Source of the DNA: Anaerolineae bacterium
GTDB lineage: Bacteria > Chloroflexota > Anaerolineae > CG2-30-64-16
Assembly: GCA_026645775.1 (NCBI GenBank)
Contig: JAPKMS010000320.1
Location: forward strand, 1 to 43,621
DNA: 43,621 nucleotides
Direction of reading: 5' to 3'
Shown one piece after another: positions 1 through 43,621 of the stretch (positions are counted from its first letter, which is position 1; each line of letters begins with the position of its first letter). The translations under genes and the position numbers were made by a program. The notes beneath the pieces were generated by a model. That model was given only the letters and a program-made list of their open reading frames with translations. It made no database searches and had not been told where the DNA came from.

Positions 1-1044
1 CCCGTGCTCGATGAGCCTCGCTCGGTGATGGCGCAGCTCCCGCTGGTGCCGCCCCTGGTCGATTTGGGACGCCGGCTGGGCTGGGCGCCGCTGCCGTTGA
101 CGATCAAGGAAGGGCGAGCGTTTGCGCGCAAGCTGACGGAACGGTTAGGGGGGCAAGGGGATGAGGAAACCGGGAGACAAGGAGACAAGGAGACGAGGAA
201 ACAAGGGGAACCCCTTGGAGCAGATCGTCACCGTGTCACCGTGTCACCCCATCCCCCCGCCATAGACGTGCGCAACCTGCACTACGCCTACGACGGCCGA
301 TCGGCGCTGCGCGGGGTCAGTCTGGCGGCCGGAGCCGGCGAATTCGTGGCGTTGATGGGGCGCAACGGTTCGGGCAAAAGCACGCTGCTGAAGCAGATGG
401 TGGGCCTGCTGCAGCCGGATGATGGCCAGGTGCTGGTGGCTGGGCTGGACACCCGGCGGGTCGCGCTGGACGACATCATCAAGACGGTGGGCTACGTGCC
501 GCAGCATCCGGGCGCCTTGCTCTTTGCGGATACGCTGGCTGCCGAACTGGTTTTCACCCGCCGCGGCCATGGCCTGCCGCTCGATCCAGTGGCCGATCGG
601 GCGCTGCTGGATCGGCTGGGCCTGGGCGAGCTGGCCGAACGCGATCCGCGCGATCTCAGCGGCGGCGAGCAACAGCGCGTCGCACTGGCCGCGATCCTGG
701 TGGCGGGTCCGCAGATCGTGCTGCTGGACGAGCCGACGCGCGGGCTGGACTATGCCCAAAAGCGCAGCCTGGCCGAGCTGCTGCTGGATCTCAAGCGCCA
801 AGGCCACACCCTCATCATGGCGACGCACGATGTTGAACTGACAGCCGCGTGCGCCGATCGTGTCGTCCTGATGGCTGAGGGCCAGATTGTGGTGGATGGC
901 CCTGTGCGCGAGGTGATGAGCGATTCGCAAGTCTTCGCCTCGCAGATCAACAAACTGTTCCGCGATCCGCGCTACCTGGTGGTGGCGGACGTGATGGCGC
1001 GGCTCGCCGAATCGCCGAATCAACGAATGACAGATGGCACATAG
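1..1044 (+). CDS. ECF-type ABC transporter ATP-binding protein, 5' end outside window
   Basis: ATPase that would energise an energy-coupling-factor (ECF) vitamin or metal importer. The frame is open to base 1, so the gene starts outside the window. The first 45 residues (PPLVDLGRRLG, then PLPLTIKEGRAFA) look like the C-terminal tail of a preceding ATPase domain, so this is probably the second half of a tandem EcfA-type protein. After a low-complexity linker (bases 141-250) comes a complete ATPase domain: Walker A GRNGSGKST, Q-loop VPQHP, signature LSGGEQQRV, Walker B VLLDEPTRGLD, and the switch His in MATHD. It overlaps the downstream S-component gene by 11 bases, which implies co-translation. 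The transported substrate cannot be read from the sequence. Confidence 0.9.
   Translation, partial: PVLDEPRSVMAQLPLVPPLVDLGRRLGWAPLPLTIKEGRAFARKLTERLGGQGDEETGRQGDKETRKQGEPLGADRHRVTVSPHPPAIDVRNLHYAYDGRSALRGVSLAAGAGEFVALMGRNGSGKSTLLKQMVGLLQPDDGQVLVAGLDTRRVALDDIIKTVGYVPQHPGALLFADTLAAELVFTRRGHGLPLDPVADRALLDRLGLGELAERDPRDLSGGEQQRVALAAILVAGPQIVLLDEPTRGLDYAQKRSLAELLLDLKRQGHTLIMATHDVELTAACADRVVLMAEGQIVVDGPVREVMSDSQVFASQINKLFRDPRYLVVADVMARLAESPNQRMTDGT
141..250. repeat. Low-complexity GGAGACAAGG-type insertion in ABC ATPase linker
   Basis: Purine-rich tandem words (GGAGACAAGGAGACAAGGAG, GAGGAAACAAGGGG) are followed by pyrimidine-rich GTGTCACC repeats and CCCATCCCCCC, so the two ends are roughly complementary. 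It encodes the polar linker between the two ATPase halves without breaking the frame. The same word type, GAAACAAGGAGACGC, recurs at 40059-40077. Confidence 0.55.
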
Positions 1045-1864
1045 CAAAACGCTCAAAATTCCAGGTCCCCGATCCGCAAACCTGCTCACGGGCGCGATCC
1101 TGGGGGTGGCCAGCCTGGTGGGGCTCGGCGCCTTTTTGTACCCGTTTTTTCTGCCGGGCGTGCAGAACTCGGGGATGTTGGCGCACGCCAACGACGCGCC
1201 GCTGCTGACCGTGCTGCTGCTCGGCCTGTGCCTGGGCGCGGTGTTCTCCAGCCTGACCGGACAACAGATGACCAGCAAACTGGTGGCGGTGTTGGGCGTG
1301 TTGACTGCGGTCAACGCGGTGCTGCGGGCCGTGCCCGGGCCTGGCGGCTTCAACGCGATCTTTGTCCTGCCCATCCTGACGGGGTATTGTTATGGGCCGA
1401 CGTTCGGCTTCCTGCTCGGCGCGCTGTCGCTGTTGATTTCAGCCTTGATCGGCGGCGGGGTGGGGCCGTGGCTACCCTACCAGATGTTCGCCACCGGGTG
1501 GATGGGGTTGCTGTCGGCGTGGCTGCCGCAGTTCCGTCGGCATCGCCGCTGGGAACCGGTGATGCTGGCCGTCTGGGGCGGGGTGTTGGGGCTGATCTTC
1601 GGCGCGATGATGAACATCTGGTTCTGGCCATTCGTCTCGGGCGGGACGCAAGGTGGTCAGACCTGGGCGCCGGGGATGGCTGCCTGGAGCACACTGCGCA
1701 ACTACGCCGCGTTTTACGTGGCGACATCGCTGTGGTGGGACGCCGCGCGCGCGATCGGCAACGCCCTGCTGATCCTGCTGCTCGGCGGGCCGATCTTGCG
1801 CGTGCTGCGCCGGTTTCAGAAACGCTTCAGGTTTGAGGTGGCGCCGGAGGTAGTTCTGGAGTGA
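1034..1864 (+). CDS. ECF transporter S component-like membrane protein
   Basis: Integral membrane protein of 276 residues with about six hydrophobic segments, including stretches near residues 18-40, 58-75, 84-102, 108-140 and 176-200, and a basic C-terminus. Size, topology and tight coupling (11-base overlap) to an ECF-type ATPase gene fit the substrate-binding S component of an ECF importer, which binds a vitamin or metal and docks on the EcfT-EcfA module. No substrate motif can be recognised. The function is inferred mainly from context and hydropathy. Confidence 0.75.
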   Translation: MAHSKTLKIPGPRSANLLTGAILGVASLVGLGAFLYPFFLPGVQNSGMLAHANDAPLLTVLLLGLCLGAVFSSLTGQQMTSKLVAVLGVLTAVNAVLRAVPGPGGFNAIFVLPILTGYCYGPTFGFLLGALSLLISALIGGGVGPWLPYQMFATGWMGLLSAWLPQFRRHRRWEPVMLAVWGGVLGLIFGAMMNIWFWPFVSGGTQGGQTWAPGMAAWSTLRNYAAFYVATSLWWDAARAIGNALLILLLGGPILRVLRRFQKRFRFEVAPEVVLE

Positions 1865-1923
1865 CGCGACGAGCACCCGCTCTTCATCCACCAACCAACC
1901 CACCGACTAACCAACCGCCCCCG

Positions 1924-2973
1924 TCACACAATCTCGATCCCCTCGCCTGCCACCACATCCCCGATGACCCACGCAGGTTGGCTGCCCCTGGCGCAGAAAT
2001 CCAGGAACACCTTCAACTGCTCGGGCGATACCGCAACCAGCAGCCCTCCGGAGGTCTGCGGATCGTGCAGCAAGGTCTCCTGCCAGTCAAGCACGGGGCG
2101 GGTGTAGGTGACCAACCGGTTGTAGAACGCGTGGTTGTTGTGCGCGCCGCCGGCGAAGACCCAGCCCTCGGCATAGCTCAGCGCCCCCGGCAGCCAGGGC
2201 AGCGCGTCGAAACGGATGCGGAAACGCACGCCGGCTGCCTTCGTCATCTCGGAGGCATGGCCGATCAACCCGAAGCCGGTGATGTCGGTCACCGAACGCA
2301 CATCGGCGGCCTGCGCGGCCTGAGAGGCGACCCGGTTCAGCCGCGTCATGCTGGTGACCGCCGCGTCCAGGTGATCCGGTGCGACCTGGCCCCGTTTCAG
2401 AGCGGTGGTGATCGTGCCGGTGCCCAGCGGTTTGGTCAGGATCAGCGTATCGCCCGGCTGCGCGCCGCCCTTGGTCAGGATGCGGCCGGGATGCACGACG
2501 CCGGTGACGGCCAGCCCGAATTTCGGCTCTTTATCCTGGATCGTGTGCCCGCCCGCGATGGCCGCCCCCACCGAGAGCACGACGTCAGCGCCCCCGCGCA
2601 GGATGTCCGCGAGCAGCTCCGCGGGTAGGTCGGGCGGGAACGCCGCAATATTCAGCGCGAAGAGCACTTCGCCGCCCATGGCATAGACATCGCTCAGCGC
2701 GTTGGCCGCGGCGATGGCGCCGTACTCGTAGGGCGTATCCACGATCGGCGTGAAGAAATCCACCGTCTGGATCAAGGCGATCTCATCGCTGAGGCGGTAG
2801 ACGGCCGCATCATCGGGCGCGCCGAGGCCCACCAGCAAATTAGGATGCTGATCCACGGGGAAGAGGTTGTCCAGTGAGCGCAGAACCTGCGCAAGCTGCT
2901 CAGGGGGCAGCTTGGACGCTCAGCCAGCGCACGAGCTGAGGCTCGTGAGTTTAATGATTTGTTCGCGGGTCAA
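1924..2973 (-). CDS. selD: Selenide, water dikinase SelD, selenocysteine-containing (TGA at 2920-2922)
   Basis: Makes selenophosphate from selenide and ATP. Downstream of a GTG at 2856 the protein matches SelD (GLGAPDDAAVYR, SDVYAMGG, GGHTIQDKEPKFGLAVTG, DITGFGLIGHA) but would lack the N-terminal catalytic loop. That loop is present upstream in the same frame once TGA at 2920-2922 is read: the sequence gives SLSSCAG-U-ASKLPPEQ, with the TGA where SelD has its catalytic Cys or Sec. I chose TTG at 2973 as start: GGAG lies 9 bases before it, and it gives 349 residues with Sec at 18, matching the family length and the catalytic Cys17 of E. coli. The gene stands alone. Sec readthrough is inferred; a pseudogene is less likely because everything else is intact. 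Confidence 0.87.
2893..2919 (-). promoter_or_regulatory. Candidate bacterial SECIS hairpin after the selD TGA
   Basis: Directly after the TGA the coding strand has GCGTCC and then a perfect 7-bp stem, AAGCTGC with GCAGCTT, around the 7-base loop CCCCTGA. Outer GCG/CGC pairs across a small internal loop can extend it. A hairpin just downstream of UGA is where SelB binds in bacterial Sec mRNAs. Position and stem are seen; SelB binding is inferred. Confidence 0.6.
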
Positions 2974-3053
2974 GAGTTGGGTCTCCGTGTGCGGTTTGTT
3001 TGGATGATACCGAATAGATGGAGATGCTATCTGTTTCCGTACCGTCGAAAGCC

Positions 3054-3082
3054 AGTATACCGCATTTCTGATACTCTGCCTA
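3054..3082 (-). promoter_or_regulatory. Possible selD promoter
   Basis: On the minus strand TAGGCA (3077-3082) lies 17 bases before TATACT (3054-3059), giving a leader of about 75 bases before the TTG start. The -35 box is only partly consensus. Confidence 0.4.
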
Positions 3083-3090
3083 TTGGGTCG

Positions 3091-4686
3091 TTAGGCATCT
3101 ACTGGCGTTATGGAATTCTCGTCTTCTGCTGCCTCTTCTGGCTCGTCCACCGAGGGTTCCTCGTCGGCCAGGCCCGCATCGATCTCGGTAGCCAGCGTCT
3201 CAAATACCTCCTTTGAGATCACCCCATCGCGTTGCAGGCTGTGCAAGGAACTGCGTTGTGCGCGCAAGAGCTCGCGGCGAGCCGTTTTGAGCTCCTCAGT
3301 GGCCAACTGCGGATGCGCCTGTTGGAGTGCTTGCACTGCGAGCGTCATCTGCTCGACCCGCCCCAGAAGCTGAGGCCGGAGGAGCCCCCAGGTATGTCGC
3401 GAGAGGAACCCATCGCGCTGCATGTTGTCCAGGTGCAGCGCGCCCGCCCGGAAGGCCAACATGCGCGCGTGGCGCAGCTCATATTCGATCTGGATGGGAT
3501 CCCGCACCCCGATGCCGAGTCGGCGCACCAAAGGCTTCATCGTGGTGCTCTGGACCAGCAATGTGAAAAGCACCACGCCGAAGGCCATCACCTGCATCAG
3601 CTCGCGGTCTGCACCGAGCGCGGCCGGCAGACTGAGCGCGAGCGCCAGGGCGATGGCGCCGCGCAACCCGCCCCAGTTCAGCACGTGCAGCCAGCGCCAC
3701 GAAATGGGCTCCGTCACCCGGTTGTTGATCCAACCCAGCCCGTAGGTAATGGCCGCGCGCGAGATCAACACGGCGAAGATCGCCCCTAACACAGGCTGCC
3801 AGTTCGCCACCAGCGTCGGAATGTTCACCTGCAGGCCGATCAGCAGGAACACGAGCGAGTTTGCCAGGAACGCGATGTATTCCCAGAAGTTAAATAGAAC
3901 GATGCGGGTGGTAGGGCTCATGCCTTGCGGGCCCAGATTACCGTTCACCAACCCGGCGGCCACCACGGCCAGCACGCCGCTGAAATGCAGGCGCTCAGCA
4001 ATGAGATAGGAGCCAAAGGCCAGCACAGTAGTGAGCGTGGTCTCGATCAGATAGTCGTCGACGCGGGCAATCAGGCGGGCAATCAACCAGCCCGACACAA
4101 ACCCCACAGCCAGGCCTCCGGCAGAGACCCGCAGGAAATCGATGATGCCGGCAACCGGGTGGAAACTATCGGTGAGGGCGATCGTCAGCACGAGGTTGAA
4201 CACCACGATCGCCGTGCCGTCGTTGAAAAGGCTTTCGGCCTCCATCAGGAGCGCCAGCCGTTTGGGCGCGCCCAGCGCCCGAAAAAGTGCCACGACTGCC
4301 ACCGGATCGGTGGCTGAGATCAGTGCACCGAACACCAGCGCAATCGGTAGCGCTAACGGCGTCAGCAGGCTCACCAGGCCCCCCACAATCAAGGTCGTGA
4401 GAATTACGCCGGGTATGGCCAGCAACAGAATGCCGGGGAGGTTGTGCTGGAACTCGCGCAGATTGATATGAAAGGCCGCCTCGAAAACCAGCGGCGGCAC
4501 CAGCAGCGCCAGGATCAGCTCCGGCGTCAGGTTTATCTCCAGCGGTTGCTGTAGGGTGAGCGCCAGTCCGACGATCACCAGGGCCACTGTGTACGGGATG
4601 CGCAATCGCCGCACCGCGATCGCGACCAGGGAAGCGATCAACAGGAGCTCAATAATCAGGGTTTCTTTGGTAAGGAACTGTTCCAT
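3091..4686 (-). CDS. CPA1-family Na+/H+ antiporter
   Basis: Monovalent cation/proton antiporter of the inner membrane, 531 residues. About twelve hydrophobic segments occupy residues 1-400. Family motifs are present: SATDPVAVVALFRALG, the region EAESLFNDGTAIVVF with the conserved Asn-Asp pair of the ion site, and SGVLAVVAAGLVNG. A hydrophilic, helix-rich tail of about 130 residues follows and ends in acidic residues; such tails usually regulate activity. ATG at 4686 is the natural start. The gene is separated from selD by a 117-base gap and is divergent from the c-di-AMP receptor gene. c-di-AMP often controls ion transport, so a link is possible but unproven. Confidence 0.9.
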   Translation of the reverse strand: MEQFLTKETLIIELLLIASLVAIAVRRLRIPYTVALVIVGLALTLQQPLEINLTPELILALLVPPLVFEAAFHINLREFQHNLPGILLLAIPGVILTTLIVGGLVSLLTPLALPIALVFGALISATDPVAVVALFRALGAPKRLALLMEAESLFNDGTAIVVFNLVLTIALTDSFHPVAGIIDFLRVSAGGLAVGFVSGWLIARLIARVDDYLIETTLTTVLAFGSYLIAERLHFSGVLAVVAAGLVNGNLGPQGMSPTTRIVLFNFWEYIAFLANSLVFLLIGLQVNIPTLVANWQPVLGAIFAVLISRAAITYGLGWINNRVTEPISWRWLHVLNWGGLRGAIALALALSLPAALGADRELMQVMAFGVVLFTLLVQSTTMKPLVRRLGIGVRDPIQIEYELRHARMLAFRAGALHLDNMQRDGFLSRHTWGLLRPQLLGRVEQMTLAVQALQQAHPQLATEELKTARRELLRAQRSSLHSLQRDGVISKEVFETLATEIDAGLADEEPSVDEPEEAAEDENSITPVDA

Positions 4687-4754
4687 CGGCTCGCTCTTTT
4701 ATGGGCTTGTTACGGAAACGGAGGGAGCGGCAAGCGCCCAGGTGGACAAACGAT

Positions 4755-4783
4755 TTGACAGGACGTCCGCTATCGGATAGAAT
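4755..4783 (+). promoter_or_regulatory. Sigma70-type promoter for the tandem c-di-AMP receptor gene
   Basis: Consensus TTGACA (4755-4760), a 17-base spacer, then TAGAAT (4778-4783). Transcription should begin near 4790, about 68 bases before the ATG at 4858. Confidence 0.8.
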
Positions 4784-4857
4784 AGCAAAGAATTTTGCGA
4801 GAGTCAAGCCGGTGAATTAAATTTTCGTCTGCTATGCGGCTCACGGAGGATGCGTCA

Positions 4858-5538
4858 ATGCAACTCATGGTGGCGATCGTTCAGGATGAAGATGCCGATC
4901 GCTTGAGCAAACGTCTCAATGCCGCGGGATTTGGCATCACCCGCCTCAGCACCGTGGGCGGGTTTCTGGCGAGCGGCAACGTCACGGTGTTGATGGGCTT
5001 GGAAGATGACCGTGTCGATGATGCGTTGAAAATCATCCGGGCCGCCTGCCGTACGCGACTGCGGTTCATTAACCCCACGCCTTGGGGCACAGAACCCGCA
5101 CATCTATCTGTCACCGCACCGGGGATCCCGCTCGAGATCCAGGTGGGCGGCGCCACGGTGCTTTGTGTGCCGGTCAAACGCTTTGTGTCTCCAAATCGCA
5201 CCGTGACCGCACCCGTCACCTGCAGGCCCGGCAACCTCACGCCATCCAGTGAAGGAGCGCCTGTTATGAATCTGATGGTCAGTATCGTGGCAAGTGAAAA
5301 CGCCGAACCGGTCACGCGCGCGCTGCTGGCGGCCGGCTATCGGGTGACGCGTATGAACACTGCGGGCGGGTTTTTGCGGCGCGGGAATGTCACCTTGCTG
5401 GTCGGCGTCGAAGAGGCCGGTGTCGATGACGTGTTGCGCATCATCGGCGCCAACAGCCGGATCCGGCCAGAGGGTGCGGGTATAGGCTCCGGCGCAACAA
5501 CTTTCGTGCTTGACACGACGCGTTTCGTGCGCGTCTGA
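4858..5538 (+). CDS. Tandem PII-like cyclic-di-AMP receptor (two DarA/YaaQ-type domains)
   Basis: Two DUF970/CdAMP_rec domains in one 226-residue chain. Each has the family pattern of a short first strand, then T-x-GGFL-x-x-GNVT-hydrophobic: STVGGFLASGNVTVLMG (domain 1, from residue 1) and NTAGGFLRRGNVTLLVG (domain 2, from residue 137). Standalone family members are about 110 residues and bind c-di-AMP as trimers. ATG at 4858 was chosen because GGAGG lies 8 bases before it and it matches the standalone paralogue at 16861. Domain 2 has its own ATG (5266) preceded by GAAGGAG, so it may also be made alone. Domain 2 has a shorter loop before its last strand. Nucleotide binding by both domains is inferred. 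Confidence 0.85.
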   Translation: MQLMVAIVQDEDADRLSKRLNAAGFGITRLSTVGGFLASGNVTVLMGLEDDRVDDALKIIRAACRTRLRFINPTPWGTEPAHLSVTAPGIPLEIQVGGATVLCVPVKRFVSPNRTVTAPVTCRPGNLTPSSEGAPVMNLMVSIVASENAEPVTRALLAAGYRVTRMNTAGGFLRRGNVTLLVGVEEAGVDDVLRIIGANSRIRPEGAGIGSGATTFVLDTTRFVRV

Positions 5539-5689
5539 CCTGATAACATCGTCCTCCTCCGTCTCCGTTCTGATCCCAAAGCCAGATTTGATCCCCGCAG
5601 GCATCCCTTGCGAGCGGCTGAATCATTCAATCGATGTGTTTTTGTTGTCGTTTTCTTCGGTGTAGGGCTGGCTGTAAGGGAGGTGCGAG

Positions 5690-7375
5690 ATGGATCCCAA
5701 GGTTGTTGTCGCGGCTGCGCTGGGGGAATGTGTCCACGTAGCTGGCGTCTTAAGTTTTTTGCGTCTGGCCGAAGCGGCCGGTTGGCGCACGGTGTTCCTC
5801 GGTCCGGCTGTGTCGATCCCACAGGTCTTGCAGGCGGCGCGTGCTGAGGGCGCCGCGCTGGTCGGCGTCTCCTATCGTCTCACCCCGGAGACTGGCGAGC
5901 GGCTGCTGGCGGAATTCGCTGAGGCCGCCGATGATCTGTCTGCTTCAGGCGTGCGCTTCGCCTTTGGCGGTACGCCGCCCGTCGCGGCGCGTGCCAGGGC
6001 GTTCACCGGCTTTTTCGACGCCGTATTCGATGGCTCGGAGGGACCGGAGGCCGTGTTGGCCTACCTGCGCGGCCAACCCCTCACCGCTCGCGCCGCGGCC
6101 TATCCGCAAACCCTCGTCGAGCGGAGCGCCCTGAAGACGCCCTTTCCGCTTCTGCGTCACCATTTCGGGTTACCTACGTTAGAGTCCACCCTGGCGGGCA
6201 TCAGCCAGATCGCAGAGGCGCGCGTGCTGGATGTGATTTCGCTGGGCACTGACCAGGACGCGCAGGAGAACTTTTTCCACCCGGAGCGGCAAGATCCCCG
6301 CCGGCGGGGTGCGGGCGGCGTGCCGGTGCGCAGCGCTGATGATTTTCGGGCGCTCTACGCAGCCACGCGCTGCGGCAACTACCCGCTGCTGCGCACTTAC
6401 TCGGGTACGGATGATTTCATCCGTCTGGCCGAGATGTACGTCGAGACCATCCACATCGCGTGGGCGGCCGTGCCTCTGTTCTGGTTCAATGCGATGGACG
6501 GCCGCGGGCCGCATGAGCTGGCGGCTTCGATCCGCGAGCATCAGCGCCTCATGGCGTGGTACGGTGCGGCCGGCATCCCGGTGGAACTCAACGAGCCGCA
6601 CCATTGGGGCATGCGCGACGCCTCGGACGTCACTTTTGTTGTCGCTGCTTATCTGTCGGCCTACAATGCCCGCAACTGCGGCGTGCATGATTATATTGCC
6701 CAGATGATGTTCAACAGCCCGCCAGGGCTCTCGGATGCGATGGATCTGGCGAAGATGCTGGCCTGTATGGAGATCATCCAGAAACTGGCCAGCCCATCGC
6801 CAACGGCGACACCTGTCGGGCCTGATTTTCGTATCTGGCGTCAAACGCGTGTCGGACTGCTGAGCCATCCCCTTGACCCCGAGGCCGCGCGCGGCCATCT
6901 GGCCGCCGCCACATATTTACAGATGGCGCTCAGGCCACAGATTGTTCACGTGGTCGGCCACACCGAAGCGCATCACGCGGCCACCGCCGACGATGTCATT
7001 GCTGCCGCCAAGGTCGCGCAGCGCGCCATCGAGAACGCCCTGCGCGGCGCGCCGGACATGACCCTGGATCCCAACGTGCAGCAGCGGACGCGCGAATTGT
7101 TGGCCGAAGCAAGCCTGACCCTGGCGGCAATTCGCGCGTTGGCGGGACCCGACGTGCGCGACCCATTGGCTGATGCCGGGACTCTGGCGCGGGCGGTGAC
7201 CACCGGGATCCTGGATGCGCCACAACTGCGCAATAACCGGTTTGCGCGCGGGCAGGCGATCACCCGCATCGACGGCCGCGGGGCGTGTGTGGCTGTGGAC
7301 GCCGCCGGGCGACCGCTTTGCGAAGCCGAACGGTTGGCTGGACTATCGAACCAAGAGAGGAACCACTCGAGATGA
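5690..7375 (+). CDS. Cobalamin-binding, mutase-like protein of unknown reaction
   Basis: Protein of 561 residues. Residues 1-135 look like a B12-binding Rossmann fold: HVAGV fits the H-x-x-G of the axial His ligand (the usual Asp two residues before His is Cys), VSYRLTP fits the S-x-L region and FGGTPP the GG loop. Residues 160-440 look like a TIM-barrel catalytic region with conserved-looking stretches (NAMDGRGPHELAASIREHQ, NEPHHWGMRDASD, YIAQMMFNSPPG). This order and size recall B12-dependent carbon-skeleton mutases and aminomutases, but I cannot name the substrate. GGGAGG lies 7 bases before the ATG. The stop overlaps the next start (ATGA), so the two products are probably coupled. Confidence 0.65.
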   Translation: MDPKVVVAAALGECVHVAGVLSFLRLAEAAGWRTVFLGPAVSIPQVLQAARAEGAALVGVSYRLTPETGERLLAEFAEAADDLSASGVRFAFGGTPPVAARARAFTGFFDAVFDGSEGPEAVLAYLRGQPLTARAAAYPQTLVERSALKTPFPLLRHHFGLPTLESTLAGISQIAEARVLDVISLGTDQDAQENFFHPERQDPRRRGAGGVPVRSADDFRALYAATRCGNYPLLRTYSGTDDFIRLAEMYVETIHIAWAAVPLFWFNAMDGRGPHELAASIREHQRLMAWYGAAGIPVELNEPHHWGMRDASDVTFVVAAYLSAYNARNCGVHDYIAQMMFNSPPGLSDAMDLAKMLACMEIIQKLASPSPTATPVGPDFRIWRQTRVGLLSHPLDPEAARGHLAAATYLQMALRPQIVHVVGHTEAHHAATADDVIAAAKVAQRAIENALRGAPDMTLDPNVQQRTRELLAEASLTLAAIRALAGPDVRDPLADAGTLARAVTTGILDAPQLRNNRFARGQAITRIDGRGACVAVDAAGRPLCEAERLAGLSNQERNHSR

Positions 7376-8487
7376 ACCAAGACACCCGCTACACTATTAT
7401 CGGCGCCGGACATGGCGGCAAGGCGATGGCGGCTCATCTGGCGCTGATGGGCTTTCGCGTGACGCTCTACAACCGCACACCTGAGCGTGTGACAGCCATC
7501 AAGGCCCGCCGCGGCATCGATCTGGAGAGCTACGAAGGCGGCCCCCATGGTTTTGCCCGGTTGGCCGCAATCACATCCGATATGGGCGAGGCGTTGGCCG
7601 ATGCCGACATCATCATGGTTGTGGTGCCTTCATCGGCGCATGCTGACATTGCCCGTTTGACCGCGCCCCATCTGCGCGATGGGCAGATCCTGGTGCTGCA
7701 TCCCGGACGCACGTTGGGAGCGATCGAGTTCAACAAGGTGTTGTGTGATCTGAAGTGTACGGCGCAGATCATCATCGCGGAAGCGGAGACCTTCATCTAC
7801 GCCAGTCGCTCGGACGGCCCGGCGCAGGCCCGCATCTTTCGCATCAAGGAGGCGGTCCCCCTGGCCGCACTGCCGGCGAAGCACACCGCCGCGGTATTGG
7901 AGGTGTTAGCACCGGCCTATCCGCAGTTCATCGATGGCATCAGTGTGCTGCAAACCGGGCTTAACAACATGGGCGCCATTTTTCACCCCGCGCTGACGCT
8001 ATTGAACGCCGGCCGTATTGAATCCACCAACGGCGATTTTCAGTTCTACATTGAAGGGGTGACGCCCTCCGTGGCGCGCGTGCTGGAGGAACTCGACCGC
8101 GAGCGCGTGACCGTTGCTGCGTCCCTGGGAATTCGCGGGCGCACAGCCCTGGAATGGCTGAAGATGGCCTACGATGCCACAGGCGACAATCTAAATGAGG
8201 CGATCCACAACCAGACCGGCTACTTCGGTATCAAGGCGCCCAGCACGTTGAACCATCGTTACATCTTCGAGGACGTGCCGATGAGCCTGGTGCCCATTGC
8301 CGCTCTGGGGCAGCGCTATGGCGTGTCTGTGGCCGGCATGGATGCGATCATTCGCCTGGCCTGTGTTGTCCACCGCACTGACTACTGGCGCCGCGGCCGC
8401 ACGCTGGCCAAGCTGGGCATTGACCGCTTGAGCGTCGGCGAGCTCACGCAGTTTGTGATGGCGGGCGATCGCTGCTGGGAACCTTAA
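7372..8487 (+). CDS. NAD/NADP octopine/nopaline dehydrogenase family protein
   Basis: Opine-dehydrogenase-type oxidoreductase, 371 residues. The N-terminal Rossmann domain carries IIGAGHGGKAMAAHLA, the dinucleotide-binding glycine motif. The C-terminal all-alpha domain has the NNMGAIFHPALTLLNAGRIE stretch expected to hold the catalytic His. Family enzymes reduce the imine formed between an amino acid and a 2-oxo acid, or run the reverse. The start at 7372 overlaps the stop of the B12-binding gene by 4 bases, implying a shared operon and possibly shared substrate flow. The longer open frame upstream to 7285 lies inside the previous gene and is not used. The substrate is unknown. Confidence 0.85.
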   Translation: MNQDTRYTIIGAGHGGKAMAAHLALMGFRVTLYNRTPERVTAIKARRGIDLESYEGGPHGFARLAAITSDMGEALADADIIMVVVPSSAHADIARLTAPHLRDGQILVLHPGRTLGAIEFNKVLCDLKCTAQIIIAEAETFIYASRSDGPAQARIFRIKEAVPLAALPAKHTAAVLEVLAPAYPQFIDGISVLQTGLNNMGAIFHPALTLLNAGRIESTNGDFQFYIEGVTPSVARVLEELDRERVTVAASLGIRGRTALEWLKMAYDATGDNLNEAIHNQTGYFGIKAPSTLNHRYIFEDVPMSLVPIAALGQRYGVSVAGMDAIIRLACVVHRTDYWRRGRTLAKLGIDRLSVGELTQFVMAGDRCWEP

Positions 8488-8504
8488 ACGGGCAGTCCCC
8501 AAAG

Positions 8505-8533
8505 TTGCACACCTTAGACAATTGTTGTACAAT
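8505..8533 (+). promoter_or_regulatory. Promoter upstream of CooC-like gene
   Basis: TTGCAC (8505-8510), 17-base spacer, TACAAT (8528-8533). It sits in the gap after the opine-dehydrogenase gene, so the CooC-like gene can be expressed independently. The leader is about 55 bases. Confidence 0.65.
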
Positions 8534-8591
8534 GCGCTAAAAGCATGAACAGCCATGTGCACTCCATGCGTCGATCGGAAAGGACGAACCT

Positions 8592-9374
8592 ATGCCAAAA
8601 ATTGCCATCACCGGGAAAGGCGGCGTTGGAAAAACTACGCTGACCGCTTTGCTCTCCTATGTTTATGCGCAACGCGGACAGGATGTTATCGCGATCGATG
8701 CCGATCCGGCCGGTAATCTGGGCCTGGCTTTCGGCCTAACCGCCGCGTTGGATGCGGAGCTCAAGCCCATCGCCGAGATGGAAGATATGATTTACGAACG
8801 CACCGGTGCGCAACCGGGGACTATCGGCGGCTGGTTCAAGCTGAACCCCAAAGTAGATGACATCCCGGAGAAGCTCAGCATCAGCCATCGCGGGGTGCGT
8901 TTGCTGCGATTGGGCACGGTGCGGGGCGGTGGCACAGGCTGCCTGTGCCCCGAAAACGCCTTGTTGAAGGCGTTGGTGACCCATCTGCTTTTGCGCAAGG
9001 ACCAGACTCTGATCCTGGACATGGAAGCCGGGGTGGAGCATATGGGGCGCGGCACGGCCGGGTCGGTGGACGCGTTCATCATCGTAGTGGAACCGGGTCT
9101 GCGCAGCCTGGGCACCGCCGAGCAGATTCGCGGCCTGGCTGCCGAGATCGGGGTGAAACGGATCTACTTGGTAGCAAACAAGACGCGCGGCCTGCAGGAT
9201 GAGGCGTTTATCCGCGATCACACCAACGGGTTGCCGGTGCTGGGCAGCCTCCCCTACACGGCCGCGGCTGTAGCGGCTGATCAGGGCGGGCTGGCGGTTT
9301 TTGATCAGGCGCCTGAATTGCTTGCCGCCGCAGAACGCATCGCGGATGCATTGGCCGCGCTGCCGCATGACTGA
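8592..9374 (+). CDS. CooC-like nickel-insertion P-loop ATPase
   Basis: MinD/ParA-type ATPase of 260 residues resembling CooC, which loads nickel into carbon monoxide dehydrogenase. It has the deviant Walker A TGKGGVGKTTL near residue 7, IDADPAGNLGLAFG as switch I, the GTGCLCPENAL segment containing the C-x-C pair that binds metal in CooC dimers, and LILDMEAGVEHMGRG as Walker B. No CO dehydrogenase gene is in the window, so its client is elsewhere or different. It has its own promoter but follows the B12-binding and dehydrogenase genes closely. The next gene begins 35 bases on. Confidence 0.85.
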   Translation: MPKIAITGKGGVGKTTLTALLSYVYAQRGQDVIAIDADPAGNLGLAFGLTAALDAELKPIAEMEDMIYERTGAQPGTIGGWFKLNPKVDDIPEKLSISHRGVRLLRLGTVRGGGTGCLCPENALLKALVTHLLLRKDQTLILDMEAGVEHMGRGTAGSVDAFIIVVEPGLRSLGTAEQIRGLAAEIGVKRIYLVANKTRGLQDEAFIRDHTNGLPVLGSLPYTAAAVAADQGGLAVFDQAPELLAAAERIADALAALPHD

Positions 9375-9409
9375 CACAAGCCTTCGTCCCTGATTCCGGA
9401 GGAAGATGC

Positions 9410-10180
9410 ATGGTTTTGGCCTCACTGTTACCGAACCCGTGGCTGCAGGACTTGGCGGCTACGGTGATCAGCTTCGCGGTCGCGTTGGCGTTTCTGAAAC
9501 TGAATGATTTCGTGGCCGTCCGTGGGTGGCTGCCCGAGTACGTGACCCGTAAGTTGGTGCACATCGGCACGGGGCCGCTGTTCCTGCTTTGCTGGCCGTT
9601 TTTCAGCACCACCGGGCATGCCCGGTGGTTTGCGGCCCTGGTGCCGGCCGGCCTGACCGCCGTATTTGGCCTGATCGGCGTCGGCTTGGTGAAGAAGGAT
9701 GATTTCGTGGCGGCCATGTCGCGCACCGGTGACCCGCGCGAGCTGTTGCGCGGGCCGCTGATGTATGGCGTTGTCTTCGTGTTGGTGACGCTGGTTTTTT
9801 GGACCCAGTCACCGGTGGGCGTGATCATGCTGATGCTATTGTGCGGCGGTGATGGGCTGGCTGACGTGATCGGACGCCGCTTCGGGCGGGCAAAACTGCC
9901 GGGACAGGCCGCCAAGAGCTGGGCGGGCAGCCTGGGGTTCCTCTTTGGGGGTGCTGCGCTCACTCTGACGTATCTGGCGCTGTTCAACGCCTTTGGGTTC
10001 ACCCAACTCGATTTGCGAGCAGCTTGGGCGCCGGTGCTGGCGATCACCGTGCTGGCTGCCGTGGTCGAGGCCTACACCCCCGCCGACTTTGATAATCTCA
10101 CCGTGCCCGGGGTCGCCCTGGTGGGGATGTGGTTGATGATTACTGTGCTTAATTGGTGGCAAGCGCCGTTCTGGGCTTAG
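9410..10180 (+). CDS. Phytol/dolichol kinase-like membrane protein (VTE5/SEC59/CdsA-type)
   Basis: Polytopic membrane protein of 256 residues with about seven hydrophobic segments. Motifs of the phytol/dolichol kinase family are visible: RKLVHIGTGPLF near residue 46, and CGGDGLADVIGRRFG followed by KSWAGSLGFLFGG near residues 144-183. Family members transfer phosphate from CTP to polyprenol-type alcohols or activate phosphatidate. GGAGG lies 7 bases before the ATG. It follows the CooC-like gene by 35 bases. Which lipid alcohol is used cannot be told; a phytol-salvage or glycan-carrier role is possible. Confidence 0.78.
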   Translation: MVLASLLPNPWLQDLAATVISFAVALAFLKLNDFVAVRGWLPEYVTRKLVHIGTGPLFLLCWPFFSTTGHARWFAALVPAGLTAVFGLIGVGLVKKDDFVAAMSRTGDPRELLRGPLMYGVVFVLVTLVFWTQSPVGVIMLMLLCGGDGLADVIGRRFGRAKLPGQAAKSWAGSLGFLFGGAALTLTYLALFNAFGFTQLDLRAAWAPVLAITVLAAVVEAYTPADFDNLTVPGVALVGMWLMITVLNWWQAPFWA

Positions 10181-10191
10181 TACCGTGTTAA

Positions 10192-10232
10192 GTTAGATTT
10201 TACGTGCCAGGCACGTCGGTGCAAAATCTAAC
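10192..10232. repeat. Nested inverted repeat upstream of the CarH-like regulator
   Basis: Perfect 10-bp arms GTTAGATTTT (10192-10201) and AAAATCTAAC (10223-10232) enclose a second perfect hairpin, CGTGCC-A-GGCACG (10203-10215). It lies 53 bases before the merR-type gene. It could be an operator, an RNA hairpin or a small dispersed repeat; no T-run follows, so it is not a standard terminator. Confidence 0.6.
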
Positions 10233-10284
10233 CTGACGAGGCACTTAGCCGACAGCGCCATCTGCGCGAGGTGCGAAGTTATCT

Positions 10285-11259
10285 ATGGCTGACGAAGGGC
10301 AATTCAAGAATTATAACAACGTGCCGGTCTATACGATCAAGACGGTCGTGCAGGAAACCGGTATCCCGCCAGCAACTTTGCGCGCTTGGGAGCGGCGTTA
10401 CGGCGTTCTCACCCCGGGGCGGAGCGATGGGGGGTATCGGCTCTTCTCGGAGCGCGATATTGCGGTGCTCCGCTGGCTCAAACACCAGGTCGATTCCGGC
10501 GTATCCATCAGCCGCGCGGCCGCACTGCTGGAACTTCGCGATCAGGCCGGAGAAACCGTGCAGGTCGCCCCGGCAACCTCGGCCGATGCGTCAAAGACCA
10601 GCGCTTTGTCGCCGGGCGGCGTCCACAGCCCGGCAGCCATCGCTGAAGCGTTGCTGGAAGTCTTGTTGGCCTTTCGTGAGCCACAGGCCGAAGTGATCCT
10701 GGGTGAGGCGTTCGCGCTCTATCCGGTGGAAGTCGTAGTGGAAGAGATTGTGGCGCGGCTCCTCACCGAAGTGGGCGAACGTTGGCACCGCGGTGAGGTG
10801 ACTGTCGTGCAGGAACATTTCATCACGGATTTCTTGCGACGTCGACTGATGGTGCTATTTCATACTGCTAATCAGCCGGCAGCGGGGCCGTTGGCGATCA
10901 CCGCCGCGGCGCCCTCGGAGTGGCATGACCTGGGCATTTTGATAGTGTCATTGGCCCTGCGCCGGGAAGGGTGGCGCGTGATTCCCCTGGGCCAAAATGT
11001 CCCGGTCGAGTCGCTGTTAGCCGAGGTGCGCAAGCTCCGCCCCAGCCTGGTATGCCTGTCGGCCACGACCGGCGAGAGCATCGGGGCGCTGCGCCAGGTG
11101 TATGACGCCGTGCGCGAGATGTCGGAGCCGCGGCCCCAATTGGTGTTTGGCGGGCGAGTGTTCAACCTGCATCCAGAGCTGCGCTCTGCGTTTCCCGGCG
11201 CTTATCTGGGCGCGTCCGCGCGGGAGTTCGTGGCGCATATCGCACAGCGGAAATATTAA
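10285..11259 (+). CDS. MerR-family, B12-dependent (CarH/LitR-like) regulator
   Basis: Transcription factor of 324 residues. Residues 10-75 form a MerR winged helix (IPPATLRAWERRYGVL, GGYRLFSERDIAVLRWL). Residues 115-200 form the helical cap with W-x9-EH (W followed nine residues later by EH in HRGEVTVVQEH), the motif that places adenosylcobalamin in CarH photoreceptors. The C-terminal Rossmann domain has EWHDLG, fitting E/D-x-H-x-x-G with the His that ligates cobalt, and VFGGRVF as the GG loop. CarH tetramers bind DNA in the dark with AdoCbl and release it in light. Targets here are unknown; the palindrome at 10192 is a candidate site. Confidence 0.85.
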   Translation: MADEGQFKNYNNVPVYTIKTVVQETGIPPATLRAWERRYGVLTPGRSDGGYRLFSERDIAVLRWLKHQVDSGVSISRAAALLELRDQAGETVQVAPATSADASKTSALSPGGVHSPAAIAEALLEVLLAFREPQAEVILGEAFALYPVEVVVEEIVARLLTEVGERWHRGEVTVVQEHFITDFLRRRLMVLFHTANQPAAGPLAITAAAPSEWHDLGILIVSLALRREGWRVIPLGQNVPVESLLAEVRKLRPSLVCLSATTGESIGALRQVYDAVREMSEPRPQLVFGGRVFNLHPELRSAFPGAYLGASAREFVAHIAQRKY

Positions 11260-11285
11260 AGTTTTGTTAAAGGTGCGAAAAGGCC

Positions 11286-11314
11286 TTGACGAGACGCAGA
11301 TTTTATTATATAAT
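11286..11314 (+). promoter_or_regulatory. Strong sigma70-type promoter for the Crp/Fnr gene
   Basis: TTGACG (11286-11291), 17-base spacer, perfect TATAAT (11309-11314). The leader is about 60 bases and AT-rich compared with its surroundings. Confidence 0.82.
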
Positions 11315-11378
11315 GATGATAGAAATAGAGATTACATACGTAAGAATGTAGTTGTGAATGCAGAGGGGAGAGGATATC

Positions 11379-12044
11379 ATGGTGTATCGAGGCAGGCAGC
11401 GATCGCTGCCGGAAATACTTATCGAGCTTCGGGAGGATGATCCCGAGTTTAAGCAATCCATTACGGCTCAATCGATTCGCGCGGGGCAGACCGTTGCTGA
11501 ACCTGAAGTGCTCGCCCGCAATCTATTTACCCTGATGAAGGGACGGGTGCAACTGATTCGCGAAGGCCCGAACGGCCGCCGGCTGGCCATCGCCGCCTTG
11601 GGCCCGGGTTCCATGTTCGGCGAGGGCGCACTCCTGGGTGCGAGCGCGCCGGGCGTCAAAGCAGTGGCGCTGACAGACTGCGTTTTATGGATGGTCCCAC
11701 AGCCGCAGGCGCAGACGCTGGCTTTGCGTTATCCGGTTTTGAGTTGGGGTCTGTTGCAAACCGTGGGCCAGCGCCTGGCTCAGGTCGAGAATCGTATGGA
11801 AGAGGTCGCCTACAAGCGACTTCCCGAGCGCCTGGCCGGGTTGTTGCTGGAGCTGGCGAACGGTGGGCGTGCCATTCGGGGCACCAGCCACCAGGCCCTT
11901 GCGGACATGTTGGGGACGTATCGCGAGACGATCAGTGCGATCTTGCGCGGTTTCAAAGATGATGGGTTAGTGGAGTTGGGGTACCGCAAGATTGAACTGC
12001 GCGACGTATCTGGTTTACGGATGGCCGCCGGCGCCGGCGACTAG
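11379..12044 (+). CDS. Crp/Fnr-family transcriptional regulator
   Basis: Regulator of 221 residues: a cyclic-nucleotide-binding-type beta barrel (residues 30-115, with NLFTLMKGRVQLIREGPNGRR and LGPGSMFGEGALLG), a long dimerisation helix, and a Crp-type winged helix (residues 160-205, HQALADMLGTYRETISAILRGF). No N-terminal Cys cluster for an Fnr iron-sulfur site is seen, and the residues that bind cAMP in Crp are not clearly kept, so the ligand is unknown. ATG at 11379 is preferred over the upstream in-frame ATG at 11358 because GAGAGGAT lies just before it. A rho-independent terminator follows. Confidence 0.88.
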   Translation: MVYRGRQRSLPEILIELREDDPEFKQSITAQSIRAGQTVAEPEVLARNLFTLMKGRVQLIREGPNGRRLAIAALGPGSMFGEGALLGASAPGVKAVALTDCVLWMVPQPQAQTLALRYPVLSWGLLQTVGQRLAQVENRMEEVAYKRLPERLAGLLLELANGGRAIRGTSHQALADMLGTYRETISAILRGFKDDGLVELGYRKIELRDVSGLRMAAGAGD

Positions 12045-12071
12045 GCTCAGCGGGGGATTTCAGGGCGATGC

Positions 12072-12110
12072 GGGGGGCAGCGGGCTTAAGCTGCTCCCCC
12101 TTCGTTTTTT
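12072..12110 (+). terminator. Rho-independent terminator after the Crp/Fnr gene
   Basis: GGGGGCAGC pairs with GCTGCTCCCCC (one bulge) around a GGCTTAA-type loop, followed by TTCGTTTTTT. It lies 28 bases after the stop. Confidence 0.8.
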
Positions 12111-12241
12111 GGGACTGGTAACTTCGGCTTAAACGGTGTATGATGGGAGCGCTCGGAAGTGATGAGGCCGGAGTGCTGATTCCTACAGCGTTCCGGATCA
12201 ACGGACAAGCGTGATCGACGACGCGCATGAGGAGGCGCCCT

Positions 12242-12931
12242 ATGGACGAGGCCATCAACGTGATCGAGCTTCCGCTTTTTCCGCTTAACACGGTGCTGTT
12301 CCCGGGTCAGCTCCTGCCGCTGCATATTTTCGAGGATCGCTATCGGTTGATGATCCGGCGGTGCCTGGCCGAGGATTTGCCCTTTGGGGTGGTGCTGATT
12401 AAGCAGGGCGAAGAGGTAGGCGGGGCGGCTGAACCGCATGCGGTGGGCACCCAGGCACGGATTGTGGAGAGCACGCATCTGCCCGATGGTGCGATGGACA
12501 TCGTGGCAGTTGGCATGGAGCGCTTTCGCATCCGCCGCCTGTTTCATGACCAACCTTACCTGTGCGGCGAGGTCGAGACGCTACCGATGGCCCAGCCACT
12601 CGATCCTGTGGCGGCGGCTCGCCTGGCGGAACAGGTGCGGGACCGGGTGGCGCGCTATATTAAGTTGCTCGCCGAGGCCGCGGGTTTGCAGATCCAAATC
12701 GAACAGATGCCTGACACCCCCCAACAGATCGGTTTCTTAGCCGCGGTCACCATGCAAATTGATAATCGGGAAAAACAGATGCTGTTGGGTGAATCGGCCG
12801 TCGTCACGGTTTTGTCGAGCGAGAAAGCGCTGCTCAATCGCGAGAACGCGTTATTGAACTGGATGATCGCAAGCAAAGCCTGGCCTGAGGGTGTTCAGTT
12901 CGGTACGAGCGGCACGCTACTGCCGAACTAG
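12242..12931 (+). CDS. Lon N-terminal (LON substrate-binding) domain protein
   Basis: Protein of 229 residues made almost wholly of a Lon-N domain: IELPLFPLNTVLFPGQLLPLHIFEDRYR is the typical start, followed by GVVLIKQGEEVGG and the VGTQARIVE region. There is no AAA+ or protease domain, so this is a standalone substrate-recognition protein of the kind often annotated as LON peptidase substrate-binding domain protein; its role is unknown. AGGAGG lies 7 bases before ATG 12242, which is chosen over an in-frame ATG 15 bases upstream. Confidence 0.88.
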   Translation: MDEAINVIELPLFPLNTVLFPGQLLPLHIFEDRYRLMIRRCLAEDLPFGVVLIKQGEEVGGAAEPHAVGTQARIVESTHLPDGAMDIVAVGMERFRIRRLFHDQPYLCGEVETLPMAQPLDPVAAARLAEQVRDRVARYIKLLAEAAGLQIQIEQMPDTPQQIGFLAAVTMQIDNREKQMLLGESAVVTVLSSEKALLNRENALLNWMIASKAWPEGVQFGTSGTLLPN

Positions 12932-12952
12932 ACAGGAAAATGGGCGATAAAT

Positions 12953-12981
12953 TTGACACGGCGCCCAGGACATGGTAATAT
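12953..12981 (+). promoter_or_regulatory. Promoter of the cold-shock gene
   Basis: Perfect TTGACA (12953-12958), 17-base spacer, TAATAT (12976-12981). Transcription from about 12988 gives a leader of about 150 bases before the cold-shock ORF. Confidence 0.78.
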
Positions 12982-13034
12982 GGCCCCTGTCGTGAGGGTC
13001 ACGATGGGTTGTTAGGGAGTACGACAGTCACCCG

Positions 13035-13069
13035 CCACCGGTGCTGAACGTTCGGCCTGGTGGTTTTTT
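13035..13069 (+). terminator. Terminator-like hairpin inside the cold-shock leader
   Basis: CCACC (13035-13039) pairs with GGTGG (13059-13063), with an inner GCTG/CGGC stem, and six T follow directly (13064-13069). It sits between the promoter and the ORF, so it could attenuate transcription or end a short leader RNA. Confidence 0.6.
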
Positions 13070-13139
13070 ATTCCCTGCAACAACCGATCGGTGGCGAAGG
13101 TTCACGACCATCAGTATCGCTCCAAGGAGGCACTTTCTA

Positions 13140-13346
13140 ATGGAGAGCACGGGCGTCGTTAAGTGGTTCAGCCGAAGCAAGGGCTATGGCTTCATTTCTC
13201 CCGACGGTGGGGATAAGGACGTTTTTGTCCATTACTCCAACATCGCTGGCGAAGGCTTTCGTAACCTGGAAGCAGGTGATCGGGTTAGCTTCACGATCGA
13301 GGACACCCCTAAGGGTCCGCAGGCCGTCAAGGTGAGCCCCATCTGA
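13140..13346 (+). CDS. Cold-shock protein (CspA family)
   Basis: Single cold-shock domain of 68 residues that binds single-stranded RNA/DNA and melts RNA structure. RNP1 KGYGFISPD and RNP2-like DVFVHYS are both present, after the standard start [17 protein letters not shown] lies 9 bases before ATG 13140. It is monocistronic: its own promoter at 12953, a long structured leader with an internal terminator-like hairpin, and a strong terminator at 13373. Long leaders are usual for cold-inducible csp genes. Confidence 0.95.
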
Positions 13347-13372
13347 TTCGGGCTCGCAATTCAGCCAACTTA

Positions 13373-13401
13373 GCCCCCGGCCAACGGCCGGGGGCTTGCT
13401 T
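13373..13401 (+). terminator. Rho-independent terminator after the cold-shock gene
   Basis: GCCCCCGGCC pairs with GGCCGGGGGC around AAC, followed by TTGCTTT. Confidence 0.85.
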
Positions 13402-13433
13402 TAACAAGATCGATCCCGGACAGCGCAAATCAC

Positions 13434-13462
13434 TTGCCAAGGCCCTCGTTTGCGTGTAGAAT
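13434..13462 (+). promoter_or_regulatory. Promoter of the GNAT-like gene
   Basis: TTGCCA (13434-13439), 17-base spacer, TAGAAT (13457-13462). The predicted transcription start (about 13469) falls two bases before an in-frame ATG at 13471. Confidence 0.65.
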
Positions 13463-13470
13463 GCGGCCAA

Positions 13471-14556
13471 ATGCCGGGCCGCATGGTGTGGTCAGATGCA
13501 GATAGGAGACTTTGGAAAACCGTGATTCGCCCGTTCGGCCTGAATGATATCTGGGTGGTGCGGCGGTTGCAGCTCAGCGGCATTCCGCTAGCCATCGAAC
13601 ATACCCTCACGCATCCGCATAAACCACTCTGGACGGCGCTCAGCGCCCCCTGGCCTTGGGCGGGAGCGGGGGTGGCCACCTATGTGCTCGATGAGCGGGT
13701 GAATGGGCAGCGCCTGGCGGGTTTCGTGCAGTTGATGAAACGCGCATCCCGACCAGAGGCGGATTTGCTCCACCTGGCGCCGGCGCCGTTGCATCCCGAT
13801 GCGCGCGATGCCGCTACACAGGACATCTGGAATCGGCTGCTCTCTTATTGCAGCCTGGCCGCTGCCGGTCACGGGCTGCAGCGCATTTTTGCCAGCACCC
13901 CGGACGATTGCCCGGAGCAAACCTCTTTGAAGAGCGCCGGGTATAGTCTCTACGCCCGTGAAACGATCTATCGTTTGGCGCTGCCGCCTGCGGCGGGCGG
14001 CCCGGTGGCGGGCTTTCGGCCGCAACTCCCGCAGGACGGGTGGCCTTTACAGCGTTTGTATATGCGCAACACCCCGCGGTTGGTGCAACAGGCTGAAGGC
14101 GCAGTCACGGGGAACGCGGGCACGCCGACCCTGTCATGGTGGGAACCGGAGAGCTGGCAAGGGATCGTCTGGGAGCCGGCCGGTGAGGTGCGCGGCGCGA
14201 TCCAGGTTCATGCCGGGCGCACCGGGCATTGGCTGCGAATCTGGGGCGCCAGTTCGATTTCGGCCCGAGAGGTGCGCAGCTTGGTGGAACAAGGGCTGCG
14301 GTTGTTGAGCGGCGAACGTTTGCAGCGCTTGCCGGTTTACACGGCCGTGCGAGACTACGAGAGCGGTTTGAGCAGTGTCTTGACGGGGTTCGGGTTTGCG
14401 CCATACGCCGATCGGGTGCGTTTCGTCAAGCATACGGTCGCACCCGTACGGGAGATGGCTCCGGCAACACTGGCGACGTTGGAGGTGCGGCAGGAAGCTC
14501 CTGCGCACAGTCGGTCGATCAGTCATGTATGGGGTCAGGATTTCAGTCAGAGGTAG
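13471..14556 (+). CDS. GNAT-type N-acetyltransferase-like protein
   Basis: Protein of about 345-361 residues with weak resemblance to GNAT acetyltransferases: it opens with VIRPFGLNDIWVVRRL, and has a central segment (SYCSLAAAGHGLQRIFAST, SLKSAGYSLYARETIYRL) that fits the acetyl-CoA-binding half; a second similar half (SLVEQGLRL, GFGFAPYADRVRFVKH) suggests a double-GNAT fold. The start is uncertain: ATG 13471 would be nearly leaderless from the promoter at 13434, while GTG 13522 is where the GNAT-like sequence begins. The open frame continues further upstream but would overlap the promoter. The substrate is unknown. Confidence 0.6.
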   Translation: MPGRMVWSDADRRLWKTVIRPFGLNDIWVVRRLQLSGIPLAIEHTLTHPHKPLWTALSAPWPWAGAGVATYVLDERVNGQRLAGFVQLMKRASRPEADLLHLAPAPLHPDARDAATQDIWNRLLSYCSLAAAGHGLQRIFASTPDDCPEQTSLKSAGYSLYARETIYRLALPPAAGGPVAGFRPQLPQDGWPLQRLYMRNTPRLVQQAEGAVTGNAGTPTLSWWEPESWQGIVWEPAGEVRGAIQVHAGRTGHWLRIWGASSISAREVRSLVEQGLRLLSGERLQRLPVYTAVRDYESGLSSVLTGFGFAPYADRVRFVKHTVAPVREMAPATLATLEVRQEAPAHSRSISHVWGQDFSQR

Positions 14557-14568
14557 CACGAAACAGGT

Positions 14569-16167
14569 ATGCAGCAACGAAAAATTACGGATGACCTGGA
14601 AGCTCTGTTGTTGGTATTGCCCCCAACGATCGAGCAGGCGCTGCGAATCGCCAACCAGGGCGACAATTTGCTTGAGGTTATCATGGACCTGGGTCGACGC
14701 CCCGAAGCGCGCTTCGTGGCTCACGAACTCGTGCTCAGCGAGCAGGAGGTGACCCAGGACGATTTGAATTATGTTACTACCCGCATCGGCCTGTTCACCG
14801 GCGACAACCGGGCCGGCATCGAGCGGACATTGCACCGCATCTCCGGCATCCGTAACCGCCAGGGCCGCATTATCGGGTTAACTCTGCGCGTGGGCCGGGC
14901 GATCTACGGGGTGATCGACATCATCGAAGACATCATCAATTCGGATCACAGCATCTTGTTGCTGGGCCGACCGGGTGTAGGCAAGACGACCCTGTTGCGC
15001 GAGGCGGCGCGGGTTCTCGGCGAGAAGAAACGCGTCGTGGTGGTGGACACCTCCAACGAAATCGGCGGCGATGGCGATATCCCGCACCCGGCGATCGGTA
15101 AAGCGCGGCGGATGCAGGTGGCCGCGCCCGAACAGCAGCACGAGGTGATGATCGAGGCGGTGGAGAACCACATGCCGGAGGTCATCGTCATCGATGAGAT
15201 CGGCCGAGAGCAGGAGGCTGCGGCTGCCCGCACTATTGCTGAACGCGGCGTCCAACTGGTCGGCACGGCGCACGGCATCACGCTGGACAACCTGCTGATG
15301 AATCCGACCCTGTCGGATCTGGTTGGCGGCATCGAGAGCGTGACTTTGAGCGATGAGGAAGCACGGCGCCGCGGCACGCAGAAATCGGTCCTGGAACGCC
15401 GCGCCCCTCCCACGTTTGACGTGCTCATCGAGATCCAGGATCGCCAGCGCATGGCGGTGCATCACAACGTCGCGGCGTCCGTGGATGCTGTGCTGCGTGG
15501 CCGATCCCTGCGGCCGGAAATTCGCTACCGGGACGAGGCGGGCCAGGTGCGCATCGAAACTCCGCCCCCGCCGGCGGCTGAGCCGCGGGCCACCGCACCC
15601 GGAGGCGGGCGGCTGCCGTTCGAGAAGCAGCATGGCAATGGGCACTCGATCGAAACACCGGTAGAAGCCGCGTTCACTGCGCCGATTGCCGGGATCAGGC
15701 AGAACCTGCAGATGGTCCGCCTCTATCCGTACGGCGTGGGCCGCGGGCGATTGGTGCAGGCGGCCCAGAATATGGGTGTGCCGGTCACCATCGTTGAAGG
15801 GCTGGATCAAGCCACTGCGGTGGTCACGCTGAAGAATTACTATCGCAAGCATCCGCAACCCATCGCTGACGCCGAGCGCCGGCGGATTCCGGTGTATGTT
15901 CTGCGGGCCAACACCATCAACCAGATCGAAGCGTGCCTGGGCGACATCTTTGGCCTGCCGGTGGAGCTGGAAGACCCGGTGGAGCGGGCCATCAACGAGA
16001 CGCAGGAGGCGATCCGTCGGGTGTTATCCGGTTCTTCCTCTGAGGAGCTGCGGCCTGCCGGCGCAGAGGTTCGGCGTATGCAGCACGAGATGGCCCGCGC
16101 GGCCAACCTGATCTCGCACAGCTACGGCAACGAACCGCGGCGGCGCGTGCGCATTTTGTCCAACTGA
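14569..16167 (+). CDS. AAA ATPase with C-terminal R3H domain (Ycf45/SpoIIIAA-like)
   Basis: Protein of 532 residues. The ATPase core (about residues 120-300) has Walker [19 protein letters not shown], Walker [11 protein letters not shown], and [17 protein letters not shown] as sensor region. A proline-rich linker (residues 325-360) follows, then a domain of unknown type (residues 380-470), and an R3H domain with [19 protein letters not shown], where Arg and His are three residues apart, for single-stranded nucleic acid binding. The family occurs in cyanobacteria, plastids (ycf45), Firmicutes and Chloroflexota; its job is not settled. It is directly followed by tmk and a c-di-AMP receptor gene. 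Confidence 0.87.
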
Positions 16168-16185
16168 TGCGTGCGGGAGGCCGGG

Positions 16186-16818
16186 GTGTTTGTCACTTTT
16201 GAAGGTCCGGAGGGCAGCGGTAAAACCACGCAGATTCGTCTGCTGGCGAGCTGGCTGACCGAGCGCCGCCATGATGTGTTGATGACGCGGGAGCCGGGCG
16301 GCACGCGGATCGGGGAGGGCATCCGCAGCATTTTGCTGATGCCTGAGCATACCGAGATGCACGCGGAGACCGAAATCTTGCTCTTCTCGGCAGCCCGGGC
16401 GCAGATCGTGCGCCAAGTCATCTTGCCCCATCTGGCAGGGGGTGGCGTGGTGCTCTGTGATCGCTTTGCCGATTCGACATTGGCCTACCAAGGTTACGGG
16501 CGTCAGTTGCACCTTGACACACTGCGCATGATCACTGCCTTTGCCACTGGTGGCTTGACGCCTGACCTGACCATCTGTCTCGATCTGCCGGTGCTGGAAG
16601 GACTCCGGCGCAAGCAGAGCGGGGATGCGGCCGAATGGAATCGGATGGAGCGCGAGCGTTTGGAGTTTCAGGAGCGCGTGCGCGGCGGTTTTCTGGCATT
16701 GGCCGCGGCCGAGCCGGCGCGTTGGCTGGTGTTGGATGCGCTGCAGCCGGTGGAGACGCTCGCGACGGAGATTCGCGCACGCGTGCGGAGCAAGCTAAGC
16801 CTGGCAAGTAACGAGTAA
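16186..16818 (+). CDS. tmk: Thymidylate kinase
   Basis: Phosphorylates dTMP to dTDP in DNA precursor synthesis. The 210-residue product has the P-loop FEGPEGSGKTTQIRLLASWL, the TREPGGTRIGEGIR motif that holds the catalytic Arg, CDRFADSTLAYQGYGR with the D-R-[FY] motif, and a short LID region (RRKQSGDAAEWNRMERE). GTG at 16186 is chosen as start because GGAGG lies 5 bases before it and the family begins at F-V-x-F-E-G; another GTG at 16171 is possible and would add five residues. It follows the AAA-R3H gene by a few bases and precedes a c-di-AMP receptor gene, an order familiar from tmk-yaaQ clusters. Confidence 0.94.
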   Translation: MFVTFEGPEGSGKTTQIRLLASWLTERRHDVLMTREPGGTRIGEGIRSILLMPEHTEMHAETEILLFSAARAQIVRQVILPHLAGGGVVLCDRFADSTLAYQGYGRQLHLDTLRMITAFATGGLTPDLTICLDLPVLEGLRRKQSGDAAEWNRMERERLEFQERVRGGFLALAAAEPARWLVLDALQPVETLATEIRARVRSKLSLASNE

Positions 16819-16860
16819 ATTCGGATTACTCATGGCTTGATACCTTCAGAGGAGCATCCA

Positions 16861-17187
16861 ATGAAACTCATTATGGCCATCGTCAGCAGTGATGACTCTC
16901 GCGATGTTTTGGATCGCTTAACCAAAGCCGGTTTTCGCGCCACTGTGATCGGCACGACCGGCGGATTTTTGCGCGAAGGCAATACCACCATCTTCCTGGG
17001 CATCGAGGATCAGAAGGTCTCTGCGGCGCTGGATATCTTGCAGCAGGTGTGCCGGCGGCGTTCGCAGTGGGTGTCGCCGCTGCCCACCCTGGAAGGCCCG
17101 GGGTTAGAGATGGCCGAGCCGATCGAGGTGAGCGTGGGCGGTGCGGTGGCGTTCGTAATGAATGTGGAGCAGTTTATCCAAGCGTAG
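16861..17187 (+). CDS. PII-like cyclic-di-AMP receptor (DarA/YaaQ family)
   Basis: Single-domain member of 108 residues, the normal family size. It begins MKLIMAIVSSDDSRDVLDRL and carries GTTGGFLREGNTTIFLG, the conserved Thr-Gly-Gly/Gly-Asn-Thr stretch that contacts c-di-AMP. The C-terminal IEVSVGGAVAFVMNVEQF completes the fold. Such proteins form trimers and relay c-di-AMP levels to unknown partners. AGAGGAG lies 7 bases before ATG 16861. It is 42 bases after tmk. It is a paralogue of the fused two-domain protein at 4858. Confidence 0.92.
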   Translation: MKLIMAIVSSDDSRDVLDRLTKAGFRATVIGTTGGFLREGNTTIFLGIEDQKVSAALDILQQVCRRRSQWVSPLPTLEGPGLEMAEPIEVSVGGAVAFVMNVEQFIQA

Positions 17188-17194
17188 CCGACAG

Positions 17195-17590
17195 CTACAT
17201 CACGCCGAAATCGGCCCCGCTATCGCTGCCGCCGAGGTCCGGCATGGCTTGCTCGATGGCCTCGGGATCTTCGCCGGCTTCCAGCCGGCCGACGACCTCG
17301 TTGAATTCGGGGCCCAGGTCTTCACCGGTTTCGGTGGCCATTTTGCGCATGAAACGAGCCAATGACTTCGGGTCGTTCTCGTCCAGCCCTGATAGCGAGC
17401 TGGGGTCGGCCAGGTTGTCGAGCCGGCTTTCCTCAGAGCGAACCACCGCCACGCGGGAAATCAGGCGGTCAAGCCGTTTGCCGCCACAGCGGGGACAGAT
17501 GGCCTCACGGGTCTGGGCGTCTGCGAAAGAGCGCCATAACAGGCTGACACGCCGTTGACAGTCGTTACAAGTATATTCGTAAATGGGCAT
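17195..17590 (-). CDS. FmdB-family zinc ribbon regulatory protein
   Basis: Small protein of 131 residues. The N-terminal FmdB-type zinc ribbon is MPIYEYTCNDCQRR followed by CPRCGGKRLDRL, giving two C-x-x-C pairs. The rest is acidic and low in conservation (PDLGGSDSGADFGVM at the end). FmdB proteins were first linked to formamidase/formate gene regulation, but most have unknown roles. ATG at 17590 is chosen because MPIYEY is the conserved family start. It converges on the c-di-AMP receptor gene (7 bases apart) and diverges from gmk. Confidence 0.88.
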   Translation of the reverse strand: MPIYEYTCNDCQRRVSLLWRSFADAQTREAICPRCGGKRLDRLISRVAVVRSEESRLDNLADPSSLSGLDENDPKSLARFMRKMATETGEDLGPEFNEVVGRLEAGEDPEAIEQAMPDLGGSDSGADFGVM

Positions 17591-17636
17591 GCGGTCCTCA
17601 TAGCTGAAGCAGGGATGTTTACGGTTTTGTCGTCGA

Positions 17637-17644
17637 TTATAATG
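17637..17644. promoter_or_regulatory. Palindromic -10 box shared by divergent fmdB-like and gmk genes
   Basis: ATTATAAT reads TATAAT on both strands, so both divergent genes may use overlapping -10 boxes. On the minus strand TTGGAT lies 18 bases upstream; on the plus strand no good -35 is seen. RNA polymerase could serve only one direction at a time. Confidence 0.45.
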
Positions 17645-17684
17645 CATTTGCCGGATGCAATCCAAACGGTTCTCAGGGAGTCAC

Positions 17685-18350
17685 ATGAGTCAGTTAAATC
17701 AAATGCCGGTTGTTGAACCCCAGGAGAATGCGCCCACATGGTATGCGTCGTTGCATCAACCGCGGCCGCTGCTGGTTGTAATTTCCGGGCCATCGGGCGT
17801 CGGCAAAGACGCCACGATCCAACGGATGAAGGAGCTTGGGCAGACGTGCCATTTTGTGGTGACGGCCACGACACGGGAACGCCGCGCGGGTGAAACCGAG
17901 GGTGTCGACTATCTCTTCGTGTCCGAAACCGGGTTCGTGCAGATGATCGCCCGGGGTGAGCTGATCGAGCACGCGCTGGTTTACGGCCAATACAAAGGGA
18001 TCCCCAAGGAAAGCGTGCGCGCAGCCCTGGCGAGCGGGCAAGATGTAGTCATGCGCGTCGATGTCCAGGGCGCGGCCACGGTGCGAGAGCTGGCTCCCGA
18101 GGCGGTGACGATTTTTCTGACCGCTGAATCGGAGGAGGCGCTGATCGAGCGTCTGCGCCGGCGCCGCACCGAGAATGAAGCGCAATTGCAGCAGCGGATC
18201 GAGACGGCGCGCGCTGAGCTGGGACGAGCGGGCGAATTTAAGTATCGGATCATCAATAGCGAGTGCAATTTGGATGAGACGGTGGACCAGGTCATCGCAA
18301 TCATGAAAGCCGAGAAGTGCCGGATCGACTGGCGCCCGGTGGTTCTATGA
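17685..18350 (+). CDS. gmk: Guanylate kinase
   Basis: Converts GMP to GDP. The 221-residue product has the P-loop ISGPSGVGKDATI, the guanylate-kinase signature TTRERRAGETEGVDYLFVS for GMP binding, YGQYKGIPKESV, and RVDVQGAATVREL. An N-terminal extension of about 25 residues precedes the fold; no function is obvious. AGGGAG precedes ATG 17685; an upstream in-frame ATG at 17655 is less likely. The stop overlaps the next start by 4 bases (ATGA), so the rhomboid gene is co-translated. Confidence 0.94.
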   Translation: MSQLNQMPVVEPQENAPTWYASLHQPRPLLVVISGPSGVGKDATIQRMKELGQTCHFVVTATTRERRAGETEGVDYLFVSETGFVQMIARGELIEHALVYGQYKGIPKESVRAALASGQDVVMRVDVQGAATVRELAPEAVTIFLTAESEEALIERLRRRRTENEAQLQQRIETARAELGRAGEFKYRIINSECNLDETVDQVIAIMKAEKCRIDWRPVVL

Positions 18351-19504
18351 ACGGCGACGAAGGCCAGGAGGCCCCCGGCTCGCTCAACACGATCGAGCCG
18401 CCGACGCAGGCGGCAGGACACGCCATCCGGTTGCCGTTGGTCAAGCCGATCATCACCCAGGTGTTGCTGGGCATGCTGGTCGTGGTGTTTCTGGCCGAGA
18501 CGGTGCTCAGCCGATCCCTCAACACGACCCTGCCGGCCCTGGTCACGCTGGGCGCACAGGTGAACTCGCTGATCGCCGACGGTGCGGTCTGGCGGTTGTT
18601 CACTGCAATGTTCTTGCACATCGGGATCATGCACCTTGCGTTCAATGGCTGGGCGCTGTTCAGCCTGGGCCGTGAGGTGGAGATGTTCTACGGTCCCCCG
18701 TCATTTGCCGTGCTCTATTTGGTTTCGGGCCTGATCGGCAACGTGGCATATTACCTGTTCGGCTCGGACACGCTTTCAGCGGGCGCGTCGGGGGCGGTGT
18801 TTGGGCTGGTCGGGGCGGAGGTTGCGTTTTTCTTGTGCAACCGATCGTTGTTTGGGAAGCTGGGCCGGCAGCAATTGAGCAACCTTGCCGGGTTGATCGC
18901 GATCAACCTGCTGATCGGCTTCACGGTATCGGGGATCAACAACCTCGCGCACCTGGGGGGCCTGGTGAGTGGGCTGCTGCTGGGGCTGGGCATGGCGCCG
19001 CGTTACGAGCCAGAGTGGACCTGGGGCGGCGATGCACCAACACCGCACCTGGTCAACCGCACGCCAATGTGGCGCCGGCTGGCGGTGGTCGGGGCGGCCT
19101 TGGTGATCTTAGCGGGCGGGCTCATGCTCGGTAATCGGCATTGGGCCGGCAGCGCGGCGGTTTTGCAGCAGCGGGCGAGGACGGCCATTTCGAACAGCGA
19201 TTGGGCGCAGGCCCAGGCGTTGCTTGAGCGTGCAGTGGCCGCCGATCCGACCGATTCCGACAGCCGCTATAACCTGGGGGTTGTCTGCCTCCAGCAGAAC
19301 AAATTGGACGAGGCCGCCGCCGCGTTTGAGGCTGTGCTGGCACTCACCCCAGACTCGCCCGATGGATTATTTGCCTTGGGACTGGTCTACGCCGGGCAAG
19401 ACCGCTCAGCCGAGGCCCGGACTCTTCTGGAGCGCTTTCTCTCACAGGAGCCCACGGGCAATCGTGCGGATACGGCACGCCAGGTGTTGCAACAAGTGCC
19501 TTGA
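18347..19504 (+). CDS. Rhomboid intramembrane serine protease with C-terminal TPRs
   Basis: Membrane protease of 385 residues that cleaves transmembrane segments. About seven hydrophobic segments lie between residues 35 and 270. The catalytic motifs are in place: FLHIGIMHLAFN (H-x3-H-x3-N region), GASGAVFGLVG with the nucleophile Ser, and NLAHLGGLVSG with the catalytic His. After a last membrane segment (ALVILAGGLMLG) come about three TPR-like repeats (residues 280-380: AQALLERAVAADP, NLGVVCLQQNKLDEAAAAFEAV, ALGLVYAGQDRSAEA), probably for partner binding. It overlaps gmk by 4 bases. Confidence 0.9.
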   Translation: MNGDEGQEAPGSLNTIEPPTQAAGHAIRLPLVKPIITQVLLGMLVVVFLAETVLSRSLNTTLPALVTLGAQVNSLIADGAVWRLFTAMFLHIGIMHLAFNGWALFSLGREVEMFYGPPSFAVLYLVSGLIGNVAYYLFGSDTLSAGASGAVFGLVGAEVAFFLCNRSLFGKLGRQQLSNLAGLIAINLLIGFTVSGINNLAHLGGLVSGLLLGLGMAPRYEPEWTWGGDAPTPHLVNRTPMWRRLAVVGAALVILAGGLMLGNRHWAGSAAVLQQRARTAISNSDWAQAQALLERAVAADPTDSDSRYNLGVVCLQQNKLDEAAAAFEAVLALTPDSPDGLFALGLVYAGQDRSAEARTLLERFLSQEPTGNRADTARQVLQQVP

Positions 19505-19514
19505 GAGGTGCGCG

Positions 19515-20375
19515 ATGTCTCCGGTCGCCGGGTCTGCTGTTCGTGAATCGGCCATTGCCGGCATGTGGTATCCGGGCAGCGCATCGGAGCTGCGCCACAC
19601 GGTCGAGGCGTACTTGAGCCGGGTCAGTCCGGCCGCACTGCCCGGCCGGGTGGTTGCCCTGATCAGCCCGCACGCCGGTTATGCGTACTCCGGGCCTGTT
19701 GCGGCACATGCCTATGCCCAGGTGCGCGGCATGGACATTCGGCGGGTGGTGCTGCTCGGGCCGTTGCATCGGCTGATCCGGGGGAGCCGGCTGGGCGCCT
19801 TTATGGTGCCCGAGGAAGCCGCTTACCGCACACCCCTGGGTGATGTCGCCCTGGACCAGGCATTCCTCAGCGAATTGGGCGGCCGCGTGCCTCTCACCTA
19901 CGTGCGCCGCGATGAAGAACATTCCCTCGAAATCCAATTGCCCTTCTTGCAGGTCGCACTCGGTAATTTCGCGCTGGCGCCCATCATGTTGGGCGAGCAT
20001 ATTTCTGAGCCCGGTGCGCTTGCGCGGGCCGAGGCCTTGGGGCTGGCCCTGGCTGAACTGTGTGATGAGCATACGCTCCTGGTCGCCAGCACCGACCTGA
20101 GCCACCTGGACAACTACGCCGATGTCCGCAGGATCGATGGCCGCACAGTGGACCTGGTGGCGGCATTCGACCTGGCCGGGTTGACCGCCGCGTTGTACGC
20201 TGAGGAGGTTCAAGCGTGCGGCGCAACCGGCGTGGCGGCGGTTCTGGCGGCGGCGCGGAAGCTAGGGGCGCGGGGCGCACAAGTGCTGGCGTATGCGACC
20301 TCCGGCGACGTCACCGGCCAGAAGCGCGCCGGGACATACACCGTCGGTTACCTGGCCGCCGCGGTCCACGTCTGA
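19515..20375 (+). CDS. AmmeMemoRadiSam system protein B (MEMO1 family)
   Basis: MEMO1-type protein of 286 residues, related to class III extradiol dioxygenases. Family landmarks are visible: AGMWYPGSASELRHTVEAYL near the start, LISPHAGYAYSGPVAAHAY, RRDEEHSLEIQLPFLQ, VASTDLSHL and the C-terminal CGATGVAAVL. Elsewhere it occurs with AMMECR1 and a radical SAM protein, but neither partner is next to it here. GAGAGG lies before ATG 19515, 10 bases after the rhomboid stop. priA starts 3 bases after its stop. Confidence 0.9.
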   Translation: MSPVAGSAVRESAIAGMWYPGSASELRHTVEAYLSRVSPAALPGRVVALISPHAGYAYSGPVAAHAYAQVRGMDIRRVVLLGPLHRLIRGSRLGAFMVPEEAAYRTPLGDVALDQAFLSELGGRVPLTYVRRDEEHSLEIQLPFLQVALGNFALAPIMLGEHISEPGALARAEALGLALAELCDEHTLLVASTDLSHLDNYADVRRIDGRTVDLVAAFDLAGLTAALYAEEVQACGATGVAAVLAAARKLGARGAQVLAYATSGDVTGQKRAGTYTVGYLAAAVHV

Positions 20376-20378
20376 GCC

Positions 20379-23225
20379 ATGCTCTACGCTGACGTTTGCG
20401 CAAACACACCCCTCGGCCGGCGGGTCAGCCCGGCTACCGCTCACGAGGCTGAGGTCTTCACCTACGCGATCCCGGATCGGCTGGCTGACCGTTTGCAGCC
20501 CGGCCACCTTGTCTGGGTGCCTTTTCGCAGCCGCCGGTTGCAGGCGGTGGTGTTGCGGATCAGCGATGCCGCGCCGCAGTTCGACACCCACGAGATCCTC
20601 TCCCTGGTCTGGGCGCAGCCGCTGTTGACGCCCGCACAACTGGCCCTGGCCCGTTGGCTAAGTGACACCTATCTGGCGCCCCTCATTGAATCGCTCCGGG
20701 TGATGTTACCCGTGGGCCTGACGCAGCGCGGGCGCACGGTGTTTGTGCGGACCGCACGGCCCGCACCGCCGGACCTCACCGCGACTCAGGCGGCCCTGCT
20801 GGCGCACATCGCCCAGGCTGAAGGGGATTGGGCGGAGGTCAGTGAGGGCTTGCGGGGCGTAACCCAGCGCGCTGACTTGGAGCCATTGATCGAGCGCGGG
20901 TTGGTGAGCCGCGAGACTTCCTTCCCCACCCCACCGCCGCGGCCCAAGACGGACCGTCAGGTGCGGCTGTTGGCAGACGCGGACGCGATCGAGCGGGCCT
21001 TGCCGACCCTGGGGCGCGCATCCAAGCAGGCGGATACGCTGGCGTGGTTGGCGCAACAACCGCAGGCTGTCCCTGTGGAGCAGGTCTGCACCGCGATCGG
21101 CTGCACCGCCGGACCGGTGAAGGCGTTGGCTGAGCGCGGGTGGGCGGCGATCACGCCGGGCGCGAGCCGGGGCAAGCCAGCGACGGTGGCCTTGACGCTG
21201 GCGCCGGAAGCCGTGCGCGATGCGATCATCCAGTTGCGTGGGGCCGAGAAACACCGGACTGTGCTGCAAGCGCTGCTGGCTCACGATGGCCCCGCCTGGG
21301 TCGGTTGGGTCTATGCGGAAACCGATGCCACGTTGGACACCTTGCGCGACCTCGAGGCCGCGGGCCTGGTCACCGTGGCCGAGGAGATGGTGTGGCGGGA
21401 CCCGTTGGCTGGCCAGCAGTTCAAGCTGGATCAGCCGCCTGCACTGACTGAAGATCAGCAGCGGGTGTGGGCGCGGGTCCGTGAGCGGATCAGCCAATCG
21501 GCGGATCGGCGAAGAGACGAAGAGGCGAATTCCGAAGCGACCGATTCGCCAGCGGCCAGCGGCCATCTGACATCCGACATTCCCCATTCGCCATTCGCCA
21601 TTCGCCATTCCCCTCTCCTCCTCCACGGCGTCACCGGTTCGGGTAAGACCGAAATTTACCTGCGGGCGATCGCCGATGTGCTTGGCCGGGGCCAGCAAGC
21701 GGTCGTGCTGGTGCCTGAGATCGCGTTGACGCCGCAGACCATCCGCCGTTTTGCCGCGCGCTTTCCGGGCAAGGTCACGGTGTGGCACAGCGAGTTGAGC
21801 GACGGCGAACGGTTCGACGTCTGGCGCCGCGTGCGCACCAACCACCCGGCCGCACAGGTAGTGGTTGGCTCCCGCTCCGCGCTGTTTCTGCCGTTCCCCG
21901 ACCTGGGTGTTATCGTGATCGACGAGGAGCACGAACCTTCGTACAAACAGGAACGGACTCCGCGCTATCATGCGCGCGCGGCCGCGCTCGCGCTGGGCCG
22001 GTTGTGCGGGACGCCGGTGCTGTTGGGCAGCGCAACGCCTGCCCTGGAAACGTATTATGCTGCGCAGCGCGGGGAGATCGAACTTCTGACATTGCCGAAG
22101 CGCATCCGCTCCGGCGAATGGACAGCCGGAAATGGCGTTGACGCGGTCGGCAATCTGACGCTGGTCCCGGTTGCCGCCAACGGCGAGCTGCCCCCGGTGC
22201 GCATTGTGGATATGCGCCAGGAATTGCGGGCGGGCAATCGCAGCATGTTCAGCCGGCCGCTGGCAACCGGGTTGCGGCACGTCTTGTCGGCCGGACAGCA
22301 GGCGATCCTCTATCTCAATCGCCGCGGCACGGCGACGTTTATCTTGTGCCGCGATTGCGGCCGCGTGGAGAGCTGCCCGCGGTGCCTGATCCCACTGACG
22401 CTGCACGGCGCCGGCGAGCATCCTTCGTCGGAGCTTGTCTGTCATCACTGCAACCGGCGCTATCCGGTGCCCAGCGTCTGTCTGACGTGCGGTGGGCGTC
22501 GCATCCGGTTTTTTGGCGTGGGCACCGAACGCGTGGAAGAGGCGGTTAAGTTGGAATTTCCCGAGGCGCGCACCCTGCGCTGGGATCGGGACGTCACCGG
22601 CCCCAAGGGCTCGCACGACGCCATCCTGTCCAAATTCATCGCGCACGAGGCCGACGTGTTGATCGGCACCCAGATGATCGCCAAAGGGCTGGATCTGCCG
22701 CTGGTGACCCTGGTGGGTGTGATGGCCGCCGACACCGGGCTGTTTTTGCCTGATTTCCGGGCCGGCGAGCGCACCTTCCAATTGCTGACCCAGGTGGCAG
22801 GCCGCGCTGGACGCAGCACGTTGGGCGGCGAGGTCGTCATCCAGACCTATCACCCGGAACATTACGCAATCATTGCGGCGAGCAACCATGATTATGAGGG
22901 CTTCTATCGGCAGGAGATGGCATTTCGGCGGGAGCAGCGGTATCCGCCGGTGCGGCGCCTGGCGCGGCTGGTCTTTTATCACGGTCAGCGCGACAAGGCC
23001 CAGGCGGAGGCGAGCCGGTTGAGTCAGGAGCTGCGCGCACAAATCGTCGAGCTCGCATTGGCGGAGACGGATCTGATCGGTCCAGCCCCGTGTTTCTTCA
23101 GCCGCCAGCGCGGGGAATACCGTTGGCAGATCGTGGTGCGCAGTCCTGACCCCGCTGCGCTGCTGCGCCATATCGTCTTGCAACCCGGTTGGCGGCTTGA
23201 TATCGACCCGGTGGATTTACTATGA
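20379..23225 (+). CDS. priA: Primosomal protein N' (replication restart helicase PriA)
   Basis: 3'-5' DNA helicase that reloads the replisome at stalled forks. The 948-residue product is longer than usual (about 730-830). Order: N-terminal DNA-binding domain ([18 protein letters not shown]), a winged-helix/linker region, a low-complexity stretch (residues 373-413), then the helicase: Walker [13 protein letters not shown] (residue 417), DEEH box [13 protein letters not shown], and the eight-Cys zinc region ([13 protein letters not shown] ... [18 protein letters not shown]). Motifs IV-VI follow, with [15 protein letters not shown] and QVAGRAGR. It overlaps the thioredoxin-like gene by 4 bases. 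The long open frame on the opposite strand is a codon-bias shadow. Confidence 0.95.
21496..21618. repeat. In-frame low-complexity insertion in priA
   Basis: Short words in tandem: GGCGGATCGGCGAAGAGACG and ATTCGCCATTCGCCATTCGC. The left end (AATCGGCGGATCGGCGAA) and right end (repeated ATTCGCC) are roughly complementary, giving an imperfect palindrome. It encodes about 41 polar residues immediately before the Walker A loop and keeps the frame. Confidence 0.7.
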
Positions 23226-23755
23226 CACGTTTGCGATGGAATATCTTAATCGTGCTCACCCTGGCGGTAGGCCTGGTCTGGATTTGGGTTAACCGACTCC
23301 CGGTCGATCGTGCGCAGACGGTTGATCTGCGACCTGCACCGGCGGTGGGACATCCCGCTCCCGATTTCACCCTGACGACCGCGGGCGGTGAGCCATTTAA
23401 TCTCGCTGATCTGCGCGGCATCCCGGTCGTCTTAAACTTTTGGGCTACTTGGTGTCCGCCATGCCGAGCTGAGCTGCCCGAACTTGAGGCGGCAAGCAAC
23501 CGCTTTGCAGGGCAAGTGGCTATCGTCGGCGTGAACCAGGCAGAGGCGCCCGCAGCGGTGCAGGCGTTCGCAACCCAGTTGGGGTTGACCTTTGCGATCC
23601 CGCTGGATCAGGATGCGGCCGTTAGCCAGCGCTACTTCGTGCGGAGCCTGCCGACCACCTTTTTCATCGATCGGGACGGCGTGATCCAGCAACTCCAGGT
23701 GGGTCCGGTGACCGAGGCGACGCTGACGCAGTTGTTGAAGACGATCTATCCGTGA
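23222..23755 (+). CDS. TlpA/ResA-like membrane-anchored thioredoxin
   Basis: Extracytoplasmic thiol-disulfide oxidoreductase of 177 residues. An N-terminal hydrophobic anchor ([16 protein letters not shown], residues 8-23) is followed by a thioredoxin fold of the AhpC/TSA-Redoxin type: [12 protein letters not shown], then [16 protein letters not shown] with the C-P-P-C active site, and the cis-Pro region [12 protein letters not shown]. Such proteins reduce disulfides for cytochrome c maturation or protein folding outside the membrane. The start overlaps the priA stop by 4 bases. Confidence 0.92.
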
Positions 23756-23808
23756 TTGCGGATTGACGATTGCGAATTGCGGGTCGGCTTGAAACCTGAG
23801 GAGATCAG

Positions 23809-24564
23809 ATGCTTCCTGTTTTGCAAATTGGCCCTCTTTCCCTTCCCACCTACCCTCTGGCGTTGCTGTTGGCCGGCTGGATCGCGTTGGAGGTAGGCGC
23901 ACGGGCCGCGCGGCGGCTGGGGCTGGACGGCGATCACATCTACAATGTCGGGGTGTACGCGCTGGCAGCGGGAGCGGTCGGCGGCCGGCTGGGCCATGTG
24001 GTTGCCTATTGGCCCGCTTACCGGACGCAACTGCTGGAGATTTTTGGGTTCAACAGCCGGGCGTTTCTCTTGTGGCCGGCTGCGGCTGCGGCGCTCGTAG
24101 TTGCGAGCGGGTATCTCTACCGCCAGCGACTGCCGTTGGCGCGCATGCTCGATGCGGCGGCGCCGGGCGCGTTGGCCGGCGCCGCGGTCGCCAGCTTGGG
24201 CGCGCTGCTGGCCGGCCGGGCCTACGGCGCGGCGGCGCGCGTGCCGTGGGCGGTGAACCCGTGGGGCGTGTCACGGCATCCCAGCCAGGTGTACGAGGCG
24301 TTGGCCGCGCTGGCCGTCGCGCTGCTGGTGCTGCAGATGATCCGCCGGGGCAGCCGTCCGGGCGCAGCAGCGCTGGTCGCGTTGGCCGGCTACGGGCTGA
24401 GCCGCTGGCTGCTGGAGCCGTTCCGGGCGCCGGAGGTGAGCGCGACGATCCTGGGTGGGCTGCGATCGGCGCAGGTGCTGGGGCTGGCCGCGGCGCTGAT
24501 CGCGCTGTGGGGGCTTCGGGTCCTCGGACAGCGGACTGGTGAGGCGGGCGTGGTGGCGGAATAG
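23809..24564 (+). CDS. Lgt-like (prolipoprotein diacylglyceryl transferase family) membrane protein, diverged
   Basis: Polytopic protein of 251 residues. Resemblance to Lgt is seen in LSLPTYPLALLLAGW, in GGRLGHV, in SRHPSQVYEALAAL (Lgt has HP-[ST]-Q-[LV]-Y-E) and in SRWLLEPFRAPE near the C-terminus, which keeps the Arg/Glu pair. The H-G-G motif and the G-R-I-G-N-F stretch with catalytic Arg/Asn of true Lgt are not seen; the corresponding part reads AGRAYGAAARVPWAV. It may be a distant paralogue with altered or lost activity. Its neighbour, a TlpA-type thioredoxin, is also membrane-bound. Confidence 0.72.
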   Translation: MLPVLQIGPLSLPTYPLALLLAGWIALEVGARAARRLGLDGDHIYNVGVYALAAGAVGGRLGHVVAYWPAYRTQLLEIFGFNSRAFLLWPAAAAALVVASGYLYRQRLPLARMLDAAAPGALAGAAVASLGALLAGRAYGAAARVPWAVNPWGVSRHPSQVYEALAALAVALLVLQMIRRGSRPGAAALVALAGYGLSRWLLEPFRAPEVSATILGGLRSAQVLGLAAALIALWGLRVLGQRTGEAGVVAE

Positions 24565-24632
24565 GCACAGCCAAGCGCCCAGCGCCTATGGTTGAGTAGC
24601 TTCTCCCAACAACCGAAAAGGAGGTCTGCGCT

Positions 24633-25238
24633 ATGGATACTCAAAAATCTCAGTTCACCCGGATTCTGTTGATCATCCTGATCGTCCTCTACCTGCTCAC
24701 CCTTGCCGTTTTCAACTACACCAACTGGGCCGCGGCCCCGGAGTTCATGGAGTGGTGGATGCCGCTGGTCAACAGCCTGCTGCTGTCGATCCCGCTGGTG
24801 CTGTTGTACGGGTCGATCTACGTGCTGGTGGTCGCCTGGCGTGAGCGCAAGGCCCGCGGTGAGGTCAGCCCACGCCTGGCCGGGATTATCCACTGGGCGC
24901 CCCGCGTCGCGGCCATCCTCATCATCTTCTTCATCAGTCTCTTCTCGCTGGACGTGTTCGAGATGGAGGCGTCCCCGCTGGAGCTTGTGGGCGGCTTCCT
25001 GATCCACAGCATCCCGTCCATCGCTATGTCGGCGCTGCTGGTCTTTGCCTGGAAGCGCCCCGCGGTGGGATTCGTGGCCTTTCTGACCGCTGGCGCACTC
25101 TTCGCCTTCTTCTTCGTGCGTGACGTCGATTCTCTGCCCAACCTGCTGGTCTTCGTCTTCCCTATTCTACTGATCGCCGGCCTCTTTTATGCCGATTGGA
25201 AATGGGTAAGACCGCAGCCGCCTGTGGCTTCGCTGTAG
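24633..25238 (+). CDS. Hypothetical membrane protein, six predicted segments
   Basis: Protein of 201 residues, not assigned to a family with confidence. Hydrophobic segments lie near residues 9-26, 45-67, 88-107, 116-137, 145-159 and 168-185, with a positively charged loop (WRERKARGEVSPR) between the second and third. The start is supported by AAAGGAGG 8 bases before the ATG. It stands alone between an Lgt-like gene and a converging yqeC-mocA gene. Confidence 0.8.
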   Translation: MDTQKSQFTRILLIILIVLYLLTLAVFNYTNWAAAPEFMEWWMPLVNSLLLSIPLVLLYGSIYVLVVAWRERKARGEVSPRLAGIIHWAPRVAAILIIFFISLFSLDVFEMEASPLELVGGFLIHSIPSIAMSALLVFAWKRPAVGFVAFLTAGALFAFFFVRDVDSLPNLLVFVFPILLIAGLFYADWKWVRPQPPVASL

Positions 25239-25248
25239 CGACGCCGTT

Positions 25249-25262
25249 GTCTGCCGGCAGAC
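25249..25262. repeat. Perfect 14-base palindrome GTCTGCCGGCAGAC
   Basis: Lies between two converging genes and is followed by GGCAGG. A related core, AGTCTGC-CTGC-GCAGACT, occurs inside the RsmF-like gene at 28057-28074. No T-run is seen, so a terminator role is not supported. Confidence 0.45.
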
Positions 25263-25365
25263 GGCAGGAGGGTAAGGTGAACCAGCCCCGCCCACACACC
25301 GTCCTTCATCCCTGAGGTAAAAGTGACCGGATAAACAGGGGATGGGTAGCGCACGCCCCTTCTCT

Positions 25366-26739
25366 TCAGGTTACTGGCTGGCTGCCATAGTACATTTCCG
25401 GCGTATCAATATCCTGCAGGACCTCCGGCGTCGGCCAGTCCACCCAGGCGATCTCGTCCCGGTGGGCCTGGATGATGGGTCGCGCGCCGATGTCCCCCTG
25501 GAGTCGCTCGAATTCCTTGAAGGTGGCAGCGTCGAACAGGACCGGGTTGCCGCGCTGACCCAGATAACGTGGAGCCACAATGGGTGCCAGTGTTTCGCGG
25601 TGGCGTTGGATGAGGGCAGCGAGCAGCTCAGGCGAAACGCCGGGTTGGTCAGCCAGGAGGAAGATGACGGCGGAGAGGGGCTGTGAAGCGGGGCGCGCGG
25701 CGCGCGGCGCAAGGGCCTGTAAGCCGGCCAACACGCTGCGACTCTGGCCCGCGGCCCAATTGGGGACGGACACGGCGAGCACAGCGCGGTGCCCCAATGC
25801 GGCCCGCACGGCGTCTTTCCCGGCGCCCAGCGTCACAGCGATGCACTGGATGTCCGGGCAGGCGAACGCCTGGTCAGCGACGTGTGCGACGAGCGGAACG
25901 CCGCCCCAGGGCAGCACCTGTTTGAGCGCGCCGTAGCGTTTTGCTTCGCCCGCGGCTAACACCACCGCACCCACGCGGCCCCAAACCTCCCGGATCGGAT
26001 CGGCGGCCTGCGCGGCGCCGACCACGACGCTGTCGACCCGGTCGTTCAGCAAGAGCAGCCGGGCGATCTCCCGCGCGGCGGCCAGGCCGGCTTCGTCTTC
26101 GGCTTTGTTCAAGAACGGGACCAGGCGCGCCTGCGCGGGGACGTCTTTGCCGCCGCCGGCGGGGTGCGCCAGAACCGCCGCGATCATGGCGGGCGTGACC
26201 GGATCGCCCAGCGCGGCGCCGGTCAGCGCCGCGACCTGTTCGGGGCGGTGGACGTGTTCTGCCGTCAGCGGGCGGCCCAAGATGTCCAGCCCGACAATGG
26301 GCATGACGAGGGTCGTGCTCGACGGGATCACCGGCTCATGGTCGGCGGGCGCTTTGAACGGCAGCCGCCGCGAGCCGTCCGCCTCAACGATCACGGCATC
26401 CACGGCTGGATGCGCGGCGATGCGATCCAGGAGGGCGGACGGCACGCCCTGCACCTTGTCCTGCTCGACAATCGTCCCGCCGGCGACCAGGACGTGACCG
26501 TGGTCGGCCAGCGCCTGTGGCAGTTGCGCCAGCAACGCGCCTTCCCCCTCCAGCACCAGCCGCGCGGGGGCGCGCTCCATCTGGCCGACGAAGATCTTGG
26601 TCGTCATGGTCGTGACGACGCGGCCGCCGGTTGCGGCCAGCTCATCCGCCAGGCGGAACATCGTCGTGGTCTTGCCGCCCCCGCCGACCAGCGCGATGAC
26701 GTCTTTGGAGCGGATGCGGAGGGCATGACGGAATTGCAT
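25366..26739 (-). CDS. YqeC-MocA fusion: selenium-dependent hydroxylase accessory protein + Mo cofactor cytidylyltransferase
   Basis: Protein of 457 residues with two complete domains. Residues 1-245 match YqeC: VIALVGGGGKTTTMFRLADEL as P-loop, TTMTTKIF, VIVEADGSRRLPFKAPADHEPVIP, and FLNKAED. Residues 250-457 match MocA-type nucleotidyltransferases, which add CMP to molybdopterin: AVVLAAGEAKRYGALKQ, LLADQPGVSPELL, and RYLGQRGNPVLF. YqeC is a marker of selenium-dependent molybdenum hydroxylases, and selD, xdh-like subunits, SsnA and YgfK all occur in this window. ATG 26739 is chosen over the upstream frame because YqeC-like sequence begins there. Confidence 0.88.
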   Translation of the reverse strand: MQFRHALRIRSKDVIALVGGGGKTTTMFRLADELAATGGRVVTTMTTKIFVGQMERAPARLVLEGEGALLAQLPQALADHGHVLVAGGTIVEQDKVQGVPSALLDRIAAHPAVDAVIVEADGSRRLPFKAPADHEPVIPSSTTLVMPIVGLDILGRPLTAEHVHRPEQVAALTGAALGDPVTPAMIAAVLAHPAGGGKDVPAQARLVPFLNKAEDEAGLAAAREIARLLLLNDRVDSVVVGAAQAADPIREVWGRVGAVVLAAGEAKRYGALKQVLPWGGVPLVAHVADQAFACPDIQCIAVTLGAGKDAVRAALGHRAVLAVSVPNWAAGQSRSVLAGLQALAPRAARPASQPLSAVIFLLADQPGVSPELLAALIQRHRETLAPIVAPRYLGQRGNPVLFDAATFKEFERLQGDIGARPIIQAHRDEIAWVDWPTPEVLQDIDTPEMYYGSQPVT

Positions 26740-26756
26740 GGCATCCCTTCGTGTGT

Positions 26757-28337
26757 TTACACGCGGCGCAACCCTTTCGGGTAATGGCTCTTCAGCCGGC
26801 CGCCTGAGCGTTTGCCCCAACCGATTGAGAAGCCACCCACGGCGACCAGCACCCAGCCTTCTTCGCCGGAGCTGGGGAAGATTTCCCCGCGCAGATAGGC
26901 TGCCAGCTCAGGCGCGTCCGCGGGGAGATCGAGCACGCGGTGGGCATTCTCCGGCTTCAGCCCCAAAGCCAGGGCGTGCGACGGCTCGAAGCGATCCTTT
27001 TTGATCGTGCCCAACCACCAGCCGGGGTGCAGGTAGCGCAGGGCGGTCAGGTCGGGCAGGCCGGCCGGCAGCGCGTACAGGTAAGACCCGACCAGGGCCA
27101 GGGCAGATGGAGAACCGATCCATGAAGCGTCACGAAGGTCGCTCCGTTCATCCTGGGTTGGCTTCATGTGACTTTGTGGATCGGGCAAATTCAAAGTGGT
27201 CCTGCAAAATGTATGATAAGCCTCTTCAACCGGCCTCGGGAGTTTTACCGACCGCCAGGGTTTGATCGACGGGGCGGGAGTCGCAGGGTCTGCCCGTTTC
27301 AGCACGGCGATGAAGTGCCCTTCGCCCGGCGCCAGGTGAGGCCACAGGCGAACGGCGCGGGTCAAATCTATGCGTGAGGCGCCAGGTGCTTCCGAGGTGC
27401 CCGGCGCCTGTTCGGCGAGCCAATCCGGCCTCCCGGGTGAAAAGCCCAACTGCCGCGGCAGCTCGACCAGCCCGAATTCGTGATGGGCTTCCAGGAACCG
27501 CGCCAACGTCCCCTCGTTTTCCTCCGGGTTGAAGGTGCACGTCGAATAGACCAGCCGGCCGCCGGGGCGCACCAGGGATGCCGCCTGCTCGATGATGCCG
27601 GTCTGGCGCAGCGCGCAGCCGCGCACCAGTTCGGGCTCCCATTCGCGCCGCGCCACCTCGCTCTTGCGCAGCATCCCCTCGCCCGAGCAGGGCGCGTCCA
27701 ACAGCACCCGATCGAAAAAGCCCGGAAAGCGCTCGGCCAGACGCTCCGGGGTCTCTTGGGTGATCGCCGCGTTGTGTGCGCCCCACCGCTCCAGGTTGCC
27801 GGCCAGCTCCCAGGCGCGTTTGGGGTGGATCTCATTGGCTACCAGCAGGCCGTCGCCCTGCATCAGTGCGGCGATGTGCGTCGCCTTGCCGCCGGGCGCG
27901 GCCGCCAGATCGAGCACCCGCTCGCCCGGCTGCGGATCGAGCAGCTCGGCCACCGCCATCGCGGCGGGGTCTTGCAGGTAGTAGAGGCCGGCCGCGTGGT
28001 AGGGGTGCTTACCGGGGGCAGCACCCTGGCGACCGAGGTCACGGCTACCATCGCGAAGTCTGCCTGCGCAGACTGCCGCAGCCGATGGATCGCTGCTTCC
28101 TGGATGCACCTGAAACCCGGCCGGGCACCACGGCACCGGCGACAGATCAAACGGGGCCAGCCGCAGAAACTCCTCGGCCATGATCTTCAGCGTGTTCACC
28201 CGCAGCCCAACACTTGGCGCCGCGTCATAGCTTGCCAGGAACGCGGGGAATTCATCGCCCAGCAGCCCCGCCATGCGTTCCAGGAAGGGCGTGGGGATGT
28301 TCGGAGGGGGGACCTGTGAGATGTGCAACTCCGTCAT
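26757..28337 (-). CDS. RsmF/NSUN-type rRNA (cytosine-C5) methyltransferase
   Basis: Uses SAM to make 5-methylcytosine in rRNA or tRNA. The 526-residue product has HAAGLYYLQDPAAM, LDLAAAPGGKATHIAAL (SAM loop), LDAPCSGEGMLRK with the P-C catalytic motif, STCTFNPEENEG with the second catalytic Cys, and a C-terminal PUA/RsmF-type region (YLHPGWWLGTIKKDRFEPSHALAL). Two stretches look inserted: residues about 86-107 (bases 28017-28081), between the usual motifs before HPYHAAG, and residues 388-405 (27122-27175). Both keep the frame. ATG 28337 follows the ggt stop by 17 bases. Confidence 0.9.
   Translation of the reverse strand: MTELHISQVPPPNIPTPFLERMAGLLGDEFPAFLASYDAAPSVGLRVNTLKIMAEEFLRLAPFDLSPVPWCPAGFQVHPGSSDPSAAAVCAGRLRDGSRDLGRQGAAPGKHPYHAAGLYYLQDPAAMAVAELLDPQPGERVLDLAAAPGGKATHIAALMQGDGLLVANEIHPKRAWELAGNLERWGAHNAAITQETPERLAERFPGFFDRVLLDAPCSGEGMLRKSEVARREWEPELVRGCALRQTGIIEQAASLVRPGGRLVYSTCTFNPEENEGTLARFLEAHHEFGLVELPRQLGFSPGRPDWLAEQAPGTSEAPGASRIDLTRAVRLWPHLAPGEGHFIAVLKRADPATPAPSIKPWRSVKLPRPVEEAYHTFCRTTLNLPDPQSHMKPTQDERSDLRDASWIGSPSALALVGSYLYALPAGLPDLTALRYLHPGWWLGTIKKDRFEPSHALALGLKPENAHRVLDLPADAPELAAYLRGEIFPSSGEEGWVLVAVGGFSIGWGKRSGGRLKSHYPKGLRRV
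27122..27175. repeat. Candidate palindromic insertion in RsmF-like gene (second site)
   Basis: CATGAAGC near 27122 and GCTTCATG near 27165 form an 8-bp inverted repeat around about 34 bases. It lies in a poorly conserved linker of the protein and encodes charged residues (DERSDLRDAS). Confidence 0.45.
28017..28081. repeat. In-frame palindromic insertion in RsmF-like gene (first site)
   Basis: Contains AGTCTGC-CTGC-GCAGACT (28057-28074) and the flanking words GACCGAGGTCACGG and CTACCATCGCGA. It encodes about 22 small residues just before the conserved KHPYHAAGLYYLQDP motif, where family members have a short turn. Confidence 0.5.
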
Positions 28338-28354
28338 CAGCGATACGCCATCAG

Positions 28355-30073
28355 CTACAAACTCATCGCGCACCCATCGGCGCGCGGATCGCTGCCGCCG
28401 CACAAGATACCTGTCTCAGGGTCGCGCAGGATGATCTGGCCTCGGCCGAAAAGGGCGCGTTCGTGGCCGGTCACCGTGACCACCGGATGCCCCATGCCGG
28501 CCAGCGCGGCGACCGCGGCGGGCGGTATGCCGTCTTCCAGGCTCACCGCGCCCCCGGCCGTCCCATCGCCGATGCAGAAGCGCGGCCGATCGAGCGCGGC
28601 CTGCGAGTCGAGCCGGTCATCGGCCAGAGCCAGCACCACCTGCACGTGTCCCTGCGGCTGGTTGAACCCGCCCATGACGCCGAACGGGGCAAGTAGTAGA
28701 TTGGTAGATTGGGGATTGATAGATTGGGAGTTGGTGGAATCGTCCACCAATCTACCACGTAACAATTTACCATCTACCAATTTACCCCGTCCCAATCTAC
28801 GATCCACCGTAATCATTCCCGGAATAATCGTGTGATATGGCCGCTTGCCGGGCGCGAGCGCGTTGGGGTGTGCCGGGTCCAGGCTGAAGTTGTGGCCGCG
28901 GTTCTGCAGGGTGAAGCCCCAGCCCGTGGGCACGATGCCGGTGCCAAAGCCCATGTAGTTGCTGTTGATGAAGGAGCAGGCGTTGCCCTCGCCATCTACC
29001 ACGCAGAAGTAGACCGTGTCGGAGCCGGCCACGGGCGCGCCGCGGCGCTGGTCGAGGGTGGCGCGGGCCAGGTCAATGAGGCGGCGGCGGTCGGCGGCAT
29101 ACTCTTTGGAGAGTAGCTGGTAGATTGGTACATTGGTGAATCGGGGGTCGGCAACGTACCATCGCGTGTCGGCGAAGGCCAGGCGCATCGCCTCGATCGC
29201 CAGGTGCAGCCGTTCCGGCGAGAGCGGATCGAGCCCGGCGAGGTCGAAGCCTTCCAGCACATTGAGCGCCAGCAGCGCAGCCAGCCCCTGGCCGTTAGGC
29301 GGGCATTCCCAAACGCGCAGGCCGCGGTAGGTGGTGCTGATCGGCTCGTCCCAGGTGCTGGTGTGTGCGGCCAGATCGTCGACCGTCATGCAGCCGCCCG
29401 CGGCCCGGACGGCGGCGGCGATGGCCTTGGCGATGGCGCCCTGGTAGTAGGCGGCCTTGCCGCCCTCGGCCACCGTGCGAAACGTGCGCGCCAGGCCGGG
29501 GTTGCGGAAGATCTCGCCGGCTCGCGGGGCGCGGCCGTCCAGGGTCAGCTCGCGGCCGCCGGGCGCACCGGTTAGTTGCCGTTCGGCCCCGCGCTGCCAG
29601 AAGTAGGCGGTGATCGGCGCGACCGGAAAGCCCTCTTCAGCCAGGCGGATGGCCGGGGCGAGGAGCCGTGACAGCGGCAAGCGGCCGTAGCGCTCGGCCA
29701 AGTCGCACCAGCCCGCGCATGCGCCGGGCACGGTGACGGTGTGGGGGTGATAGGGCGGCAGCTCAGCGCCGAACCCCTCGTGTTGCAAGCGTTCCAGCGT
29801 CAGCCCGGCCGGCGCGCGGCCTGACCCGTTAAGCGCGGTCACCTGGCCCGTCGCCATCTCGTAGAACAGCGCAAAGCAATCGCCGCCGATACCGGTGGAG
29901 GTCGGCTCGGTGACGTTTAATGCCGCGGCCGTGGCGATTGCTGCATCGGCCGCGTTGCCGCCCGCGGCCAGGATCTCCAGCCCGGCGGCCACGGCCAGAG
30001 GCTGCGAGGCGGCGATCATGCCGCGGCGGCTATAGACGGGCGAGCGGCGGGAGGTGAAGGGGAGGTCGGACAT
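28355..30073 (-). CDS. ggt: Gamma-glutamyltransferase (gamma-glutamyltranspeptidase)
   Basis: Cleaves gamma-glutamyl bonds of glutathione-type peptides; the precursor self-cleaves at a Thr. The 572-residue product has GNAADAAIATAAALNVTEP, STGIGGDCFALFYE, the autocleavage region with VAGSDTVYFCVVDGEGNA where Thr precedes the new small subunit, and SFINSNYMGFGTG. The usual link between PYHTIIPGM and FGVMGG is about 10 residues; here it is about 45 (residues 424-460) because of a low-complexity insertion at 28693-28800. No signal peptide is evident, so it may be cytoplasmic. It lies 17 bases upstream of the RsmF-like gene. Confidence 0.92.
   Translation of the reverse strand: MSDLPFTSRRSPVYSRRGMIAASQPLAVAAGLEILAAGGNAADAAIATAAALNVTEPTSTGIGGDCFALFYEMATGQVTALNGSGRAPAGLTLERLQHEGFGAELPPYHPHTVTVPGACAGWCDLAERYGRLPLSRLLAPAIRLAEEGFPVAPITAYFWQRGAERQLTGAPGGRELTLDGRAPRAGEIFRNPGLARTFRTVAEGGKAAYYQGAIAKAIAAAVRAAGGCMTVDDLAAHTSTWDEPISTTYRGLRVWECPPNGQGLAALLALNVLEGFDLAGLDPLSPERLHLAIEAMRLAFADTRWYVADPRFTNVPIYQLLSKEYAADRRRLIDLARATLDQRRGAPVAGSDTVYFCVVDGEGNACSFINSNYMGFGTGIVPTGWGFTLQNRGHNFSLDPAHPNALAPGKRPYHTIIPGMITVDRRLGRGKLVDGKLLRGRLVDDSTNSQSINPQSTNLLLAPFGVMGGFNQPQGHVQVVLALADDRLDSQAALDRPRFCIGDGTAGGAVSLEDGIPPAAVAALAGMGHPVVTVTGHERALFGRGQIILRDPETGILCGGSDPRADGCAMSL
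28693..28800. repeat. TGGTAGATTGG-type palindromic insertion in ggt
   Basis: Left half repeats TAGATTGG/TTGGTAGATTGGGG; right half repeats CCAATCTACC/ATTTACC, so the two halves are complementary. The frame is kept and about 36 residues are added. Related words appear at 29113-29142 (same gene) and at 41648-41677. Confidence 0.75.
29113..29142. repeat. Partial TGGTAGATTGG word inside ggt
   Basis: GTAGCTGGTAGATTGGTACA shares TGGTAGATTGG with the larger insertion at 28693-28800. It encodes part of the variable stretch FTNVPIYQLLS. Confidence 0.5.
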
Positions 30074-30123
30074 GGCTGGTGGCTCCGGAGAAAACGGATA
30101 TTGGGTATTAGTCGGAGCGGTGT

Positions 30124-30176
30124 GAGCATCCTCGGATGCGAGCGGCCTAGCCCATACTCTCGCATCTGAGGATGCT
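30124..30176. repeat. Inverted repeat with 18-bp arms between ggt and the pyrophosphatase-like gene
   Basis: AGCATCCTCGGATGCGAG (30125-30142) and CTCGCATCTGAGGATGCT (30159-30176) are complementary at 17 of 18 positions around a 16-base loop. It fills most of the 129-base gap. It could be a dispersed repeat or a processing/terminator hairpin; no T-run is seen on either side. Confidence 0.65.
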
Positions 30177-30202
30177 GAGTCCGCACCCTTATGTATCTTT
30201 GC

Positions 30203-30553
30203 TCATTCGGGGCGCCGACGCTCGATCAAGAGCGCTGACTGGTCGTCGGATTGGTGCGTGGCCAGGGCCAGGCGGGCCTCGGCGGGTGTGCAGGCGAGCA
30301 ATATCTTGATCTCGGCGTCTCGCTTGCGCAGATCCACGGTGGCGATGATCCCCGTCACGCGGCGTTCGGGCAGCGTGCCGAGCCAGACGTCAATCCCGCT
30401 GCCGTCGGCCGCGGTGGTGCCGGCCAGGTAGCCGTAGTCCAGCGGGTAGATCAGGGCGGGATAACGCGGGTGGGCGCTGCCGGCCGGCCGGTCAATCACC
30501 AGCGCGCAGGTACCCACCAGGTCATCAAGCTTCTGCCAAAAGTCGTCGTTCAA
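30203..30553 (-). CDS. Small inorganic pyrophosphatase-like protein
   Basis: Protein of 116 residues resembling part of soluble family I pyrophosphatases: HPRYPALIYPLDYGYLAGT is the strand with the conserved Tyr-Pro-x-Asp-Tyr-Gly-Tyr pattern, and DGSGIDVWLG corresponds to the D-x-D-[VP] metal site. It is about 60 residues shorter than the classic enzyme, but short versions of this family exist in clostridia and Chloroflexota. It starts with TTG at 30553, overlapping the TGA of the SDR gene, with GGAGG 10 bases upstream. Whether it still hydrolyses pyrophosphate is unclear. Confidence 0.78.
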   Translation of the reverse strand: MNDDFWQKLDDLVGTCALVIDRPAGSAHPRYPALIYPLDYGYLAGTTAADGSGIDVWLGTLPERRVTGIIATVDLRKRDAEIKILLACTPAEARLALATHQSDDQSALLIERRRPE

Positions 30554-31389
30554 GCCGGGCTGGCCTCCGGCACAAGGATACTCGATTCTGCCGGGTTGCC
30601 CAAATCGCGGCGGGCCGCGCCCCAGCGCCGGCCGATGAACCAGGCGACCACGGTCGGTGGGACGAGGCCGCCCAGCGCCCGCAGCAGCCGGTTGAGCAGG
30701 CCGGGGATGTAGACGGCCTTGCCGGCCAGCGCAGCGTCGAGCGTGCCGGCGGCGGCCGCGCCGGTGTTCTGCGTGGTGAGCTGTCCCATCACGCCTTGCG
30801 CCTCAATCGCCGCGATGCAGGCAGGTGTCGTCGGCAGACCGGCCGGGCACAGCGCCGTCACCGTGACCCCCTGGCCGGCCAATTCCTGGCGCAACGCCAG
30901 CGAGAAGTCGAGCAGGAAGCGCTTCGACGCCGCGTAGGTCGCCTTGTAAGGCATGGGGTAGAACGCGGCCAGGCTGGCGACGTTGACGATGCGGAACGTC
31001 TCGGACGCGTCGCGCAGACGCAGCAGGGCGTGGGTCATCTCTATCGTCGCCTCGATGTTCAGGCGGACGATGCTGCGGAGCTGGGCGCTCGTCTGCTCGC
31101 AGAACAGCCCTTCGTGATCGCCGCCGGCGACGTTGATCAGGCCGCCGAAGCGCGCCTGCTCGCTCCGCAGCGCCTCGCACAGGGCGGTGCGCTGGCCCGC
31201 GTCGGTCAGGTCGCAGGCTCGCCAGCGCACCGGCACGCCATAGGTGCGGTGCAGCGCGCCGGCCAACAGCTCCAGCGGTTCCGGCCGCAGGTCGGTCAGA
31301 TAAAGCGGCCAGCCGCGGCTGGCGCATTCGACGGCGAAGGCCTTGCCCAGCCCGCCCGTCGCGCCGGTGATCAGTACGTAGCTTTTCAT
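30550..31389 (-). CDS. Short-chain dehydrogenase/reductase (SDR)
   Basis: NAD(P)-dependent oxidoreductase of 279 residues. Rossmann glycine motif TGATGGLGKAFA, the NVAGG motif for the central strand, the catalytic Ser in IVNVASLAAFYP and Y-x3-K in YKATYAASKRF. A hydrophobic C-terminal helix region (LLNRLLRALGGLVPPTVVAWFIG) may attach it to a membrane, as in DltE-like SDRs. ATG at 31389 is chosen as it begins the SDR fold (MKSYVLITGATGG); the frame upstream is the previous gene in another frame. It overlaps the upstream SDR gene by 4 bases. The substrate is unknown. Confidence 0.9.
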   Translation of the reverse strand: MKSYVLITGATGGLGKAFAVECASRGWPLYLTDLRPEPLELLAGALHRTYGVPVRWRACDLTDAGQRTALCEALRSEQARFGGLINVAGGDHEGLFCEQTSAQLRSIVRLNIEATIEMTHALLRLRDASETFRIVNVASLAAFYPMPYKATYAASKRFLLDFSLALRQELAGQGVTVTALCPAGLPTTPACIAAIEAQGVMGQLTTQNTGAAAAGTLDAALAGKAVYIPGLLNRLLRALGGLVPPTVVAWFIGRRWGAARRDLGNPAESSILVPEASPA

Positions 31390-32276
31390 GAGAGACTCCC
31401 GTTGTTTGTGCCACACATCTGCTCCGATAGCGCCCACAGCCGCTGCGCGGCGGCCGCATCTTGCGCCTGGCGGCTGGGCTGGCGCGGCTGGCCGTGGCGC
31501 CAATACACGGTGTCGGGCCGTGGCGCCAACCCCTCGTCCAGCAGGGCGATGATGCCCTGGGCGGCCTTGGCCGGCGGGATGCCGGCGTCCCGCCGACGCT
31601 GCCACACCCACTGCACCAGCTCCGGCGTGCCCTTCTGCCCGATGGGGGTGTCCACCAGGCCGGGGTCGGCGGCGAAGGCGTGGACGTGCGGGGCCTGGCC
31701 GCGCAGCCGGCGGTTCAGCTCGGCGGTGAAGAGGATGTCCGCCAGCTTGGTCTGCTGGTAGGCCAACAGGCCGTTGTAGCGCCGGCGCAACTGGATGTCG
31801 GCCCAGCGCAGGCTGGTGTGGGCGTGCGATTCCGAGCTGACGGTGACGATGCGCGCCGTGGGGGCGGCGGCCAGCAGCGGCAGCAACTCGTGGGTCAGCA
31901 GGAACGGCGCCAGGTAGTTGACCGCCCACTGCGTCTCGAAGCCTTCGGTGGTCAGCGCCAGCCAGTAGGTGAACGTGCCGGCGTTGTTGACCAGGCCATC
32001 CAGTGCCGCCGGGCCGCGCGCCGCCAGCAGCCCCCGGATCTCCCCCGCCAGCCGGCGCACTTCGCTTTGCAGGGCCAGGTCGGCGGTGCAGAAGGCCGGT
32101 CGCGCGGCCGGGTTGAGCGCGGCCAGCCGCTCCTCGGCCGCGCGGCAGCGCCCCACCGACCGGCCGACGCCGATCACGTGTGCCCCGCGGCGGGTCAGCT
32201 CCTCGGCGGTCGCCAGGCCGATGCCCGACGTGGCGCCGGTGATGACGATGGTTTTACCTGTAAGATTCGTAGCCAT
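31386..32276 (-). CDS. SDR oxidoreductase, retinol dehydrogenase/protochlorophyllide reductase-like
   Basis: Protein of 296 residues. TGATSGIGLATAEELTRRG is the cofactor motif, LVNNAGTF the NNAG strand, IVTVSSESHAH holds the catalytic Ser, and YQQTKLADILF gives Y-x3-K. The general form matches retinol-dehydrogenase-like SDRs of unknown substrate. GGAG lies 7 bases before ATG 32276. The last 4 bases overlap the start of the second SDR gene, so the two enzymes and the pyrophosphatase-like protein form a translationally coupled three-gene operon. Confidence 0.9.
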   Translation of the reverse strand: MATNLTGKTIVITGATSGIGLATAEELTRRGAHVIGVGRSVGRCRAAEERLAALNPAARPAFCTADLALQSEVRRLAGEIRGLLAARGPAALDGLVNNAGTFTYWLALTTEGFETQWAVNYLAPFLLTHELLPLLAAAPTARIVTVSSESHAHTSLRWADIQLRRRYNGLLAYQQTKLADILFTAELNRRLRGQAPHVHAFAADPGLVDTPIGQKGTPELVQWVWQRRRDAGIPPAKAAQGIIALLDEGLAPRPDTVYWRHGQPRQPSRQAQDAAAAQRLWALSEQMCGTNNGSLS

Positions 32277-32421
32277 TGCTCTGCTCCTGCGTGCTTGCCG
32301 GTCGGCGTGAAAGCGGCCGGCGGTTCAATCAACTATGTGCAGGATAGCAGCAAAGGGGGTGCAGTGTCGTCGGTCGAAAGGGACATCGGGGGGTGTATTT
32401 TGAGGGCTCGCGAGTAGATGA

Positions 32422-32482
32422 GGAATCGAGGCTTTAGCCGGTTTCGTTGTTGACCAGCGTGACCGGCTAAAGCCTCGACTCC
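32422..32482. repeat. Dispersed GAGGCTTTAGCCGG palindrome, copy 1
   Basis: Arms GGAATCGAGGCTTTAGCCGG (32422-32441) and CCGGCTAAAGCCTCGACTCC (32463-32482) are complementary at 19 of 20 positions around a 21-base loop. It lies in the gap between the LuxR-type gene and the SDR operon. The rest of the gap (32283-32421) shows nothing I can name. Confidence 0.85.
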
Positions 32483-32500
32483 AGGATGTTGGATTCTGCC

Positions 32501-33874
32501 TTATTGCAGCAACCGCAAGTCGCGTGCCACCGCAACCGCTTGCGTGCGGCTGGCGACCTGGAGCTTGCCGTAGATGTTGTTGATGTGGCGCTTGACGGTG
32601 CCGGGGGCGATGACCAGCCGGTCGGCGATCTCCTGGTTGGAGAGACCGGCGGCGATGAGCTGCAAGACCTCCAGCTCACGCTCGCTCAACGGCTCGACGA
32701 GCGGCTGAGCAGCGGCGGGGGAGGGCGTGGAATGCCGGGCGCTGGCGGTAATGACAACCAGCTCGGCCACGCGGCGGGCGTGGCGCACGGCGAGATCTGC
32801 GTGGCCGTTGGCGTCACACCAGCCCGCGGCCAGCCGGTGCAACTCGGCCTGCTGTTGGGGCGGTAGGGTTAGCCGCAGCGCCTCGACAAAAAGGCCATGG
32901 TAGCGATACCACTCGCGGCGGTTGTCCAGCGGCGTCAGGAAGAGGTTGGTCGCTTCCAGGTGCTCCAACAGCGCCTGCGCATTCTCTCGGCCGGCGACCG
33001 CCCGGCACAGGGGCGCGCAGAGGCGGTCGAGGATGGCCGTCTGGCGCAAGAACTCGCGCAGCGCCTCGGGCTGGCGCTCCAACACCTCGGCCACCAGGTA
33101 GTCGGTGATGTAGCGATCGTCGCCGGCAAAGGCGGCCACAAAGGCATCCGCTGCGCCCGCTGGCCGATCACCCCCAGCCGGCGCGGCCAGGGCCAGCCCG
33201 GCAAGCTGCAGGGCGGTAATCCACCCTTCCGTGCGGGCAGCCAGGGCGGCGACGGCGTCCTCGGACAGGTTCAGGCCCAGCGTGCGGTTGAGGAAGGCCG
33301 CGGCCTCTTCGAGTGTCAAGCGCAGCGATCGGGCGCGCACCTCGGTGACCTGATCACGTGCGCGCAGGCGCGGCAGCGGCAAGGGCGGATCCTCGCGCGT
33401 GCCGATGACCAGGTGCAGGGACGTAGGCTGGTGCGCCAGCAGGAAGGCAACCAGATCATGCACCGCGAAGTTGCGGATTTCCTGGTAGTCGTCGAGGACG
33501 AGCAGCGTTTGGGCGCCGGCCGCGGCCAGGGCGTTGATGAGCGCGATCAGTTGATCCTGGGCGTTTGGAACCGGGGGAACGGCCGGGGCGATTGCGTTGG
33601 CCTGGCCCAGCGCCGCGGCCAGGTAGCGCACGAACCGCGCCGGGTCGTTGTCCCCCTCGTCCAGGGCCAGCCAGGCAGCGCGGCGTTCTGTTGCCATCAC
33701 CCACTCGCGGATCAGCGTGGTTTTACCGAAGCCGGGCGGCGCAGAAACCAGCGTCAGGCGGCGGCCCAGGCGCAGGCCCTCGTTCAGGCGCGCCACCAGG
33801 CGCGGGCGCGCCACCAGGCCCGGCCGGGCTTCCGGGATGCGCAGCTTGGTGGAGAGCAGGGCGTCCAGGCTCAC
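32501..33874 (-). CDS. MalT-like LuxR-family ATP-dependent regulator, short form
   Basis: Regulator of 457 residues. The N-terminal STAND ATPase has Walker [17 protein letters not shown] and [10 protein letters not shown] as Walker B, followed by the winged-helix part ([33 protein letters not shown]). The C-terminal LuxR helix-turn-helix is [26 protein letters not shown] and [12 protein letters not shown]. Usual family members are about 900 residues because a TPR-like sensor of about 400 residues lies between; here only about 50 residues separate the two (the text jumps from [14 protein letters not shown] to the HTH). The start is GTG 33874 with AGAAGG upstream. The deletion may free it from ligand control. 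Confidence 0.88.
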
Positions 33875-33881
33875 GTTGGGT

Positions 33882-34607
33882 TCAGCCTTCTGCGTGATCG
33901 GCGTTGGTGGGCGGCGTCGGGTCGGGTTCGGCCATCCGGAGGCCTCCCAGCCCGGCCCAGGTCAACCAGCTCTTGATCTCAGCCGACCGGCGGCGCAGGA
34001 AGACGAGCGCGTAGACGACGCCACCCGCCAACAGCAGGAGCATCACCCCGATCCCCAGGGCAGGCGGCAGTAGGCCCGAGACCGGGATGAACACGAGAAA
34101 ACAGATTGCCGCGGCCGGCCACAGCAGATATGTGGCCCAACGCCACGCCGCGTGACCGCTCCAGATCCAAAAGGCGTGCGCCAAACCTGCCAGCGCCGCG
34201 AAGAGCAGCGTCAGCGCCAGAGCTGCGTTGATCACGGGCGCTACAAAGACGGTTGCCACAACCAGACCACCGAGCAGCAGCAGGTAGAGGGCAACCAGCG
34301 CCGCCGTGATCGCCAGGTCAAGACGCCGGCCCTGCGCGGCCAGCCGGTGTTGTGCGTCCTCGTCCAGCACCTTGACTGCCACCAACGGGATCGCCAGGTC
34401 GCGCAGCCGGGCCAGCAGCCCGTACAGCGCGGCGTGATCTGCCGCGCGGCCGCGCAGGACCGACTGGCCTGACGCCGAGGTGACGGTCAGGTCGTCGAAC
34501 CACTCGGTCCACTGTTCGCTGGCGAGGCGGCCTTTGACGCGGATTTCGTAGAGAAATGGCGGTTGATCAAAGCTGCCGTCGGCTGGGGTGTGCTGGTCCG
34601 TTGTCAT
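33882..34607 (-). CDS. Hypothetical membrane protein with N-terminal soluble domain
   Basis: Protein of 241 residues, no named family recognised. Residues 15-85 form a soluble domain ([20 protein letters not shown], then [20 protein letters not shown]), a pattern I know only as a recurring unnamed domain. Residues 95-205 hold about four hydrophobic segments, and the tail is polar and Pro-rich. It lies 7 bases upstream of the LuxR-type gene, so the two are co-transcribed; a sensing or anchoring role is possible but unproven. Confidence 0.75.
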
Positions 34608-34915
34608 AACCTGGCTCCAAAGCTGGTGTTGCTTATCTCACATCCAGTATGCCACAATTCCGGGCGCAGCGGATGCGCCCAAAGGCGCATCCGGGGGTGT
34701 AAGAAAGGGGCGACACAGGTTCCGGAATCGAGGCCTCAGCCGGTTTCCTTGCTGATCTGAAAATGGGACGCAGATTCACCTGATTGACCTGATTACTGCC
34801 ATTTCATCCCTGATTGTGCCCGACAGGGACATGGACACTGATCTGAGTGACCGGCTAAAGCCTCGATTCCGGTTGGCTGGCCGAGGCTCAGATTGAGCCT
34901 CCCTTGGTTGCCCGG
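34608..34915. other. 308-base gap filled by hairpins and a dispersed repeat
   Basis: No gene seen. From left to right it holds a perfect hairpin (CGGATGCGCC-CAAA-GGCGCATCCG at 34670-34693), copy 2 of the GAGGCTTTAGCCGG palindrome split by about 100 bases (34722-34872), and a short hairpin (GAGGCTCA-GAT-TGAGCCTC at 34883-34901). Promoters for the membrane-protein gene are not obvious. Confidence 0.7.
34722..34872. repeat. Dispersed GAGGCTTTAGCCGG palindrome, copy 2, with internal insertion
   Basis: Left arm CCGGAATCGAGGCCTCAGCC (34722-34741) and right arm ACCGGCTAAAGCCTCGATTC (34850-34869, then CGG). The arms are separated by about 105 bases instead of about 20. The extra DNA has its own small inverted repeat (AAATGG ... 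CCATTT) and repeated CTGATT/CCTGATTG words, so it looks like a second element nested in the loop. Confidence 0.7.
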
Positions 34916-35719
34916 TCACGCAGGTCGCCGCGCCACGAAGATCAGTTCGCCGGGGTACTTCGCGCCGTAAGGACTCTTGTCGTAATCGGCGTACAGCGCC
35001 TCGACCTCGAACCCACACCGCGCCAGCAGGTGCTCGGCCTCGAAGCGGAACAGGTAACGCATGGGGAACGCGTGCACCAGGCGCTCCTGTCGGCCGTCGG
35101 GGTGGGTCACGTAGTAGATCAGCTCGGTATCCTGCACCTGGTCGAAATAGTCGCGAGCCACGATGCGCGCGCGGCGGTTCACGCGACGGCCATCGGGCAT
35201 GATGATCTCCGGCTCGTCGCCGAACTCGTCCAGCCGCGCCGGGTCGGCCAGGTAAGGGATGGAGGGGTTGAACAGGTCGAGCACCAACCGGCCGCCGGGG
35301 CGCAGGTGTCGGTGCAGTGTGTTCAGGCAAGCGACCTGGTCTTCGACGGTCGTCAGGTGTTGGAAGGGCCGGAATGGGATGGTGATCAGCCCGAACGCGC
35401 GGCCCCGGTCGAAGTCGCGCATGTCCGCTTCCACCAGTTGGACGCGGCCCTGCACCTCGACCGGCTCGGCGGCCAGGTTCGCGCGGCAGATCGCCAGCAT
35501 GGAGGGCGACAGATCCAGGCCGACGATCTCCAGACCAGCGCGCGCGGTCGGGATCAACACGCGGCCGGTGCCGCAGCCGACCTCCAGCACCGGGCCGCCG
35601 GTCGCCTGCGCCATCTCGACAAAGAACGCGACGTCCTGTCGTTGGCGATAGGGTATGACGTGGTCGTAGAACTCCGCGGTAAACTGATATTCCGTGTAGC
35701 CGCCCGAACGATCGGCCAT
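34916..35719 (-). CDS. Class I SAM-dependent methyltransferase
   Basis: Protein of 267 residues with the Rossmann methyltransferase fold: motif I VLEVGCGTGRVLIPTA (residues 44-59), motif II IVGLDLSPSML, post-II VEADMRDFD, and LRPGGRLVLDLFNP. The second half has beta strands (MPDGRRVNRRARIVARDYFD) seen in methyltransferase families acting on small molecules. It begins 12 bases after the carbonic anhydrase stop, so it belongs to a nitroreductase / carbonic anhydrase / methyltransferase operon. The substrate is unknown. The overlapping longer frame on the same strand is a shadow. Confidence 0.88.
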   Translation of the reverse strand: MADRSGGYTEYQFTAEFYDHVIPYRQRQDVAFFVEMAQATGGPVLEVGCGTGRVLIPTARAGLEIVGLDLSPSMLAICRANLAAEPVEVQGRVQLVEADMRDFDRGRAFGLITIPFRPFQHLTTVEDQVACLNTLHRHLRPGGRLVLDLFNPSIPYLADPARLDEFGDEPEIIMPDGRRVNRRARIVARDYFDQVQDTELIYYVTHPDGRQERLVHAFPMRYLFRFEAEHLLARCGFEVEALYADYDKSPYGAKYPGELIFVARRPA

Positions 35720-35731
35720 CGGTTCCTCCCC

Positions 35732-36319
35732 TCAAACATCCAGCAAGGCGACCAGCCCGGTATCCAGGTCGTAATGCGCGCCGACAACATGCAGCCTGTG
35801 TTCAGCGATCAGCTCGGCCAGGATGGGCTCGGCAGCGCGTAATTCGGCTACGGTAAGCGCAACGTTCGCAGTGACTGCCGCCTCCACCAGGTCTTGGCCG
35901 GCTGTAGCCGCCCGTTCGACCGCCGGCCGCAGGCGTTCAGTGAGGCTGCCGATGTGGCCGTGGGCATGTCCACCCTCCACGGCCGCGGTCACCGCGCCGC
36001 AATGGCTGTGTCCCAGCACCAGCACCAGGCTGACGCCCAGATGTTCGGCCGCGTACTCGATGCTGCCCAGCACCACATCGTCCAACACGTTGCCGGCCAC
36101 GCGCACGACGAACAGGTCGCCCAGCCCGCAGTCGAAGATAATCTCCGGCGGCACGCGTGAATCGGAACAGGTCAGGATCGTGGCAAGGGGATTCTGCCCG
36201 CGCGCGGTCTCAGCGCGCCAGCCGGACGTTTGATGCGGATGCGCCGACTGTCCGGCAACGTAGCGGCGGTTACCGGCGAGCAGTGCTGCAAGGGCTTGGT
36301 TGGCATCCATCTGTGTCAT
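35732..36319 (-). CDS. Beta-class carbonic anhydrase
   Basis: Interconverts CO2 and bicarbonate using zinc. The 195-residue product carries TCSDSRVPPEIIF (Cys ligand and the Asp-Arg dyad), FVVRVAGNVLDD, and VLVLGHSHCGAVTAA (His and Cys ligands). GGAG lies 8 bases before ATG 36319, and the start is 5 bases after the nitroreductase stop. It is normal in length for small clade members. No signal peptide is seen, so it acts in the cytoplasm. Confidence 0.94.
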   Translation of the reverse strand: MTQMDANQALAALLAGNRRYVAGQSAHPHQTSGWRAETARGQNPLATILTCSDSRVPPEIIFDCGLGDLFVVRVAGNVLDDVVLGSIEYAAEHLGVSLVLVLGHSHCGAVTAAVEGGHAHGHIGSLTERLRPAVERAATAGQDLVEAAVTANVALTVAELRAAEPILAELIAEHRLHVVGAHYDLDTGLVALLDV

Positions 36320-36324
36320 GATGA

Positions 36325-36909
36325 TTACTCCCGCTCCGCGATGATGAGTGTGTCCAGCGAGCGTTTGGGCACGTGGTGCGCCTGCTGCGCATCGCGCCAA
36401 TACTTGATGTCACCGTCCGGGCCAACCTCATCTACGACGACCGTCTCCTTGGGCGCGCCCAGGGCCAGCACCACCAGGATCTCGTAGCGTTCGGGGATGG
36501 CCAGGATCTGGCGCAGCCGGTCGCGCTGCACCGAGGCGATGATGCAGCCGCCCAGCCCGCGCTCGACCGCGCCCAGCAGGATGTTCTGCACCGCCAGGCC
36601 ATGGTCCACGCCGATATAGCCCTGGGCCATGTTGGCCGTGTCGGCCAGGACGACGATGTAGGCCGCCGGCCGCTCACCCTCGACCGGGCCGGGCCAGTCC
36701 TTGAGGTAACCGGCCCAGGCCAGCGTATCGAACACGGCCGCGTTGGTCTGCCGGTCGGCGCAGAGGATGTAGCGCAGCGGCTGCAGGTTGCGCGCCGATG
36801 CCGAAAGCCGTGCCAGGCCGATCAGCTCGCGCAGAGTGTTGAGGCTGACTGGGGTGTCTTGGTAGAAGCGGCGGTAGCTGCGATTTTTCAGGATCAGGTC
36901 TGCAAGCAT
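36325..36909 (-). CDS. Nitroreductase-family flavoprotein
   Basis: FMN-dependent oxidoreductase of 194 residues. NRSYRRFYQDTPVSLNTL has the family's early R-S-x-R-x-F motif for FMN phosphate; SARNLQPLRYILC corresponds to the S-x-x-N-x-Q-P-W/L segment; IGVDHGLAVQNILLGAVERGLGGCI is the long helix and GCI loop; and VVLALGAPKE closes the fold. Substrates of this family vary. It is the first gene of the operon with carbonic anhydrase and the methyltransferase. Confidence 0.9.
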   Translation of the reverse strand: MLADLILKNRSYRRFYQDTPVSLNTLRELIGLARLSASARNLQPLRYILCADRQTNAAVFDTLAWAGYLKDWPGPVEGERPAAYIVVLADTANMAQGYIGVDHGLAVQNILLGAVERGLGGCIIASVQRDRLRQILAIPERYEILVVLALGAPKETVVVDEVGPDGDIKYWRDAQQAHHVPKRSLDTLIIAERE

Positions 36910-36969
36910 GATATACCCTCTTGTTGGTTCCGTAGGTACGGAGCGACTTGGAGTGTTCGTAACACAGAA

Positions 36970-36991
36970 GCACCGCCTTTGCAGGCGGTGC
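36970..36991 (-). terminator. Terminator-like hairpin after the toxin-antitoxin pair
   Basis: Perfect stem GCACCGCC/GGCGGTGC with a 6-base loop. On the minus strand it is followed by TTCTGTGTT, moderately T-rich, and lies 17 bases after the toxin stop. Confidence 0.6.
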
Positions 36992-37007
36992 TCAATTCAC
37001 AGGTCAT

Positions 37008-37298
37008 TTATTCCGGACGTCCTAACCCTAATTCTTCATAGAGTGCCGGCACCTTGAAGCCAACATACTCGATCTCGACTAATCGCTCGTCCTCCACCAC
37101 GTGCCAGACCAAGCGATAGTCTGCGCCGAGCCACATACGATGATAGTTTGGATGCCCGGCCAGTTCTTTGCTTCTGGTCGGCCGCGGGTCATCGCTCAGA
37201 TTAGCAATCTCCTGCTTGGCAATCGCCTTGATATGTCCCGGTAGATTCCCAATTTGACGGCGCACGGCAGCGGAGAAGGCGATGCGATAAGCCATCAC
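37008..37298 (-). CDS. RelE/ParE-family toxin
   Basis: Small basic protein of about 96 residues: YRIAFSAAVRRQIGNLPGHIK is the first strand and two helices of the RelE/ParE fold, followed by HRMWLGADYRLVWHVVED, where Arg and Tyr residues sit near the usual catalytic strand, and IEYVGFKVPALYEEL. RelE-type toxins cut mRNA on ribosomes; ParE-type poison gyrase, and which applies cannot be told. The start is GTG 37298 or ATG 37295, overlapping the antitoxin stop, the usual arrangement of type II modules. Confidence 0.87.
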   Translation of the reverse strand: MMAYRIAFSAAVRRQIGNLPGHIKAIAKQEIANLSDDPRPTRSKELAGHPNYHRMWLGADYRLVWHVVEDERLVEIEYVGFKVPALYEELGLGRPE

Positions 37299-37585
37299 AA
37301 ATCTTCCACAGCCTTCAGGAAATCCTCCCCGGTCTCATAGATATCCAGTTTCTCGTCCGGGCGCCGACTCTTGTATTGCTGATTGGCCTCAACTGCGCCC
37401 CAAAGCGCATGCTCTTCAGCCACGATGTTGGGTGCTACATGCGCTCTGTATTCCAGATACTCGATATAGCGCAGCACCTCAAGCCGATCGTTTGGCGGCA
37501 GCTTCCGTAACGCGGCGACCACGGCCCTCTCTTCCAGATCGGGTCTGGCTCCAGTTCTTTTTGTCTCCGTCGGTTGGATGGTCAT
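37295..37585 (-). CDS. Probable antitoxin of the RelE-type module
   Basis: Acidic protein of 96 residues upstream of and overlapping the toxin gene by 4 bases. The N-terminal part is basic (PTETKRTGARPDL) and a helix-rich middle follows (VVAALRKLPPNDRLEVLRYI, EYLEYRAHV), then an acidic tail (IYETGEDFLKAVEDL) that probably wraps the toxin. No classic DNA-binding motif is clear. GAGGT precedes ATG 37585. The role is inferred from position and size. Confidence 0.75.
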   Translation of the reverse strand: MTIQPTETKRTGARPDLEERAVVAALRKLPPNDRLEVLRYIEYLEYRAHVAPNIVAEEHALWGAVEANQQYKSRRPDEKLDIYETGEDFLKAVEDL

Positions 37586-37678
37586 CGTCTTACCTCTCGC
37601 CGGCAGCGCTCCATCTACCATTGCAGCCACAGAGAGTATACACCCGCTTTAAATTCTCGACAATCGCGCCGTTCAGCG

Positions 37679-40009
37679 CTACCCCTTGCCCCGCAACCCC
37701 CGCCAGACCCGCTCCGGCGTCAGCGGAAACTCATCGAAGCGCACGCCGATCGCATCGTAGACGGCGGCCGCAACGGCTGCCGCCGCGGGCAGGAAGGGCA
37801 TCTCGCCCATGCCGCGCGCACCGTATGGCCCGTTGGGGTCGGGCACCTCGACGATCAGGGCGTCCATCTGGTCGGGCACGTCAAGGATGGTTGGGATCAG
37901 GTAGGTGCTGAACTTGTCGGTCAGCACGCGACCCTCGCGTGCCTTCCACTCCTCCTGGATGGCGTAGCCCAGCGCCTGCACGGCCGCGCCTTCGATCTGG
38001 CCGGTCACCTGCTGTGGGTTGATGGCCTGGCCCACGTCATCCGCGCTGATGAAGCGCTCAACCTTGATCTGCCCCGTCTCGGTGTCCACCGCGACCAGGG
38101 CGACCTGGGCCACGTAGCCGTAGGCGAAGTTGGGCTGCCCCTGGCCGGTCTCAGGGTCAAGTTTGGTGGTTTTGGGCGCCAGGTAGATGTACTCGCCGAC
38201 GGCCGGGCGATCCTCGTTCTGCCAGGCCGCCAGCGCCTTTTCGGCCGCGCCCTTGACCGCGTTGCCGCTCATGTAGGTCAGCCGAGACGCGGACGCGCTG
38301 CCCGAGCTGCCCATGAGCGATGTGTCGGAGGCAACCACTTTGACCCGCTCGAACGGCACGCCGGTCACCTCGGCCGCGACCTGGGCGATGATGGTGTGGT
38401 TGCCCTGGCCGCAGTCGGCGCCGGCAAAGTAGACCGTCGCTTCGGCGATCTCGCCGGCCCCGCGCAGCTCGACCCGCGCATAGCTGTTCTCCTGATAGCC
38501 GAAGCTGAAACCGACGTTTTTGAAGCCGGCGGCAAAGCCGAGGCCGTGGCGGATTGGGGATTGGGGACTAGGGACTAGGGACTGGGGATTGGGGATTCCT
38601 GACTCCTGGCTCCTGCCCCCTGATCCCTGATCCCTGGTCCCTAATCCCACCGGCTTCCGCCACTGTCCCGCCTCGTCCTGCGTCCAGCCGGCCGCTTTCG
38701 CGGCGGCGATGATGGTCTCGGTCATGCCGACGCCGCCGGGAATGGGGGTGCCGACGGTGAGCAGGCTTTCATCGGTCAGGATGTTCCGCAGCCGGATCTC
38801 CACCGGGTCAAGGCCCAGCGCCTCGGCCAGTTTATCCATCTGGCTTTCGGCCGCGAAGTGGCCCTGGGGGCCGCCGAAGCCGCGAAACGCCGCGCCCGGC
38901 ACGTTGTTGGTGTAGACCGCGTAGGTGTCCACGGCCACGTGCGGGATGTCGTAGGGACCGGTGCAGGTGAGGGTGGTATTGCCCAGCACTTTGTTGCTGG
39001 TGTACATGTACGCGCCGCCGTCAGCGATCACTTTGACTTCCACGGCGGTGAGCTTGCCATTCCGTTTCGCGCCCCACCTGGTGTAGATCTTCATCGCGTG
39101 GCGTTTGCCGTGGCCGATGATGGACTCCTCGCGGCTCCAGATGGTCTTGACCGGCCGCACAATGCCGCGCTGTGCCAGCCGCCAGACGGCCAGCGCCAGG
39201 GTGATCTGCACCGACATGTCCTCGCGGCCGCCGAACGCGCCGCCGATGGCCGGGTAGATGACGCGCACCTGTTCCTTGGGGATGCCCAGTGCGTGGGCGA
39301 TCTGGCCCTGGTCTTCGTGCGTCCACTGCCCGGCCACCTCCACGGTGACGCGGCCAGCCTCGTCCAGGTAGGCTACGCCGGCCTCCGGCTGGAGATAGGC
39401 GTGCTCCTGCACTGGGGTACGGTAAACCCCTTCGATGATGACATCTGTCTCGCGGAAGCCGGTCTCGACCTCACCCTTGCGAATACGGTAGCCGTAGCAG
39501 ACGTTGTCTGCCCTGTGCGGGTGAAGCTGAAACGGCACAGGGCGTGTGGGGTCGGGATCGCCCAGCCCGCCCGCCAACGACGGCGCGGCCGCTTCCGGGT
39601 CGGTGATGACCGGCAGGTCTTCCCACTCAACGCGGATCAGCTTACACGCGGCGCGGGCCTGGACCTCGGTCTCGGCCACGACGAGCGCGACCTGGTCGCC
39701 GACGAAGCGCACCCTGTCTGCGCCTGCGAGGGTGGATCCCGGCCCGCACAGCACGGGTTGATCCTTGATCTGGAGGCCGTACTCGTTCACCGGCACGTCG
39801 GCGGCGGTGAAAACGGCCACGACGCCCGGCGCGGCCTCGGCAGCCGCGGTGTCAATGCGCACGACGCGCGCATGCGGCCGGCCGGCGAACAGTGTCGCCA
39901 GGTGCAGCATATCCGGCGGGGTGATGTCGCCGGGGTAGAGTGTCTTGCCTGTGACCTTGCCCGCGGCGTCGATGCGGGGGGCGTCGGTCCCGATAGTTTG
40001 GTAGGTCAT
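37679..40009 (-). CDS. Molybdenum-binding subunit of a xanthine dehydrogenase-type hydroxylase
   Basis: Large catalytic subunit (776 residues) that hydroxylates N-heterocycles or aldehydes at a molybdopterin site. Order: N-terminal aldehyde oxidase a/b hammerhead (GKTLYPGDITPPDMLH ... ARVVRID), then the Mo-binding part with AFRGFGGPQGHFAAE, ADCGQGNHTIIAQVA, MGSSGSASASRLTYMSGNA and the C-terminal GARGMGEMPFLPAAAAVAAA, where Glu is the expected catalytic base. ATG 40009 has GGAAG upstream. A 98-base G-rich palindrome is inserted at residues 454-486. YqeC, SelD, SsnA and YgfK nearby suggest a selenium-dependent enzyme with a labile Se ligand, not Sec. Confidence 0.92.
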   Translation of the reverse strand: MTYQTIGTDAPRIDAAGKVTGKTLYPGDITPPDMLHLATLFAGRPHARVVRIDTAAAEAAPGVVAVFTAADVPVNEYGLQIKDQPVLCGPGSTLAGADRVRFVGDQVALVVAETEVQARAACKLIRVEWEDLPVITDPEAAAPSLAGGLGDPDPTRPVPFQLHPHRADNVCYGYRIRKGEVETGFRETDVIIEGVYRTPVQEHAYLQPEAGVAYLDEAGRVTVEVAGQWTHEDQGQIAHALGIPKEQVRVIYPAIGGAFGGREDMSVQITLALAVWRLAQRGIVRPVKTIWSREESIIGHGKRHAMKIYTRWGAKRNGKLTAVEVKVIADGGAYMYTSNKVLGNTTLTCTGPYDIPHVAVDTYAVYTNNVPGAAFRGFGGPQGHFAAESQMDKLAEALGLDPVEIRLRNILTDESLLTVGTPIPGGVGMTETIIAAAKAAGWTQDEAGQWRKPVGLGTRDQGSGGRSQESGIPNPQSLVPSPQSPIRHGLGFAAGFKNVGFSFGYQENSYARVELRGAGEIAEATVYFAGADCGQGNHTIIAQVAAEVTGVPFERVKVVASDTSLMGSSGSASASRLTYMSGNAVKGAAEKALAAWQNEDRPAVGEYIYLAPKTTKLDPETGQGQPNFAYGYVAQVALVAVDTETGQIKVERFISADDVGQAINPQQVTGQIEGAAVQALGYAIQEEWKAREGRVLTDKFSTYLIPTILDVPDQMDALIVEVPDPNGPYGARGMGEMPFLPAAAAVAAAVYDAIGVRFDEFPLTPERVWRGLRGKG
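38551..38648. repeat. GGGATTGGGGACTAGGGA-type palindrome inserted in the Mo-subunit gene
   Basis: The left half repeats GATTGGGG and ACTAGGG; the right half repeats TGATCCC and ends CCCTAATCCC. The halves are complementary, and each strand has five or more runs of GGG spaced by about 4 bases, so both a hairpin and G-quadruplexes are possible. It adds about 33 residues in frame. It shares GATTGGGGACTAGGGA with the copy at 40926 and 27 of 28 right-arm bases with that at 41388. Confidence 0.85.
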
Positions 40010-40058
40010 AGCTGTCTTCCTCTGGTTGGATAGACGAGTAGCCAAGGAAATAAGGAAA

Positions 40059-40077
40059 CGGGGAAACAAGGAGACGC
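40059..40077. repeat. Purine-rich GGAAACAAGGAGACG word upstream of the Mo-subunit gene
   Basis: GGGGAAACAAGGAGACGC is the same word family as the ABC-ATPase linker insertion at 141-250. It lies in the 81-base gap between the fused subunit gene and the Mo-subunit gene. Confidence 0.45.
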
Positions 40078-40090
40078 GCGCACTATCGTA

Positions 40091-41635
40091 CTATCGCACT
40101 GTCGCCCGCTCGATCGCTTCCAGGATCTTGTAATACCCCGTGCAGCGGCACAGGTTGCCGGTCAAAGCCTGCTTGACCTGGTCGGCAGTGGGCTGTGGAA
40201 ATTCTTCCAGTAAATTCGCCGCGGACATCAGGATGCCGGGGGTGCAATAGCCGCACTGGACCGCCGCGGCATCGATGAATGCCTGTTGGAGCGGGTGCAA
40301 CCTCACCCCCGCCCCCTCTCCTGCCAGGAGCGGGGAGGCAGGGGAGAGGTCCGCCAGCCCTTCCACCGTGACCACCTCGCACCCCTCCGCGCGTTCCGCC
40401 GGCACCAGGCAGCTCATCACCGCCACGCCGTCGAGCCAGACCGTACACGCGCCGCACTCGCCCTCGGCGCAGCCCTCTTTAGTCCCGGTGAGACCCGCGT
40501 CCTCGCGCAGCGCGCGCAGCAGGGTTTTGCCGTGGGCATTGTGGAGCACGATTGGTTTGCCGTTCAATGTGAAGGTGATTGTGTGGGGGTGTGGGAGTGT
40601 GGGAGTAGACTTGAGCACTCCCATACTCCCATACTCCGACACCCTGCCACCCTGCAACAACACCGGCTCCTCCGGCCACCCTTCCCGTTCCGTGCCATCG
40701 CGCAACTGGCGCAAGGATCGGGCGGTTAACACGCGCACCATGTCGCGGCGATAGTCGGCGCTGCCGCGGACATCGGTGATGGGGCGGGCGGCGGCGGCCG
40801 TGAGTTCAGCCGCGCGTTCGATGACCTCGTCGGTCAACTCTTTGCCCGCCAGATAGGCTTCGGCCTCCCCCGCTCGCACGATGGTGGGCGCAACCGAGCC
40901 GAGGGCGATGCGAGCATGGGTGACCGGGGATTGGGGACTAGGGATAAGGAATTCTCCTGATGCCCATTCCCTGGCTCCTAATACCACCGCCACATTCACC
41001 ACGCTGATCGCCTGCGCCTGCCGCAACCCCAGCTTCAGGAAGGTGCCGCGTTCAGTGGGTTTCAGGGCCGGGACGTTGATGCGGACGAGCATCTCATCGG
41101 GTTGAAGCGCGGTCTTGCGCACGCCGCGGAAGAACTCGGCGCAGGTCAGGGTGCGCTCCCCGCGGTCGCGGCTGGCCAGGGTGAACGTGGCATCCATGGC
41201 CCACAGCGGCGTGATGGTGTCGTTCGCCGGGCTGGCGGTGATGCAGTTGCCCGCGACCGTGCCGCGGTTGCGAATCTGCGGCGCGCCGACCAGCCAGCAG
41301 GCGCGCGCCAGCGGGAAAGCGTGCGCCACCGCATCAGGCGTGCCGACCACCTGGTTGTGGGTGACGTTGGCGCCCAGGGTGAGGTGAGGGATTGGGGCCT
41401 GGGGATCAGGGACCGGGAAGCTGGCGTCTGATCCCTGATCCCTGATCCCTAATCCCCCGATTTTACCCAGCCCCGGGATGCGCGAGACATCAATCAGGGT
41501 CTCCGGCGTGCGCACCCCGCGCTCGATCTCCAGGATCAGGTCGGTGCCGCCCGCGATGAGACGAGCGTTGCTGTGCTGCGCCAGCAGGTCGAGCGCCTCA
41601 GCAACGCTGTCCGGCGCGTAGTAGGTGTGCCACAT
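40091..41635 (-). CDS. Fused FAD-binding and [2Fe-2S] subunits of the molybdenum hydroxylase
   Basis: One 514-residue chain doing the work of two electron-transfer subunits. Residues 1-310 are the FAD part (LIAGGTDLILEIERG, GAPQIRNRGTVAGNCITASP, AQAISVVNVAVVLG, ADYRRDMVRVLTARSL). Residues 350-514 are the iron-sulfur part: FTLNGKPIVLHNAHGKTLL, GCAEGECGACTVWLDG for the plant-type cluster, then QCGYCTPGILMSAANLL and GNLCRCTGYYKILEAI for the second cluster. Electrons would pass Mo to 2Fe-2S to FAD. ATG 41635 has GGAG 7 bases upstream. Four low-complexity insertions lie in loops, including one at the domain junction. It precedes the Mo-subunit gene by 81 bases. Confidence 0.9.
   Translation of the reverse strand: MWHTYYAPDSVAEALDLLAQHSNARLIAGGTDLILEIERGVRTPETLIDVSRIPGLGKIGGLGIRDQGSDASFPVPDPQAPIPHLTLGANVTHNQVVGTPDAVAHAFPLARACWLVGAPQIRNRGTVAGNCITASPANDTITPLWAMDATFTLASRDRGERTLTCAEFFRGVRKTALQPDEMLVRINVPALKPTERGTFLKLGLRQAQAISVVNVAVVLGAREWASGEFLIPSPQSPVTHARIALGSVAPTIVRAGEAEAYLAGKELTDEVIERAAELTAAAARPITDVRGSADYRRDMVRVLTARSLRQLRDGTEREGWPEEPVLLQGGRVSEYGSMGVLKSTPTLPHPHTITFTLNGKPIVLHNAHGKTLLRALREDAGLTGTKEGCAEGECGACTVWLDGVAVMSCLVPAERAEGCEVVTVEGLADLSPASPLLAGEGAGVRLHPLQQAFIDAAAVQCGYCTPGILMSAANLLEEFPQPTADQVKQALTGNLCRCTGYYKILEAIERATVR
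40301..40349. repeat. CCCCCTCTCCTGCC palindrome inserted in the iron-sulfur part
   Basis: GCCCCCTCTCCTGCC and GGCAGGGGAGAGG are near-complementary around AGGAGCGGGGA. It adds about 16 residues (PASPLLAGEGAGV) between the two cluster motifs and keeps the frame. Related sequences with translations of this type recur across bacteria as small palindromic elements. Confidence 0.7.
40582..40655. repeat. GTGTGGGAGTGTGGGAG palindrome at the FAD/2Fe-2S junction
   Basis: The left half repeats GTGGGAGT/GTGGGGGT; the right half repeats ACTCCCAT and CACCCTGC. It codes for about 25 residues exactly where the FAD and iron-sulfur domains join. Confidence 0.7.
40926..40984. repeat. GATTGGGGACTAGGGA palindrome inserted in the FAD part
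   Basis: The left half shares 16 identical bases with the copy at 38551; the right half CATTCCCTGGCTCCTAATACC is its degenerate complement. It adds about 20 residues in a loop after the strand VVNVAVVLG. Confidence 0.75.
41388..41456. repeat. GGGATTGGGG...CCCTAATCCC palindrome near the FAD-part N-terminus
   Basis: The left half is GGGATTGGGGCCTGGGGATC; the right half repeats TGATCCC three times and ends CCCTAATCCC. It adds about 23 residues (GGLGIRDQGS ...) between DVSRIPGLGKI and HLTLGANVTH and keeps the frame. Confidence 0.8.
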
Positions 41636-41647
41636 AGTCAAGCTCCG

Positions 41648-41677
41648 GTGTGGTATGGTAAATTGGTAGATTGGGAT
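41648..41677. repeat. TGGTAGATTGGG word between SsnA and fused-subunit genes
   Basis: GGTATGGTAAATTGGTAGAT followed by TGGGATAGC shares TTGGTAGATTGGG with the ggt insertion at 28693-28800. Confidence 0.5.
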
Positions 41678-41711
41678 AGCGGTTCGGCCGAAGATCTACC
41701 TTTTTCGATCT

Positions 41712-41778
41712 GGAATAGAGGCTTTAGCCGGTTGCTTTCGTTAACCGCAACCGCAATACCGGCTGAAGCCTCGATTCC
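41712..41778. repeat. Dispersed GAGGCTTTAGCCGG palindrome, copy 3
   Basis: Arms GGAATAGAGGCTTTAGCCGG (41712-41731) and CCGGCTGAAGCCTCGATTCC (41759-41778) pair at 18 of 20 positions. It lies in the 209-base gap between the SsnA gene and the fused FAD/2Fe-2S gene. The loop TTGCTTTCGTTAACC resembles the loop of copy 1. Confidence 0.8.
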
Positions 41779-41844
41779 AATTACATAAACCTCATCGGTT
41801 TCAGAAACAATTCGCATTAACACACAGTACGCAATACGCAGTAC

Positions 41845-43176
41845 TCACCCCACCCGCTTCCACACCCCAACCGCCAGCTCCCGCGCTTTCGCCATGATGG
41901 CTTCTTCATCCAGCAGGGTCAGCTTCTTGTCGGCCATCAGCACTTTGCCCGAGGCGATGGTGTGGGTGATGTGTGCGCCATCGACGCCGAAGAGGATGTG
42001 CCACGGCAGGTTGCCGGCGCTGAGCGGCGTTGGCGGCGCATAGTCCAAGAGGATGATATCGGCAAACGCGCCGGACGCCAACTCGCCCACCGGTTTCGGG
42101 AAGAAGCGCTTCGCCAGGTTGGCGTTGTTCGGATAGGCCATTTGCATGACGACATCGCCCGGCATGGCCTGCGGATTGTGGGTGTTGTGTTTGTGCGCCA
42201 GGTACGCGGTCTTCATCTCGTCGATCATGCAGTTGGAGAAGCCGTCGTTGCCCAATGCCACCGGGATGCCGCGGGCCAACATGCCGGCCACATCGGGCAG
42301 CCCCACCGCGTTGTTCATGTTGGAGCGCGGCTGATGCGTCACCAGCGTGCCGGTCTCGCGCAGGATGTCCTTCTCGTACTCGTCCAGGTGTATGCAGTGG
42401 ACCGCGATGGATTTCGGCCCCAGGATGCCAAGGCGGTTCAGACGCTCGACCACGCGCAGGTTGTACTTGCGCAGGCTTTCATCCTGGTCGGCGATGCCCT
42501 CTGCGACGTGGACGTGGAACCCGGTGTTCAGCCCTGCGACCGCCGCGACGCTGGCTTCCAACGTCTCATCGGAGCATGTGAGCGCAGCGTGCAGGCCGAA
42601 GGAGGCGCCCAACTGCGGGTCTTGCTGCGCCCGGCAGCGCTTGATGAAGCGGGCGTTCTCGGCGATGCCGGCCCTGGCGCCGCCCATGCCGTTGCGGTCG
42701 GTCACTTCGTAACACAGGCTGGCGCGCAGCCCGGTCTCCTTGACCGCGTCCGCGATGATGTCCAGGCTGCCATCAATGGCGGTCGGACTGGCGTGATGGT
42801 CAATCAGCGTGGTGCAGCCGTGGCGCACCGCGTCCACCAGGCAGATCAGCGCACTGTACTTGATGTCGTCCCACAATAGCGCCAGGTCCAACTTCCACCA
42901 GAGCCGCTCCAGGATCTCTACGAAGTTGGTGGCCGGCGCGCCGGGGATCGCCATGCCGCGCGCGAACGCGCCGTAGAAGTGGGTATGGCCGCACAACATG
43001 CCCGGCAGCACCAGTTTTCCGCCCGCGTCCAGCCTTTGGGCAGCGGGGTATTTCGCTGTCAGCGCCGCCGTGGGGCCGACGTCCACGATGGTGTCGCCCT
43101 CCCAGTAGACCGCGCCGTCGGTGAACTCGCGGTTGGATTTGTCGAGGGTGAAAACATGACCGTTTGTGATAAGCAT
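41845..43176 (-). CDS. ssnA: Putative aminohydrolase SsnA
   Basis: Amidohydrolase-superfamily enzyme of 443 residues, normal for SsnA. Metal-site features: GMLCGHTHFYGAFARGM (H-x-H), TLIDHHASPTAIDGSL, HVHVAEGIADQDESLRKY, HCIHLDEYE, and ALGNDGFSN near the end, with the C-terminal beta strand ADIILLDYAPPTPL. SsnA deaminates or hydrolyses purine-related rings and is typically found with YgfK, xdh-like hydroxylase, YqeC and SelD. It starts 48 bases after the YgfK stop. The substrate is not proven for this family in general. Confidence 0.92.
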   Translation of the reverse strand: MLITNGHVFTLDKSNREFTDGAVYWEGDTIVDVGPTAALTAKYPAAQRLDAGGKLVLPGMLCGHTHFYGAFARGMAIPGAPATNFVEILERLWWKLDLALLWDDIKYSALICLVDAVRHGCTTLIDHHASPTAIDGSLDIIADAVKETGLRASLCYEVTDRNGMGGARAGIAENARFIKRCRAQQDPQLGASFGLHAALTCSDETLEASVAAVAGLNTGFHVHVAEGIADQDESLRKYNLRVVERLNRLGILGPKSIAVHCIHLDEYEKDILRETGTLVTHQPRSNMNNAVGLPDVAGMLARGIPVALGNDGFSNCMIDEMKTAYLAHKHNTHNPQAMPGDVVMQMAYPNNANLAKRFFPKPVGELASGAFADIILLDYAPPTPLSAGNLPWHILFGVDGAHITHTIASGKVLMADKKLTLLDEEAIMAKARELAVGVWKRVG

Positions 43177-43224
43177 GGTTTGGCTCCTCAGTACATATCC
43201 GTGAGAGACTGAATTCTGTCCGAG

Positions 43225-43621
43225 TTATTGGGTCAACAACTGCGGCAGCGTCTCGCTCACACCCCGCAGCAGCACCGCCATCTCGGCCGCGTCGCGCAGG
43301 GAGAGCGAGCCGGTGAACGGGCCCTTGGCCGCCATCTCTTTGACCTCGAAGGCCGGCGTCAGGGTGACGCGTGCCTCAGGGCACTCGTAGACCAGGTGGC
43401 CGTCCTCGCGCGCCAGGCTCGATTCGCGCCCCTCGTCGCGGTGGCGGATGACGCCATCGGTGATGCGGTAGGCGTTGTGGTTCTCCTTCAGGAAGTCCGG
43501 CTCGTTCAGGAACAGCCGCGGCTTGTCCAGCCAGGGCTGGCCGTGGTGCACGCAGAAGGTGGTGCAGTCGCCGCACGCGTTGCAGAAGTCGTTGATGTTG
43601 ATGATCTGCCGCTCCTGGCCG
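43225..43621 (-). CDS. ygfK: C-terminal part of putative selenate reductase subunit YgfK, cut by window end
   Basis: The frame runs off the right edge; about 131 residues are visible. It opens with GQERQIININDFCNACGDC and continues TTFC, giving C-x2-C-x2-C-x3-C for a [4Fe-4S] cluster, then a region after the cluster with WLDKPRLFLNEPDFLKENH, as in YgfK tails. YgfK is a large (about 1000 residues) iron-sulfur flavoprotein of the glutamate-synthase small-subunit type, associated with selenium-dependent molybdenum hydroxylases. Its placement before SsnA matches known clusters. An internal GTG at 43551 is not the real start. Confidence 0.87.
   Translation of the reverse strand, partial: GQERQIININDFCNACGDCTTFCVHHGQPWLDKPRLFLNEPDFLKENHNAYRITDGVIRHRDEGRESSLAREDGHLVYECPEARVTLTPAFEVKEMAAKGPFTGSLSLRDAAEMAVLLRGVSETLPQLLTQ

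Follow-up and report, generated by a model that had tools for sequence, protein, structure and literature searches.

Selenophosphate synthetases (SelD) that contain selenocysteine (Sec) have long been known in bacteria. One survey places Sec in 19% of the SelD genes of reference prokaryotes, always at the same position (PMC4561486), and another lists 38 Sec SelD proteins (PMC1794560); the selD gene described below is otherwise what such published surveys lead one to expect. For the hairpin that directs Sec insertion in bacteria, the legend of Fig. 2 in PMC13188914 gives a set of bSECIS rules: a loop of 3–9 nt, a stem of 4–16 bp, a G within the first two loop positions, a distance of 16–37 nt from the UGA and an MFE of at most −7.5. 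Selenium traits have likewise been surveyed, and YqeB/YqeC described as a marker set (PMC5029168, PMC2276186). Closer to the organism considered here, Sec-containing formate dehydrogenases are reported from Anaerolineales single-cell genomes (PMC4959059). The term SelD is absent from the main texts of PMC4959059 and PMC5736913, and our literature search found no paper devoted to Sec-SelD in Chloroflexota.

The locus examined here lies in a 43,621-nt stretch of an Anaerolineae genome (GCA_026645775.1, contig JAPKMS010000320.1), which we refer to as the window. The selD gene, encoding selenide water dikinase, occupies positions 1924–2973 on the minus strand; translated with TGA as Sec, it forms an unbroken frame of 349 codons from 2973 to 1927, closed by a terminal TGA stop at 1926–1924. 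Its TTG start codon (2971–2973, minus strand) follows a ribosome-binding-like GGAG, 9 nt further 5' (2983–2986, minus strand), and the start position is common to nine same-family genes including this one, with TTG in six and ATG in three. In the selD gene of L019, a TGA stands immediately 5' of the TTG start. The in-frame UGA (2922–2920, minus strand) forms residue 18 in the motif SSCAG-U-ASKLPP. Motif, length and start signals had all been pointed out in the sequence-only reading, which named no strand, and all can be read directly on the minus strand. The same reading had held that a start at GTG 2856 leaves out the catalytic loop and that an automatic gene caller would truncate the gene; the table 11 listing indeed contains only a 310-aa ORF from that GTG (1924–2856) in which the loop is missing, so that annotation by a gene caller would shorten selD.

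The read-through product is identified as SelD by profile TIGR00476 (381.6 bits, cut-off 125) and also scores above the cut-off of NF002098 (353.3 bits against 299). A phmmer comparison with the solved SelD structure 3u0o, chain A, gives an E value of 4.4e-76 and aligns residue 18 with Cys 17 of that chain. More precisely, U18 and K21 (residues 33 and 36 of P0001) align with the C and the K of the GAGCGCK motif in 3u0o; we take the Cys or Sec, together with the Lys three residues on, to be the catalytic residues of SelD. With a probability of roughly 0.96, we consider this selD to be intact and of the standard bacterial kind, with a UGA-encoded Sec as its catalytic residue that would be inserted under the direction of a SECIS.

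Comparison with relatives indicates that the UGA is a shared feature. We translated 84 selD loci (30 + 54, own included) and called the catalytic codon with one script: 81 have UGA, one has a Cys codon (L142), one is N-masked (L112) and one is unaligned at the site (L143). An alignment of the N terminus with other SelD proteins, proposed on first reading of the gene, bears out an in-frame TGA at the catalytic position, with a conserved UGA codon column and Cys in 3u0o. Recurrence of the UGA at this one codon, in 81 of the 84 loci with our own included, excludes chance as an explanation. The Sec form is nearly fixed in the class (81 of the 82 fetched loci in which the codon could be read). These 81 loci are spread over 78 genomes, and addition of three partial matches with TGA (G034, G037 and G055) brings UGA-SelD to 81 of 100 genomes, namely our own and 99 relatives, of which 94 have some selD match, in some cases merely to distant kinases. 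Close relatives of selD that carry names, among the best 80 of 566 confirmed stretches, are mostly from Chloroflexota MAGs, many of them Anaerolineae, and it is on these relatives that we assign the window to the phylum. Sec in SelD is the usual state for the class, and this gene encodes a real but ordinary selenoprotein. It resembles Sec-containing SelD of other bacteria in its catalytic-codon UGA, the presence of SelA and SelB in the genome and a SECIS within the gene; it differs in belonging to a class where Sec is nearly fixed, and we see no functional difference.

Some members of the set depart from this pattern. The same-family genomes G005 and G008 harbour second, divergent Sec-SelD copies (L137, L140 and L141) with the motif SHGAGUACKIGP, attributable to paralogy, transfer or contamination. 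The Cys-SelD at L142 (G057:C515) lies in a 770-aa open frame in a genome that also has a UGA-SelD copy. It may represent a fusion or contamination, and we left it out of the Cys controls.

As controls we used all 19 selD entries without a stop among the matches listed for 301 genomes of the phylum. They belong to the same protein family and share the codon position with the Sec-SelD described here, but they have Cys (TGC or TGT) at the catalytic codon in 19 of 19 cases. The family shows a conserved in-frame UGA alongside aligned Cys homologues, a combination expected of a bacterial selenoprotein. A hairpin of at least 6 bp that obeys the loop and distance rules is found in 80 of the 81 genes of the first Sec set and in 17 of 20 genes of a second, hand-picked Sec set, but in only 7 of the 19 Cys genes (Fisher p of 6e-10 and 0.003, respectively).

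In the gene itself, the candidate that fits these rules is a hairpin at 2877–2893 on the minus strand, with arms 2893–2887 and 2883–2877 enclosing the loop GUU (2886–2884). Its stem has 6 bp here and 7 in most relatives, its loop lies 33 nt 3' of the UGA and its folding energy is −9.2 kcal/mol. Across the 81 genes, 90.3% of cells are paired, and double changes occur in five of the seven pairs (20 cells); pairing is kept by compensating changes in variants such as UUGGUGCAG-GUU-CUGCAACCA, in which one A is bulged, and UGUCGCAG-GUC-CUGCGACA. The covariation score was reached by none of 500 shuffles, which ignore relatedness and can be exceeded through kinship alone. A handful of class genes, among them L043, L046, L108, L116 and L124, lack the hairpin in the common register. 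RNAalifold, applied to the whole alignment of 81 sequences, predicted zero pairs, which counts against a SECIS, and Rfam at gathering scores gave no match anywhere in the window.

Because the hairpin sits inside coding DNA, we examined synonymous constraint beyond that imposed by the protein. Codons +9 to +14 after the UGA rank top for synonymous conservation among 337 six-codon windows in selD. Ranked individually among 335 codons, the stem codons +10, +13, +14 and +11 take places 1, 3, 4 and 5, and the loop codon +12 is free (place 293). Measured against synonymous randomisations, the stretch exceeds their mean stability in 78 of the 81 genes (mean z −2.18), and the comparison stretch, codons +13 to +19, does so in 17 of the 81 (mean z +0.46). 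The core of the E. coli fdhF SECIS presumably resembles GCAGGUUCUGC of selD here, with a GGU-type loop and a stem closed by CAG/CUG. The fdhF loop lies about 18 nt from its UGA. Relative to that element, the loop of selD is further off, at 33 nt, and an additional stem intervenes. The hairpin at 2893–2877 conforms to all the bSECIS rules quoted from the Fig. 2 legend, its loop lying close to the greatest distance, 37 nt, that this model allows (PMC13188914). Covariation, synonymous conservation and these rules together suggest that it is likely the SECIS of selD. The outcome for this locus is one corrected gene model with a proposed place for its SECIS, and, with Sec-SelD nearly fixed in the class, its genes form a large natural collection on which SECIS rules could be mapped.

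The additional stem is the one nearest the UGA. It lies at 2892–2914 on the minus strand (arms 2914–2907 and 2899–2892), where it overlaps the foot of the distal stem. A hairpin after the TGA had been noted in the sequence-only reading, and it does exist, with 8 bp in the gene's own sequence, a CCCCTGA loop and a distance of 13 nt from the UGA; however, the fold of the 56 bases around it is no more stable than that of shuffled sequences (z −0.02), the hairpin falls outside the bSECIS rules and the next one, at 2893–2877, is the better candidate. Across the 81 class genes its pairing reaches 51.7% of cells, and 46.7% in a version with a shorter loop. Given this level of pairing, a loop whose first two positions lack G and the 13-nt distance, we rejected it as the SECIS. 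Against synonymous randomisations, codons +1 to +9 fall on the stable side in 73 of 81 genes (mean z −1.06), with an empirical p of 0.05 in only 19 of 81, and codons +1 to +8 give a mean z of −0.45. Selection for pairing shows less strongly here than at the distal hairpin, and the proximal stem may have some role. One could tentatively, and with considerable doubt, picture the selD SECIS of the class as a two-hairpin element, in which a distal SelB-binding hairpin near the distance limit is joined by a UGA-proximal stem that drifts in sequence and register and tends to keep its pairing. Such a proximal stem would perhaps keep the distal loop close to the ribosome, or else slow termination.

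Elsewhere in the genome, a MAG of 478 contigs, the machinery for Sec decoding is largely present. A full-length selA (match at 2.5e-143) and a selB encoding the GTPase, the beta-barrel and two winged-helix domains were both found, as befits a genome with a bacterial selenoprotein. The initial prediction of SelA, SelB and tRNA-Sec elsewhere in the genome thus held for the two proteins; tRNA-Sec was not found in the assembly, though it scores at least 60 bits in seven of nine same-family relatives (G001, G003–G007 and G009), with the TCA anticodon confirmed by ARAGORN in the four relatives checked. Over the 478 contigs, the best scores with RF01852 are 44.9 and 41 bits, below the cut-off of 47, and ARAGORN assigns these to tRNA-Leu. 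A BLAST search of the same contigs with a relative's tRNA-Sec gave no credible match, and an anticodon-arm pattern gave three matches with two mismatches, none of them a tRNA-Sec. One gene recurs on the 5' side of tRNA-Sec in three of these four relatives (G001, G006 and G007); in G005 there is a match of 44 residues only. Its counterpart in our genome (C11:156–1175, 78% identical) faces a contig end, with some 120 bases between that end and its start, so that an assembly gap is likely and offers the simplest account, and the organism itself would presumably have a tRNA-Sec; the remaining bases at that contig end contain no part of one.

Misses of this kind are common in these genomes, given that 10 of the 81 with UGA-SelD, own included, have no tRNA-Sec match of at least 60 bits; selB at 1e-60 is missing from 4. 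Among the 100 genomes, UGA-SelD and selB occur together in 77, UGA-SelD alone in 4, selB alone in 7 and neither in 12 (Fisher p 6e-8), and the corresponding figures for tRNA-Sec of at least 60 bits are 71, 10, 6 and 13 (p 2e-6), these p values treating related genomes as independent and MAG gaps blurring both sides. A formate dehydrogenase alpha gene (G000:C334:15401, L169) is a second selenoprotein gene of this genome. It has an in-frame UGA in the motif HCARL-U-HSP, which we take to be the catalytic position of the enzyme, and a GGUCU loop 18 nt downstream.

Could the UGA be an artefact, with TGC or TGT as the true codon and SelD an ordinary Cys enzyme? A single-base change gives Cys, and a MAG in 478 contigs leaves room for sequencing or assembly errors, yet the identical UGA in 81 of 84 loci in practice refutes this account, and a further argument against it is that a SECIS hairpin is under selection, while 12 of 19 Cys genes have no rule-fitting form of it with 6 bp; we consider such an error exceedingly improbable. 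The 310-aa ORF under table 11 would also be compatible with a pseudogene, or with a shortened functional protein beginning at GTG 2856. This is very unlikely, as the frame 5' of the UGA is conserved in relatives up to the aligned start codon and the short form would be without the catalytic residue and its Lys.

It is likewise very improbable that, through reassignment or suppression, an amino acid different from Sec is inserted at the UGA, a possibility to which the tRNA-Sec missing from the assembly lends some weight. Set against it are the termination of selD itself at a TGA, the presence of SelA and SelB, a SECIS-like hairpin under selection and the nature of residue 18 as the site where SelD carries Cys or Sec. 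Judged from these sequence comparisons, the UGA of selD is almost certainly read as Sec.

Under this Sec reading, SelB with Sec-tRNA-Sec would read the hairpin at 2893–2877, about 33 nt past the UGA within the coding sequence, and Sec would be inserted at residue 18 to give full-length SelD. The complete enzyme would then convert selenide and ATP to selenophosphate, which SelA would use to make the Sec that SelD itself needs. As SelD here would need Sec to make Sec, the organism would depend on a self-feeding loop. The Se-dependent molybdenum hydroxylase system, for which the window has marker genes, is probably supplied by SelD as well.

That system is represented by four genes in the window, all on the minus strand. 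A YqeC-MocA-like fusion ORF (25366–26820), an accessory of the Se-Mo hydroxylase, matches TIGR03172 at 201.1 bits (cut-off 73.05) and the MocA-like nucleotidyltransferase profile TIGR03310 at 128 bits, below the cut-off of 186.45. A molybdenum-binding subunit of a xanthine-dehydrogenase-like hydroxylase (37679–40069) matches pucD at 542.7 bits and Se_dep_XDH at 454.5 bits, both under cut-offs, and the subunit with FAD and Fe-S (40091–41641), which belongs to this type of hydroxylase too, has all its matches under curated cut-offs. An SsnA-like, selenium-associated aminohydrolase (41845–43176) follows, with 529.7 bits against TIGR03314 (cut-off 455.5). Outside the window, YqeB is encoded at C267 (TIGR03309, 355.6 bits, cut-off 220), so the genome holds SelD, YqeB and YqeC, the combination that marks the Se-dependent molybdenum hydroxylase trait. 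The early suggestion that Sec decoding coexists with this trait is borne out at the gene level by the YqeC-MocA fusion, the Xdh-like subunits and SsnA in the window together with YqeB at C267. Two other ORFs of the window, at 4834–5538 and 16837–17187, have matches to DarA, a family of cyclic di-AMP receptors, with the score of the second falling below the cut-off.

What the first reader, a model, noticed from the sequence alone, without database searches (positions are those of the whole stretch)
38551..41456. GGGATT/GGGACTA palindromes inserted in frame into three sites of the hydroxylase genes
Three copies (38551-38648, 40926-40984, 41388-41456) share long identical words (GATTGGGGACTAGGGA; TGATCCCTGATCCCT) and complementary halves, keep the reading frame, and sit at loops of conserved proteins. 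Each strand can form G-quadruplexes or, alternatively, a hairpin. This looks like an active, protein-tolerated small repeat family with selection for frame and low-complexity peptides.
Basis: partly seen in the sequence, partly recalled or inferred. Interest (0 to 1): 0.75.

Follow-up and report, generated by a model that had tools for sequence, protein, structure and literature searches.

The report
Telomere-like word arrays inside bacterial genes
An uncultured Anaerolineae bacterium carries hundreds of short scars made of repeated 7- or 8-letter DNA words, always laid out like two chromosome-end tails joined head to head, many of them inside essential genes without breaking the reading frame, and the words at one and the same spot differ between close relatives.

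Summary
In detail: S1, S2 and S3 are real, in frame, and absent from more distant orthologues. They are not copies of one small mobile element. They belong to a genome-wide class of tandem arrays of 7- and 8-nt words (94 arrays/Mb here, 208-290 in relatives). Dozens of words occur; GGGATCA and GGGGATT are only two. Paired arms are always convergent: an opposite-strand partner lies 3' of the G-rich array in 70 of 178 cases and 5' of it in none. Junctions are locus-specific, so whole elements are not transposed. At S1 eight of nine same-family genomes carry repeat inserts of different words that do not follow the gene tree; two congeneric genomes also differ at orthologous coding sites with conserved flanks. 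About half of the elements lie in open frames, including MutS, GlyRS, aconitase, PurL, PurQ, KsgA and PriA. G-quadruplex capacity is not general. Best reading: scars of break repair in which G-rich words were added to both 3' ends, then pruned by selection for frame in tolerant loops. That mechanism is inferred; the enzyme is unknown. Closest known: heptamer arrays of Xanthomonas and Nostoc; this is a many-worded, protein-invading variant.

The parts
38551..38648 (-). S1: bipartite 7-mer array; coding strand reads GGGATCA-type words, junction, then CCCCAAT/CCCTAGT words; peptide GLGTRDQGSGGRSQESGIPNPQSLVPSPQSPIRH between the two cofactor-binding domains
40926..40984 (-). S2: short, decayed bipartite 7-mer array; peptide EWASGEFLIPSPQSPVTH in the FAD subunit
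41388..41456 (-). S3: bipartite 7-mer array; peptide GLGIRDQGSDASFPVPDPQAPIPH in the FAD subunit
40581..40658 (-).
40297..40354 (.). S5: palindrome CCTCACCCCCGCCCCCTCTCC...GGAGAGG of another class (no 7/8-nt period, C-rich arm first), in frame in the 2Fe-2S part; like palindromes at the same site in G004 and G007
37679..40069 (-). host gene: xanthine dehydrogenase-family molybdopterin subunit (likely start ATG near 40006)
40091..41641 (-). host gene: fused FAD-binding and 2Fe-2S subunit
21489..21613 (+). bipartite array (8-mer G arm, 7-mer C arm) in frame in PriA, just before the LLHGVTGSG motif
165..248 (+). bipartite 8-mer array (GGAGACAA / GGTGACAC) in an open frame
28696..28734 (+). GGTAGATT-type 8-mer words

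Best explanation
These are locally built arrays, not transposed elements. Shown: arrays of 7- and 8-nt G-rich words; pairs with one fixed polarity (the G-rich strand runs 5'->3' inward from each flank); locus-specific junctions; replacement of the words at a fixed site over short evolutionary times. Inferred: a break or stalled gap exposes two 3' ends; an end-extending activity adds several G-rich words of one word class to each 3' end; fill-in and joining leave [G words][junction][C words], the layout of a fusion of two telomere tails. The product can break or stall again, so a site can be stripped and rewritten with other words. In coding DNA only outcomes that restore the frame and fall in a tolerant loop survive, so proteins carry disordered inserts with a 7- or 8-residue period. 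The activity itself (slipping polymerase or RNA-templated enzyme) is not identified.
For: Strict close pairs: 24 convergent, 0 divergent. Weaker partners allowed: partner on the 3' side of the G-rich array for 70 of 178 arrays, on the 5' side for none. Arms of a locus share word class and period more than shuffled partners (similarity 0.46 against 0.27, null maximum 0.35; same period 92% against 55%) but often not the word. Junctions find only themselves, one orthologue, and partial word-level matches. Different words at the same orthologous site within a family and within a genus; the word class at S1 does not follow the gene tree. Peaks at periods 7 and 8. Vertebrate interstitial telomeric sequences are an accepted precedent for telomere-type words inserted at breaks (PMC7215372, PMC2246262).
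Against: No enzyme found: Ku is absent from this genome and from 39 of 41 searched; the reverse transcriptases examined sit beside Cas1, and array-bearing G001 shows none. No single step has been seen in strains of one species. Many arrays are lone or have a partner too weak to detect. Some loci keep the same words across a genus and differ only in copy number, as plain slippage would give.
Confidence: 0.45

Rival explanations
1. Replication slippage plus snap-back template switching: a chance word is expanded by 7-8 nt slips (too long for MutS-type loop repair), and the nascent strand folds back and copies itself to give the second arm. No special enzyme is needed.
For: Copy-number differences between congeneric genomes with the same words; arms related above chance; heptamer slippage has been proposed for bacteria (PMC4692102).
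Against: Snap-back on C-rich nascent strands would give divergent pairs as well, and none are seen. Arms often differ systematically in word or period. It does not explain wholesale replacement of the words at a site between conserved flanks.
Confidence: 0.35
2. A palindromic mobile element (MITE, REP or Rickettsia palindromic element type) that transposes as a unit into genes and spacers.
For: Hairpin design, dispersed, in frame in coding genes as Rickettsia palindromic elements are; Y1 transposase genes occur in many relatives.
Against: Unique junctions; no common consensus or end tag; many unrelated words; G006, the densest genome of the three sampled, shows no Y1 transposase; no target-site duplication at the inspected sites.
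Confidence: 0.1
3. The residues are ancient, selected protein loops, and the DNA repeats are incidental.
For: The same sites are used in several genomes.
Against: Peptides at one site are unrelated between genomes, outgroups lack them, and the region is modelled as disordered.
Confidence: 0.02

Closest known systems
GGGNATC / GGGGA(C/T)T heptamer arrays of Xanthomonas and Nostoc (Rehm et al. 2015, PMC4692102)
   Same: 7-nt G-rich words, dispersed, variable copy number, convergent close pairs (70 of 186 repeats in X. campestris), some intragenic, length variable between relatives
   Different: Here many words per genome and 8-mers too, mostly without quadruplex capacity; about half in open frames against 7-11% intragenic in Xanthomonas; words replaced at orthologous sites; in essential genes
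Cyanobacterial short tandemly repeated repetitive (STRR) sequences
   Same: several heptamer words dispersed in one genome (own knowledge)
   Different: not compared directly; pairing, polarity and coding inserts not checked there
Interstitial telomeric sequences of vertebrates (PMC7215372, PMC2246262)
   Same: short G-rich telomere-type words at internal sites, inserted in the course of break repair, inferred by comparison with empty orthologous sites
   Different: one fixed word (TTAGGG) and a known telomerase there; many words and no known enzyme here
Rickettsia palindromic elements; REP/REPIN with RAYT (PMC3733652, PMC3116915)
   Same: short hairpin-forming repeats, some in frame inside genes, including repair genes
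   Different: no shared consensus, no GTAG or CGTC tag looked at or seen as common end, unique junctions, no matching transposase pattern
Tandem repeats of Borg elements (PMC9879509)
   Same: fast-evolving tandem repeats, about half in ORFs, creating disordered segments
   Different: Borg in-ORF units are divisible by three and nearly perfect; here units are 7-8 nt and the frame depends on the total length
DRT10, a defence reverse transcriptase (PMC12632851)
   Same: shows that bacteria can make tandem-repeat DNA from a short RNA template in a telomerase-like way (9-nt period in one system)
   Different: no DRT10 was identified here; a lead, not a match

Membership tests
Heptamer arrays (Rehm 2015) | tandem G-rich 7-nt units, dispersed | tested here: met
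Heptamer arrays (Rehm 2015) | close pairs convergent | tested here: met
Heptamer arrays (Rehm 2015) | four G-tracts able to form a G-quadruplex | tested here: not met
   14 of 75 arrays in G000 and 8 of 54 in G006; S1 itself has it
Heptamer arrays (Rehm 2015) | strong bias to non-coding DNA | tested here: inconclusive
   41 of 86 clusters in coding-like open frames; still below coding density, but far above the published intragenic share
MITE / REP / Rickettsia palindromic element | many copies of one consensus including its centre | tested here: not met
   junction search
MITE / REP / Rickettsia palindromic element | target-site duplication or fixed end tag | tested here: inconclusive
   none seen at two presence/absence sites; too few sites
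REP with RAYT | associated Y1 tyrosine transposase | tested here: not met
   PF01797 absent in G006, weak in G000, does not follow array density
Borg-type tandem repeats | in-ORF unit length divisible by three | tested here: not met
   units of 7 and 8 nt in ORFs
Interstitial telomere-type sequences | G-rich strand runs 5'->3' inward from the flank; head-to-head when paired | tested here: met
Interstitial telomere-type sequences | made by an end-extending (telomerase-type) enzyme at breaks | not testable with these tools
   only polarity and filled-versus-empty sites can be read from sequence; RVT_1 genes do not follow the arrays

The most novel reading that the evidence does not exclude
A bacterial end-repair activity adds short G-rich words to 3' ends in a telomerase-like way and repeatedly rewrites tolerant sites, including loops of essential proteins, with new words.
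Probability: 0.25. Interest if true: 0.9.

Novelty: new variant of a known kind. Interest (0 to 1): 0.66.

Why it matters
If the polarity rule reflects addition of words to 3' ends, these genomes keep a readable record of breaks and of an unknown repair route in bacteria that lack Ku. It would also be a steady source of new disordered segments in essential proteins, rewritten faster than the protein itself diverges. Whether the head-to-head word arrays of Xanthomonas, Nostoc and Anaerolineae share one mechanism becomes directly testable.

Tried and rejected
G-quadruplex as the common principle: rejected, most words lack four G3 tracts. Transposition by RAYT: no Y1_Tnp in G006. RT-based writing: the RTs read sit beside Cas1, and none is found in G001; DRT10 pursued in the literature only. 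NHEJ: Ku absent. Arms as independent random draws of words: rejected, arms share class and period. Wobble templating (variation between words by transitions only): 56-59% transitions in the three array-rich genomes, not striking. Literature on this pattern in Chloroflexota: only a remark that Chloroflexus aurantiacus has a scattered short-repeat satellite family (PMC6749651).

Full report
What is there. The window is contig C270 of a 4.38 Mb draft genome, 98% complete (G000); its nearest named relatives are uncultured Anaerolineae, Chloroflexota. The finding lies in two adjacent minus-strand genes of a xanthine dehydrogenase-family enzyme: large subunit 37679-40069 and a fused FAD and 2Fe-2S subunit 40091-41641. 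The stated words and coordinates are correct. On the coding strand S1 reads GGGATTA GGGACCA GGGATCA GGGATCA GGGGGCA GGAGCCA GGAGTCA, a short junction, then CCCCAAT/CCCTAGT words. S5 is a palindrome of another class: it has no 7/8-nt period and its C-rich arm comes first, so it does not obey the polarity described below.

Insertion or old loop. Orthologues from the genomes of the same family (75-84% identity) and from more distant Anaerolineae were aligned. At S1 the distant genomes have a short linker without such arrays. In the family, eight of nine genomes carry a repeat insert, but of different words: GGGATCA with CCCCAAT (G000), GCGAATCA with GCAATTC (G008), GCGAATCA with ACGCAGC (G004), GCGAATCA with ACACGCA-like words (G007), GGCAAAT with CCAATCTA (G005), GGCAAAT with ACCCAAT (G006), another palindrome (G001, G002), nothing recognisable in G003. 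A class-wide check of the linker gave the same split. The word class needs 6 changes on the gene tree against a minimum of 4. The model of the large subunit places the S1 peptide in a linker between the two cofactor-binding domains, with pLDDT near 30.

A genome-wide class. In 0.877 Mb of G000 (0.504 Mb taken without regard to content) tandem periods 7 and 8 stand out; a Markov-3 surrogate gives no arrays at the same threshold apart from hits in runs of N. Densities are 94 arrays/Mb in G000, 283 in G006, 208 in G009, 290 in small samples of other family members, and 0-50 in the rest of the class. The lexicon is large: GGGATCA, GGGGACT, GGCGAAT, GGAAGCT, GGTTGAA, GGTAGATT, GGTGACAA, GACAAGTA and many more. 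Several arrays end exactly at contig ends, so the draft undercounts them.

Polarity. When two arrays lie close together the G-rich one is always 5' of the C-rich one. Strict pairs: 24 convergent, none divergent, 3 same-strand. With a weaker partner allowed, 70 of 178 arrays have an opposite-strand partner on the 3' side and none on the 5' side (both arms of a locus may be counted, so independent loci are fewer). The arrangement is strand-symmetric, so this is a real constraint and not a labelling effect. It is the layout of two telomere tails fused head to head, and also what Rehm et al. describe as convergent pairs in Xanthomonas.

Not a mobile element. Each junction, with 15 nt on either side, was searched against 1.16 Mb from three genomes. 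The junctions found themselves, one orthologue, and partial word-level matches. Arms of a locus share word class and period more than shuffled partners, but often not the exact word. Y1 transposases do not follow array density.

Turnover. Two genomes of one genus (G006, G009; aligned blocks mostly 76-95% identical in DNA) were compared over about 38 kb. Of ten orthologous array sites, five keep the word with changes of copy number, three have different words between conserved flanks, and two are present in one genome only (one of these two has a poorly aligned flank). Two of the rewritten sites are in frame in a paralogous xanthine dehydrogenase, one of them at the linker that corresponds to S1, before RRGxG. 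The sharply shared edges of coding inserts are probably set by selection, because conserved residues begin there.

In proteins. In the G000 sample 41 of 86 array clusters lie in frames that are open and have coding-like third positions (a few, mostly of period 6, are ordinary coding repeats). Pfam names the hosts: MutS (two inserts), fused glycyl-tRNA synthetase (three), aconitase (two), PurL, PurQ, KsgA, PriA in this window, LysA-DapF and SHMT-GcvT fusions, an Hrq1-type helicase, and two more molybdenum hydroxylase subunits. Since 7 and 8 are not multiples of three, the frame depends on the whole insert, which is what purifying selection would leave behind.

Mechanism. Shown: word arrays, polarity, unique junctions, replacement. 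Inferred: breaks, addition of G-rich words to both 3' ends, joining, later rewriting. Plain slippage with snap-back explains growth and related arms, but not the strict polarity or the replacement of words. Candidate enzymes failed: Ku is absent, the RTs examined are CRISPR-linked and G001 shows none, although DRT10 shows that bacterial RTs can make tandem-repeat DNA (PMC12632851). Slips of 7-8 nt would escape MutS-type loop repair (general knowledge), which may be why shorter periods are rare.

Known or new. Heptamer arrays with convergent pairs are known from Xanthomonas and Nostoc (PMC4692102). Not found in the literature searched here are the many words per genome including 8-mers, the quantified polarity, the in-frame invasion of essential proteins, and the replacement of words at orthologous sites. 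I file it as a new variant of a known kind. Most papers in subscription journals, including much of the cyanobacterial STRR literature, could not be read.

Noticed in passing
window 32422-32482, 34719-34872, 41707-41778: An intergenic inverted-repeat family GGAATCGAGGCTTTAGCCGGT / ACCGGCTAAAGCCTCGATTCC in three copies, an ordinary-looking palindromic repeat with a conserved consensus, unlike the word arrays.
   Followed up: no
L249:5221-5331 and L249:1236-1323 (G006): Two short elements with many copies at 83-100% identity in G009, the first matching on both strands: MITE-like, a contrast to the word arrays.
   Followed up: no
L193:12903-15677 (G000): MutS carries two in-frame word arrays; whether mismatch repair is impaired in this genome is open.
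   Followed up: partly
L226:5031-8816, L189:15402-18488, L083:17118-19787 (G000): SHMT-GcvT, GlyQ-GlyS and LysA-DapF read as single frames; in the first two an array lies at the junction of the two parts, so arrays may bridge neighbouring genes into fusions.
   Followed up: no
L318:2106-2390 and L319 (G005, G007): Reverse transcriptase gene beside Cas1; in G005 a long GGAAACAA/GGAGACAA 8-mer array lies between the two genes.
   Followed up: partly
L197:11907-11984, L218:6895-6938, L220:6341-6378, L227:10755-10774 (G000): Word arrays sit exactly at contig ends, so they break the assembly and are undercounted.
   Followed up: no
L186:16285-16392, L226:6838-6930, L090:539-577 (G000): A 6-mer class (AAGGCT/AAGGTT, read as KVKAEA or LTLTST repeats); the first two loci show the same G-then-C layout.
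   Followed up: no
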